From: Sipunculus nudus
Lineage: Eukaryota; Annelida; Sipuncula; Golfingiida; Sipunculidae
Assembly: GCA_026874595.1 (NCBI GenBank)
Contig: CM049306.1
Span: forward strand, 80,688,142-80,752,141
DNA length: 64,000 bases
Direction: 5' to 3'
Shown: piece by piece, positions 1-64,000 of the stretch
Layout: each line of letters starts with the position of its first letter
How positions within the stretch are numbered: position 1 is the stretch's first letter
Notes under the pieces: generated by a model
What the model was told of the DNA's origin: nothing
What the model saw: only the letters and a program-made list of their open reading frames with translations
Database searches by the model: none
Translations under genes and position numbers: made by a program

Positions 1-266
1 GAAAGTTTCCTTGTAGCTTTTTTATATAATCCTGATATATATGTTTATATGAATATTTGTATTGGTAAAACTAACATGTTTAGGTCAATACATTTTACTT
101 TTTTGGAGCAGTAAGTATGTGACTGTACTCATATTCGAATGATCGTATTTTGTCTCTATATGTTATCCTGCAAACAATGAAGCTTTGATATAATGGATTT
201 TTATACGTTTACTACGCTTATAATCTGCAGTAATACGTTATTCTGTATAATTCATAAAATTCTTAC

Positions 267-372
267 CGGAGGCGAACTCACAGCCTATTACAGTGGCTTC
301 GTTGTCAGATGAGCGCCATGTTACTGAGTTCTCTTTAACGTAGATGACTCCAGGGCCTGTTTGGCCATTAAC
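267..372 (-). CDS. Internal exon of an unrecognised extracellular-type protein
   Basis: On the minus strand a clean open stretch of 35 codons plus one base lies between an AG acceptor (ending at 373) and a GTAAGA donor (starting at 266), so the exon leaves phase 1. The peptide starts VNGQTGPGVIYVKENSVTW and ends ATVIGCEFAS. A single cysteine in a beta-strand-like ATVIGCEF context is what one sees in Ig-like or similar extracellular domains, but that is only a resemblance. A second possible acceptor inside it (CAG before GCCCTGG) would make the exon symmetric phase 1-1. No neighbouring exon of the same gene could be identified, so family and start are unknown. Confidence 0.42.
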
Positions 373-374
373 CT

Positions 375-1504
375 AATAAATGAAACATCGACAAAAAGCA
401 TCCTGAGACGAAGAATAGTATCGGGCATTAATATATTTAGTATAACAGTGATTGTGAAGTTTCCTCGAGTAAACAGTACATTTATAAAGGTCATATTAGC
501 GATCGAAATTTTCTGGGCATTAAAATATAATTATACAAATTCCTGTCCTCAGTCATGTAACTGACAGGAAGCTCCATGTACTGTTAGATGACAGATTAGC
601 ACCGACGCAGCTGATGTGATAATGGTCAGTGTAATAAACATGAAGCCTGACACAAGCCAGTTAAGTAATTAATGCGGTGTACCTCTATACAGCAGATGGT
701 TGGAGGTGTAAAGTCAACCATGACTGGGTTGGCATTGATCACTCTCGTCAGTCCCGCGTGATTCACTCAATGCCTTTACGGTCACGTGGACTCGAGAGCC
801 ATGTGACAGGATCAGGGGAGGTGTGCGTGCGTGTCTGTCAGTACCGCATGACGTGAAACGTTGTAGCTGTACACCACTTGTAGGTGAAGAGAGTGTACTA
901 TTTACATTATTATATAGATGATCGAATCCCGATTTTAAAATTATCTTGTTTATATAATATATATGTTATAATCCAAATAACGTTTGAGGAATTGAACAGA
1001 TATATGTAGCTGTCAGAGAGCGAATCATGTTCTAAAGAGTAGACGTTTTGCAATGATTTCCGGGCGGGAACCATCTGTTCTAGAAACATATGTGTACAGA
1101 AAGGAAAATCGTGCTGATAGAAATATTCTACCACCTTCCACTGTTCCCAGGGCCCACAGATATCCTCGTATGCTGCTCTCTGGGTCTATAATTTACCATG
1201 ATGACGTCACATAACCTTCATCTTCAGCAGAATAGATGAAATTATGGTAAGTGTCAAAAGTAATCAACCATCCATAGTTGCATTATTTAACTAGAAACAG
1301 ACAGTTTCACATAAAAAAATAGATAAATAGAAAAAAAAATAACTTTCATACCTTGTCATTAAACATTTATAAACAGTGAACAAGCAGTAAACGCTGAAGT
1401 CCACTTTATGCTATAAGTGGTGCTGGGTAATTTACTTCAGGATCGATTAAGTATGGCAAAAGTATATATTCTTTTAACTTTTTAATTTCCAGCTCATTGC
1501 TTAG
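375..1504. other. Non-coding stretch, nothing firm
   Basis: AT-rich DNA with no reading frame I can support. A minus-strand open frame of about 90 codons (910-1182) begins right after a TAG that could be an acceptor, but it has no convincing donor or family. It is listed with the rejected items. Confidence 0.4.
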
Positions 1505-1634
1505 GACGATAGTGGTGGTCTTTCCGAGGTTATTACCATACAGGTGTACGTTCTGGCTGGAAAATGTCTCAATAGCGAAACCTGCCAGGGACAAATCAAT
1601 GACCCAGACTGCTTGGGCACTAAGAGGATTAACG
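1505..1634 (+). CDS. EGF-like membrane protein, internal exon a
   Basis: An exon of 43 codons plus one base lies between a TTGCTTAG acceptor and a GTAAGG donor. It starts DDSGGLSEVITIQVYVLAG and then carries three cysteines (KCLNSETC and DPDC). It leaves phase 1. The next exon, 1.9 kb downstream, enters phase 1 and supplies YQCTC. Together they give the first five cysteines of an EGF-like module, with the Gly-Phe-Ser-Gly turn at the junction. EGF modules split by phase-1 introns are the usual arrangement in animals. The opposite strand has a longer open frame here, but only this strand gives the cysteine pattern and splice-phase agreement. The acceptor choice (1504 rather than 1494) is set by an in-frame TAG between the two. 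Confidence 0.6.
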
Positions 1635-3528
1635 GTAAGGCATAACCCAGCAGATACATAAACCTTAAGTGCATTTAAGATGTTTATGTGTACGAAAGAA
1701 GAAATTTCCATTATACATGTCGGTATGTCTTGTTTCCCTATGTTTGAGATATTGAAAAAAATGTACCAAAAGCTTCAATCCTTCTTATATCCAAAACCCA
1801 GAACCATATGTCATTTGTTGCACTCTGGCCTTAGCAACGGCAGCTATCATGATCCTTTCATGTAGAATGTTCAAGACGATAATAAAAATATTTATCGACC
1901 TAACTAGGAGCAATAAGTGTGATGTAGGTATTTCATATCTGTCCGTATTCCAATATATAAACGTGGCATAAGCCAGTATGCCTGTGTGACATATTTGGCT
2001 GGCTGTCTTTAAATGCTCGTACAGACACACACCACGACCAAGCGTACAATGTCGAAAAAAAAGGATTTAAGACAAACGAATATTTAATACGTTTACAGTA
2101 ATTACAAGTGTCCTAATCGAAACCAAAATTTCGAAATTACGAGATAAAATAGGAGGTATCTTGAGCTCCCACAAGATCTCTTGCACTTAGTTTCCCCAAG
2201 GTGTTTTTGTGTAAAATCGTTCGGCCTCAGCCCTCGGTGATCTTTTTAGCTCAGATGACTTTCAGTTTCCTTCAATTCAGCTGAGAGTCATGGCCCATGG
2301 GCCGCTATTTTTCATAGCAATACCAATCGCTGGCCTCAGAGTCTTCCTAGTCGAACCTCACCCGCCGGCCACACGCAAGTTCCCACTCTAGGCCCCGTAG
2401 TTTGAGCCGATCCTTGTGTCGACCATGCGGTTCAGTGGTGCTTGGCTTACCTCATACAGTCAACTTACACCATATCCCGAAATGTCTGCTGTTCTAAACT
2501 CTGTGAACTCTGCTTGACAAACTGGGGGCGGGCAGACTGTTAGAAAAAAGCAACAATAACACACTCTTAAGATCTCTACGGCCACAGAGTGGACCATAGC
2601 ACGTATTCTGTTGTCTACTGCCCAAAAATATCTCTACTTTCGAGTGCTACGGCATATTTCTTTCCTAATGTACAGGTTGTATTTTTAAGATTTATTACTT
2701 TAATTCGCGCTTTACAGTGCCAAACAAACCATCCACACTGCTGGTGATGTTTTAACGGTGGCATGATTCAACTTATACAATGCGTACAGGCACTGTACCT
2801 TCATTGGACCCCATTTACCTAAAGACAATAACCAAAAATGTATACAGATAACGTGACTGACGATCAAACAACCATTTAATTTGCTCTAAATTACATCATC
2901 GTGGAAAATATCCTCTCGATTCTCTACACACTAGTGTGCACTTGTAGTTACATGTTATCTACATAAAAATCAAAATATTACTAGATAACAAACGGACTCC
3001 TTTACAAGTCCATACTCGTTCAGAAAGTAAAAACTATACTATAAGTGGTGGAAAGAAAGATCAACATACCGGTCTCCTAACCCCTTACTTCTTCACACTT
3101 AAATTCAGATCTAATACCGTTGGTGACCAGTTGTTGCTGGAACTTGGAGACAAGTGTGTCAGACTCAAGTTTTGTTCGGATATTTATCCTCAGCCATGCT
3201 AATAGGTACTAAATATTTATAGGAGTGCACGAATAAATTAAGTTTTGACAATATGGAAACCTCGCCGCAAGATGCTGGTAGTTGCTTTATATTGATATTA
3301 GTGCACGAATAATAATACCGAAATGACCCGGTAGTTATGACTCTTCATTAACCTCCGAAGCATCTGTCCTGCACACGCTCCGTACCCCGTGCACTAATCA
3401 ACTAATCCAATGTAAATTTTTGTGGTGGTTGCTTTTTACATTTCACAGCGGACTCCCTCTAAACCCTTTTGTTACTTTTAGTAGACGTACCATTTACTGT
3501 ATAGCGCCATATCCATTCTTTTTTACAG
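1635..3528 (+). other. Intron of the EGF-like gene
   Basis: No coding exon recognised. Near 2250-2310 a pair of facing GCTCAGaTGACT / CAGCTGAGagTCA motifs resembles the ends of the tandem-core elements at 13.9 and 30.5 kb and may be a remnant of that family. The rest is unremarkable AT-rich DNA. Confidence 0.45.
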
Positions 3529-3804
3529 GATTTTCAGGGTATCAGTGTACGTGTTCGGCAGGATCAAGGGGTTGTACTGCCAGGTTTATTTGGATGAGTG
3601 TTCCTCCTCACCTTTCCCCGATAACTATACCTGCATTGATCGGGTAGCCTTCTTTACGTGTCACTGTGAACTGGGCTGGCCCTGCAGCTACAAACTTCCA
3701 ATATCATCCCAGACACTCTGGATGCTTGTGCCGTCTAGTGCCGTTCTCATCGGTCTCCTAGTGTTCCTCTTCATCAAATTTCGTCGACCAACCCAGACCG
3801 AATC
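3529..3804 (+). CDS. EGF-like / transmembrane exon b, with a frameshift
   Basis: The exon follows a TTTTTTACAG acceptor and ends at a GTAAGT donor (phase 2). It opens in the frame FSGYQCTCSAGSRG, which completes cysteines 4 and 5 of the EGF module begun in the preceding exon. At about 3561-3570 (a run of four G) the protein-like frame moves by one base to LYCQVYLDECSSS. That frame then runs to the end: a second EGF-like module, a hydrophobic helix (LVPSSAVLIGLLVFLFI) and the stop-transfer cluster KFRR. The second module has Phe (TTC) where calcium-binding EGF repeats have their second cysteine (SSSPF instead of SSSPC). The frameshift and the lost cysteine suggest a decaying allele or pseudogene, or a sequencing error in the G run. 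Confidence 0.65.
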
Positions 3805-4691
3805 GTAAGTCCTCAACAATTGATTTTTTTCAGATAGATTTTGAAAGTTTTGTTGACAATATAAAAAGGGAACTTGGTAAATGCATAAGCTATCAGTTCT
3901 TGATCTCTATTCAAGTCACCCAATAATATTACCCGGCTTGCCTCTCCAATACGTTAACAAACAGAGAAAACTTAACGTACAAACAGACATCAAGTTCTAG
4001 ATTTGTAACGCTGAAATTATATTTTGATTTTATTATTCCTCGCCCAGAATCTTAATTGCCTACAAGCACGTGTTGGCGAAGGTAGCTGTGAACATCAAGC
4101 CTGGGTCAGTAGAGTAATAACATGCAACGAAACAAAAAACCCTGTTTCGAATTAATTTAATTCTAAAGTCAGCCATCTGCTTATGCTTAAAGTATACCTT
4201 TCTTACGGCATTTCAAGTACCGTTTGCGTGTAAGGCTGTAAAAATGTAAATTGAATACCTGTGGGATTTGTGTATTTCCATTGTCATCTGCAGCAAACTG
4301 TTTAAGCAATTCCAATCTTGGTTCTACTTACTGGGAATAAAATTATATCTAAAGCTCTTGTTTTAGCAGTCAGCTGAATCTCGCATTACCCTTTGTCATT
4401 TAAATCACAGTTAACAGCCAGTAGGGTTAAGGAAGGTTTGTGTTTAAAATAAAATCAACGACCGATGGGCAAATCACTGTTACTCCTGCTATTTTATGGA
4501 TGATAACATATTATTTTTGAATGATGGTTCATTGGAATTCCAGACGCTATTTTACATTTTAAGATGTAGATACTTTACTCAACAATCTCTTGTTTGTTCT
4601 CACACTTAGTAGAGTTGAAACATTTTTAATATTAACTTTAAAGTAATGTCTACTTCAATAACACTAAACCCAAAACATATTTTTTTACAAG

Positions 4692-4875
4692 GTCTTCGAA
4701 ACAAACCAACAAGGCTAACAAGGGCAAGTTTCGTCGAAGATCGGATGTGGCTTGCAACAATTTGATTGGCCATGATTCTACGTTCCAAAACCCGTTGTAC
4801 ATTGAAAGTTCTGTATCCAATTTCCCAAGACTCTGGTTCAGGATAAACGACATGTCCTCAGCTGAAAACGAACAG
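4692..4875 (+). CDS. EGF-like membrane protein, cytoplasmic tail exon c
   Basis: The first base completes the TCG codon left open by exon b (phase 2 to 2). The following 61 codons are open and end at CAG before GTGAGC (phase 0). The peptide is basic then polar: SKQTNKANKGKFRRRSD, then NLIGHDSTFQNPLYIESS, then SAENEQ. It follows directly on the transmembrane helix and stop-transfer residues, so it should be the intracellular tail. NPLY resembles NPXY-type endocytic or adaptor motifs, which is inference. Exon phase, composition and position agree with exons b and d. I do not recognise the family from the tail. Confidence 0.62.
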
Positions 4876-5079
4876 GTGAGCAGTAGTTTATATATACACA
4901 TAACGTATTGGCAACTCTGGAATAAGATCATTACACCAAATATTATCAGACTTTGACACAAATTTATCGCTCAATCTCTTCGAATTGAAGCATAAAATGG
5001 TCAATTCATATATGGATTTTCTAATTTCCAAATCACTTAGAACCAGAACTGTGTTCTGGAGAGCTTATAAGGCGTCGGC

Positions 5080-6450
5080 GTCCGCCTCGTCCGTAGATAC
5101 CCCAGGTTAATGTTTTTTGTTAACTCCGTAAACACTGACCCAAAAGCTTTCGTATTACATATAGGTATTGTGGTTATTAATCCCCCTATGAGCATGGGAA
5201 AAAAGGTCAAAGGTCAAGATCACAGGCCCCCATTGTTCATGAACAAATCAAATCAGGTTAAAGTTTTTTGGTTACCCTATTGCTAATGAAGATATTTAAA
5301 TTAAATTAAGTAAAATGTTGAACAGTGACAATACCCAGCACTGCTATTATATTTTTTTCTCATATTTTTATTTCTTGGCGAGTAATTGGCACTTAACGAA
5401 CAAAGTTTGTACAGATCCCAAACCAGCGCAGGTTAAAGTTTTACTTAACTCTTTATAACTCGGCAGCCCCTCACAATATTAATTTTATATTTCACATATG
5501 TATTGTATAAGGGATTAGATATGAACCCCATGTTTTAGGTATCAAAATGTTTAAGCCAAAGGTCACAGGTCCACGTTGTTCATGAACAAGTCAGGTTTAA
5601 TTTATAGGCTCATTTTATCTATATCTAATGAAGACATTTTAAGTTACTTAATACTCCGATGTTCAGTGACAATACCTAGCAAGGCTATTTAATTTTTTTA
5701 CCATATTTTAATTTTTGGGCAAGTAATTAGCACTTAACGAACAGTCTTTGTACAGATCCAAACAAAATAACAGGTTAAACTGTAGGGATAACTCTTTTTA
5801 ATTCAACAACCACTCACCATGTAGCTCTCATATTTCATATATGTATGGTATTGATGGTTATGAATTCCCGTTATGATTTGGCGATCAAAGGTCAAGATCA
5901 CCCCGTTGTTCACGAACGAGTCGGGTTAATTTTTTTAGTGAGGCCCTTTGCGTCATGGCTAATGAAAATATTTCAATTAAACTAAGTACACTGATGAACA
6001 GTTACAATATACCTATCAGAGCTCGTGAATGTTCCCCATATTTAATTTTTGGACCAGTAATTAGCACTTAACGAACAAATTTTGTAAAGATCCCAACCTA
6101 GCACACGTTAAAATTTTGGGATAACTCTTAAAAACTGAACAACCACTCAGCGATATGTTTTCACATTTCATATAAGTGATATAATTGGGGGGGGGGGGGG
6201 GGTAAAGAATCTCACATATATTTGTGGCGTTGAAAGTCAAAGGTCACCTGTGTTCATGAAAACATCAGGTTAAATTTTGTATTTGGCTTGTCGCTGCATT
6301 GTTAATAAAAATATTTCTGTTAAAAACTTATACTGATGTTCTGGGACATTACCAAAAGTTTAACTAGGTGAAGTTTTATTATACACAAAATCCACACATA
6401 TTAAATGTGATCAGAGGTCACCAAGCTTCTTTATGTTTTCGATTCAATAA
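5080..6450. repeat. Tandem satellite, about 335 bp per unit, about four units
   Basis: The motif AGTAATTgGCACTTAACGAA recurs at 5381, 5722 and 6056 (spacing 341 and 334), with a partial first unit before and a decayed last unit after. Each unit also carries a GGTCAAAGGTCAAGATCA-like block followed by TTGTTCATGAAC (a short palindrome). Copies are clearly diverged, so this is an old array inside the intron. The block begins near a CGTCGGCGTCCG stretch at 5073. Confidence 0.7.
6187..6202. repeat. Poly-G run of 16
   Basis: An uninterrupted run of 16 G lies within the last satellite unit. A run like this is prone to length change and to assembly error. Confidence 0.9.
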
Positions 6451-7419
6451 CCTAGCAGGATAGTGATTTTTTTAATGAAACTTATCAGAAATTTTGCCAA
6501 TATAAAGGCTCGCCTAAATTTGATTCCTGGCGAAATCCGCAAATTCAATGAGGTGAGAGGTTACCAGCCTACTTTAGTGAGTCAATTTGTTATGTTAAAT
6601 ACATAAATATATCGCGTACCTTATATTTATCAATTTAATACACTTGGGTACTATGGGCATACTAATGCTACAGTAGCACTCCATTATGACTTTTTATTAT
6701 TGTTATTATTACTAATTCACTTGATATACATGTGCCTTGTTTAATCTTGATGACCAGGTTCAGATTGATGAATTTATATAAAAGATCCAACAATCCTTTT
6801 TCCTTATGGTATTACATCAAGCTTTTTATTCTCACACAGTCACTGTCTTGTAACGTTCTTTGTCAGCATAACCTACAAATATGTTGGTATCACTTATCAG
6901 GGGTAAAATGTTTTGAAGGCTTGATTGAAGCATAAACTTTTTAAAAATCTAATTGATTAGGAGGGGCTGGGTAATGGCCTATACTGCCTCCCAGATAACC
7001 AACATTTTCTTGACACATTTATATCAATTACACAAATTTATGTATGTGTGCGTGTCATAGAATGTGAATGAATGAATGAATGGATAGAAGTTTATTCTGA
7101 AATAAAAGGCCTCAGGCCCATGGTTCTACAAAGAGCATATGGTTTACGTGTTGGAGGTTATATTAGAGAATCAAACATTGGTATAATTTTGAAGAAATCA
7201 ATGCCGTTCAGATTTAAATACTTGTATTCTAATCGTAATGATTAACATTGTCGTCTCATATGATAGTGAGACATGATTTTCTGGATTTGATATCCTATCA
7301 TAGGATATATAGAAATCAATATTTTACACTTTACCGGTAGGATTTTAAATTAAAGCGGCTGTTTATCTATTTCTAAACACAACTGTTTTTTCTTAACAAT
7401 ATGTTTTTTTTCTTCCCAG

Positions 7420-7458
7420 GGGTATGACGGTGAACAGGAACTGGATAACGACACCTAG
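7420..7458 (+). CDS. EGF-like membrane protein, terminal coding exon d
   Basis: After a strong polypyrimidine tract and CCCAG the frame continues in phase 0 from exon c. It encodes GYDGEQELDNDT followed by a TAG stop at 7456-7458, so the cytoplasmic tail ends in an acidic patch. The exon is too short to be found by ORF length; it is supported by the acceptor, the matching phase and the immediate stop. The protein visible in the window amounts to about 210 residues of its C-terminal end. Confidence 0.6.
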   Translation, partial: GYDGEQELDNDT

Positions 7459-8270
7459 AGTCTCCAGATCGAGCTGAAGACCTCATCAGGTTTCGGCCAG
7501 TCTCCCAGGTACTCACAACATGGTCACCACAGGAAAAAGGAATCCATAGACCTAGACAGAACATCCTTGGGGGAAATGTCAGTTTAAATGCACAAACAAT
7601 AGGTTGTACGTGCCTATTATTCAAGATGTTTTATATTTTAAGTGGATTTTAGTATGGATTTGCTCTATTTTACCCGAAGTACCTTTCATTAACCAACTAA
7701 TACGTTATATGGTTTTTTTTAGAAAGTCAATCCCATGATTAATTTTGAAGGTGGCATTGGAGAAGACAGACTTCATATAAACCATGACTGGCAGTGAATT
7801 GTTATGTTAGGTAACCTATGGTCAGTTGTTAATTTATAATATTACAAACACAATTCATGTAGAAAATATTTCATCATCCAACGACCCATAGAAGCGTTAA
7901 TATTTTCCATTATATCTTTTTATGCAACCAAGATAATCACTTTTTTTTCAATTTAAAGATTTTAATTAAGATTTATCGTTCTATTGGGTCGATTTAATGT
8001 AAACACTGCGAGTCATGTATTATTGGAACTGCACATGTAACATATATGAGGTTTATGGAATGTTATAACAAACACTTTCTAAAATGTGATAATCTGGAAG
8101 GCGTTGCTAAACATCAGGTGGAATGACAATGATCCTATGTTATACATATTGTTGCTGAATTTCAGAAGGGCGGACAATGATCCTTTGTCTTACATATTTT
8201 TAAGTGAAAGGGTCAGTTAGATGATAAACATGAACTTTTTTTATCAATAAATACAGAACAAATAAAAAAT
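7459..8270 (+). other. Probable 3' UTR of the EGF-like gene
   Basis: Non-coding sequence after the stop. The first AATAAA hexamers downstream are at 8246-8251 and 8261-8266, which would give a 3' UTR of about 0.8 kb. The transcript end is not proven from sequence. Confidence 0.4.
8246..8251 (+). promoter_or_regulatory. Candidate polyadenylation signal AATAAA
   Basis: A canonical hexamer about 790 bases after the stop codon, followed 15 bases later by a second one. The hexamer is common in AT-rich DNA, so support is positional only. Confidence 0.35.
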
Positions 8271-8271
8271 A

Positions 8272-9718
8272 TAATATTTCCGATTATATTTTTCCCACAG
8301 GAAGCTATATTTTTAGAACTTATCATATCCATGATTGTGTATTGTTGTATTGGTAGTGATGTAGTTTAAAGTTGTACATTGATTATAGTCGCTCTATTTG
8401 TATGCTGTGCGGTACGTTTTGTATCCGGTATAAGTAAATAAGCTTAACATTTTTTGTGCATGGTAAATTAGCCACCAGTCATGGAAATTATTTTAAATTA
8501 CATTAATGTTTTCCAACGGTCGTTTGCACTTTACCCTTTTCTTCCTGCTCATTATGTAATTTCTTTTGAACTTACAATGATCATGATGATGTAACTTTAA
8601 TCTTTAATAAGCTTTAATGCAATTAAACTTTTCACGTTAAATAATCGCGTGCAATCTTGCGTAGCATTTAAGAGGAGGAGAAATAACTTAAAGTAAACTT
8701 ACACAAGTGCTCTTGTTGCAGATCAACATAATTCGTAGTTGGTTACCCAGCACAATAGTAATAATAACAGTATAAAAACGACTTTGTTGCCACATCGCCT
8801 TCACCCATCAAAGGAAACGTAGCTTTAACAAATACCTATTGAAGTAATATCCTGTCAACTCTACTGGTTTGCATATCAGCTGCTTACTATATTTCAAAAC
8901 CCCGCACACTTACGCAGGTTCAGCTTGCTGAAAGCCATTGTGTGTAGGTGTTTAGCCTCACCCATTCACTTGCACTGGTCCACTATGTTTTCCGTAATTA
9001 TTTCCTGAATGGAATTTAGAGTTATTATGAACGTCACTGAAAGCGGCTTTTTTTTGCACAAACGTTCTGAGATATAAGTGGTATCTGTGAAACGTGATGA
9101 TTCTCCAAAATATTTTATACTGTTACAGTAAGATGCAAGTCAAAGTTATCTGTTTGTCCCAACCGTATTACATGTAGTCAATTTTAGATTACGTATGGGA
9201 AATCACTCATTCCTTCATAAGCAAACACTCCTCAGTTAGAAGTGCCATAATTGGTAAATTAACAACAAACAAAGACAATCAAAATCGTTCAAATACATCT
9301 TAAAGTTAGATTATAAATTAAGAAAACTTGGAAAAAAATATCCGAAGGAGCCAGTACCGTAATAAATACGATATAGAGTTGCAATATAAAGTTAAGAATT
9401 ATTAAATGTCCAATGCCCGAAAATTTAACCCAAATTTACAATAAATGTAATATGTAACTTAATATTTGACCCTTGTATGTAGCCCTCGCCGTCCTTTCCT
9501 CGAGTAAACATACTATAGGTAGTAGAGGAAAACTAGTTGATTGTATAATTTCCATAAAATTCCAGTAATTTCCAAAAGCTCACCATATCAGTTAAACCTT
9601 TCAAATTTGTTCATCGCAACCAGCAATTAGAAGGTAATAGGTTCGATACAGGGAACCGACTTTTCTGCGAATGCATGGCTCATTTCTATATACAATGAAC
9701 AAGCTTAGCTATTCATAC
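8272..9718. other. Intergenic, no feature seen
   Basis: AT-rich sequence without open frames of interest, tandem repeats or recognisable transposon ends. Confidence 0.5.
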
Positions 9719-9720
9719 AT

Positions 9721-9762
9721 CTCTCTCTCTCTCTCTCTCACACTCTCTCTCTCCATATACAA

Positions 9763-9798
<36 letters not shown>
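9721..9798. repeat. (CT)n then (TA)n microsatellites
   Basis: CT-rich run at 9721-9752 and TA run at 9771-9798. The TA run abuts the left end of the pogo-like MITE, as expected for an element that targets TA. Confidence 0.9.
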
Positions 9799-9803
<5 letters not shown>

Positions 9804-10636
9804 CCTCAGCATTACGAACACCCGTAGAGCCGAGATAAAATGGTCGTGTTTCCGAGTTGGTCGCCTAAGTGAGTTTTGACTTTCGAGGGTCTTACATAGG
9901 TCGTCTGTAAATAAGTAGCTACAGTAGCTATTAATGACAATTTTGAATTACTAATTTACTTTCCTCCTAAATCTGCATAATATAATACGGAAAATTAAAA
10001 AAAACCCTGTCGTACAGGTTTATTTATTAATACTGAAAAAAATGAGAAATGTTAAACAAATAAAGATTCATATCCAAACACTTTTCAAAGTAAACACAAC
10101 TTCTTTTATTAACACCGATCAATGTATAAAATGAATGCGGGCACAATTTTATACTTAAGATATCATAAACATTAGCCTGAGGCCAAACAGACTCATTTTT
10201 GGGCCTATGACAAAGCCTATTTCCTGAGAAATTGGTCATGATTTAGTCTGACGGCATTTCGATACACGATAAAGAGTCTCTGCCTAGCTGTGAAATGTGC
10301 AAATTCTTATAGCCGTCATCAGCCGTACCATTTTACATCGCTGATAAACCTAAGAGTATTCAGTCTCTTTCCTATTTCAAAACACTTAGTCAAATGGTGA
10401 GTTAAATAATGACCAATCATAAATCTATATTGACCAATGAGTTAATAAAAGCCAGGGACCTATGTATCACGCATATAATTATTGACAGTCTTCATAAAAA
10501 GTTAGGAAACCGTGGCCCCGCTATTCCGAGGTTTAGATATATGATATAAAGAGCAAAAGAAATAGGGTCCATGAAACGTTGTCGTGAATTCGAGGTGGTT
10601 GCTATACTGAGGTGGTCGTAAGCCGAGGTTTTACTG
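9799..10636. mobile_element. pogo/Tc1-mariner-like non-autonomous element (MITE)
   Basis: The left end AAAACCTCAGCATTACGAACACC and the right end (read on the minus strand) CAGTAAAACCTCGGCTTACG share an AAAACCTC.GC.TTACGA.CACC core and are flanked by TA dinucleotides. A second inward block with GGTCGT and TTCCGAG motifs also recurs in inverted order. Length is about 840 bp and there is no transposase frame inside. TA target sites and CAGTAAAACCTC termini are typical of pogo/Tigger-type elements. The left terminus has decayed into the TA run. Confidence 0.6.
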
Positions 10637-10639
10637 TAT

Positions 10640-11712
10640 ATAGTCGTTTACTTTGTGTGTTAACATTCTTACAAGAACCCGCATGTTCACTTTAACCCCT
10701 ATTTTCCATGTTGCTACGCCGTTATATATGTGCAAGTGTTAAATGATTGCGTGTCACTCAGTATTGATCCACTCAAAGCATGTGTGTAAATGTTCGTTCA
10801 AGACTCTGCAAGATATATTTCAAAATATCATATTCAGCAATCCAATATGCATTACTTTTACATTATGAAACATCTGACATACAGGCATCCCCTTCATATG
10901 AAAGATGCACTCAATATTGATTGAAGGTCACACCACCTTGTCACACTAGATGACATCCTACAGTCAGTTTATGGAAATTCCAGCTATTCATAATACTTTA
11001 AAGCCAAGCAATCTACACCTTTATATATGGGGAACTCTTTTATATATGTATTTATTGCTGAAACACGTCTCCCTGAATATATGGCCAGTCAGGTATAAAG
11101 TTTATGTGTTTATCTTTTTTACAACTACATCTCGGTTTTACATTTTTACAACTACACTTGATCTTCGGTCTTAAGAGTCTTCTAATTTATCGACAACAAG
11201 GAGGATGTCAAACTCATGTCACACTGAATGAACTTTGAGTGACACAATTCTGTTGCTTAGCTATAATAACTGAAGATTGATTCGGTGGAGCTTACAGTAT
11301 ATGTGGAGTGTAAGAGGAAACATACAGTTATTTTCATAACAAGTCTTAATTCCTTATCCACTACTTTCCATACCCTTGTTAAATAATACTAAGAAACATA
11401 TTAAGTGTAACTGGAATAGATGAATGCCACCCAATCGATAAAACAAAAAGCAACAGAAAGTTGAGAGCAGTTTTATGGGTTTTGGTTTGATCCATGCCAT
11501 AGCTTTATGCCATCGAGATAAAATTGTGAGCACATATCTTTCCAAATGTTTTATTGCACGCCATAAAACTTGGTTTTGTTACTTATGGCATCAATTCCTG
11601 AAATCAAACACGTTTATTTGAAAATATTTTAATCCTATAGGCCTAATCTGCGCGCAGTTAATCTTCTTTAAAAATTACCAAAACAACTAATGCAAAAATT
11701 CTTACCTGTCTT
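10640..11712. other. Intergenic, no feature seen
   Basis: AT-rich, no coding signal or repeat structure I can support. Confidence 0.5.
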
Positions 11713-12012
11713 TTTTTTTATTATGTTTGTTGGCTGACCTTTACTTGTGTAGCTCCATAAAAAATCTAGCAAAGCAAATCAGCCAATATCATCAATCATA
11801 ACATACATCTCCAGATAAAAAATATTCCCGTTTCTTTTATTTACCATACACGTCTCGTTTACGTCTTTTATTATGTTTGTCGGCTGTCCTTTACTTGTGT
11901 AGCTCCATAAAAAATCTAGCAAAGCAAATCAGCCAATATCATCAATCATAACATACATCTCCAGAGAACAAATATTCCCGTTTCTTTTATTTACCATACA
12001 CGTCTCGTTTAC
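11713..12012. repeat. Recent tandem duplication, 150 bp x 2
   Basis: TTATGTTTGTtGGCTG at 11721 recurs at 11871 (period 150). The two units differ at only a handful of positions, including TTGGCTGACC versus TCGGCTGTCC and AGATAAAAAA versus AGAGAACAAA. A third copy begins (CGTCTCGTTT at 12000 onward) and stops. Near-identity shows the duplication is young compared with other repeats here. Confidence 0.85.
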
Positions 12013-13509
12013 GTCTCGTTTTGATCATAAAACTGGCCTTTGATAAAATTCAGTATAGTCTAAAGTAAAAGTATAAGAGGTCTGCAACGATTCTCCGGGA
12101 CACAGATACATCACTAGAGGAATTATTCAGATATCCCTGCACCGATACGTTACCAATTTATGCCAATCCAAAGAAAAGCAGAACTCGACGTGATTGTTAT
12201 GAAACCATTTGCACAAAATCTAATTTGCTAATCATCTGGGATTAATTATATTTTTGTTTGGAAACAACTGTTATGAAAAGAAACCTATTTACTTGGTTTT
12301 TTTTTTTAAAAAAAGGTCATCCGGCTTTGAATCAAATCATAATAAACCATACATGTATCGTACCGTGTATCATTTACCGCGAGCAAGGTATCGCGATACC
12401 CATCGTTAAAACCCTATATTAAAGAGCAAGCATATAGCGGTCCGACAAAGATTTATGGTAATTTACCAAATAGGTAATCCATTCTATAAAGAAATAGGCG
12501 TCGTGACTGCATACAAGTCTGGATATTTAATTCTATTCGTCAGCAAGTTAGTTTTTTTATCTTATGACCCGTAAATTCATAATAGAGTGTGATTTTGACC
12601 TTGTGCATGTATCCCGTGGATGACTCACTCGCTCTAGATGATTACACAGAACGGGGATATATTTGAAATAATAGGTCGAAGCATTTATTTTTTGTTGTTC
12701 TTATTTCTGCATAAACTGTTCACGACGGTAGATGAGTCAGTTTTACGGGCCTGCACAGGAACATATTGCATTTATGTGATCATCACGACATGAGGTACTG
12801 AGAGCGTGACACTGAGATCTCAGTTGTTCATGCATGCAGTTACAATCATATTACAGACAAATTGCAGGTAGGTGTAACGTACCTTTCCAGATTTTGTTTT
12901 AAGAAGGGAGAGGAAAATATTTAATCTTTTAATATTTCATTCATTTGCACACACGTATATGCACATATATAGAAATATATATTACAGTCAATCTGTGTAA
13001 CAGTCATTTTAGATAATGCCTATTTATTTCAGTCATTTCGCGTAATGTCTGTGACCAATCGAGGGTTCTTACTGGTTCGGTGGCATATCATATATAAATC
13101 AAGTTTGACACCAAGATGTCAATCCAAACCTGATTTATCATCTGGAATCAAATACGCGGACATACGGCTCTTGGGAACTTAACCCTCGACCTTGTGACCC
13201 CGAAACAATCCGTTTCTTCCCCTCTAGGCTGGTGAGATATGTGCAAAATAGAAGGTGTGAGATGTAAAGATTTGCTTAAATGTATCCACAGTCTCCCTAA
13301 ATATGTGGATCCTGTGACCTTGACCTTTTACTCATGACCCAAAAACCAATAGAGTTCTTGCGTTTGAGGTGGGCCACATATAAACAAGTCTGAAATTCAT
13401 ATGTCAATCCAAACTGGAGTCATCATAAATAACGTATTTGACGAATATACAGAAAGAGGAAAAGACGGACAGGATGATTCAGATACGGTAACCCCTTATT
13501 CAAGCAGAG
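12013..13509. other. Intergenic with decayed repeat sequence
   Basis: No gene. At 13040-13480 there are CTTGACCTTTTACTCATGACC-type strings and twice-repeated 'aagTTTGAcaccaAGATGTCAATCCAAACct' versus 'aAGTcTGAaattcATATGTCAATCCAAACtg' blocks (13100 and 13390), which indicate an old duplicated repeat. Confidence 0.4.
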
Positions 13510-13519
13510 CCCCAATTAT

Positions 13520-13850
13520 ACAACACAAGGTTCCAGTACACAGATGAAACCACAGATGCGAATTCGATAGTATCATTATAAAATGACAGTCTCAAAATAA
13601 AAGGAAAAAAGAGTACCAAAATTAGAAAAAATACAGGTAGCGCCACCTTGCAGTCTTTAGAAACTGATAAAACAAATTATTATCAATTAACACATAGGGT
13701 TTGCGACACTGGGTGAATTCACAGCTATGAAACAGACATAATTGCTGTCATATGACGGTCTCAACAAGATAAAAAAAAATCGTAAAAAAAAACATACAGG
13801 GGGCACCATCAGGTTTCAGGAACTGACTGAGCCAGCCATTGTCAATATTC
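13520..13850. repeat. Decayed two-unit repeat
   Basis: Two diverged blocks share the order ATGAAAC, TGACaGTCTCAA, an A-rich stretch, and GGtaGCgCCACC / GGgGGCACCAtC. A related block appears in the other orientation at 30730-30930 (GAAGCGCCACC), inside the second tandem-core element. Confidence 0.4.
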
Positions 13851-13913
13851 AAGTCAAGGTTCATGGCAATCCCTGCATTAATTATCAATATGCTGGAGAT
13901 TTCTTATTTATTT

Positions 13914-15379
13914 AAGCTCAGCTGACTGTAAGTCATCTGAGCAATAGCGATCACCCTTTGTTCATCGTCCGTCCGGTTGTCGTGCAATCCGACCGTGCGG
14001 CCGTTAACAGGGCTCTAATCGTAATCGTTAGACCTGAAATAAGTTCAGGATGACCTATATTTTGTGACCTACGGGCCGAAAATATGATTGTGGGCACTCA
14101 GACAGACGGGGCAAAAATTGTATCCATTGAGCCTAAAATCCGCCAACGTGACATTAAGGGAAATCTAAGGCAATTATTTTTGGACACCTGAAATTAGGTC
14201 ACTGTGACCTATATTCTGCTACCAATAGGGAAAAGTTGTCATATAAATCCTGATATAAGTTCATGGTGTCCATATATTCTGTGACCAATGGGCCGAAAAA
14301 AATTGTTTTGGGTACACATACAGTCAGACGGGGCATACATTGTATCCTTTTGGCCTAGAATAACCTTCTATCATGACGTCCAGGCTGGTCGTATGCAAAT
14401 GTTTTAGAACTTGAAATTAGATCATGGTGACCTATATTATGCAACCTATAGATAAAAAAGATCTTATATGAGCACCTTGAATGTCAAAAGGACACAAAAT
14501 TTATGCATTAGTCCTAAAATCTTCTAAAGCAATACCCCGGGAGGTTATAGGCATATCTCTTTGGAAACCAGAAATTATGTCATGGTGCACGGGCTATAAT
14601 CTATGTGCTATGAGCAAAAAAAAAATGGCATGAATTACAGGAAACCTGCACGTGACAGGCCAAAAACATGATTTGAGTACCTTTAATGTCAGATGGATAC
14701 AAAATGTATGCATAAGGGCAATTTTACTTTAAAATTATGGTCGTGCTGACCTATATTCTGCAAACTACTGGCTCGAAGCATGATTTTGTGCAGTCAGACA
14801 GGGCACAAATTGTATCCATTTGCCCTAGACTCTTCTAAGATGAAATTCAGGTAAGTCCTTGGCATGCTTAGCCATTTCCCTTGGAACCATGAAATTAAGT
14901 CATTGTGACTTTTTTTCTGGGAGCTATTGATCAAATTCATGATTTTGAGCACCCAGACGGACAGGGTACAAATTGTATCCATTTTTCTTGGAACCCTTTA
15001 TTGTTGGTCCGGGGCTGGTCTCTTTTGAATCCTGATTTTTTTTAAAATTATTTGTCCATTTTTTCAACATAGCAACAAAAGATATGGGCTATTCTTACAG
15101 ACAATACAGAACATTAATGGAAGAAATGAGAACCCGGTCACATTAAGTCATGGCCAATGGGCCACTACTTTAATTATTGTTGTGGTACTTAAGCCCAATA
15201 GCTCGGAGGCTAAATGTCAAACTGATCTCATTACACATTTCAAGGGAGATCTTTGTAGAAGATGATTCTAGGTCCAGCGGTAACGATTTGTGCCCTTATA
15301 ACAGACAGACGGACGGCCGGATAAACGACGGACAAAGCGCCATACCTATACCTCAGTTGACTCTGAGTCAGCTCAGGTT
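13914..15379. mobile_element. Tandem-core element 1 with inverted termini
   Basis: The left end AGCTCAGCTGACTGTAAGTCA ... CTTTGTTCATCGTCCGTCC is matched, inverted, at the right end by CGACGGACAAAG ... TGACTCTGAGTCAGCTCAGG (15330-15379), giving about 70-bp imperfect terminal inverted repeats. Between them lie about seven diverged units of ~150-160 bp with the consensus order GAAATTAGGTCAtgGTGACCTATATTcTGtgAgCta, CcgAAAAcATGATTTTGaGcAC, CAGACaGGGcACAAATTGTATCC and a spacer. No protein is encoded. A tandem satellite core between short arms recalls the oyster 'pearl' family of non-autonomous elements. The inverted ends differ from that, so the class is uncertain. Confidence 0.65.
14196..14210. 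promoter_or_regulatory. Perfect AGGTCAnnnTGACCT palindrome (IR3)
   Basis: AGGTCA, spacer CTG, TGACCT. This is the consensus inverted-repeat-3 binding site of estrogen-receptor-type nuclear receptors. It sits at the conserved position of one repeat unit of the tandem-core element. Binding is not shown by sequence alone. Confidence 0.5.
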
Positions 15380-16695
15380 AAAATGAACACAACATAAGTT
15401 GATACAATGGTTTCTTTGTCAACAAATGTTCACCAGACTGTTCTGTTTATGCAAATGCTCAGTTATAATCTATTTATTTAAATCGTGTTTTACACTTATA
15501 CTTCTATTTGAATTCGCAACTATCAGATTCGCATGGATTCAATTGCATTGCGGTAGATTCTCTGACCTTTTTTTTATTTCAGCATATGATTTTGGTTTTG
15601 AAACACCTCCATCTGTTAGATTCCTACCTGCATTCCCAGAATAATTGCATCATATAAATTCATGACTCCCAACAATTGATTCTTGGCTGTTTTTCATGAT
15701 CACATATCTGATGGGTATCAGTATTTCAACTATTTTAATGTCATTTGCATGAAAATACCCAATTTGAATGCATGAAACCTTGTAAATTAACGAAACTGGA
15801 AGAAAGGTAGAAAAGCTGAGATATGATGATAGATGTTTTCTTTAATTTTCATATCGTAAATTCAAATCGAGATATAAATCCATTTAATTTTGAAATAAGA
15901 AAAAAAATATTTATCAAAACAAATTGAATATTCGGATGAGCTAAAAATAAAATTCTATGAACAAAAATAAGGAAAAAACCTAATAGATGGCAATTTAAGG
16001 ATTATAACAAAAAATGTATTTAAAAAGCTGAAAGTCTGCTGTGTAAAAATTCCTAAATTCGTAAAGTCTGAAAAATGATATTAATTTATCATTGAAATAA
16101 TATGATTTACCTTGTTTATTAGCCTGTCACCTGCTTTATACATCATATAATAATATTACTACATTAATAATAATAAGCCATCCCTTTTAACCTTTTATCA
16201 TCGGAATAATTGTTATTATTAACTTGATTGTTACCTGTAACATGGCATTAATATTTATCTTAACATGAAAGCAAGGGCTTACCAAAACCAATAAGGCTAT
16301 TGACTCGTGAGGGGATCAAAGATGTATGATATCCTAGGTCCTGCAATACATTTGTGTGCTGTATCTTTGTAGCTATACCAGGATTAACCACCCGTCAGAG
16401 ATGGTATCTCAGTCCGCCTAAGAGACCAATGATGTGTGGTATATGCTAGTTTCATGTTTAACTAACACAAAGACGGAGATTTTTCACGCTGCTTCTAACA
16501 GCCTAAAGCTACCTGAGGGCCATAGTTGTACGAAATATCTTAAAAACCCTAACCTCACTTGTGAAATAATTGACGAATTGCATAAAAACTTCCTGACATA
16601 ATATCGGCTCCTATCCCAATGTTAACCTATCACACAGATTGCCTGACTTGCAGTGTGGCAATCCGTGTAATTATATCCATTCAATTTTATTCATT

Positions 16696-16698
<3 letters not shown>

Positions 16699-16746
<48 letters not shown>
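16699..16746. repeat. (TA)n microsatellite
   Basis: About 24 TA units. Confidence 0.95.
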
Positions 16747-16751
<5 letters not shown>

Positions 16752-16827
16752 TGTTGTAATGAGCACCCCAGGTGATCTCAAAATTGGGTTTGGATAAATA
16801 TATTTGTGCCCAAAAAAGCGCCTAACA

Positions 16828-16869
16828 CCCCCACACCCCCCCCCCCCCCCCCCACACACCCCCGACACC
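16828..16869. repeat. C-rich run
   Basis: Imperfect C(ACCCC)n leading into 18 or so consecutive C, then CACACACCCCC. Likely length-variable and hard to assemble. Confidence 0.9.
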
Positions 16870-17885
16870 CGCCCACCTGCGCTCTATTAAGTTCCAGTGT
16901 CACGTGTATAACGATCCGCATGTATTGACACTTTTGTTTGACATCGCAGGTCTTTCGCTTCCATGAAAGCCAAAGAGCCCGGATGATCTATTGCATTGAA
17001 TGAATGGAGGATTCGCTCAAGTACTTGATACAGTGCTTACCTTCATGCGGTAGAAGACTCGAGCTTTGTTTAAATTTACAGGGAATGAAATTATTATGAA
17101 ATTTCATTATAATGAAATTATATAATTACCCGTCGGTATCGGATTAACAGTTGTTAGTAATCATATGGAAAAAAATGTCTGTTAAAGATGAAATGAATAA
17201 TAAAATATAAACCTACGCAAATCAAATGAATATGATGGAAAAGAAGTTACTGAGACAAAAGAAGAAGGAGAAATAGAGCGAGGGGTTTCCCACCTTGAGC
17301 AGGAAATAATGGACTATTAAGAATTAAAATGACCTGTCTCCAGAAAGGGATTTTTTAAAGTAATGACCTTATTTATAACTAAAAAAATAGAATATGAAAA
17401 TAAACAAGCAAAACCTTTGTTGAGAATTTATTTGATAAGCGACCAAAACTGGTTCCAATACGAATGATAGAAATAGGCTCTTGGTGTGGTTAACTGATAG
17501 AAGATCAGAGCGCCCAGTACTTGTCAAGCTGAAATATTAGCAAGTAATATTTAAAACAACAGAGACTGCTAGTAAATTCCTGAAAGGTTGGAACACGAAT
17601 GGCTGGCCAACATACCCTGCAAGGACAGTTCCTCGGGAAATAAAATGTAGAAAGGAACAAATGGTCCCTTGAGAAGTTATTCATCAAAGATTGAAAGTGA
17701 TTGAAAATGACTGAATAAAAATATAACTGAAGAATATACCTCTTCCTGACAAAATATATAACCTTTGAGTGGAGTGTTTTTTTTTAGTGTAGAGCTACAC
17801 TTGATTCATAGCAAATGCAACATTGCCAAGACCTAAATATTTTTGAATCTGTTGATGTTTATCATGAATATTATATTTGTCATCC

Positions 17886-17888
<3 letters not shown>

Positions 17889-17936
<48 letters not shown>
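17889..17936. repeat. (TA)n microsatellite
   Basis: About 24 TA units immediately upstream of the fossil LINE. Confidence 0.95.
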
Positions 17937-17941
<5 letters not shown>

Positions 17942-18039
17942 TATATGCTATAAATTTAACATCCGATGGAAAGGTAGACATATTCTGTGATACAACGTAT
18001 ACTGAAAGAAAGGTGGAGAAACAGATGCAGGGAATAAAA

Positions 18040-20880
18040 GTTTGGAAATTGTGTTATATTGCATTACTCAAGTAGTAAAGTTTGCAAATTTTAACAAATC
18101 AGTTTTTATGTATCAGGACAGTATTTTTAAATTTAAATGCTTAGCCCACAATGTTAGAGGTTTGCATTCAATAATTAGAGACGTATGGTGTATAATTGGC
18201 TTGCCAAAGATGAAGGTTAAAATGGTGTTTGCTTTTTACAAGAGGTACACATTGATAGAGATAAAGAGAACGAAAGAAATATCAATGGAATGGTCGTTCT
18301 TTTTCTTCCTCATTATAAGGACAACAAGAAGATTTCAAGTTTATCAAAGCTATTGCTGATAATGCGAGTGTCACTGTGTTTCTCTATCGTGCCATTCAAG
18401 GGTATGCATTTTTTTTCTTGCGAACAGAATACACCTAACACCGACGTGCAACAGCTAGAGTATGTGAGATATATTCAAAATGAAATATGAAAATACATAA
18501 GTATTGGGAGCGTTTCAGGAATAATATGGGCCGAAGATTTCATTGTGGCTTATTCAAAATAAGATACAGAAGGAGGCAGCTTAAAAAAAAAGAAGCGATC
18601 AATTCAAATTTTTAAAACATTCTGAAACAAAACAATCTATGGGAACTCAACAATCATGACTTAAACATGGAGGTCTACAAATTCCTTTTTTACAAAAAAG
18701 ACTAGATGACTTCATAATTTCTGGTGATCTATAAAAGTTCGAAACAGAAACTGATATCGTACCCAGAGCCTCATCACTCTGTTTTATCCCTACATTAAGT
18801 ATATTTCCAACCGAAACACAGGCCAAGGCACTGGTGCTTTAATACATCTTTACTTCAAGAAAATTATTATATTACCAAACAAATAAAATTAAACTAAATT
18901 GGGAAAACGAATATGAAAACAAAGGTCGAATAGATATTTGGGAATAACTTGAGTACAAAATAAGACATTTTACAAGAAATTAAGTAAATTATTGTATAAG
19001 AGAGAGCACTGGAATATGCGATTAACGAATTTGATGAATCATTTAATTCAAATTCATAAGAAGAAGTTAAAAAATATGCTAGTAAAAAACAAGAACCTGA
19101 AGATATTAAGCAGCACATAACAGATCTAGATGTCAGTGCTATGAAGACGGAAAAAAATAGCAAATGCAAAGATAAATTTACAATACAGGTAACAGTTACA
19201 CAAGCAGACTGTAACGCATATAACTGTAACGGAAATGTAGACCATAAATACCAGAGAGTGAACAAAAGCTTCTAGAGTGGGATATAAAACTGATTGAAGT
19301 ATATAAGGTAATTCTGTCAATGCCAAGGCTGATAAGACCTATATAAAATCATTCAATATAGGTACCTAAACGGAAGGCTCTCAACAAGCCACAATCGAGC
19401 GGTTATATAATCGATTGAAAAATTGGAGAAGTATATTTAAAGGGTATGCGGCCCATAAGTTCACTGAATGTCAGCGTAAAAGCATTGGAATGTATTATCT
19501 TCTCGTTTAAAACAGCGTCTACATTCTATAATCAATCAAGGTCAGTCGGTATTTGTCGATGGTCATTATATTTGGGAACCTTTAAGAATAATTTCGCATG
19601 TGATGGAATATTTCAAAACAGAAAATATAAAGGGTATACTGTTTGCATTTGACACAATAAATGGGTTTCCTTTAAATATAGTACAGTGGGTAAAATTGTT
19701 AAAAAATAATGCTGAAAAATGTGCAATAACGGGTACCTGGCTGGTTATTTCAAATTGCGCCGTGGAATCATTAATTTTTAGTAGTTGAAGTATTCAGTAG
19801 CGATAAGAGCAAAAACACATATTAAAGGGATATTCAGATGACAGAAATAAAATAATATTTCTTCGCAGACGGCCTAATATTTTTCTTGATGTATCTTCAG
19901 TCACATATTTCGTAACAAACGAATTAATAAATTTACTTAAATGTTATCTTTAAACTTAAACTTGACGAAATCGAAAGAATCATAGACTGGATTAAAATGG
20001 AAAAGTCTGAACAGTTAATCTATCAAACTAGTAGGTGTATATTTCCCATACAATAACACTTTGCATGAGATTTTGAACTTCGGCAACATTGAAGATAACT
20101 TGAAAACAATTTTAAATATATTGAAACAACAAACAACTACCATATATGGAAGAGAGAATTTTGTCAACACAGCTGCTGTCAAAAAAGCATTAGTAATGTG
20201 ACAAATATACCAGAAAACAATTTTACCCAAATTTAATTGGTTATTGACAGATTTTTTATGGAGTTTGAGGCCGCCTAAGACAAAATATTCAGTTCTTATA
20301 TCAAAATATGAAGAAGGTCAAAAATGTTATTGATAAAATACAATTTGAACAAGACAGTTGGGTAAAACACATGATCCAAAATCGGAATATCAATAGGGGG
20401 ACCAAATTTAATAAGACTAACAATTTACAAAGAAACCCTAAAGATTTAGACAGACTACGTTCATGTTAGTCCCTTTGAAGGAAACCACGAGTCAGAACAA
20501 CCATAATGGCACAACCAATTCATTACTGTAAGAGGTCAGGCAAATTACAATAGAGAACTGTCAGAATTGGGGTTTAGATTGGTCGAGAATTGAGTTACGA
20601 GTAAAGGAAAATTAAAAAACTCTGTGAAGTGGTTCAAAGACGAAAAGTGTATGAAGACAACATTTAGATTGGCAGAGCCTTTTGAAATCAATCCAAAAGA
20701 AATAGAATTTGTTGGAGAGTCAAGGGATAGACCGTGACACAGATAACTAGAAAAAGTCTTTACAATTTTAAAAAAACGTAACATATTCAAGTTATGTGAA
20801 CATTATACTAGCTTTGTAAATGATTTAAAAATTACTCTTACTTACACAATGTAAATTAGAAAATAAGCATAAAGAGCTGA
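18040..20880 (+). pseudogene. Fossil non-LTR retrotransposon (LINE, L1-like)
   Basis: Broken plus-strand frames follow the order of a LINE ORF2. AHNVRGLHS (about 18150) matches the start of an APE endonuclease domain. A basic linker with a degraded RSRCQ.YEDGEKN motif lies at about 19110-19160. Reverse transcriptase follows: RPISSLNV (19447), INQGQSVFVDGHYI (about 19530), then VMEYFKTENIKGILFAFD (about 19597), then FADGLIFFLD, a decayed YADD box (about 19865), then LKQQTTTIYGRENFVN and FNWLLTDFLW of the thumb region. Many stops, frameshifts and gaps make it long dead. No poly-A tail or target duplication could be fixed. The minus-strand open frame at 18894-19265 is its shadow. Confidence 0.72.
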
Positions 20881-23128
20881 GAATTTCCAGTTCCCCGGCC
20901 TAACACAAGTTGCACTGGTGTTAAGAAGTCATGGATGTGTTAACCTGCTGAATCATATACCAGGTGATGGTGCGCAATGCTGTTACTTGTCATTCATGGT
21001 CAAAACCTGGTTGGTGCATGAACTTATTTAGGGGAGTCCTGCGAAAGTATTTGTTCTGGTTCTAGAGCCTTTGTTTAAAGGGACGTCAGGACCTCGCATG
21101 TATGTTTAACTTTACCATTGCTGTGCATGTCGGCTTGGTACACAGTTGATAATGCTAGGTATTCACCATTTAGAGGGCTATCAGAGTTGGAGCGCTGAGC
21201 TTTTCGAGATAGCTGCAAAACTCGATATCGGCGACAGGATCTCCCCCATGTGCAAAGGGCAGATATTTTTTCTCATTCGAGCACCATTACTATAATGGGC
21301 CAGCTAAAGTTATTTTTTTTCACTTTTAAGGGCATTGCTTGTTAATTGCAGGCATCCATGTAAGATCAATCAGCCATAAAATAGAAGTGTGGGTAGATGC
21401 CACTTGTAATTTTGAATTTCAAGGTCACTTTCAAGGTCAAATAAAAAAAATGGGCAAGCTACTGTTGATTTTTCGTTGTAGCGGACACTGCTCGTTTATA
21501 TCAGGCACCAGGATAAATAAACCAACCAAACAGTGATAGAATATGTATAAGTTAATCGATGGGTGCCCTCCTACATGTTAACCTTTAAAGTCATTTTAAA
21601 GGTCATTTTCAAGTTCAAACCGAATAAAAGTGAACCTGAACGGGTAGAGTCTTTCTCCATCAATAAAACCAATGTATATTCGGAAAGCGTAGGCTTTAGA
21701 GAAAATTATTATTGTGTCAAACGCAACTTACAAAAAGACACGTAATAATAATGTGCATTATTTCTTACACTTATATGAATGAAGAGCACAACTTAAAGGT
21801 GTATTTTTGTTTACAGAGTAGTGTTAGCAGAGTGGAGGGATTTTTAGGTGTTCCCAGAGTGCCTTTAACACACTTTAAAAGAGGCAGAATTAAAAAATGC
21901 CGCATTTTGTAAAATGCAGGAAAAAAGGTCCATAAATAACGGATATTTGATAATTTTTTGTTGTTTTTAGAGTGTGTTTTGGGTATTAGAATAGGGCGGA
22001 TCCAGGTTCAGGAAAATGTGGGGTCCAGCGCAGGATGACTAATGATAAAATCCTAAAACAAAAGGTTCCCAAGTCTGGAAAAGGGTTGCGGTTGCTGTAA
22101 GGGGTGGGGTGAAACCCGGCGGAACCCTCCACTGGATCCGCCTTTGCAGAAGACTATTCAGCACAAGCTCTTCAGGCACACACATGAATATGGTAACTGA
22201 TCCATGGAGCAGTTCATGCTTTACCTAAGATCATTTGTCGATTAAATGGAGGTATAGTATATGCCACAATGGCAGCATCCAGAACGACTTTAATAGATGC
22301 TTTTTAAAGGTTATAATTTTAATTTTCCTATTATTCATTTGCTGAAAGGTGTTTAAATAACTATAGGTATAAATGATCTATAACCCTTGGATGGTGTATC
22401 AGACACAGCTACTGTTGTTTATTTTGGTCCTAGCTTTCTTTATATTGCTATTATATAAATGCGTTAAAGACGTTTTTGGAACGTTGAGAGGTGATCCTAT
22501 AAATTTAGTGTGGAGTTCATAGAACCTCCTAACCTACCTGTCTTATATGTATTATACCTTTATCAACTGTTTAACCCTTTTTTAAAGGAATTCGTGGTAG
22601 ATGGAACTATCTCTGTTTGAACAATGCAACTTTTGTATCCTTAGCAGCGCATATCATTTGCAGGCAACTTGGAGGGTGTGCCTGTCAGATCTGCAGATTG
22701 CTCACGATATAGAGATAAATAAAGCAGGGCGTCATGTTGGAAGTGTTGGTAAAAAAAATAAACAACAGCAGCTGTTAATAGGAACATAGGAAATTCAAGA
22801 GCCAAAACATAGGAAAAAAAAGGAATTTCTTTGGTAAAATAGGAAAAAAAATTGGTAAAAAAATAGGAATTATGTTGAAGACGAAGAGGGTTCTAATACA
22901 TGTAATTAGTAAAAAATTGTTATTTTAACACTTATATTTGCATGTTTTTGCACATATTATAGTATTCAAATGATGTTATGTCAAAAACAAATTCATGTTA
23001 GTACGGCAAAAAAATAATAATAATAACTTATTACAGAAAATGATCGCCTAATTAACAAAGGTTGCCATTGAAACCAGCTCATTTTTTCACATTACCATGA
23101 TAATTTAATAAATTAATTTTCTTAATTT
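20881..23128. other. Intergenic with one small MITE
   Basis: No gene. Contains repeated CAAGGTCA strings (21420-21610), the MITE at 21995, and A-rich GGAATTTnTTTGGTAAAAtAGGAAAAAA near-duplicates at 22800-22870. Confidence 0.45.
21995..22142. mobile_element. Small MITE, hAT-like ends
   Basis: GGCGGATCCAGG at the left and CTGGATCCGCC at the right form facing ends 148 bp apart. Similar AGTGGCGGATCCAGG ends occur at 60892, suggesting a family. Target duplications are not clear. Confidence 0.45.
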
Positions 23129-25446
23129 CATGAATACTTGCTGACAATTATGTGCGCATCTACCAGGTTCCCTGAGAGGCAATACCATTGCGCAAAATTA
23201 ATAATAAAAGTGTTTTCAAACCTCTGACCAAGTTTTTAACAACTTTTGGATTACCAAAATCTGTCCAGTCTGACCAAGGGTCTAATCTTCTGCTGGCTTA
23301 TTCCAACTAGTTATGCTTGAGCTAGGTATAATTCAGTACAGCTTTTCGCCATACCATCCTGAAAGTCGGGGCGCACTCGAGCGTTTTCACCAGACATTAA
23401 AAACATGATCAGAACGTATTGCTATGGCACACAGAAAGACTGGGAGGAAGGAATCCACCTATTGCTGTTTGCTGTCAGAGAATCTTTTCAAGAGTCCTTG
23501 GGTTTCAGTCCCCTGGAACCAGTTTTTGGACACACCGTTCGAGGTCCATCGAAGCTGCTTAAAGAAAAACTTTTGTGTGAAAATCCTGATTTTCTTAGTT
23601 TACTGCAGTATGTCTCAGACTTTCGCACTAAACTACACAATGCTTGTGAGATTGCAAAGTCAAATCTAAAATCTGCACAAAGTAACATGAAAACAAAGTA
23701 TGACAAGCACAATGTAAGTAGGACGTTTGAGCCTGGTGAAAAGGTCCTTGCCTTACTTCCCACCCCTAGCAGACCTCTGCAAGCTAGGTATTTTGGTCCT
23801 TACATTGTTGACAAGAAAGTCAGTGATTTAAATTACATACTGTTGACACCAGATAGACGTACATGTAAGAAGAAACAACTGTGCCATGTAAACATGTTGA
23901 AACCATATTATGACAGAAATAGCACATTAGATGTTGTACACAATGTTACTGCTGTTAATTGTGTAAACACTGACCCTGACCCAGTTAAAGTAGATACTGA
24001 TTGTAAGTGTGATGTTGACATTCAGTGTGGTACAGTACCATTAAAAAACGCAGACGTGCTTAAAAACCTGGGTGCCAAACTGTCACCCCTAACCTCACAA
24101 GATCAACAAGACCTCAAAAACCTGCTGCGGAATTATGAACATTTGTTTAGTGACATTCCAACGCGAACTAACATGTTGTGCCATGACGTCGATGTCGACG
24201 AGGCAAGCGCAGTTAAGTTACATCCATATAGACTGAATCCAAAAAAGCAAAAGGATCTACAGGATGAGTTTCAATATTTGCTGGACAATGATTTTATTAA
24301 ACATAGTAACAGTAACTGGAGTTCACCATGTATTCTTGTGCCAAAACCTGATGGAAGTTACCGTATGTACACAGATTATCGAAAACTGAACTCTGTCACC
24401 ATGACTGACACGTTCCCGATTCCGAGGATCGATGATTGTATTGATAGAGTCGGTAGCTCCAGATATGTCTCCAAGTTTGACTTGCTAAAAGGATTCTGGC
24501 AAGTTCCGCTGACAGAATGAGCGAAAGAATTGTCCGCATTTGTGACGCCGCAAGGACTGTACCAGTAAAAAGCTATGCCGTTTGGCATGAAGAACTTGTC
24601 AGCCACGTTCCAGCGCCTCATCCATATGATTGTCAAGGACATTCAGGGCTGCGACGCATATATTGATGACGTTATCGTGTACAGCGACACCTTGGGGAAA
24701 CTCCGATCTCTTCGAAAGACTCAGTGAAGCACGTCTGACCATCAACTTAGTAAAATCTGAGTTTTTTCCTGCACAATTTTTGGGTCATATTGTAGGGCAG
24801 GGTCAGGTAAAACCTGTTTATGCTAAGATAAGTGCTATTTCTGCATTTCCTAGACCAGAAAACAAAAAACAAATAATGCGTTTTCTTGACATGGTTGGAT
24901 ACTACAGGAAGTTTTGTCCAAATTTTGCTGCTGTAGCTGAACCTTTGACTAATTTGTTAAAGAAGAAAACAAAAGTTTGTATGGAATGTTCAGTGTGAAA
25001 ATGCATTCCAGAATTTGAAAGCAATTCTGCAAAGTTCACCAATTTTAGCAGCTACAGACTTCTGTACCTTTTAAGTAAGCTGTGGATTCTAGTGATACTG
25101 CTGCTGGTGCTGTGTTGTTAAAGGAAGGCAATGATGGCATAGATCATCCAATGTGTTATTCCTCAAGAAAGTTTAATGCAAACCAGAAGAAAACTACTCC
25201 ACTATTGAAAATTAATGTTTGGCTTTGCTTTTGGCGTTGCAACATTTTGAAGTTTATGTCACTTCATCAGTCAGGACTATCATTGTCTTCAGTTATCACA
25301 ATCCCCTCACGTTCATGAACAAGTTGAAGTGTAAAAATCAAAGATTGTTGAGATGGAGTTTGTTCTTACAGGATTACAATCTTGATATCATACACATTAA
25401 AGGGAAAGACAATGTACTTGCTGATTGCTTATCGAGATGTTTATGA
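23129..25446 (+). pseudogene. Broken pol of the GMR1-like element
   Basis: Integrase: QSDQGSN (about 23265, catalytic Asp region), then stops. From 23405 the longest frame (371 codons to a TGA at 24518-24520) has the integrase C-terminus (LGFSPLEPVFGH, FEPGEKVLALLP, ARYFGPYIV), a linker, and RT fingers/palm (NWSSPCILVPKPDGSYRM, TDYRKLNSV, KFDLLKGFWQVPL). After the stop RT continues (MPFGMKNLSATFQRL, then YIDDVIVYSDT with the catalytic Asp pair at about 24660). A frameshift near 24690 leads to the thumb/connection (LGHIVGQGQVKP, FLDMVGYYRKFCPNF), then RNase H in pieces (DSSDTAAGAVLL, then QRLLRWSLFLQDYNLDI and a final LADCLSR). At least four frame breaks, so it is inactive. Confidence 0.85.
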
Positions 25447-25565
25447 AATGTTGTGAACAAGATGTTTATATTATGTTGTAAACAATATGATTTTAAGATT
25501 TTGTAAAAATTTAGTGATTGTGATCGCAAAAAGAAAGTTTTCCGAGAAAACTTTCTTTTTTCTTA

Positions 25566-25577
25566 CAGGAGGGGGAG
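25566..25577 (+). promoter_or_regulatory. Polypurine tract of the GMR1-like element
   Basis: CAGGAGGGGGAG lies directly before the LTR start TGTTAC. It is the expected plus-strand priming site. The minus-strand copy has the equivalent GGAAGGGGAG before its LTR. Confidence 0.75.
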
Positions 25578-26392
25578 TGTTACAGGTGCTCCTTTTATTA
25601 TGTGACACGGGCGTAACTCCTGTTGTGGCACTCGTGTCTGGCCGCGTATTACATTCTATGTTTAATCCGTAAAGGTTGAACTCTCGTTGTCATGTTTAGC
25701 CTTGGGTTTTCACGCCTGGTCGTGGGTCACGTGAGGAGCCTAGTTTGTAGAGATACACAGCGCTGCTTTTCCAGAGAATTCCTTAAACGCGTGCATACTG
25801 TGTTTTGCAAGATCTTATAGACTGTTCGGGAAGTGGAAAATTCTCGGCTTGGGGTGTGAAGGTATATAAAGGGACTGTGTTTTAGAACGAAAGGGCAGAG
25901 AGAACAGCAGAGCAGATTCCAGCGGACGCAGAAGCGTGTGCAAGGACCTTAACCGACGGATGCGGCAATTATAGATTTTCAAAGACTTTCTCCTGGATTT
26001 TATGCATTTAGACTTCAGTTTACTTTCTGGATTATTGCAAGAGCTTTACACTCTCATTCTCCGAGAGTTCACATTTAAAGGACTTATCGTTGTGATGGTG
26101 TTGGTATCAGGGTACTGTGCACATTATTTTTCTATGTGATTGTATTGACTTGTTGTTATACCGCTGTTTTACTGTATAATTGTATTGATTTAGTGTATTG
26201 CAATGTTAGGGTTGTTTTAGGGATAAATTATAGTTATTTGTTAACAACAACAAAAAAAACACTGACTTATTTATTCATTCCCCTAGACATTTCACGCTGC
26301 CCAGTGTTACAGAATCTGATTTTTTTTTATCTCCATTTCAGAATTAGTGTTCATCACGCATACGTGATCTGTTTACATTAGGTTCCGTAACA
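25578..26392 (+). repeat. 3' LTR of the GMR1-like element, 815 bp
   Basis: Begins TGTTAC and ends GTAACA (perfect 6-bp inverted ends). Contains a TATATAAA box at 25863-25870 and a GATAAATTATAG region in the position of a poly-A signal. It aligns over its whole length with the solo LTR at 29.3 kb and, inverted, with the LTRs at 40.0 and 44.7 kb. Confidence 0.85.
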
Positions 26393-29330
26393 ACATAATA
26401 TATGTTTAGATTAATGTTGTAATTCTATGTAAATACATAATCTTCACCAAAATTGAACGAGACAAAAGCAATACGATTTAGGTGAAATCGATGAATAATG
26501 TAACAATATAATGATGTAACATGCTTTTTTAATACAATAAGTGCAAGGCACATAAAAAGTGAAAAGCAGAAAATTCAAAAACGATAAACATATATTTACA
26601 TATATTTACACTTGATGGAAAGTTTAATTATTTTATCATGTAAAACGTTTTGTGTCTATTATAATCTTTAGAACTAAGCTGCTCACAGGGTTTCTTGACA
26701 AATCAGAGGGTATACCTATCATGTAGATAAGAAAATCTATTATTATTTTTTGTTACCTGTTTACTCCTTGAATCTATGGTAATATAAGGTTCTAATTCTA
26801 ACTTCTCACGATCAAATAAGATCTGATACCGCAAAACAGGTTGGATAACAAGTTTAAACATATTATCGAGGATCTGGCTTAAACACACACACTTTTCTAA
26901 CCATCCCGCAAAGCTTTCCATTGATGGCGCTGTCACACACACACAAACAAAATTCAAGCAAAAGGTTCCTTCTGAGGACTTGCAAGAAAAGTTCCCAGCA
27001 CAGTTTTATAATGCTTTAATAATGCTTTAACAGCTTTTCGTTTGCGAGGACCCATGTGTAAGTCCTCACAGGAAGGAGGTGCATGATATACATATTTTAC
27101 ACCGTCACAAGCTTCTGTATTCTCTGCAACGGGTCACTTTCTTCGAATCAAACCAACACTTTTATGATTTCTCAATTCGCATCCACCCGCTTTTATCAGT
27201 TTCCTATGACTCATAACTGACTTCAAATTGTGGATGGTCAAACATTCAGGATTCAATCAAGACGAGAATACAACATAAAATACATATATTCATACGTAGC
27301 TTCATACTTTATAACTATATGGCGTACGGATCGTAAAGCTTACCTTTAATATCATGGATTTTAGTCAAACTAAAGGAAACGAGACAGCATTATTTCAATG
27401 TTTAACCCTAATAAAACTTCCCTCGTTCAATTGTCCAGTTTACACATTATGTAAATAAACTGACTTATCGGTCTGTACCTATTCTATATGGTTGTACTCT
27501 GCCTTAAAAGAATCACTCGTGGAGGCCTTCCGACTTTCCTTTGTGTCATATTATGCAACTTATCTCCACCAGAGGTCACTACCGCTACGCTATATATCGC
27601 CTCTGTTAAAGGCTCGCCATTTTGGCAAGATTATTGCCCTAAAAGATAGAAGAGTTTTCTCAAAGGTAATTTAGACTTTAGGTCACAAATGTGATAAAAT
27701 TTTTTCAAAGTGATCGTATTATTCGAAGGATACATAATTAACTGATTATTTTGCTTAATTACTAAGAACTACATACCCTCAGGCTTTAATAGGGCACTGT
27801 AGCTATAACAAGGCAAATATTCATCCACCAAATTGTAAATAAAGACACATGAAATAGCACTTAAAATTACTCTTGTCGAGACCAACTTGTATCTTCATCA
27901 AGCAGGCATGCAGGACTTACATGTCGTATCAGAGACTGAAGCTGATACTTGTCTATAATGTTCAAAGGACTTACGAACAACACATCAGGTTTTGCGATGG
28001 CGAGTTTCCTTCCAAACAATTCTGGCAACAAATGGTAAATGATACCTTTATTCAACCGACCGGTTATTCGCAGTGAGATCATTCTTGGACTTAACGCTTG
28101 AATTGGCTGTCACTCGTCTACGCGACTTCTATTTTGCCAGCACGCGAGCAAAGAGTGACCCGAGGTCATGACCGGGTCAAAAGGAGACTGTCCGTAGCCT
28201 TTGACAGAGGTGATATTAACGTTGCGGTAGTGACCTCTGCCGCAGTTTGTTATGCAGAGTGCGCCAACGCAGTGGCGTACCTAAAAAAAGGGGGGGGGGG
28301 GGGGGGGGGGGGTCCGCCCCGGGGCGGTATTTCGGTGATTCAGTATATCGAAGTGGCATTAGAAGTTCCGCAAAGTACAAATTTTGCCTTTTTTTGGCGA
28401 GAAAATCTAAATGTTTGGCGTTTTTTTTTTTTTTTACTGTTTTTCAGTTCAAGAATTTCAGGAATTATAAACTGGGTAGTGGAATCAATCATTTGATTTG
28501 CAAACGGTCTTTAAAGAGGAAAGCTACGCAAGAAGCAATCCAAATTTTTTGTTATTTGTTGTTTGATCAGCGGTCCTGCAATGTCAGGACGCCATCGATT
28601 ATCTGACCAGTCATGCAAATGTGCATTTTAGGGCCGTCCACGTTTACAGAAAACTCTAAGGGGCACTAACCATGCAGGGAGAAACCTTGCCAGAATTAAG
28701 ATCTGTTGCTCCTAGTGGTAGGATGGGTGTCGGTCTTACACATTGTGTGGAAAATATTAAGAAGAATTCTGTTGCTCTTTCCTTTGAATGTATAAGGAAT
28801 TTCCACTCTTTAATTCTCCATAATTGTATGATATTTAAACAGCCTGATACAACCTGAAATGCCCTTTTGACATTATTCCCCATACTCTTACAAACGTGTG
28901 ACGTGAATGATAACAATCTTTCACCAAGACCTATGTAGGAATTATTTTATCTTTAAGATCGCATTTCTAATTTCGGATATAAATCTATTATTAAGTGTCC
29001 GGCGGGATGAATCGCCCTGACCGCTATTCAACACTTTCAGTATACGTATCAAGTATCAGTGTTACTTTTTTAGAGTTCAAAACAAAAAAAAATAAAGATA
29101 TATTTGCCTGTACTGTTATTTACCGTGTAATAATCAACTACCTACAGACAATGGCTGTATGTTATGAAAAATCATTTCAGTTTTATATTAAATATACATT
29201 TCAATGATGTAATTACTTGAAATTTATTCAAATACCTTACTTACTTAAAAATAATTATACGTTCATGAATAAAACCTCGCAAAGTGCTGAAGCATAATCA
29301 CTAATTCTAAAATGAGTTTGATGTAGCCTG
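26393..29330. other. Intergenic, no gene supported
   Basis: AT-rich DNA. Includes GTGGCGTACCtAAAAAAAGG followed by a long G run (28270-28312), which resembles a transposon or SINE end. The 132-codon open frame across that G run is not gene-like. Confidence 0.45.
28290..28312. repeat. Poly-G run of 23
   Basis: An uninterrupted run of 23 G followed by TCCGCCCCGGGGCGG, a perfect short palindrome. Such a run can form four-stranded structures and is often misassembled. Confidence 0.9.
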
Positions 29331-30115
29331 TGTTACAGGTACCCTGTTGTAGCACTCTTGCCTGGCCGCGGTTGCACTCTCGGTTTGATCCGTATTGGTT
29401 GAACTCTCGTTGTCATGCTAGCTTGGGGCTTTCTCGCCTTGTCGAGCCAGGGCCAGCTCACGTGTGGACGCTGGTATGTAGAGACACAGCGATGTTCTTC
29501 TAGATGATTCCTGTAACGTGTGTTTACTGTGTATTATGTTAGATCCTTTAGACTCTTCGAGAAATGGAAAATTCTCGGCTTGGGGCAAGAAGTTATAAAT
29601 AGGGGGCTTTTAAATCAGGGAGAGGTGAGAGAATATTCCAGTGGACACAGACGTGTGGGACCTGTCCGATTATCCAGTAATTTCAGGGATTCTACTGTTA
29701 CTAACTCTATACAATTTAATGCTGCCTGCCTCAAGTTTCTGGATTGTTACAAGAGCTTTACATTGGACTGTTATTCTCCGAGAGGATTTATGTTGACTTT
29801 TCACCCGGCATATACATTTATCCAGGTATCCAGGTACTGTGCATTTTGTTTATTTTACTGTGTGATTGTATTGATTTGTTGTTGTACAGCTGTTATACTA
29901 TGTAATTGTATTGATTTAGTGTATTGTAATGTTAGGGTTGTTTTGAGAATAAATTATAGTTATTTGTTGACAAAAAAACACTGACTTCTTTATTCATTCC
30001 CCTAAACATTTCACGCTCCCTGGTGTTACAGACTCTGATTCTTTTTTATATATCTCCTTGACAAAATTCATGTCCATCACACTTACGTGATCTGTTGATA
30101 TTAGGTTCCGTTCCA
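29331..30115 (+). mobile_element. Solo LTR of the same family, with 4-bp target duplication
   Basis: TGTTACAGG start and a TTCCGTTCCA end (the last bases have mutated from GTAACA). It is flanked by CCTG on both sides (29327-29330 and 30116-30119), which fixes both boundaries. A TATAAAT box lies at 29594-29600 and AATAAA at 29948-29953. No internal sequence remains, as expected after LTR-LTR recombination. Open frames inside (for example 29520-29984) are accidental. Confidence 0.85.
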
Positions 30116-30498
30116 CCTGTAATTAAAGATAAGTTGAGGACACGTAATTAAACAAAAGTCAGAGTTAATCAACATATTGAATTTTCAATCTGAAAACATT
30201 AAACATGCCCACCCTACATATTACTCCTGAAATTACGCGTTTTGTGTAAAGTCTAAAGTATAAGTGCCTTGTTTGCTGCAGCACCATGCATATCACAACC
30301 CTCTATTTAGGTGTAGCCGCTGTCATATGCGATAACAAGAGGTGGAGTTATAGGAATGAAAATGCCTTTATATGCGATGCGTTGAGAATTGAACAACACT
30401 CACAAAATGAATTTTTTTTTTCACGTTGAACTAGAGCTTATCATAAATCGTGTTTACATGAAATATTAAGTTACCACATTATTCGTGTATCCTGCAGT

Positions 30499-32165
30499 GC
30501 AGTTTGTAGCTCAGCTGACTTTATCTGGTTATCTGATCTATAGCGATAACATTTTGTCCGTCGTCCGTCCGTCGTTGCGTCCGTCTGTCCGTTAACAGGG
30601 CCCAAATGGCAACCGCTGGACCTAGATACTTCTAACTGAAAACTATGGCGGTCAATAAAAATATCCATAGAAACCTGAAATAAGGTCACTGTGCCCTATA
30701 TCCTCCGAGCTATGTAGCTCGATAATACCTACCAGAATCATTAAAATTTGATATAAAAGCTCCATTACCTCAACCATAAATGCGTTGATTGCCATGATTC
30801 ATTCAACGGATATTGATCAAATAGTATTTTATCAATTCCTGAAGAATGGAAGCGCCACCTGTACTTTTTCTAATTTTAAGCATTATTCTCTTTTTTTGAG
30901 AGCCTTTAAATGTAGCAGTCCAGAAGATATCAGGGCACGGACCGTATAACCTTAAGACTAAGATACTGTCAATTGTACATCCAGGAAGGTCCTAGGCAAA
31001 TCTCCTCGGAAACATGAAATTAGGTCATGGTGACCTATAATCTGTGAGCTACTTGCTACCTGAGCACTCAGAGAGTCAGACAGGGCACAAATTGCATCTG
31101 TTAGATCAAGAAACTCCTAACTTTACATCCAGAAAAGTCCTAGGCAAATCTCCTCGGAAATCTGAAATTATGTCATACTACTGGCCGAAAACATGACTTT
31201 GAGCACCCAGAGAGTAGGACAGGGCACAAAATGTATCCGTTAGATATAGAAACTTCTAACTTTACATCCAGAAAAGTCCTAGGCAAATCTCCTCGGAAAC
31301 CTGAAATTAGGTCATGGTGGCCTATAATCTGTGAGCTACTGGCCGAAAACATGATTTTGAACACCCAGGGAGTCAGACAGGGCACAAATTGTATCCGTTA
31401 GATCTAGAAACTACTTACTGTACATCCGGGAAGGTCTTTAGCAATCCCTTCAGAAACCTGAAATTAGGTCATTGGGTTCTATATTTTGTGAGCTACTGGT
31501 CAAAAACATGATTTTGAACAACCAGACAAACAGGAAACAAATTGTAACTGTTAGGCCTAAAATTGTATTTCTCAACATCTAAGGAGGATCTGGCCAAATC
31601 TCGTTTGAAACCTTAAAGTAGGTCATGGTGATCTATAATCTGCAAGCATCTGGCAAAAAATTATTATGAGCACCAAGACAGTCAGACATATCACCGAACT
31701 ATACTCTTGGGACTATAACCTTCCAATATGACATCCAGGCAGCCTTTGGCAAGTCTCCTTTGAATCCTTAAAATAGGTCACTGTGGCCTATATTCTGAGC
31801 TATGAGCAGAAAACCAAATTTTGCACCCAGAAAGTCACACAGGTTATAAAATCTTAACTGTTGGCTCAAGAAATGTCTTTCTTAATATAAAAGGAGTTCA
31901 TGGTAAAGTCTCCTTTGATAACCAAAATAAAGTCATTGTGACGTATATTCTGTGAGCTGTGTGAAACAATATGATTTGAGTACCCTTTAAGTCAGATGGA
32001 CATAGCAGTTTGACTTAGAAACTTCTAACTTAGCATCTGGGGAGTTCCTAGTAAATGTTATTGCTGTTACCTATTTTCTAAGGATTATGGGTAAAATATC
32101 ATGATTTTGGGCACTCCGGAAGTCATTGTACCCATTGTTCAAATTTCCTTAACAAATATCTTTTA
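30499..32165. mobile_element. Tandem-core element 2, right end lost
   Basis: Starts TAGCTCAGCTGACT followed by a TCCGTCGTCCGTCC arm like the left arm of element 1. It then has eight or nine ~150-160 bp units (GAAATTAGGTCA anchors near 30674, 31013, 31162, 31300, 31458, 31608, 31765 and 31919). A block at 30730-30930 looks like an insertion of the repeat seen at 13.5-13.85 kb in the other orientation. The terminal inverted partner is not found; the copy fades out near 32165. Confidence 0.6.
31022..31036. promoter_or_regulatory. Perfect AGGTCAnnnTGACCT palindrome (IR3)
   Basis: AGGTCA, spacer TGG, TGACCT at the same unit position as the palindrome at 14196. Neighbouring units differ by one or two bases in one half-site. 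Confidence 0.5.
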
Positions 32166-32804
32166 CTGGATCATAACATCAAAACTTGATACATGCAACA
32201 CCTGTATACATGTCAAATTCAGTTGAGTTTCATGACCCATTTTTTACTTGTTCTAGTTACAAGTTATTCTTTCCTGTGCACTTCTTAATGAAATATACTT
32301 GTTCGAGGTAAGAGCGATCTTTTGATTTACATCAGCAAAGAGATCACTGCTCTGTAATGTGTGGCGAATGCACATGAATTTATCCATATAATCGCGTTGT
32401 TTTCAACTAAAAGGCTATAATAAGGAAATTTTACGTGATATGTTTCTATATATTGTCCACTTTTGTCATGTTTTGTAAGCGGTGCGGCAGTTTCTAAGAC
32501 CCCCCGGGCGGCAATGAGGCAAGGGACGCCGCTGCGCGTACGCGTCTTATTTTTTTATAACCTCCACGCAAAAGCGCATACTGGCAATACAATTTTTTTT
32601 AATTAAGATCCAAATATAGATGGGTCTATTACCTTTGACACTGTTGAATGATGTTTGATGTTGTATGAATAGTCCACTTAACGATTATTTGTACGTGTGT
32701 ACCTTCTCGCAAGTCAGGGATTTATTGATTTGTGGTCATATTTTAAGGGGTAAGTAGATTTATTTCATTATTAGAATACCAAAATTTAACTTTAATCATA
32801 CCGT

Positions 32805-32806
<2 letters not shown>

Positions 32807-32849
<43 letters not shown>
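32807..32849. repeat. (TA)n microsatellite
   Basis: About 21 TA units. Confidence 0.95.
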
Positions 32850-32853
<4 letters not shown>

Positions 32854-33307
32854 CATTTGGTTTTAAAATGGCGATGCATACATTCAACGACGCTTATGAA
32901 ACGACTCCAATTAGTTTTAAATGCGGGAAACACAAGATCTATATAGATTAAGTATTACATGTACTTATATTCTTTTATATCAGAAGGATATCCTATAAAC
33001 TGATCAATAACTCACACGGAACTGCTGTTAAAACTTTCATATGTAGATTGGCCTTCAGCTCTGTCATTATCCCATATAAAGTCTTAATTAATATCATGCA
33101 CTAATTGCTTTAAGTAATTGAACGTGAAGTTGTTCAAATCAACAGTTAGGTTGCTGCATCTATAACTGCGTCGCCTGGATTCCTAGCAACTTTGTGCTGT
33201 ATCATTTTTAGATATTCAAAAACTCGTCATCTACGTATCTAGTCCTGGTGTCACAACGTAAACAACAGCTATGAGTACAATACAATTTTTGGTAACGAAT
33301 CAAGCGA

Positions 33308-33310
<3 letters not shown>

Positions 33311-33368
<58 letters not shown>
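33311..33368. repeat. (TA)n microsatellite
   Basis: About 28 TA units. Confidence 0.95.
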
Positions 33369-33371
<3 letters not shown>

Positions 33372-33712
33372 CTGAGTACTATATATTTAGTACATTCATG
33401 CCACATTAGCTTGTGTAACCTCTATAATTGCATAATTTTCATGCATGACCGTCAGTTATCTGTAGTCCCGGACATCGAACTTCGTAATTGGGTTTCGATG
33501 GATGGTTGATGTCCCGAGTATGGCTTTTCTATTGCTACTAAGGGATAGAGGGCATCATTTTGAATCCCAAAAAAGGACACCTTAGCGAACGCCAAGAAGC
33601 CTTAAAAATTTAGTGGCACACGTCATTCAGATGAATCTTCAAATTGGGAAATTATAAAACCCTTATTTTTTTACGGTGGTAACAATCGACCTCTGTCCCA
33701 CAATCCCTCCGC

Positions 33713-33728
33713 TAGCATGTGATATCCC

Positions 33729-33780
<52 letters not shown>

Positions 33781-33833
33781 ATCACAGTGATATCACATAA
33801 TGATCACCGTGTGACCTCAGCATGTGATATCCC

Positions 33834-33892
<59 letters not shown>

Positions 33893-34165
33893 TCAGAGTG
33901 ATATCACATAATGATCACCGTACGTATGACCTCAGCATGTGAAATCCCTGTGTGTGTGTGTGAGGTGTGAGAGAGAGAGAGAGAGAGGGAGAGAGAGAGA
34001 GAGAGGGAGAGAGAGAGGTCACGGTGATATCATAGAAGTATCACTATGTGACTTCAGCATTTGACATTTGATTATCACCTGTGTGGGGTTAAACGCTTAT
34101 GTCACAGTGAATCTCACTATGAGGTCTGTATAAGCTCATCATTGTGATTTCCCTGTGATGTCAAA
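33713..34165. repeat. Left inverted satellite block (GTGATATC / GA-repeat units)
   Basis: Three clear units of ~105-125 bp and a decayed fourth. Each has CATGTGATATCCCTGTGTG, a (GT)n(GA)n run, then GTGATATCACATAATGATCA and a CCGTGTGACCTCAG box. The same unit appears at 36.14-36.93 kb as the reverse complement. GTGATATCAC and TGATCA are perfect palindromes. Confidence 0.88.
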
Positions 34166-34297
34166 TTCATTATTGAATGCATAGTTTACGTAGTTTCTGA
34201 TAGAGTGCACTACCACAGCCGCTTCGATGAAAATACTCAAACTATTGGAAATGATCCCCTTAGGACAGAATATGCATCGGTCCCGACAAAAAAAAAG

Positions 34298-34396
34298 GCA
34301 GAGGCTATTTTGCCGGTACAGGCAAAATAACCCAGGTGGCTATTTTGCCGGTACAGGTAAAATAGCCTAATACATACATATGTCTATTTTGCCGGC
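34298..34396. other. Cluster of short perfect hairpins
   Basis: TATTTTGCC-GGTACA-GGCAAAATA (9-bp stem, 6-base loop) at about 34301-34328, then a second copy with one change in the stem at about 34341-34370, and a half copy (CTATTTTGCCGGCACA) at 34384. They lie about 600 bases beyond the end of the PHD-type frame, on its 3' side. Confidence 0.6.
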
Positions 34397-34564
34397 ACAA
34401 TAAAGACACCCACTATAACTTTGAATTTGTCATAAATATAAAAGCTTACATGGAGCAACTCTTTAATTAGAAGAGTTGTATAAGTAATTATGAGTTTGTG
34501 TTTTATTATGGTTAAGTCATAAAAGGGTGTACTGACTTAATCAGGTTGGTTGTTTGTGTCAGGG

Positions 34565-34985
34565 AGCTATGTTGTATACTATGTATAAAAGCAAGAGGTA
34601 ATAAGTGTATAATCATTTTTTTGCATTTGAGAACACACAAAAATATATACATATAAACTATACATAACCACAGCTTTGTAGGCTCTATAGATTGTAATGT
34701 ACACCATAAACTATATTGTAGACTATGCATAAAGACACCAGAGGCAATAAGTGTTATCATTTTATTGCATTTGAGAATACATAAACATATATACAAAAAG
34801 ACTATACATAACCATAGCTTGGTAGGCTATATAGCTTGTAATTCACACCATAAACTATATTGTAGACTATGCATAAAAACACCAGAGGTAATAAGTGTGT
34901 AAACATTTTATTGAATTTGAGAATATACAAACATATATTCATATAGACCATATATAACCAAACTAAAATGCAGGTTCTATACATT
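34565..34985. repeat. Tandem repeat, about 146 bp x 3
   Basis: AATAAGTGT anchors at about 34600, 34747 and 34892 (period 145-147). Each unit contains ACCATAAACTATATTGTAGACTATGCATAAA and ATTTGAGAAnAnACAAA blocks. It directly follows the stop of the PHD-type frame on the minus strand, so it would be in its 3' UTR. Peptide-like repeats on the minus strand here simply mirror the DNA repeat. Confidence 0.8.
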
Positions 34986-36016
34986 ATCTGCAGTTGTTGC
35001 AATACCAAAATCTTGTTATTGGTGCAGCTTTCTTACCAATGCAGTTAAGATGCTGCCACTCAAGGCAGGAGTCACACACAATGGAACCTGTTGCTGTTGT
35101 TGATGTTTCAGCATCCCCTTCACATACCTGGCAAATATACAGCGGAGACATCTGCTTCCTCTCCTGGCAGACATGTTGCACAGCATTCCAGCCATCATCA
35201 TCAAAGTATTTCTGAATCAGATTTAAACTGACGTTTTCATCCAGGCATGCAGAATGAATCAAACGGGGATTTTGTTCAACACATTTTTTCAGTTAATACT
35301 GATCCCTTCTTGTCATGTGGAATCTTGCTCTGTAAACCAGGCCAACATCTGGTGAGCACGTTCTTCTGTTGACTTCTTTATGAATGGGACCGGCTTGTTA
35401 AGACGGGACCTTTTTGCCTTAGGTAACCCTATGGCATTGGTCTGACTGCCCTTAGGGCGTCCACGTTTCCTACTTCGGGCTGGCAGAATAATATGTCATC
35501 TAGCGACGTCTGTGGTGATGAATCACTTGTTTGTGATAGTGTTGAAACCGATGAAACAGGATCTTCAGGTACAAGCTGGTTCATGAGATGTGGTAGGTTT
35601 CTGCGTTCTGAGGTGGACTGTTTCCTTGGGCTGGTATCTGATATACCGTTATCAGATGGACTACTTGTAGGGGAGATGCTTGTCTCTGTAGAGTTTGGTG
35701 GTTGACTGGGTTCCAAGATGGGTGCCTCATAGCTTTCTGTTGTAAGTGTATTGGCCGATGGGATACTTGAACTGACATCTGGTATTTCTGACTGGACGTT
35801 CAGTTCTCTGATGGTTGGTGGGGTGCTTGACTCTGAGATGGTATGAGCATCACTGGTGATTACCTCAATCACTATGGCATCTTTTCCTGCTTGCCAGAAA
35901 GATGCTAATTTCTGCAATAATCCCAGTATCTGGTTGAAGTCACGCATTCCTTCACTTGCAGCTAGTTGCGCTAGATTTTGTGTGACTGTTGACGCTTTGC
36001 GGAACTTCTCCACCTA
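34984..36016 (-). pseudogene. Decayed PHD-finger protein, C-terminal part
   Basis: Minus strand, from a possible CATAG acceptor at 36014-36018. A helical start (EKFRKASTVTQNLAQLAA, then FNQILGLLQKLASFW) leads into a long Ser/Thr/Pro-rich stretch. Near 35490 the frame shifts by one base into an AT-hook-like patch (RKRGRPKGSQ, then GLPKAKRSRLNK) and a short conserved-looking block (ERAHQMLAWFTEQ). After two more breaks (about 35295-35330) a frame begins with LIHSACLDENVSLNLI and ends at 34984 in a C4HC3 PHD finger: CQVC, CDSC, HLNC, CNNC. PHD fingers read histone H3 tails. The frame breaks say this copy is dead. Position between inverted satellite blocks suggests a transposon cargo gene; I do not recognise the family. 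Confidence 0.65.
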
Positions 36017-36138
36017 TGAGACCACACGTCGTGTAGGGGTCAGTTGAACTGATATTGCAGAAACCTGGCGTGAAGTAGGATAAGATGTACTTATGTACAA
36101 TCTATGTCCTTGCCTGTAACAAAACTGACATTTTCCCA

Positions 36139-36192
36139 TACACAGGGATATCACCGCTAAGTCACACGGTGATCATTATGTGATATCACTCT

Positions 36193-36247
<55 letters not shown>

Positions 36248-36388
36248 GTCTCTCTCTCACACAGGGATTTCACAAGCTGAGGTCATACGGTGATCATTAT
36301 GTGATATCACTCTGATCGCTCTCTGTCTCTCACACAGGGATATCACATGCTGAGGTCACACGGTGATCATTATGTGATATCACTCTGA

Positions 36389-36419
<31 letters not shown>

Positions 36420-36497
36420 GTCTCTCTCTCACACAGGGATTTCACATGCTGAGGTCACACGGTGATCATTAAGTGATATCACTCTGATCTCTCTCTC

Positions 36498-36540
<43 letters not shown>

Positions 36541-36665
36541 GGGATTTCACATGTTGAGGTCATACGGTGATCATTATGTGATATCACTATGATCCGTCTC
36601 TCCCTCTCACACACAGGGATTTCACATGCTGAGGTCACACGGTGATCATTATGTGATATCACTCT

Positions 36666-36714
<49 letters not shown>

Positions 36715-36930
36715 GGGATTTCACATGCTGAGGTCACACGTTGATCATTATGTGATGTCATTGTGATCCCTCTCTCTCTCACACACAGGGAAATCACATG
36801 CTGAGGTCACACGGTGATCATTATTTGATATCACGCTGATTCCCCCCCCCGCTCACAGAGATATCACATATTGAGGTCACAGGTGATCATTATGTGATAT
36901 CACTGTGATCCCTCTCTCTCTCTCTCTCAC
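36139..36930. repeat. Right inverted satellite block
   Basis: About nine units, each CACAGGGATnTCACATGCTGAGGTCACACGGTGATCATTATGTGATATCACTcTGATC followed by a (CT)n run of varying length (anchors near 36141, 36261, 36336, 36432, 36537, 36614, 36712, 36785, 36853). It is the reverse complement of the block at 33.7-34.17 kb. Together they bracket 34.2-36.1 kb like long satellite-type terminal inverted repeats. Confidence 0.88.
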
Positions 36931-38911
36931 CGAATATACAAAAAATTAAAAACAGAAAAAATACATACAGAATTATAAATTTTGTGACACCAATATATTC
37001 TATATATGAATACTTCACGTTCACTTATTTGCTGCCTCAGTCTCGTATTAGCGTTGTCCATAATACCTCTTTTAGTCTGAACACTTCTGATAGGACAGAT
37101 GTTAGAAACATCCACCCTGCCTCTCTTAGCCGTTATTTGATTTTCTTTGATAAATGTTTTATCACAAGCTTAAACAAAATAGTCATTTTAAAGTATTGTG
37201 AAACCATTCACACAAAAGTGAATAAATACAGTGAAATGGCTTTCACCATCTGGATCTAGAATTTTGTTTGAGAAAATACTGCATTTCTAACAATGCCATA
37301 CAGGGTAATAAGCTGCCATAAATTTGTTGCCAATATATGTCGCCCAGTAACAGTATGCTATCATGTTTGGTGATTGTCCCGCTCTGTTTATAACACATTT
37401 CTTGTAATGCCATATGGCGGAGGTCTGCGCTCTCTGAGTACTTTTCCAGATTATTATCAAGTTTTTGTAAAATATGTTATAATAGCCTTCGTATAAAACG
37501 ACTTTACATGTTTTTCAAAGTGTATGCGTCCAGTACGGTGAATACTTAAATAGAAGGGAATCTTGTTCGTACACGACCAATAAAATCAATGACTACATGG
37601 TTCGCTGGAAATGAATAATTTCTTTTTCAGAGGATACACATTTCTTTTGGTCTCATTATAAACAACATTGCAGGTGCAAAGTCAAAAACGTCTCAGTTTT
37701 TGTCACGACTCGCTCATTACACGAAAAGCACTTAATCAGAAACTGTCACGAGTGATGCTGCGTATCCAGGTTAAGTGTGAAACTGCTGGAGCCTCTGGGC
37801 CAGTCAATCCATCTCCCTGTGTGCAGTCACCTTAAAATTTAGGTCAAAGCCTTGATGTGCAATCAGACCGTGACCTTACGCTGGGTTAAGTATTTACGCT
37901 TGGAAACTGAACTGTTACTTCGACAGGTCAGTGTTCCCGACAGATCTGGGTACGACGCAGGCGTGCTTTACATGGTCTTTACTATGATGTGGTTGGTTTT
38001 ATATTCGCGAATTAGCACTTCGCGAATTTTTATTAATGTATATTTCACGAGGGTTACGTTTTGCGATTCTTACCATAAAAGTAATAGATTGATACGTTGA
38101 TGAATTAATATTTTTGAGAGAGGGATAGTTATCATTGATTTCAATGTGCGGTCAAAATCTAAGGAAAATCCAAGGGAATATCAAACAAGAGCAAATTCTT
38201 TATCATAACTGTCTTACTATATCATATGCCTAAAACATCGGATGTATAATTATAATATTTGATTTAAAAGTAACTCAAAAGATCTAATATTATTACTAAT
38301 TAACATCTTAATCACGGATTATATATACAGGAGTTTTATAAGTACTGTCCATATGTGTTGATGCAGCGTCATTTTCATGAATGTTTAATTTTCATGGTAA
38401 TTTCCTTATTACAATAACCTTCGCCGGTACCGAACTGCCTTCTGCCACACAACAGAGACTTCTACCTGGGCGGGTTCGGCACCATGGAATTTTAAAGTTT
38501 TCATAAGCAATGGGACCGGTCTGATAGATTAACTATCTAATAAGACCACGTGTCCATTAAGTCCATCCTAGGGTGAACCGAACAAATTCACAGTTTATGG
38601 CAAAATTTGTTTTTTTTTATGGATTAACTTGGTTTATCTGTTTTTCAAGTTAAAAATATTGCAGTCATGAAACTGTACACATAGACCATATACAAAAATT
38701 TATTTCTTCAGATCAGTTTTGTGGGAAGTTTAATTGGACTTAAAGAAAGACCAAACTTAAACCTGGTGATCCTAATACGTTGTTCCAACTTGTTTGTGCA
38801 CCAATTTCTAACAAAAAGTATGTTTTACTATACCTAACTCATGAAACCTTGTTCGACTGAACAGAGTCACACCCATACGCCTGTGCCTTGTCGGACAAAG
38901 TTGAGATAATA
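36931..38911. other. Intergenic, no feature seen
   Basis: AT-rich sequence. No exon, repeat array or transposon end that I can support. Confidence 0.45.
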
Positions 38912-38997
38912 CCTCGAGCACACGACTTATTAGCTCGTACGCACGAAATAATAATTCGTGCGCACGAGATAATAAGTTGTGCGCACGAGATAAATAG
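38912..38997. repeat. Short palindromic repeat, CGTGCGCACGAGATAATAAG type
   Basis: About four imperfect ~21-bp units built on GTGCGCACGA and ATAATAAGTT. TTCGTGCGCACGAA-like cores are palindromic. Confidence 0.7.
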
Positions 38998-39024
38998 TTT
39001 TTACCCATGTCCCTAAAGATCGAC

Positions 39025-39671
39025 CCCTTTACACAGCACGGAGATCGTTGTGTGACCATTGGGCGATCAAAAATTGGCCCGATTCCTCAATGATCTCCTA
39101 AGCCTCGAAAAAGGCCGTTTCTCTGTTAATGTTTGGGATTTCCTTGTGCGTTTTTGTGTGATCAAAAATATTCAGTTTTCGGCAACTTTCATGGAAATCT
39201 ATAAAGAACGTTGAGCGCTCATTGAAACATCCTTGAGTGATCATTGATAGTTTGCTGAGCACTCGTTATTCGACCAAGAGAGATCACTGAGAGATCAGGT
39301 GAGATCACTTAGGGATCACTGAGAGTTCTTTGGGCAACCAAGGAGGTTACCTTCGTGATGGAAAAAATGGCGTTTATTGAAAGATTGCTGAGAGATCAAA
39401 GGGAGATCGATGAGATCGTTGAGGGCTCCTTGAGCGCGCCTTGAGCTTTCGTTGGAGAGATCGCATCCCTTGGCGATCGTTGATAGATTGTTTTAGACCG
39501 AGTCAATACTTTGAGGAGACCGTGGTGATCGTGGAGATCACTGGAACATTATTGAGAGATCATTGAGTGATCATAGCGATCGCCGGTCGCTCATTGAAAG
39601 ATCTTTGAGAGATCTGGCCATTTTTTCATTGCTCAACGATCTCTCAAAGATAGCCACCCCTGTGTAAAGGC
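39025..39671. mobile_element. GATC-dense fold-back MITE
   Basis: The left end CCCTTTACACAG...GAGATCGTTG and the right end CAACGATCTC...CTGTGTAAAGG are inverted partners, with GGCC/AAAATTGG-type inner matches, giving an element of about 647 bp. The interior is built from variants of GAGATCAtTGAG(a/t)GATC, so GATC occurs every 15-25 bases throughout. There is no coding frame. Confidence 0.6.
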
Positions 39672-39959
39672 CCCTTCAAGCTATTGATCAGATGGACACT
39701 TAGCTAGAGTGACTGTAAAAAAAATCATTGGGACAGAAGTCAGAACAAATCTGAAATATTAAACAGGACCACATAAGAATCATTCCCGTGTGATATTAAA
39801 TATTTTGGCACAGGAGTTTTTTTTTTAGAGAAGAAGAGTGTTAAAACTGTAGCCTTCCGTATGACTATGAGTATGAATTGCGTTTTACACTAAGTTACAG
39901 ATGCAAGTTATTATAATATAACACAATCTAGCAAGAACTCGGTCAAATCTCCGAAATGG

Positions 39960-41183
39960 GACCATAAATTTTGTAATGGAGAATAAAAAATCAGATTCTG
40001 TAACACTAGGAGGGTGAACTGTCTAAGGGAAAGAATGAAGAAGTCAGTAATATTTTGTTAACAAATAATTATAATTTTATCCATAAAACAACCCGAACAT
40101 TATAATACACTAAATCAATACAATTACACAGTATAAAAACAGTAAAACAGTAAATCAATTCAATAACACAGTATAATAAATAAAATGTACAGTACAAGAT
40201 CGAGTGTCCGATTCCTAGGCTTTAATTCTGATTACTAGCACTGTCACAGCTAAACAAGTCCTTTAAATCATATAATCCAGATGAACAGTTCCCGTAAATC
40301 TTCTCAGAAAATAATAGTCCAATGTAATCCCGAAGAAAATCTGTCATCCAAAAGTGAAGTTCTGGTAATGATCCCAAAGGCACACTGAAGATTATAAAAA
40401 ATCCGTTACAAATTTCGAAAAAGATCTATAACTGCTGCAATTATCGGAAAGGTCCACAAACTGACTCACACTCTTCCGAGTCCGCTGGAATATGTCTCTC
40501 TCTCTCCCCGGGGCTCTAAACACAGCCCCTAATTTATAGCTTTTCACCCCAAAGCCTAGAAACCTCTATTTCACGAACTATCTAAAGAACCCAACAATAC
40601 ATAATACACACGCCCCCAAAGAACAATACAAGACACGCGCTCATAGAGCGCGAACAACCCAGAAATTCCAGATGAGCGCTGTGTCTTTACATGCCAGGGT
40701 TCACCCAGTACGGATTACATCGAGCGCTGTGTCTCTACACGCCATAGCAATTGACTCCAAGGATTTGAGCCTAACACGAAATAGAATGTCAACAGCGCAC
40801 AATAAAAATCCCACCTCTAACAACAGTAAAAATCTATAGAATATCTATAAATTCTGCAATTATCGGAAAGATTCCAAAACTGACGAGAGAGTCACACTCT
40901 TCAGTGTCCGCTGGTATTTTTCTCTTTCTCCCGGCTCTAAACACAGCCCCATTTATAGCTTTTTCACCTGAAGCCCAGAACTTTCCATTCTAAAACATTT
41001 CAAAGAACATGACAGCGCCTGAACAGATCCGAATCATCTAGAACACAAGGAACGCTGTGTCTCCACGTTTCACACTTCACGCGCAAGCCAGAGCCTTACT
41101 CGCGCGTCTCCCATGGCAACGTACAGGGCTAGCGCCTAACACGAATCAGAAGGCCTGCGCATTAAAAACATATACATGTAACA
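39960..41183 (-). repeat. 3' LTR (minus strand), with internal duplication
   Basis: Its inner end TGTTACATG (minus) lies at 41183 next to the polypurine tract. About 400 bp longer than the other LTRs because the segment with TCTATAa..CTGCAATTATCGGAAAG and the GGCTCTAAACACAGCCCC box is present twice (about 40430-40620 and 40830-41000). The outer end is degraded near 39960, so no target duplication can be read. Confidence 0.75.
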
Positions 41184-41329
41184 CTCCCCTTCCTGTAAGA
41201 AAAGACAAAGTTTCCCTAAAAAAAATTTTTTTGCGACCTCAATCACTTAATTTTCACAACTTATTTACAACATTACATTAACATCTCGTTTACAACATTT
41301 TCTAAACATCTCGATAAGCAATCAACAAA

Positions 41330-43950
41330 TACATTGTCTCTCCCTTTAATGTACCTGATTTCAAGATTTTAATCCATCTAAAAAATCTTTGGTTTTTACA
41401 CTTAACTTTTTCATGAGGGGTTTGTGATCACTGAAGACAATGATAGGTTTGACTGATGAAGAAACATAAACTTCAAAATGTCGCAGTGCCAAAATCAAAG
41501 AAAACTTTTTTTTTCAATAGTGGAGTAGTTTGTCTGGTTTGCATTAAACTTTCTTGAAAAACAACAAATTGGATGATCTATGTCATCACTGCATTCTTTT
41601 AACAACACAGCACCAGCAGCAGTATCACTTGCAAATACAGCTCACTGATAGGGTACAAAAAAGTCTGGAGCTGCTAAAACTGGAGAACTTTGCCGAATTG
41701 CTTTTAAATTTTGAAATGCATTTTCACACTGAACATTCAATACAGACTTTTGTTTCTTTTTTAACAAATTAGTCAAAGGTTCAGCTACAGCAGAAAAATT
41801 TGAACAAAACTTCCTGTGGTATCCAAACATACCAAGAAAACGCATTATTTGCTTATTGTTTTCTGGTCTAGTAAATGGAGAAATAGCACTTATTTTAGCA
41901 TCAACAGGTTTTACTTGACCCTGCCCTACAATATGACCCAACAATGTTACTTGTGCATGAAAAAGTCAGATTTGACTAAGTTGACGATCAGACATGAGTC
42001 TTTCGAAGGGGTCGCGAAAAATTAGCAGATGTTTCTCCCAGGTGTCGCTGTACATGATGAGGTCATCAATATATGCGTCGCGCCCTGAATGTCCTTGACA
42101 ACCATATGGATGAGGCGCTGGTACCTGGCTGGCGAGTTCTTTATGCCAAACGGCATAACTTGATACTGGTACAGTCCTTGCAGCGTCACGAATACGTACA
42201 CTTCTTTCGCTCGTTCTGTCAGCGGAACTTGCCAAAATTCTTTTAGCAAGTCAAACTTGGAGAACGGGAACGTGTCAGTCTTGGTGACAGAGTTCAGTTT
42301 TCGATAATCTGTGCACATACAGTAACTTCTATTAGGTTTAGGCACAATAATACATGGTGAACTCCAGTTACTGTTACCAGGTCCAATAAAATCATTGTCG
42401 AGCAAATACTGAACCTTATCTTGTAGATACTTTTGCTTTACTGGATTCAGTCTATGGGGATGCTGTTTGACTGCGCTCGCCTTGCCAACATCGACGTCAT
42501 TGCATAATATATTAGTTTGCGTTGGAATGTCAACAAATGTCCATATTTCTGCAGCAGGTACTTGAGGTCTGGTTGTGGCAGTGCGGTGAGGTGTGACAGT
42601 TTGGCATCCAGGTTGTTAAGCACGATTGAGTTTTTTAGTGGTAGTGTTCCACACTGAATGTCTGCAGCACACTTACGATCAGTATCTACTTTTACTAGGC
42701 CAGGGTCAGTTTTTACACAATTAACAGGAGTATTATTATGTACAAGATCTGATGTGCTATTTCTGTCATGATATGGTTTCAACATGTGAACATGGCACAG
42801 TTGTTTTTTTCTTACGCCTATCTGGTGTTGACAGTATGTAATTTAAATCACTGACTTTCTTGTCAACAATGTAAGGACCAAATACCTAGCTTGCAGAGAT
42901 CTGCCAGGGATGGGTAGTAAGGCAAGGACCTTTTCACCAGGCTCAAACGATCTACCTACAGTGTGCTTGTCATACTTTGTTTTCATTTTACTTTGTGCAG
43001 ATTTAGATTAGAGTTTGCAATCTCACAAGTATTTTGTAGTTTAATGCAAAAGTATGAGACATACTGCAATAAACTAAAAGAGATCTGGATTTTCACACAA
43101 GAATGTTTCTTTAAGCAGTTTTAATGGACCTCCAACTGAGTGTCCAATAAACTAGTTCAAAGGGACTGAAACCCAAGTATTTAAAAGGATTCTCTGACAG
43201 CAAACAGCAATAGTTAGATTCCTTCATCCCAGTCTTTCTGTGTGTCATACCAATAGGTCCCAATCATGTTTTTTAATGTCTGATGAAAACGCTCGAGGGC
43301 GACCTGACTTTCAGGATGGTATGGCGAAGAGCTGTACTTTTTTATACCTAGCTCAAGTATAACTTGCTGGAATAAGCCAGACATAAAATTAGACCCTTCA
43401 GACTGGTACGGTTTTGGTAATCCAAACATTGTTAAAACTTAGTCAGAGCCTTAACAACATTACTGGCATTAATTTTGCGCAAGGGTATTGCCTCAGGAAA
43501 CCTCGTAGATGCGCACATAATTGTCAGCAAGTATTCATGTTCAGATTTTGTTTTGGAACTAAACGGTTCCTTGAAAACAGGAATAGGCCTAAGTGTGGCT
43601 TTCCTACCATTTGGCATGTGTGGCATGATTTACAATATTGTACAACATCAGTCCTGGGGTTAGGCCAATAGAAGTGTGTACTAACTTTCTGATAAGTTTT
43701 ATTTATACCTAAATGACCAGACAAAGGAGCCTCATGTGCCATGCTTAGAATTTCATTGCGATAGCTTTTGGGCACAACTATTTGATGTTTGATGGCCCAC
43801 TCATCATCAGCGCATACATCAGGTGGTCGCCATAAACGCATAAGCACTCCATTTTTAACATAGAAACAACATTTAAAGGGGGTTCTGTGACAGTTCGTCT
43901 TTAGAAAATGCTCCTGGGAAACAAACATGAAAAATCAGGGTCCTAATGCT
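41330..43950 (-). pseudogene. Broken pol of the minus-strand GMR1-like element
   Basis: Integrase zinc domain: MAHEAPLSGHLGINKTY (43.7 kb) and CKSCHTCQ give the HHCC pattern. Core: FPEAIPLRKINASNVVKAL, then SEGSNFMSGLF, where Gln follows the catalytic region poorly (the usual SDQGS is SEGS), then YHPESQVALERFHQTL with the catalytic Glu. RT: NWSSPCIIVPKPNRSY, TDYRKLNSV, a deletion of about 15 residues before SKFDLLKEFWQVPL, MPFGIKNSPARYQRL, and YIDDLIMYSDTW in another frame (about 42060). Thumb: LGHIVGQGQVKPVD, FLGMFGYHRKFCSNF. RNase H remnants follow to about 41330. Several frameshifts; not functional. Confidence 0.8.
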
Positions 43951-44289
43951 GTTCCGCGATAAGTTCTGACCTTGAAAATGCTGCATCATGTCCGGATGAG
44001 TAGTTAGACTAGTCACTAGTGACTCCCAGAGTGTTATTACCTGGACCATAATCCTCATGTGCGTTTTCTTGACCATAGATCTAGGTACAGCATATGAAGG
44101 ATACAAAGGAGGAATTTCCTGATTTCAGGATCAGCGTCCTGATAAAGCGACGGCTTTTCTGTCACTATTGGTACAGGCTGTACTTTATCACCTGCAACAT
44201 ATAATTGCCTAGTAGCAACTGAATTCCCTTAAAGGGTAAAGTAGTTCTCTTTCCAACATTTCTTGCATTTCTAACCTCTTTTATTCTTA

Positions 44290-44518
44290 ATGCATAGCAA
44301 GGCTGTCATTTTTGTATGTTTCCAATTCACTCTCTTCAATTAAACCTTTCCTAACTAGATCTTGCATGGTTTTAGCAATGATATCAGGCTTTCTCAAAGC
44401 TTTTTTTTACACATAGCCCTAAGCGTTGTCCCAAACGCAACAACTGATCTTTTGTCAACTGTTCAAGTTGATCCGGGTCGGGATCTTCAACAAATGCCTC
44501 AGGTTTGAAATCCGCCAT
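44290..44518 (-). pseudogene. gag start remnant of the GMR1-like element
   Basis: From an ATG at 44518 (minus) the frame reads ADFKPEAFVEDPDPDQLEQ, then LTKDQLLRLGQRLGL, then breaks in an A-run. A shifted frame continues RKPDIIAKTMQDLVRKGLIE. This leucine-rich helical start, just after the primer-binding site, is what a gag N-terminus should look like. The rest of gag is deleted before integrase begins. Confidence 0.55.
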
Positions 44519-44629
44519 GTTAAGATGTTAAAACAATAACAAAGAAACCACAGAAATATATTTGTAAACAATGTATTGTAAACAATGTGTCTAGGTGAAT
44601 GCCTGTTAAAGTTTCAAAACTATTAAGCC

Positions 44630-44646
44630 TCCCGGACGAGCCCACA
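44630..44646 (-). promoter_or_regulatory. Primer-binding site, tRNA-Pro type
   Basis: On the minus strand TGTGGGCTCGTCCGGGA begins six bases after the 5' LTR. Animal tRNA-Pro 3' ends would pair with TGGGGGCTCGTCCGGGA, so there is one mismatch (third base). This supports the LTR boundary at 44653. Confidence 0.7.
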
Positions 44647-44652
44647 ATTTAA

Positions 44653-45529
44653 TGTCACGGCACCTAATATCAACAGATCACGTAGTCGTGACGAGCATAA
44701 CTTTTGTTACGGAGATAAATAAAAATCAGATTCTGTAACACTAGGCAGCGTGAAATGTCTAGGGGAATGAAAAAGCAGTCAGTAGTTTTTTTGTTAACAA
44801 ATAACTATAATTTATTCTTAAAACAACCCTAACATTACCATACACTAAATCAATACAATTACACTGTATAACAACAGTACAACAGCATATAAATACAATT
44901 ACACAGTATAATAAATAAAGTGTACAGTACCTGGATACCCCCACTGTCACAGAACAATAAGTCCTTTAAACCATATAATCCAGATGAACAGTTCACATAA
45001 ATCTTCTCAGAGAATAATAGTCCAATTCAATCGCAAAATCATTCTGTTGTAATCCAAAAGTGAAGTTCTTGTAATAATCCCGAAAGCAAACTGGAGTTAG
45101 GCCGCACTAGATCTGCATAAAGTTCGTAGAAGATCTATAACTGCTGCAATTATCGGATAGGTCCACAAACTGACTCACACTCTACTGTGTCCGCTGGATT
45201 ATTTCTCTCTCCTCCACTCTCGGCTCTAAAACACAGCCCCTTTTTATAACTTTTCATCCGAAAATTCTAGAAACTTCTATTTTACGAACAATCGAAAGAA
45301 CCCAACAATACATAATACACACGCCCCAAGAATATGACAATTAAGACACGCGCTCATAGAGGGCGACCAGCCTAGAAAGTTCAAGATTAGCATGAACGCT
45401 GTGTTTCTACACGTCAGACCCCACAGTTGGGCCGGGCCAGCTCGCGCGTCTCCCATGGCAACGGACAATGCTAGCGCTATACAGACACATGTAAGACTGC
45501 TGCACATAATAAAAGAGACATCTGTAACA
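44653..45529 (-). repeat. 5' LTR (minus strand), 877 bp
   Basis: Inner end TGTCACGG (plus strand) faces the primer-binding site and outer end TGTAACA lies at 45523-45529. Inverted ends TGTTAC...GTGACA match the TGTTAC...GTAACA of the family. Open frames in it (44759-44950, 45277-45507) are accidental. Confidence 0.8.
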
Positions 45530-45584
45530 ATATATTTGTGTTTACGAAATGTGACATATGAATAGATACGTACTATTATACGTT

Positions 45585-46290
45585 ATGAGGAATATAAAAA
45601 TCTGAATATTTATCTGTATATGAAATATGTGAAAAATGAATATATGTGTGTATTTGATATGTGAAAAATAAAGGTATATTAAAAAACAAAGTATAAAGTT
45701 GTTTAAGTTGAGGTATCTTTAGGTCTAAAAAGAAGACCAAGTTTAGATGCGATTTTATGACAGACATGTTGTATATGATTTTTCCATGTATGACCAGAGT
45801 CAATAAAGATGTCTAAAAGATTAGTATGATCTACTGGTGCCACGTCGATATTATGTATCAACATACTTTGATGATTATGTTCAGTTTTTTATTTAGGGCC
45901 AAATAACACAATTGTGGATTTTTGAGTCGATTGTCCCTAAACCAGTCAAGCGTTAAGTTTGTACCTTTAGTAATTCAATAGCGTTATTAACTTAATGTGC
46001 AGACGTATAAATAGTAATATCATCAGCATAAATGACACAATTATCAAAGAGGAACAGGAGAAGCTTAGGTCTCTTAGATAAATAAGGAACAAAATAGTGC
46101 CTTGAGGAGTGCCTATATCTAAGGTGCGCCGCTAGACTGAACTTTATTTGAGTGAACAACCTGTGTCCGATTAGATAAGTAATTATTAAACCAAAATGAC
46201 GCGATACCTTCCACACCATACTTTTTTACAAAACGTTATGATTAAGGACATCAAAACCTTTTTATATCCCTTTCACCTGTATTAACGCCC
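45585..46290 (-). pseudogene. LINE reverse transcriptase fragment, minus strand
   Basis: Minus-strand pieces in order: FDVLNHNVL (about 46240), GVEGIASFWFNNYLSNRTQ, IGTPQGTI (about 46110), YADDITIYTSA with the catalytic Asp pair (about 46005), LDWFRDNRL, then WKNHIQHVCHKIASKLGLLF (about 45740). This is the second half of a CR1/jockey/RTE-type reverse transcriptase, with several frameshifts. Its 5' end is missing. It lies 0.4 kb upstream of the Ddc coding start in the opposite orientation. Confidence 0.68.
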
Positions 46291-46665
46291 ACCACAACAT
46301 GATTTGCACACATAAACTCTTTATATGTCATATCGATACGTTTTGATGACCATATGCCATGATTGTGTTATGGTGACACGAAGAACTTTGTTTCAGTGAC
46401 TCCAAATATCACTATATGATTTAACCGCTTTTTAGATATTCTTGAGACTTTGGAAAAATTAGGCCGTGTCGCACTCAACTTCTTTTTATTATGATACACA
46501 TCACACAATCCACCTATCTGGTCATAATCTTAGCCATAGCATAGTTTTTGGTCTATTAGACGCTGCAGTGATGCAATTAGTTGTAGAACTAATTCGGATC
46601 AGTCGGTGGTAATTTCGGATGTGAAGCTAATGTAATTTCCGTTTTATTATTTTTTTTTCTAGCAG

Positions 46666-46694
46666 ATTTCACTCCCTGGAACAGCTGAAGAAAA
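46666..46694 (+). other. Ddc: Ddc 5' UTR part of the first coding exon
   Basis: A long T-rich tract followed by CTAGCAG looks like a 3' splice site ending at 46665, so an untranslated first exon probably lies upstream. The 29 bases from there to the ATG contain no upstream ATG. The start context is GAAAAATGG, with A at -3 and G at +4. Confidence 0.5.
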
Positions 46695-46895
46695 ATGGAC
46701 GCAGAGGAATTCCGCAAACGAGGCAAAGAGATGGTGGATTATGTTGCTGACTACCTGGAGAACATCAGGGATCACCGAGTACTTCCGGCCGTTCAGCCGG
46801 GATACTTACCCAGAATGATCCCTGACCACGCCCCGGAAGTACCCGAGCGCTGGGAGGATCTGATGGCGGACTTTGAAAGGGTTATCATGCCGGGG
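46695..46895 (+). CDS. Ddc: Aromatic L-amino acid decarboxylase, coding exon 1
   Basis: 67 codons, ending GGG before GTACGT (phase 0). It starts MDAEEFRKRGKEMVDYVAD and ends with the conserved IMPG turn. This is the N-terminal arm and linker that interlocks the two subunits of the dimeric enzyme. Family members begin the same way (EFRRRGKEMVDY in vertebrate AADC), which fixes the start. The enzyme removes CO2 from L-dopa, 5-hydroxytryptophan and related aromatic amino acids using PLP, in the cytosol, to make dopamine and serotonin. Sequence class (histidine or tyrosine decarboxylase being the alternatives) is decided by later exons, which are AADC-like. Confidence 0.93.
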
Positions 46896-47896
46896 GTACG
46901 TCCAAGTCAACAATAATAAGATAAAGCATCATAAATTGCCAACGTACTTATTAATCCAAACTTATGACCAGTGTATTTATATTTTTTTAACTACAGGTCA
47001 CTTAAACCATCGTTTTATAAATAATTACATGACGTTTTATTCAAATTAACCCATCGTTCATCTCAAGAGTTTAGTCATTTGTTATCGGTATGGGTTCCAG
47101 CAATTATAAGATGACTCCTTTTAACCTTTTGAATCAAGGATAGCTTGGTTCATTACAAGTCATTATTATGAGGTTCATCCTTAATAAATCCATTACATAA
47201 TAGGTAAAATATTTTAGTGTTATATGTTGAAGGCTGGATATCTTTTGATGACTCTATAGTTAATCAGTTGTATCGTAATCAGTATTAAAATGCTCATTAA
47301 TGTATAAATTATATACAAATATATAATATTAATATATACTAGTGTATAAAGGCATTCAATTATAATGCATATTTATATGTATTTTGATCGTGTGTCCATG
47401 TTCGCACACCGTTTCTTCCCCCTCCTCTGAAGATCACTCACTAAAAGCAGCCTCACTTTCACGCCCACTTTCTGGCACTACCGTCTTATCCCGCCATATG
47501 GCGGACCTGCTCTCCGAGTCTATCAGCTGTGTCGGCTTTACCTGGGTATAAAGCACCTCTCATCACATCAGAATATTTATTATTAATATGACAAAATATG
47601 GTCATACTGCCAGTCTTTGGGAAAACGTTTCACAAATGATACGGAGAGTTGCTGCCTTCGCCTTAATTGATCCAAGTCCTTGTATTACGTTGGGAACAAA
47701 ACTACTAATTTAGTGACTTGCCTGAAATCCATGGGGTGGGGTCCACACTCTAGGCCCATTCTTTCTGGATACCCTTTACTGTTTTCGGATTCCCGTAACA
47801 CCTTCCGTTTTACCTCAACTCTATCCGGATAACCTCAACTCCTTCCGGATAACTGCATTCTGCATACATCACACATATTCATGTTTTTAATTCCAG
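46896..47896 (+). other. Ddc: Ddc intron 1
   Basis: GT to AG, phase 0. Contains the decayed duplicate of exon 2 at 47433-47545. Between it and exon 2 there is a short CCGGATAACCTCAACT tandem (47810-47860). Confidence 0.8.
47433..47545 (+). pseudogene. Relic duplicate of Ddc exon 2
   Basis: 113 bases between CTCTGAAG and GTATAA, against 114 for real exon 2. It reads ITH, a TAA stop where exon 2 has Trp, then PHFHAHF and SYPA. After a one-base deletion it continues MADLLSESISCVGFTW, matching [15 protein letters not shown]. Both splice-site positions align with those of exon 2. One stop and one frameshift show it cannot be used. It records a tandem duplication of exon 2 early in the history of this gene. 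Confidence 0.78.
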
Positions 47897-48010
47897 GTGA
47901 CTCACTGGTTTAGCCCGCAGTTTCACGCCTACTTTCCGATAGCTAACTCGTATCCAGCCATCTGTGCCGACATACTGTCTGAAGCCATTGGTTGTATGGG
48001 GTTCTCATGG
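47897..48010 (+). CDS. Ddc: Ddc coding exon 2
   Basis: 38 codons in phase 0-0 after TTCCAG and before [20 protein letters not shown] is followed by [21 protein letters not shown]. This segment lines the substrate pocket. At the position of human Thr82 (FPT) this enzyme has Ile (FPIANSYPA), and at human His72 it has Phe; human Phe103 (GF) is kept. Thr82 is reported to contact the catechol ring in the inhibitor complex, so ring preference may differ. That is inference from motif alignment by eye. Confidence 0.92.
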
Positions 48011-49323
48011 GTAAGATAAAGACCATAGGAACAATTACATCTTACATTGTTGATATCACCATCCTTGCCATGAGCTACATTTTCCTTAAAATATAAAAAA
48101 ATACGTCTAATATAAATTGCACTCCTTAGCTGTAGTTCAACAAATGAAAGCGGGATATAGAGATAATTTTTTTACGAAAATTTGCGACAACACTTGCCAT
48201 GGAAAACACTGGATCAACCGAGATACGTTTCACGATTAAACCGGATGAACTCTATCTCATGTATGATCTTTCATAAATTTGGGTAGATATTCGTGCGTCA
48301 GCTCTTACGTAATCCGTTTTACAGCAAGTCAAATCCGCCAAGTGTGATAACACCGGTCTCATGCTTAATCTTTAATTTAGCTGCGTAGACATTCATTGCC
48401 AGACATCCATTCGTTAGTTTTTACGTCCTTTCAACAGGAAAACATATCTGCAAACATAAACGAATGAAAACATAATCCCCTTAGCGAAGCAGTAAAAATC
48501 GAAATCTGAAAATCAATGAAATAAGAGTTTTATTCACCGTGGTCATTAATAGAGGGGCACATCGGACCTATTACCTCATACACACGCCTTTTATAACTAC
48601 ATCTGCTCTAGTTTATATTTTTATTCTTCATCTTACGACAAACTGCCTTCAATAAAACAATGTGAATAAATTGGAACATTTGGTGAAATCTATGATGAGG
48701 GCAATTAGCAGCTGTATAACATCTACTTAAATTTCTGAGTTAAATGGTCAAATTAAAAAAAACTTCGCACAAAGCCATATAACATAAAGTACCCAGGAAG
48801 AAGGCAGCCTAATCGATGAAAATATAGAAAAGAAAACGCATGCATATCGTCACGTAAGAGGACTATGACCGCAGTGACGTCATTCTCTCTCCCAAGGAAG
48901 ACGGCAAAATCTTGTTTTCTATTTTGTATGCAGATAAGTTTAGATTGGGCTCAATATTATTTATCAGGGCTGTGCGATATAATCGATATATCGTTATATA
49001 ATATATATCACGGTACGGCGATTCGCATATTGCGTATCGCGATACAGTTTTCAAAGATCGATATATCTTGATATTTAGTGAAACATGCCTTAAACTGAAT
49101 TTTTGTTAAACTAATGTTTCTGTCGTTTCTTGTGATGGGATACAAGGTTGTAATAGTACACTCAACCCATACCTCTAAACAATAGTCCAGAAGCCTATAA
49201 TTCCCGAGTTTTTTACACATGTAAGGCTTTAAAAAAATTGCTTTTAAAGATTTCATTGAGTACTGCCTATATATTACAGTAGTAAGTTATATTGGTATTT
49301 TTCGTGATTGAGATAAACGGATC

Positions 49324-49380
<57 letters not shown>

Positions 49381-50281
49381 CACACATGTTTTCCTATAAA
49401 TTTAGTACAATGAAAATATCGCATAACGTATCATGATACGCTACAACATATCGCAGTATATTGCAATACGAAATTTGCGGGCCATAACCAGCCCTGTTTT
49501 TTAATTGTTGATATTTTTGCGTACTGGTTGATACATGTCTGTGCGTTTAATTATGTTGCTTTATGAAGTGAGGTCATACAGGTCAGTAAGACAAAGAAGG
49601 TGGAGTTAAACAGGCCAGTGAGACAAAGGAGGTGGAGTAATACAGATCAGTGAGACAAAGGAGGTGGAGTCATACAGGGCAGGATTAGACAAAGGAGGTG
49701 GGGTTAATCAGGTAGGTAAGATGAAGGCGGTGAGGTCATACAGGTCAGTTAGACAAAGGAGGCTGAGTTAAACAGGTCATCGAGAGAAAGGAGGTGGAGT
49801 CATACAGGTCAGTGAGACAAAGGAGGTGGAGTCATACAGGTCAGTGAGACAAAAGGAGGTGGAGTGCGACAAAGGATATGGAGTCATACAGGTCAGTGAG
49901 ACAAAGGAGGTGGAGTCATACAGGTCAGTAAGACAAAGGAGGTGGAGTCATACAGGTCAGTGACACTAAGGAGTTGGGGTCATTTGGTCACTGTGTCATA
50001 CGAGATGGAACCATACAGGTCAGTGAGACAAAGAAAGGGGAGCTATACAGGTCAATGTAACAAAGGAGGAGCCATAGAGGTCATTGAGACAAAGGTGGAG
50101 GAAGCATACAGGTCATTAAGGGAAAGGGGGTGGAGTCATACAGGTCAGTTAGATAATGGAGGTTCAGCCATACAGGTCAGTGAGACAAAGTTGGTTGAGT
50201 TATACAGGTCAGTAAGACAAATTATATCATGTGTAACATATACTCAGTCGATTGTGTTTAATGATATATCTCTAAACATAG
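48011..50281 (+). other. Ddc: Ddc intron 2 (up to exon copy 3a)
   Basis: Starts GTAAGA. Holds a hAT-like MITE (48965-49496), a (TA)n run and, from 49569, the 32-bp minisatellite. If copy 3b is the one used, the intron extends to 51367. Confidence 0.7.
48965..49496. mobile_element. hAT-like non-autonomous element
   Basis: Ends CAGGGCTG ... CAGCCCTG are perfect 8-bp inverted repeats 532 bp apart. Inside both ends are runs of ATCGATATATCG and CGATACG/CGTATCG-type sequence typical of the CAGGGCTGTGCGATA class. It includes a (TA)n run (49327-49379). The flanking 8-mers (TTATTTAT and TTTTTTAA) are not a convincing target duplication. Confidence 0.6.
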
Positions 50282-50395
50282 ATGGCCAACCCGGCGTGTA
50301 CTGAACTCGAGGTTGTGATGAAAGACTGGCTCGGCAAGATGTTAAATCTACCGCACGACTTCTTGTCGGGAGGCAAAAGAGGTGTAGTCATACAG
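50282..50395 (+). CDS. Ddc: Ddc exon 3, copy a
   Basis: 38 codons, phase 0-0, acceptor ACATAG and donor GTCAGT. It encodes [13 protein letters not shown], then [17 protein letters not shown]. It differs from the family pattern at three places where copies b and c agree with it: Met to Lys before DWLGKM, and the glycine triplet before VIQ reads KRGVVIQ rather than KGGGVIQ. It is the most divergent copy and probably not the preferred exon. Including two copies in one mRNA would keep the frame but repeat 38 residues in the fold. Confidence 0.75.
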
Positions 50396-51367
50396 GTCAG
50401 TAAGCCAAAGGAGGTGGAGCCATACAGGTCAGTGAGACAAAGGGTGCGGAGTCATACAGGTCAGTGAGACAAAGGAGGTAGAATCATTCAGGTCAGTGAG
50501 ACAAAGGAAGCGGATTCAATTAGATCATTGAGACAAAGGAGGTGGATTCATACAGGTCAGTGAGACAAAGGAGGGGGAGCCATACAGTTTAGTATTAGAC
50601 AAAGGGGGTGGAGTTAAACAGGTTAGTAAGATGAAAGAGGTGGGGTCATACAGGTAAGCATTGGACAAAGGAGGTGGAGTTAAACAGGTAAGTAAGATAA
50701 AGGAGGTTAGGTCATACAGATCAGTATGACAAAGAAGGTGGAGTTATACAGGTCAGTGAGACAACGGAGGTGGAGTCAAACAGGTCAGTAAGACAAAGGA
50801 GGTGGAGTTAAACAGGCCAGGGAGACAAAGAAGGTGGAGTAATACAGATCAGTGAGACAAAGGAGGTGGAGTCATACAGGTCAGTATAAGACAAAGGGGG
50901 TGGGGTTAATCAGTTTGGTAAGATAAAGGAGGTGAGGTCATACAGGTCAGTTAGACAAAGGAGGTTGAGTTAAAAAGGTCATTGAGAGAAAGCAGGTGGA
51001 GTCATACAGGTCAGTGAGACAAAGGAGGTGGAGTCATACAGGTCAGTGAGACTAAGGAGTTGGGGTCATTTGGTCACTGTGTCATACGAGATGGAATCAT
51101 ACAGGTCAGTGAGACAAAGAAGGTGGAGCTATACAGGTCAATGTAACAAAGGAGGAGCCATAGAGGTCATTGAGACAAAGGTTGAGGAAGCATTCAGGTC
51201 ATTAAGGGAAAGGGGGTGGAGTCATACAGGTCAGTTAGATAATGGAGGTTCAGCCATACAGGTCAGTGAGACAAAGTTGGTTGAGTTATACAGGTCAGTG
51301 AGACAAATTATATCATGTGTAACATATACTCAGTCGCTTGTGTTTAATGATATATCTCTAAACGTAG

Positions 51368-51481
51368 ATGGCCAACCCGGCGTGTACTGAACTCGAGGTT
51401 GTGATGATGGACTGGCTCGGCAAGATGTTAAATCTACCGCACGACTTCTTGTCGGGAGGCAAAGGAGGTGGAGTCATACAG
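51368..51481 (+). CDS. Ddc: Ddc exon 3, copy b (consensus copy)
   Basis: Same length, phases and splice sites (ACGTAG acceptor, CAG/GTCAGT donor). The peptide keeps [17 protein letters not shown] and GGGVIQ, all as in animal AADC enzymes, so of the three copies this is the best candidate for the functional exon. The segment contributes to the large PLP domain just ahead of the phosphate-binding GxASE turn encoded by exon 4. The acceptor tract is only weakly pyrimidine-rich in all copies. Confidence 0.87.
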
Positions 51482-52423
51482 GTCAGTAAGCCAAAGGAGG
51501 TGGAGCCATACAGGTCAGTGAGACAAAGGAGGTAGATTCATACAGATCAGTGAGACAAAGGAGGTAGAATCATTCAGGTCAGTGAGACAAAGGAAGCGGA
51601 TTCAATTAGATCATTGAGACAAAGGAGGTGGATTCATACAGATCAGTGAGACAAAGGAGTGGGAGTCATACAGTTCAGTATTAGACAAAGGGGGTGGAGT
51701 TAAACAGGTAAGTAAGATAAAGGAGGTGGAGTCATACAGGTAAGCATTGGACAAAGGAGGTGGAGTTAAACAGATAAGTAAGATATAAAGGAGGTTAGGT
51801 CATACAGGTCAGTAAGACAAAGAAGGTGGAGTTATACAGGTCAGTCAGACAACGGAGGTGGAGTCAAACAGGTCAGTAAGACAAAGGAGGTGGAGTTAAA
51901 CAGGCCAGTGAGACAAAGGAGGTGGAGTAATACAGATCAGTAAGACAAAGGAGGTGGAGTCATACAGGTCATTATTAGACAAAGGAGGTGGGGTTAATCA
52001 GGTAGGTAAGATAAAGGAGGTGAGTTCATACAGGTCAGTTAGACAAAGAAGGTTGAGTTAAACAGGTCATTGAGAGAAAGGAGGTGGAGTCATACAGGTC
52101 AGTGAGACTAAGGAGTTGGGGTCATTTGGTCACTGTGTCATACGACATGGAATCATACAGGTCAGTGAGACAAAGAAAGGGGAGCTATACAGTTCAATGT
52201 AACAAAGGAGGAGCCATAGAGGTCATTTAGACAAAGGTGGAGGAAGCATACAGGTCATTAAGGGAAAGGGGGTGGAGTCATACATGTCAGTTAGATAATG
52301 GAGGTTCAGCCATACAGGTCAGTGAGACAAAGTTGGTTGAGTTATACAGGTCAGTGAGACAAATTATATCATGTGTAACATATACTCAGTCGCTTGTGTT
52401 TAATGATATATCTCTAAACGTAG

Positions 52424-52537
52424 ATGGCCAATTCGGCGTGTACTGAACTCGAGGTTGTGATGATGGACTGGCTCGGCAAGATGTTAAATCTACCGCACGA
52501 CTTCTTGTCGGGAGGCAAAGGAGGTGGAGTCATACAG
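52424..52537 (+). CDS. Ddc: Ddc exon 3, copy c
   Basis: Identical in length and phase to the other copies. It keeps MMDWLGKM and GGGVIQ but has Ser for the conserved Pro ([10 protein letters not shown]), through CCG to TCG, plus a synonymous AAC to AAT. Close similarity of copies b and c, including flanks, points to a more recent duplication than that of copy a. Confidence 0.78.
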
Positions 52538-54646
52538 GTCAGTAAGCCAAAGGAGGTGGAGCCATACAGGTCAGTGAGACAAAGGGTGCGGAGTCATACA
52601 GGTCAGTGAGACAAAGGAGGTAGAATCATTCAGGTCAGTGAGACAAAGGAAGCCGATTCATACAGACCACTGTGTCATAGGAGAAGGAATCAAACAGGTC
52701 AGTGAGAGAAATTTGGTGGATGGAGTCGTACAGGTTAATGAGACAAATGAGGAGGAGTAGTACAGGTCAGTGAGACAAAGGAGATGGGGTCATACAGGTA
52801 AGTATTGGACAACGGAAGTGGAATTAAACAGGTAAGTAAGATAAAGGAGGTGGGTTCATACAGGTGAGTATTGGACAATTAAGGTGGAGTTAAACAGGTA
52901 AGTAAGATAAAGGCGGTTAGGTCGTACAGGTCAGTAAGACAAAGAAGGTGGGTTCATACAGGTAAGCATTGGAAAAAGGAGGTGGGGTTAAACAGGTTGG
53001 TATGATAAAGGAGGTGAAGTCATACAGGTCAGTTAGTCAAAGGAGGTGGAGTTAAACAGGTCATTGAGAGAAAGGAGGTAGAATCATTCAGGTCAGTGAG
53101 ACAAAGGAAGCGGATTCATACAGATCAATGTGTCATAGGAGGTGGAGTCATACAGATAAGTTAGATAAAGGAGGTGAGGTCATACAGGTCAGTAAGGCAA
53201 AGAAGGTGGAGTTAAACAGGTCAGTGAGACAAAGGAGGTAGAGTCATACAGATCATTGAGACAAAGGAGGTAGATTCATACAGGTCAGTGAGACAAAGGA
53301 GGGGGAGTCATACAGGTCAGTATTAGACAAAGGAGGTGCAGTTGAACAGGTAAGTAAGATAAAGGAGGTGGGGTCATACTGGTAAGCATTGGACAAAGGA
53401 GGTGAAGTTAAACAGGTAAGTAAGATAAAGAAAGTGAGGTCATACAGGTCAGTAAGAGAAAGAAGGTGGAGTTAAACAGGTCAGTGAGACAAAGGAGGTG
53501 GAGTAAAACAGATAAGTAAGAGAAAGGAGTTGGAGCTATACAGGTCAATGTAACAAAGGAGGAGTCATAGAGGTCATTGAGACAAAGTTGCAGGAAGCAT
53601 TCAGGTCACTAAGGGAAAGAGGGTGGAGTCATACAGGTCAGTAAGACAAAGGAGGTGGAGTCATACAGGTCAGTAAGAGAAAGGAGGTGGAGTCATTCAG
53701 GTCAGTGAGACAAAGAAGGTTGAGCTATACAGGTCAATGTAACAAAGGAGGAGTCAGAGAGATCATTGAGACAAAGTTGCAGGAAGCATACAGGTCACTA
53801 AGGGAAAGGGGGTGGAGTCATACAGGTCAGTAAGAGAAAAGAGATGGAGTCATACATGTCAGTGAGACAAAGAAGGTTGAGCTATATAGGTCAATGTAAC
53901 AAAGGGAAGTCATAGAGGTCATTGAGACAAAGTTGCAGGAAGTATACAGGTCACTAAGGGAAAGGGGGTGGAGTCATACAGGTCAATTAGATAATGGAGG
54001 TTCAGCCATACAGGTCAGTGAGACAAAGTTGGTGGAGTCATACAGGTCAGTGAGACAAATTACGTGGAGTCATACAGGTTGGAGAGACAAAGGTTGTGGA
54101 ATTGGCCACGAGGGCTGTTGCGCGAAGCAGGCGCCAATTGGGAATAAATGTAAGCCGGGCCGTGTAGATTGGATGGGCGAATTAGGACCTTACAGACCAG
54201 AAGTGGGTGTGACAAAGTATTGCTTTACAGTCTAGATGGGCAAATTATGAACATACAGGTTATAGTGAGGCAAGTAATTTGTAAAATCTGGAATTTAAAC
54301 GGAATTTTAATGAGCATTGAAAGTAAACTTTGATCAAAATTCTCTGTGATTCTCTGTGATGTCTCAGATGAAGGGACAGGTACAAAATATATATTGAAAA
54401 TGTATATTGTTGCTGGTTGGTTATCATTATTATTGAGTAGGTGAATAAATAAGCAATAACCCTAGAAATCGCCTTCATCTATAAACGCTGTGATTTATGA
54501 CGGGGTTAAATGTTCTGTATTTTTTCTTCTAAATGACTTAAATATACTTAACTTTTAGAACTGCACATCCATGAAGGATCTTCAAGAAATAATTGTTTTC
54601 ATGAATGTTTTCCCAAACGATTCCTTACTGTACCAAACCTTCAAAG

Positions 54647-54781
54647 GGAACAGCTAGTGAAGTTATACTTGTAACCATGCTGGGCGCCAGAAACCGGGTG
54701 CTGCGCGAGAATCGGGAAGAACTCAGGACGAAAGAAGACTCAGAAATCATGGGGAAGCTGGTAGCCTACTGCTCTGACCAG
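54647..54781 (+). CDS. Ddc: Ddc coding exon 4
   Basis: 45 codons, phase 0-0, after CAAAG and before GTACGT. GTASEVILVTMLGAR carries the Ala-Ser that holds the PLP phosphate (SASE in vertebrates, TASE here). The exon ends KLVAYCSDQ, leading into the His of exon 5. The last 24 bases resemble the unit of the minisatellite in the following intron. Confidence 0.93.
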
Positions 54782-55791
54782 GTACGTATTACTGAAAACT
54801 TAATGATATGACCAGGTGCGATCGGTGGAACTTCCTGTTGAACAACTAACCGTGCTACTTATGTTCCGTATAATTATTCTAAAACTAGGTTATCTTACAG
54901 CTTGTGCTTAAATTTGACAAGGTAACCTCTCAGCTGATTTATTCCTCTGACCAGATAACATGTCCGTTGGTAATCAAAGTAATATGTAAACCGGTCCATT
55001 CTCTGTTACCTTACGGTTTGCCCGCTGTTGTGTCCGGGTTATGCTCTATATGCATAGCCTCACAGCTGACAGTCTAATGCTCTGACAACATTACCGCACA
55101 GTTGGCAGTCTAATGCTCAGACAACTTAACCGTACAGCTTGCGGTCTAATGCTCAGACAACATAACAGTACATCTGGTGGTCTAATGATCTAAGTACATA
55201 TCATTACAACTGGTTATCTTATGCTCTGACGACATAACCTTATATCTGGCGGTCTAATGATCTGACGACATAATCTTACAGCTGGCTGTGTAATGCTCTT
55301 ATGACATAACCGTACAGCTGGAGGTATATTGCTCAGACGACATAACCGTATATCTTGGGATCTAATGCTCTGACGTCAAAACCGTTCAGGAAGAGGTCTA
55401 ATGCTCTTATAGCCTTACATTTTGAGGGTTTATGCTCTGACGACATTATCTTACAGCTGGCGGTCTAACGCTCTTATGACATAATCTTACAGCTGGCGGT
55501 CTAATGCTCTTATGACATAACCGTGCAGCTGGAGGTATATTGCTCAGACGACATAACCGTACATCTTGACGTCTAATGCTCTGACGTCAAAACCGTTCAG
55601 GAAGGGGTCTAACGCTCTTATGGCATAACCGTTCAGCTGAGGTCTAATGCTTTGACGACATAACCTTAGAACAGATAGTCTAATGCTCCGGCCACATGTT
55701 GTGATTTGATCAATAATACTACTACAACTACTACTACTGCTAATTATTATTATTATTATTATATTATTATTATTGGGTTAATTATCTGTAG
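54782..55791 (+). other. Ddc: Ddc intron 4
   Basis: GTACGT to CTGTAG, phase 0. Almost wholly occupied by the 36-bp minisatellite and its decayed edges, then a (TAT)n tract just before the acceptor. Confidence 0.8.
55045..55700 (+). repeat. 36-bp minisatellite resembling the exon 4 donor
   Basis: About 18 units of CGTACAGCTGGCGGTCTAAT + GCTCTGACGACATAAC. Exon 4 ends AAGCTGGTAGCCTACT + GCTCTGACCAG before GTACG. The shared pattern AGCTGG..G.CTA.TGCTCTGAC is in the same order and spacing, and the intron start aligns with the GACATAACCGTA part. A run of four variant unit types (GAGGTATATT, ATCTTG, TTCAGGAAG and a plain unit) occurs twice, so the array also has a higher-order repeat. Units are more diverged than in intron 3, so the array is older. 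Confidence 0.8.
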
Positions 55792-55935
55792 GCACACTCG
55801 TCAGTAGAACGAGCTGGTCTATTGGCGGCGATGAAAATCCATAAAGTTGAGAGCGATGAGAAATGCTGTATGCGAGGGGATGCTCTGGCTGACGCCATTA
55901 ACCAGGACAAACAACGAGGACTTGTACCATTTTAT
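55792..55935 (+). CDS. Ddc: Ddc coding exon 5
   Basis: 48 codons, phase 0-0. AHSSVERAGLLAAMK contains the histidine (human His192) that stacks on the PLP ring. The rest, with KCCMRGDALADAINQDKQ, is a helical part of the large domain and ends GLVPFY. Confidence 0.93.
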
Positions 55936-56455
55936 GTAGGATTTTCGAATCTTATTCGTATATAGAAGTTAGTATATTGAAAAAATGTATTAAGTAATAG
56001 CTTCAATATTATATAATTTTTATTACATTAATCATTACAATAATTACAGCATCAAAATGTTGTACTGATTTCGTACACCAAATCGAAGTGGCAATTAGCG
56101 AACAATATTTTCATAAAGCATAATGACAAAGGCCTAGTAAGATTCCTTTTAGAAATAATATAAACTTTGATGGGGAATATTACTACGGGATTCTTCATAT
56201 CCCCATACCTTTTTTTAAAAATTCAAACGTAAATTTAGTACGTGTTATAGCCTATTTTATCAACAGTGTTAAGAAATATTTGGTTATAAAGACTTTTAAA
56301 TAGCAGTAGTAGTATAATTATGATATTCTATAATTGTATACCCTGTACACGCTTCTCCTTTGACATTAAGAACATTGATGGAATTTGAATAGTCAGGCAT
56401 ATGCCCATAACGGTACGTGAAGTTTATGATTTATATTTGGATTTCTGTTCTGCAG
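55936..56455 (+). other. Ddc: Ddc intron 5
   Basis: GTAGGA to TGCAG. AT-rich, nothing else seen. Confidence 0.7.
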
Positions 56456-56522
56456 GCGGTTGCCACATTAGGTACCACGCCGTCCTGTGCCTTTGACAAG
56501 CTTAAAGAGATAGGACCTGTGT
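56456..56522 (+). CDS. Ddc: Ddc coding exon 6
   Basis: 22 codons plus one base (phase 0 in, 1 out, donor GTAAGT). AVATLGTTPSCAFDKLKEIGPV includes the ATLGTT strand whose Thr (human Thr246) lines the active site. Confidence 0.92.
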
Positions 56523-56679
56523 GTAAGTAAATACCGATACTGACTGGTTTAAATGACTGAATAATCTATAGGCTTACAACTCAGATTTTTTGGCTGAAAT
56601 GTTATACTTTCCAAGCATTAGGTATGTATTAATTGTAATTCTCTCATATTAAACGACCTCATCCCTTCGTGAACTCAAC

Positions 56680-56754
<75 letters not shown>

Positions 56755-57246
56755 AAGGAACAGCACTCTGTTTATATCGATCGGACCAACCTAAGGCCAC
56801 AACAATAATAAAAATTGTTCTGTGGAGTACGACTCTTCATAAATTAGATGTTGTGTTATTGAGCACCAAAGCCTCTGTACTCTTGGCACATATGATTGGT
56901 GCTGTGCCTCTTTCCTACAGTTTTATAATATCAAACAGTTCATGGTAAAATGAAATATTTGAAATAGTATTATATAATAATTTATGACCCAAAATAAGTA
57001 GAACAAAACATGTTTGTTTGGCCTCATAATGGATTTTTATTTTTCATGTTTATAATGCCATTGGATAGAAGTTTCAAGTCGCAACACCCTAGTTGCTACC
57101 AGATATTTCCCCTCAATATTAAAACGTAAGCAATTAATCCGGAGTGAATAAATAAATATTCAGAAAACAAGAAACCATGGCCCACGGATATGTTGGAGTC
57201 GGTTATCTCACTGCAGGTCAATATTTTCTTGATATTTTTCTTTCAG
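56523..57246 (+). other. Ddc: Ddc intron 6
   Basis: Phase 1. Contains a (TA)n run at 56683-56751 (about 34 units). No other feature. Confidence 0.8.
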
Positions 57247-57341
57247 GTAATAGAGAAAATGTATGGCTTCATATAGACGCCGCCTATGCCGGGTCTGCCT
57301 TCATATGTCCCGAGTTTAGACCGCTGCTTGATGGTGTGGAG
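57247..57341 (+). CDS. Ddc: Ddc coding exon 7
   Basis: Two bases complete a Cys codon with exon 6, then 31 codons: [18 protein letters not shown] and [13 protein letters not shown]. The Asp of HIDAAYAG (human Asp271) bonds to the pyridine nitrogen of PLP. Ends phase 0 before GTATTC. Confidence 0.93.
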
Positions 57342-57807
57342 GTATTCAAATTCCACATATCCCTACTATGACTGTGATGATACATTCTGATATTAAGTCA
57401 GTACATGTATAACCTTTTTCCGATGGAAAGACACGTTTGACGTTTACAAATAGTATCCCACCGACATATAGGGAATGTTATGTGCAACGTCAAAGTCGTT
57501 TTGTAAAGTCTAAAACTTATTTGTTTTCCAGATTCATCAGTCAGACCGATAACAGATTTTTAATTTCAATATATGAATTTGTGAATAGAAGGAGGTAGCT
57601 CCTAAAACTAAAATCTGTTTTTATGTTCTTATCTGAAGGGAGTCCTACAATGTGTTGAAGGCAAACATATATATTTTAATTTAAATGATTAATTGTCGTT
57701 TTAATAGGTGAATGTCCCTTTTAATCCATTTTTCATCTTCACCTAACTAGTTTGATCTCAGTACACTTTTTCTTTTTGTGTTATTTGATGAAGACTTTTG
57801 CTTACAG
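57342..57807 (+). other. Ddc: Ddc intron 7
   Basis: GTATTC to TTACAG. Nothing further recognised. Confidence 0.7.
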
Positions 57808-57875
57808 CTTGCAGATTCTTTCAACTTTAACGCTCACAAATGGATGCTGGTAAACTTTGATTGCTCGGCCATGTG
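57808..57875 (+). CDS. Ddc: Ddc coding exon 8 with the PLP lysine
   Basis: 22 codons plus two bases (phase 2 out, donor GTAAGT). [22 protein letters not shown] contains the Schiff-base lysine in NAHKW (human Lys303 in NPHKW). The catalytic lysine and its Asn and His neighbours are intact, so the product should bind PLP covalently. Confidence 0.94.
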
Positions 57876-57892
57876 GTAAGTATGCTTTTAGA

Positions 57893-58215
57893 TCGGCTTC
57901 TGTGACTCAGGAGTAAAGCACAAGACTCAAAGCCGGAAGGTCGTGAGTTCAAATCTCAACCGAAAAGCGCAGAGATTTTACGCGGTCGGCCCACCGCTCT
58001 GCTGGCTTAATGGGAAGACTGTGCCACACGGCCATGTATCACTCACAATCGAGTGCGTCTTTGGGGGGGGGGGGGGGTCCTCGGTTTTATGACCAAATAA
58101 TGGGCTTTTGTTACACACCAAGGAATCGCAGGTGAGGTAGACACCGGGCCTGAGTGACGCAAGGATACAAAATTAAAGCAAGTACTACTGCACTGTCAAG
58201 AAGTCCCAAGCAGAA
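57893..58215 (+). mobile_element. tRNA-derived SINE in intron 8
   Basis: A tRNA-like head has an A-box-like GTGACTCAGGAGTAAAGC and a B box GTTCAAATC (57947-57955) inside a T-arm-like GTGAGTTCAAATCTCAAC, at tRNA-like spacing. The body includes GCGGTCGGCCCACCGC and a G run (58063-58077, 15 G). No intact acceptor stem, so it is not a tRNA gene. The tail end is approximate. Confidence 0.6.
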
Positions 58216-58478
58216 ATGGAAACTCTGCAAAAGAACATAGTAAGGGTTAGAACTAGATAAGTTAGTATTTATAAAATGGAGGTGGTGACCTCCACTAAAA
58301 GTCTTTAAAGCTATGTTTTCTGTATTTACATTTTTGCCTCCGCCAGGAGGGTATGCGTTTCTTCCCCGTCCGTGTGTGTGTTTGTGTGTGTTTTTTGTAT
58401 GTTTGTTCTAAACCTAACTGACGCAATCTTTAAAAATATCAGTTGTATAATATTAAAGTAACTGATAAACTTTCACAG

Positions 58479-58569
58479 GGTTAAAGACTCCTCTCAGATT
58501 GTGGATGCCTTCAATGTAGACCCGCTGTATTTAAAACATGATTACCAGGACCAAGCCCCAGACTTCAGG
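58479..58569 (+). CDS. Ddc: Ddc coding exon 9, flexible catalytic loop
   Basis: One base completes Trp, then 30 codons: VKDSSQIVDAFNVDPLYLKH, then QDQAPDFR, ending before GTAAGC (phase 0). This is the mobile loop over the active site. It keeps the Tyr in DPLYLKH (human Tyr332). Tyr there is associated with decarboxylation, while Phe at this site marks aldehyde-forming relatives in insects and plants. The sequence is AADC-like, not histidine-decarboxylase-like (which has FSVNPIYLRH). Confidence 0.92.
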
Positions 58570-58686
58570 GTAAGCATGAAACGATAACACACACACAAAC
58601 ACGCACAACACAACCAGAAAAAATATGTGTATACAGTGAACCTCTAATTGTGGCCACTTCTATAAACGGTGCCCATATAATAGAGG

Positions 58687-58724
<38 letters not shown>

Positions 58725-58984
58725 CCAACGGCGGATCTGGAGGGGTGCATTGCTGTCTCGTATACGTTATATGGCCTTTCATCTAAATTTCACCATGGAT
58801 ATTACCTGAGATAATTTTTATCTCAAACTGATTCCCTTCCTAATTCTCCTACACTAACCTTATTATATTTTAAGAGAATCCCAGCAATACCAATGACTGA
58901 AAACGCCTTTTGGGCAATGAGTGGTCAGTCAAAAGGCTGCATAACGCCATACCTTTCTATGGGAATAATGCCTCCCCTATACTA

Positions 58985-59575
58985 TCGACAACTATTACGT
59001 GTACATAAATATCTTCATATTTACAGTCAAGCAGCCCTAAGGCCAATTAAAAATGTAATAAGGCATAGGTTAAGATCTGATACTTGCATACACCATATAG
59101 TTTACATTGATCTTTAAATATTGCCATTCTAATTTTATTCAGTTTGGACAGTAACACATATATCGGCAAGTCAAACCTCCTACTTTAGAGAATATTGTTT
59201 CCGGCGAAATTCTTACCCATATTGTATGGATATTTCATGTATAAGTTGAATACATCAACAGGTGAATGTAGGTGTTGGAAGGTATAGTTGCATAAAAAAA
59301 GTCAAGTTTGCCGAGAAGAGTATTTGCAAAGTTTCACAATCGTCATAATACAAAATCTGTAGTAGTCGTGAATAGCGCAGCTCTCACAGATGTTGTAGTA
59401 TGAAGGGGAATTTCAGCATCTTTAACAGTGTGTTGGGTTTCCCACACGGTTCGTACAGATTTGGTGTAAGGAATTTTGATGAAACAGTTTTATAAAAAAA
59501 AGTTTAGGGTCTCCTTATTGTCCAATCTTTCTGTCTTTTATTTTATACAAAAGTAACTTTCAGTGCAGCTTTACT
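58985..59575. repeat. Left arm of a large inverted repeat
   Basis: Shares, as reverse complement and in order, many blocks with 61725-62275: CTTCATATTTACAG, AATAAGGCATA, ACTTGCATACACCATATA, CGAAATTCTTACC, GTAGTCGTGAATAGCGCAGCTC, GGTTCGTACA and GTCTCCTT. A ~50-base insertion is present in this arm near 59150-59200. Confidence 0.8.
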
Positions 59576-59707
59576 TTAAAATAAAGTAAGTTTTTAAATA
59601 TTTTTTCAATGAAGTTGTTATTTTATTTCAAATGTTTTAAAGATTCTTATTTTTTTTTTGCCGTTATCGTGCCAAAGGGGCGGGGGGGGGGCTAGTTATT
59701 TTATCTG

Positions 59708-59720
59708 CCACTAGAGGGCA
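59708..59720. promoter_or_regulatory. CTCF-like motif CCACTAGAGGGCA
   Basis: Matches the core CCASYAGRKGGCA of bilaterian CTCF sites, lying just inside the left arm of the inverted repeat. A weaker CCACCAGAGGTCA lies at 27558. Motif only. Confidence 0.3.
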
Positions 59721-60834
59721 GAGCGATTAAAGTTGTAAAATCTGCGGGTTTTTCTTTTTCCGTTGTTAATGATAGATGTTCTTTCCGTTGTTCATGATAG
59801 TTGTTCTTACGATTAATATAAAACGGGGGTAATTTCTCCCTGCTAAACCGTCAAATTGCTTTTACCATGGCATATATCTTAACCTAAAGAAGGCCTCAAT
59901 CATAAAACTAGATTAATAATTATTCAATAAGATTTTATTTTTAATTAATTTCTCCCTTTGATAATTCTATTACAAATCAAATGTATAAGTTTGAGTTTTA
60001 CAAGACGTTTTAAATTCTCTCTTTGATCATTCTATGCTGTTCAGCCTAATTTTTTTAAATGTTACCTGGTGCTGACGTATGTATTAGTAAATAGGTGAAA
60101 TATACAGATATAATGGAGGATATATAGACGGAGAGCAGATAGATGGAAATAATTTGTTCATGGGCCGTCACTTCAGGACACGTGGGAATACCCTTTCTGT
60201 GCTGCATATATTCGGAGGTCAGGAATAAATAATAATGTATCGTTGTCTGTAGAGTAGGTCCCTTCTCAAAGGGATAATAAATTCTACGGAGTTTTCCAGA
60301 GCCCATTGGCACATGTTCTGGGGGCTTTAATTTTAGCAGTAAGGCGTATATTGAGTGGATTTATTGAACATTCAGTAATAATATATTCACAGAATATTAA
60401 TATAATATATTTCTTATTCTGTGATACTATATTATTGAAGTTCAATTGATTTACGCCATGGCTTATCATAATGGAATAACTTTTACCGAACTGCAACAAA
60501 ATTGGACAAGCTGATTCGATGTGCTGTCGATAACATGGCATGCGGCTGGACTGGCGTGGTATCCCAGACGAGATAGCCATTTAGGGCCCGGGCGCCGGCC
60601 GTCACGTCAAAGTGCTCATGCCATGCGTCTTGTCCTTTTGTTTCTCGGTATTTTTATATTTAAGTCCCCCAGGAACCGACCAGGGATGTGCCACGTAGCT
60701 GTTCAACATGACAATCTGCGTCGCCGGTCTATCGGCAACCCTCGGATATCATCGGAATGGGGAGGATAAATGCTGCCCATATCCTAAAAATGTCAAAATA
60801 AAACGGATATCATCGTTATCGGAACATCCGACAT

Positions 60835-60894
<60 letters not shown>

Positions 60895-61724
60895 TGGCGG
60901 ATCCAGGATTTTGCTATAGATGGGGCAACATTTCCACAAGGGTATATTCTGTTTACATACTTCGTAAAGCATCTCCTTAAAAAAAAGTCTAATATTTCTT
61001 ACAAAAATAACAAGGCCATATGTCCAGTCCCCTTAGTGACCTAACATAGTGCCATTTGTACAGGGTAATCTGTGATAAATGGACTTTTAAGGAAGTGGCT
61101 AAAAAGTCTGCTGGGGAAATTGACCTTGCCAGCAGTCAAACCCACTGGATAAACTGCCGTCAAATGAATGGATGCTCGAATTTCAGTGTGATACTCAGTG
61201 ATATCCATTATTATTAATTCGACAATGAGCTGACAGGATAGTGCTGACGTACTTAATTAGATATTTTGATAGTCTATATATAAGAATTTTCATTTGGTGT
61301 AGATATTTCTTGCCTCATCTCACAACACAATAGGCTCAACAGCTTTAATTGGATGTGGTGTAATATTGTTTGACTACCTTTGATCAAGTAATTAGCTGAT
61401 CCTTGGACCATTTATTTGACATATCCTGAGTTGTTTGTTTTCCCACACTAATTATTTGTTTGCTCATAAGCACACTAGTATCTAAATCGTCCCCGCACAC
61501 AAATTCACATTTCTGGTATTTTTTTATAACAAAATGAATGTAAAGCTACCCTTTAAATATCACAAAATGTGCAATTTTAATACCTTATTAACATACTTAA
61601 TACATGTAGACAAGAAAAATATCTAATATGGTAAGTCAGCACAATATTGTCAGCTTATTGTCAAAATAATAATGGGAAGTAATAAAGCATAAATAAAGCA
61701 TGAAATAAAGCATGCATTCATTTG

Positions 61725-62275
61725 CAGGCAGTTTGACCTGTTCATAGTTACTTTTGAAACAGCAAAAGGACAGAGAGACAAAAAGGAGACTTTACAATGA
61801 AATGAAAGTGAAGCATTGTTAAAATTTCGTTTTTGACTTAATATATCATAAGTTCCTGTGTGATTTTTCCTTAAATCAAATGTGTACGAACCTTGTATGG
61901 TACCAACAAACTGCTAAACGATGATGAAATTCATCTTCATACTACGAAGTCAGTGTGAGCTGCGCTATTCACGACTACCACGGATTTGGTATTATGATGA
62001 TGGTTTTCCAAGCAAATATTCCTTCCAAAACCTACATTTACCTGTTCATGTGTTCAGCTTAATCATGAACTCTGCATACAATATCGGTAAGAATTTCGCA
62101 ACTGTCCAAGCTGCATAAAAATAAACTGGCAATGTTTAAAGATCAATTTATATGGTGTATGCAAGTAATCTGATCAACGTATGCCTTATTTAATTTTTGA
62201 TTGCCCTTAGGCGTGATTTACTGTAAATATGAAGACATTATACACGACTGGATTAATAACTATCTTTGAATGAAA
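61725..62275. repeat. Right arm of the large inverted repeat
   Basis: Reverse complement of 58985-59575 with moderate divergence. The 65-codon open frame at 61921-62118 lies wholly in the repeat and is not a gene. Confidence 0.8.
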
Positions 62276-62441
62276 AAATAAATAAAATTCAAACGTTTTC
62301 CGCGATTAAACGTAAGCATTACAAATTAACCAAGTCTGTACATGATGTATTTGGATAGTTTAGTTCAATTTATTAATCCTTGAAGCTCTGGCTGTTTCAC
62401 GCTCGTCACGCAGCTATTTTACCCACTTCTGCCGTTGTTTA

Positions 62442-62680
62442 AACCGCTGCTTTGGATAGCAAGTTTCTCTTGGTTCGACCACCAGGGTGATCACAGAACA
62501 AAAAAGTATAATCAGACCAGTGAGATCGTGGTATTGCATCCAGCTCCAAACTTTAAACATACAACACCCGCTCTTGTTTGTCTGATTGTACTTGTGCTTG
62601 CACGGGGCCATCCATATTCTTTGCTCTGCGCCCACCCTGGTGGTGTAAACCAGAGAACCTTGCCATAAAAAACAGCGGTT
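62442..62680. mobile_element. MITE with 48-bp inverted ends next to exon 10
   Basis: AACCGCTG..TTGGATAGCAAG..TTCTCTTGGTT and CACCACCAGGGTG face CACCCTGGTGGTGTAAACC..AGAGAACCTTGCC..CAGCGGTT. About 48-bp arms enclose a ~140-bp core. Element length is 239 bp; it ends 86 bases before exon 10, near the branch-point zone. Open frames over it are accidental. Confidence 0.78.
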
Positions 62681-62766
62681 AAAACAAAAAGAGATCTGGG
62701 ACGACTGCAGTGTATATGGCTGTTGTATCCGCACCACATATTAATTTATCCGTCCATTTATTCCAG

Positions 62767-62865
62767 CACTGGCAGATACCGCTCGGGGGACGGTTCCGTT
62801 CACTTAAACTCTGGTTTGTTCTCCGTCTGTACGGAGTTCAGGGAATACAAATGCATATCAGAAAG
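62767..62865 (+). CDS. Ddc: Ddc coding exon 10
   Basis: 33 codons, phase 0-0, TTCCAG to [26 protein letters not shown] then [13 protein letters not shown] is the highly conserved link between the large domain and the C-terminal domain (RHWQIPLGRRFRSLK in vertebrates). One Arg of GRR is Gly here (GGR). Confidence 0.93.
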
Positions 62866-63229
62866 GTAATAAAGCAGGCCGCTAACGCTGGGGGCCTGTC
62901 AATGAGTATTATAGTTTCCTACATTGGGATATGCTACGTTTTAATACAATATTCTGTAACATTTGGGAGCATTTGCAGGTGATAAGGAACCCTCCCGCCC
63001 CCATAATCTAATTATGATCGAACTACCTTGGTTACAATAAGCTTTAAAATACATATTAAAACGTATTTTAGGAACAATGATATATACATATACTGTAATC
63101 TCCAGAACATCCTTTTTATTTCGGTTCGTATTAATCTGAATATTTTAAAATTTAATGCGATATCTTGTCTCTGACAAGTATGAATTCAACAATAACATTA
63201 TAATACAAACATCTCCTGGCTTTGCTATT

Positions 63230-63271
<42 letters not shown>

Positions 63272-63612
63272 CTCTCTAAAATTTCACTTAAAGAAACAAT
63301 TTGACCAATGATAATTTGATAGGAAAGGAGTATGCCTTCTATACAAAACAAAATATATATAAAAAACAAAGTATTTTTTTCTAAGGTATATGCAAAATTG
63401 GAAAGCTTTAGTCCTGTTTATTTATAGGAAATATCACCCTAAAGATGGCACGGTGGCGCATAGCTGCCTACTATGATATCGTAAGAAACGTAAGATTTGA
63501 TTAAATTAAACGATGCGTTTATTGTTATTCGGCTTCTTCTGCACAACAATGCTCTGTGGCCATTTAAGCTTAATGCATTTCTTTTCCACGCAGTGTGTTG
63601 TATTTCTTTTAG
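62866..63612 (+). other. Ddc: Ddc intron 10
   Basis: GTAATA to TTTTAG, phase 0. Includes a (TA)n run at 63235-63267. Nothing else recognised. Confidence 0.75.
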
Positions 63613-63714
63613 CAAATTGCGCTGGCGAAAAAATTTGAAGCCCTAGTAAAGGCAGACGACAAGTTTGAGGTCACAAATGACGTCATCATGGGATTAGTCT
63701 GCTTCAAATTAAAG
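63613..63714 (+). CDS. Ddc: Ddc coding exon 11
   Basis: 34 codons, phase 0-0. QIALAKKFEALVKADDKFEV and TNDVIMGLVCFKLK form the start of the C-terminal small domain; GLVCFRLK is the vertebrate equivalent. Donor is GTTGGT, weaker than the others in the gene. Confidence 0.9.
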
Positions 63715-63934
63715 GTTGGTTGTCATATTTTAATAAATACACCAACACATATTGATAACTCGGAAAATAAAACGCATAACGTTTGCTCAAATCCTTTTCG
63801 TTATATTTATATATTTATATTTATATTAATACTTGACTTTTTGTGGGCTTATATACACACTTACATCTATGGATAAAAATTTGTACAAAAATACATTATT
63901 TGAAGAATCTATTTTGTTCCTTGGCTGTTTACAG

Positions 63935-63967
63935 GCCATCGGGAGCAATCAAAATGGGCAACCTTGA
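63935..63967 (+). CDS. Ddc: Ddc putative exon 12, early stop
   Basis: After a TTTACAG acceptor the phase-0 frame reads AIGSNQNGQP then TGA (63965-63967). GSN directly after the lysine is what the family has at this point (LKGSN), but two extra residues precede it and roughly 90 residues of the normal C-terminal domain are missing. Possible causes are a nonsense or frameshift change, an alternative 3' end, or a wrong exon call with the true exon beginning at the CTTTCAG acceptor at 63990-63995 or beyond the window. Confidence 0.4.
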   Translation, partial: AIGSNQNGQP

Positions 63968-64000
63968 ATTTCATGATATGTATCGATTCTTTCAGGAAGA

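Follow-up and report, generated by a model that had tools for sequence, protein, structure and literature searches.

Introduction

The closest described systems are the mirages of amphioxus, minisatellite-like tandem duplications of exon-intron boundaries in the Adh3, globin, troponin C and PGBD5 genes (PMC3087553, PMC3902484). According to the available parts of these papers, mirages occur at 5' or 3' boundaries, many of their units carry AG/GT, the unit measures 10-72 bp in Adh3 and 150-160 bp in the globins, and RT-PCR suggested that splicing was undisturbed. It was suggested that mirages might occur in cephalochordates generally (PMC3087553). In human segmental duplications, internal tandem repeats that lie at exon-intron boundaries average four units of 30 bp, and the available text ties them to novel introns with transcript support (PMC2812944). 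Earthworm metallothionein genes contain an intronic minisatellite, for which the available portion of the description states no exon-end origin (PMC12783039). Among the matches listed for the open-access literature, we found no exon-end donor array in a lophotrochozoan. The minisatellite of the human 6-16 gene (IFI6) reportedly gives multiple splice donors, to judge from the title of a 1995 report by Turri, which PMC2572611 and PMC2915984 cite.

Here, we describe a minisatellite at the exon 3/intron 3 junction of a Ddc gene of Sipunculus nudus, contained in a 64,000-nucleotide stretch of DNA that we call the window. Like the mirages, it is a boundary-spanning minisatellite with AG/GT in many units. 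Unlike the mirages, as far as the available texts describe them, it has more than 100 units, is common to 13 paralogs, contains exon copies and has counterparts at several genes of one genome. It also differs in its host: no cephalochordate appeared among the 120 protein matches listed for Ddc, where Lineus and Capitella were the closest by identity (72%) of the named ones. The human boundary repeats resemble it in being minisatellites at exon-intron boundaries of recently duplicated gene families, but in the available text they are short, with about four units, whereas the Ddc array has 128. Its units also resemble the 6-16 minisatellite, going by that title, in carrying splice donor sites. 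While the 6-16 donors are reportedly used, RT-PCR gave hints on mirage splicing and the human repeats are tied to novel introns, the Ddc array is known from its sequence, and its copies are candidate donors.

Results

The unit of the array joins the end of exon 3 to the start of intron 3

The gene model and repeats of the window are given in Table 1. The 32-base array unit, CAAAGGAGGTGGAGTCATACAG/GTCAGTGAGA, consists of 22 bases from the end of Ddc exon 3 and 10 bases of intron 3, and the array lies in the orientation of the Ddc coding strand. Alignment to this junction identified 128 units with a mean identity of 0.85, counting units with at least 20 of 32 matches, and the consensus from unit decomposition was identical to the junction. 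The donor GT was intact in 105 of the 128 units, and 93 combined GT with at least 7 of 9 matches to CAGGTAAGT. As in a mirage, the tandem units span the exon-intron boundary and include an exon part, and many keep AG/GT (AGGT in 98/128). In an ungapped search, the 32-mer matched at most 22/32 bases outside the array.

These results bear out the preliminary description of this DNA, which had derived the unit from Ddc's own exon 3 end and 5' splice site, had seen room for well over 100 units and had placed the array in the transcribed orientation. It had also considered that the consensus might align to the exon 3 end no better than random sequence does. The exon 3 tail (-23 to -4, from exon 3 copy 3) matched the consensus at 19/20 bases, a score that none of 20,000 shuffles reached. 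The array is real, but TRF ends it at 54100, 175 bases before the end of the extent given there (49569..54275). A stop met on read-through in the third unit holds for exon 3 copies 1 and 3, but copy 2 stops in the second unit.

Table 1. Features of the Ddc gene and its repeats, in window positions.
Feature	Position	Strand	Basis and remarks
Ddc exon 1 (predicted, coding part)	46695..46895	+	By eye and ORF; end ATGCCGGGG/gtacgt
Degraded exon-2-like copy	47433..47549	+	tblastn: 41% identity, with stop; exon end matches in other frame
Ddc exon 2	47897..48010	+	tblastn with the window's own peptide
32-bp junction minisatellite	49573..54100	+	TRF, unit decomposition, donor counts; interrupted by 3 exon 3 copies
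Exon 3 copy 1	50282..50395	+	Versus copy 2: M14K, G33R, G35V
Exon 3 copy 2	51368..51481	+	Closest to sister paralog L009
Exon 3 copy 3	52424..52537	+	P4S
Ddc exon 4	54647..54781	+	tblastn; end CTGCTCTGACCAG/gtacgt
36-bp minisatellite, intron 4	55062..55665	+	TRF; alignment; shuffle tests
Ddc exon 5	55792..55935	+	tblastn; end by eye before gtagga
Ddc exon 6	56456..56522	+	tblastn; end by eye before gtaagt

According to tblastn and TRF, exon 3 is present three times within the array, each copy flanked by array on either side. Copy 2 differs from L009 at 9 of 186 bases, and the other two copies differ from it at 15 and 11. The array also contains higher-order repeats, of which h1 and h2 are 96% identical and h3 is about 80% identical to both. 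We infer that an exchange involving the array multiplied exon 3.

All sampled members of the expanded Ddc family carry the array

An exon 3 junction array was present in all 12 other copies of the expanded Ddc family that we fetched, giving 13/13 with the window, spread over three contigs; this sample leaves aside Ddc-like matches elsewhere on C4, C12, C14, C15, C16 and C131. The unit consensus equalled the exon 3 junction in each of the 12 (32/32 bases in 11 of them, 31/32 in L011). Thus, an array unlike exon 3 in a related intron, a case that the preliminary description had envisaged, was not seen among these paralogs. TRF placed the start of the array within exon 3 in 11 of the 12; the exception was L016, where the TRF arrays begin 119 bases into the intron. 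The diverged Ddc copy L021 had no array by TRF. Arrays ranged from 15 to 128 units, a difference between paralogs of one assembly that is distinct from length instability between haplotypes or in somatic cells. The most diverged array-bearing copy, L010 (74% nucleotide identity to the window), had 57 units, and TRF reported 60 copies with 96% matches and 0% indels in L011. Unit identity dropped unevenly with distance from exon 3, with p below 0.05 in 8/13 arrays (the others being L011, L016, L017, L018 and L019), and the drop is partly due to the threshold, which produces an edge effect.

A second array in intron 4 resembles the end of exon 4

The TRF unit of the intron 4 array matched the exon 4 end at 19/23 bases. 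The pooled consensus scored 30 against the exon 4 end (best of 5000 shuffles, 27), and an earlier form of the test gave 26 (best of 60 dinucleotide shuffles, 21). The donor is lost from the consensus. Against this, the scan of the window gave a less than overwhelming result for intron 4, since the 32-mer unit itself reached a score of 27 in an unrelated GA-rich region near 25.4 kb. Because a count of units with at least 21/36 matches did not discriminate, giving 19 in L021, where TRF found no array, our statements on intron 4 use TRF and the consensus tests. By these, intron 4 has a decayed second array that resembles the exon 4 end.

Two other repeats were considered and set aside. The 20-mer array upstream of exon 2 had a best score of 19 outside itself within 46-64 kb; we did not count it as a mirage because that score sits at neither the exon 1 nor the exon 2 end. 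In L012, the 234-base repeat of intron 6 did not match the exon 6 junction of that locus.

Unrelated genes carry arrays built from their own exon ends

A donor-triplet pattern found 17 distinct arrays among the matches listed from C1 to C7:75.04 Mb, versus 4 for the single control motif, the reversed one. Part of this excess is expected, because the pattern itself selects donors and true donors add CAGGTAAGT sites. The 5' edge was reached in 16 of the 17, the exception being C6:27.27 Mb (L055, L060), and 11 of these 16 start inside an exon-like open frame when the tail is compared with the consensus. The consensus was preferred to a comparison one period away, which scored 0 in L044 and L056, where adjacent units differ. 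The exon tail was not matched in L024, L035, L036 and L037 (6 to 10 of 20 bases), and the match in L059 reached only 10/20. Exons at these arrays gave protein matches to ABCC2 (E 9e-9), XPD (E 3.6e-7), thioredoxin (E 1.1e-10) and an SKAP-type PH domain (E 9e-4), and a DNA-PKcs-like exon has an acceptor-side array, too. Copy numbers by TRF were lowest in L028, with about 3, and reached at least 54 in L053, which is the same array as L059. Thus, several unrelated genes carry arrays built from their own exon ends.

Discussion

We propose that the window array is a mirage-type minisatellite that began as a junction duplication, grew, was inherited and is tolerated, and we give this explanation as a whole a probability of about 0.72. 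In our model, the ancestor from which the expanded Ddc family descends would have undergone a short tandem duplication across the exon 3/intron 3 junction. The array would then have grown by slippage and unequal exchange, as the higher-order repeats and the freshly homogenised paralog L011 suggest, and would have been carried along as Ddc multiplied, being present in every member examined. It may be tolerated because the exon keeps its first donor intact when a duplication spans the junction, and the copies would therefore normally fall within the intron. The same type of event appears, at the level of sequence, at exon 4 and at junctions of unrelated genes, and duplication with slippage or unequal exchange is the most likely origin of the genome's other junction arrays, too, which would likewise be tolerated through the survival of the first donor.

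The copied donors might instead be functional, binding U1 snRNP either to shield the long transcript or to tune Ddc splicing by competition with the true donor. Over the window and 13 loci, 470/600 units keep the donor GT (2 of these units belong to L021), and the array is found throughout the sampled family. In 362 distinct full units, a comparison restricted to ungapped, non-duplicate sequences, the donor GT was kept at 0.78, versus 0.68 and 0.71 for the unit's two other GTs; it was the better kept in 12/13 arrays (Wilcoxon p 0.013, the arrays not being independent). The nine donor columns of the window array averaged 0.91 versus 0.85 for the exon-derived columns. Plain neutrality does not predict this better retention. 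However, the donor columns were higher than the exon-derived ones in 7/13 arrays and lower in 6, roughly one donor GT in five is gone, and the intron 4 consensus has lost its donors. Evidence for selection on the copied donors is thus weak, and the decoy and U1-platform roles floated in the preliminary description found no direct support, the donor GT being only mildly better kept. We regard a function of this kind as quite improbable. A process specific to junctions, for example one coupled to transcription, R-loops or splicing, could make such arrays genome-wide in place of random minisatellite birth, and would be compatible with the model above. The excess of 17 arrays over 4 among the matches listed, the 11 of 16 that start at exon ends, the two affected junctions of Ddc and the acceptor-side array of the DNA-PKcs-like exon all point that way. 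On the other hand, the excess over one control motif is made larger by the search pattern and by the abundance of true donors, and the comparison covers arrays alone, not array-free junctions; we consider such a process unlikely.

As the AG/GT of each unit could serve as both acceptor and donor, the array might also provide raw material for the gain of introns or for recursive splicing. AGGT is frequent in the window units, human tandem-repeat genes are described in the available text as enriched in dual-specific AGGT sites (PMC10809524), and a potato intron arose from duplication of an intron-exon boundary (PMC4974935). The potato case, in the part available, likewise involves tandem copies containing AGGT, but the source of the Ddc array is an existing junction, and it is seen as an array, not as a new intron. 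Only 5 of the 13 bases before the unit's AG are pyrimidines, so use of this AG as an acceptor looks unlikely; the role in intron gain suggested earlier found no direct support here, and we think it very improbable. More speculatively, each unit ends in the exon tail and opens the same intron, so that an exon spliced to any unit's AG/GT would remake the original junction. Long introns could therefore be taken out step by step, with the arrays as self-restoring ladders and without cost to the coding sequence, and a junction-directed process would have produced such arrays at many genes of this genome. We view this reading as a long shot. Assemblies are error-prone at long tandem arrays, but an assembly artefact or chance resemblance is scarcely credible when the same junction unit recurs at 13 separate loci on three contigs, and the shuffle test of the exon 3 tail contradicts chance.

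In sum, the mirage-type structure, which the available texts describe from amphioxus genes, is seen here in 13 Ddc copies and at 11 other exon-like loci of one genome. These loci offer a natural experiment in how the splicing machinery chooses a single donor when dozens are near-identical. They also bear on whether donor arrays seed introns and on whether junctions are hot spots of minisatellite birth.

Results

An array built from the exon 3/intron 3 junction

The consensus of the 128 units in the window array, counted where at least 20 of 32 positions match the junction, is the Ddc exon 3/intron 3 junction itself, CAAAGGAGGTGGAGTCATACAG/GTCAGTGAGA, with a mean identity of 0.85. The donor GT is kept in 105 of these units, AGGT in 98, and GT plus at least seven of nine matches to CAGGTAAGT in 93. 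In addition, the tail (-23 to -4) of exon 3 copy 3, one of three exon 3 occurrences that tblastn placed inside the array, matched the consensus at 19/20 positions, which none of 20,000 shuffles equalled. These results, together with the 32-base unit called by TRF, bear out the preliminary description of an array with room for more than 100 units, each made of the exon's own end and donor. That description also placed a read-through stop in the third unit; here read-through ends in the second or third unit.

Features located in the window and at one array elsewhere in the genome
Feature	Position	Strand	Basis or remark
Tandem array of 32-base units	49573-54100	+ (coding strand of Ddc)	TRF
20-base repeat (CTCTTTCCGGATAACCTCAA or close) ahead of exon 2	47812-47853
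Decayed Ddc exon 2 copy, 5' of intact exon 2	47433-47549		stop and broken frame
Complex TC-rich repeat, units (TC)n-CACACAG-GG	36211-36924		acceptor-like by eye
Frames like those of a Ty3/gypsy-type retroelement pol	41361-43934	-	resemblance by eye
DNA-PKcs-like exon with arrays on both sides (L059)	C4:88724700-88725400	reverse

The Ddc gene lies on the + strand; tblastn with peptide queries taken from the window itself located exons 2 to 6, and exon 1 was placed by reading. Exon 3 copy 2 ends in the residues GKGGGVIQ. Relative to it, copy 1 carries M14K, G33R and G35V, and copy 3 carries P4S. The repeats starting at copies 1 and 2 are 96% identical to each other, and the one starting at copy 3 is about 80% identical to both. 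This pattern suggests that exon 3 multiplied through exchange involving the array, with copies 1 and 3 probably drifting. Among the best 120 of 7877 protein matches, the closest named by identity were Lineus and Capitella (72%), with insects up to 70% and one unnamed record at 74%; the top E-value belonged to a Haemonchus record (56% identity). The animal may be a lophotrochozoan.

The 20-base repeat ahead of exon 2 is also present in 11 other Ddc copies (L009, L011-L020). It is pyrimidine-rich, is long in several paralogs, and did not match the exon ends.

The array in the Ddc family

There are many Ddc-like matches across the genome. We sampled 12 further expanded copies, in regions over exons 2 to 5, plus a portion of one diverged copy, L021. 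The preliminary description had proposed the orthologous intron as a check; in paralogs, a near substitute, the junction-derived unit was present in 12/12, with 15 to 80 units each at the 20/32 threshold. The consensus equals the junction at 32/32 positions in 11 copies and at 31/32 in L011. TRF started the array inside exon 3 in 11/12, the exception being L016, where its arrays begin 119 bases into the intron and the first two intron units match at 26/32 and 24/32. The diverged L021 had no array by TRF and two units at 20/32. L010, at 74% nucleotide identity with the window the most diverged of the array-bearing copies, holds 57 units, and TRF described the L011 array as 60 copies with 96% matches and 0% indels. 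The presence of the array in every expanded copy examined, including L010, and the uniformity of L011 argue that it predates the spread of the sampled copies and was homogenised anew in at least one.

Intron 4 carries a second array, with a 36-base TRF unit that matches the exon 4 end at 19/23 bases. Outside the array, the exon 4 end is the unit's top match in the window (26 vs 21 for the next), a scan to be read with caution as the 32-mer unit scores 27 at an unrelated site near 25.4 kb. The pooled consensus, which is without donor bases, scored 30 against a shuffle maximum of 27 (n=5000); an earlier version of this test, run with 60 dinucleotide shuffles, scored 26 where the shuffles peaked at 21. 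TRF found this array in 10/12 other copies and did not find it in L010 or L011.

Possible constraint on the copied donors

Across 362 distinct full units the donor GT is intact in 0.78; the two remaining GTs of the unit are intact in 0.68 and 0.71. This excess is positive in 12/13 arrays (Wilcoxon p 0.013), which share ancestry. In 7/13 arrays the nine donor columns show higher conservation than the exon-derived columns, in 6/13 lower; the window averages are 0.91 and 0.85. The 13 bases ahead of the unit's AG include five pyrimidines. There may be mild constraint on the copied donors.

Arrays at other genes

A pattern of three CAGGTAAGT motifs separated by 10-40 bases matched 303 times genome-wide, compared with 132 for the reversed motif. 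Among the matches listed for contigs 1 to 7, as far as 75.04 Mb on the last, 17 distinct donor arrays stood against four control arrays. The 5' edge was reached for 16/17, and the 20 bases preceding the CAG of the first donor matched the array consensus at 15/20 or more in 10 of these 16. L044 matched at 11/20 ungapped and, by eye, well with a one-base indel. These 11 arrays sit at open-frame ends, and an acceptor-like AG ahead of the frame is plain in 9/11, L030 and L056 being the other two. The bases before the first donor did not match in L024, L035, L036 and L037. L059 is weak on its donor side (10/20); its acceptor-side array has units of ~39 bases, each with an acceptor and the exon's first bases, and its donor array lies 3' of the exon.

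Protein tests covered array exons other than those of L061 and L062. Single exons matched ABCC2 (E 9e-9; Pfam ABC_membrane under its cut-off), XPD (E 3.6e-7), a thioredoxin domain (E 1.1e-10) and a SKAP-type PH domain (E 9e-4; Pfam PH under its cut-off). Weaker matches were a permease family at L056 (E 0.003, under its cut-off), where a search for a related solved structure found none, and DNA-PKcs at L059 (all six matches, E 0.67). L026, L028, L034, L035 and L044 had no Pfam match, and L028 and L044 no solved-structure match.

COX1-family matches with long open frames occur on C60, C61, C62, C66, C72, C74, C75, C89 and C123. The one inspected, on C123 (L064), looks bacterial by eye, and the assembly may therefore contain bacterial contigs.

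Discussion

The Ddc arrays, known here from sequence, share the structural features of amphioxus mirages as set out in PMC3087553 and PMC3902484. Unlike mirages, they combine their copy number with a history shared by members of a gene family, copies of the exon enclosed in the array, and the appearance of such arrays at several genes of this genome. Because of these four differences, we propose that the Ddc arrays are a variant form of mirages.
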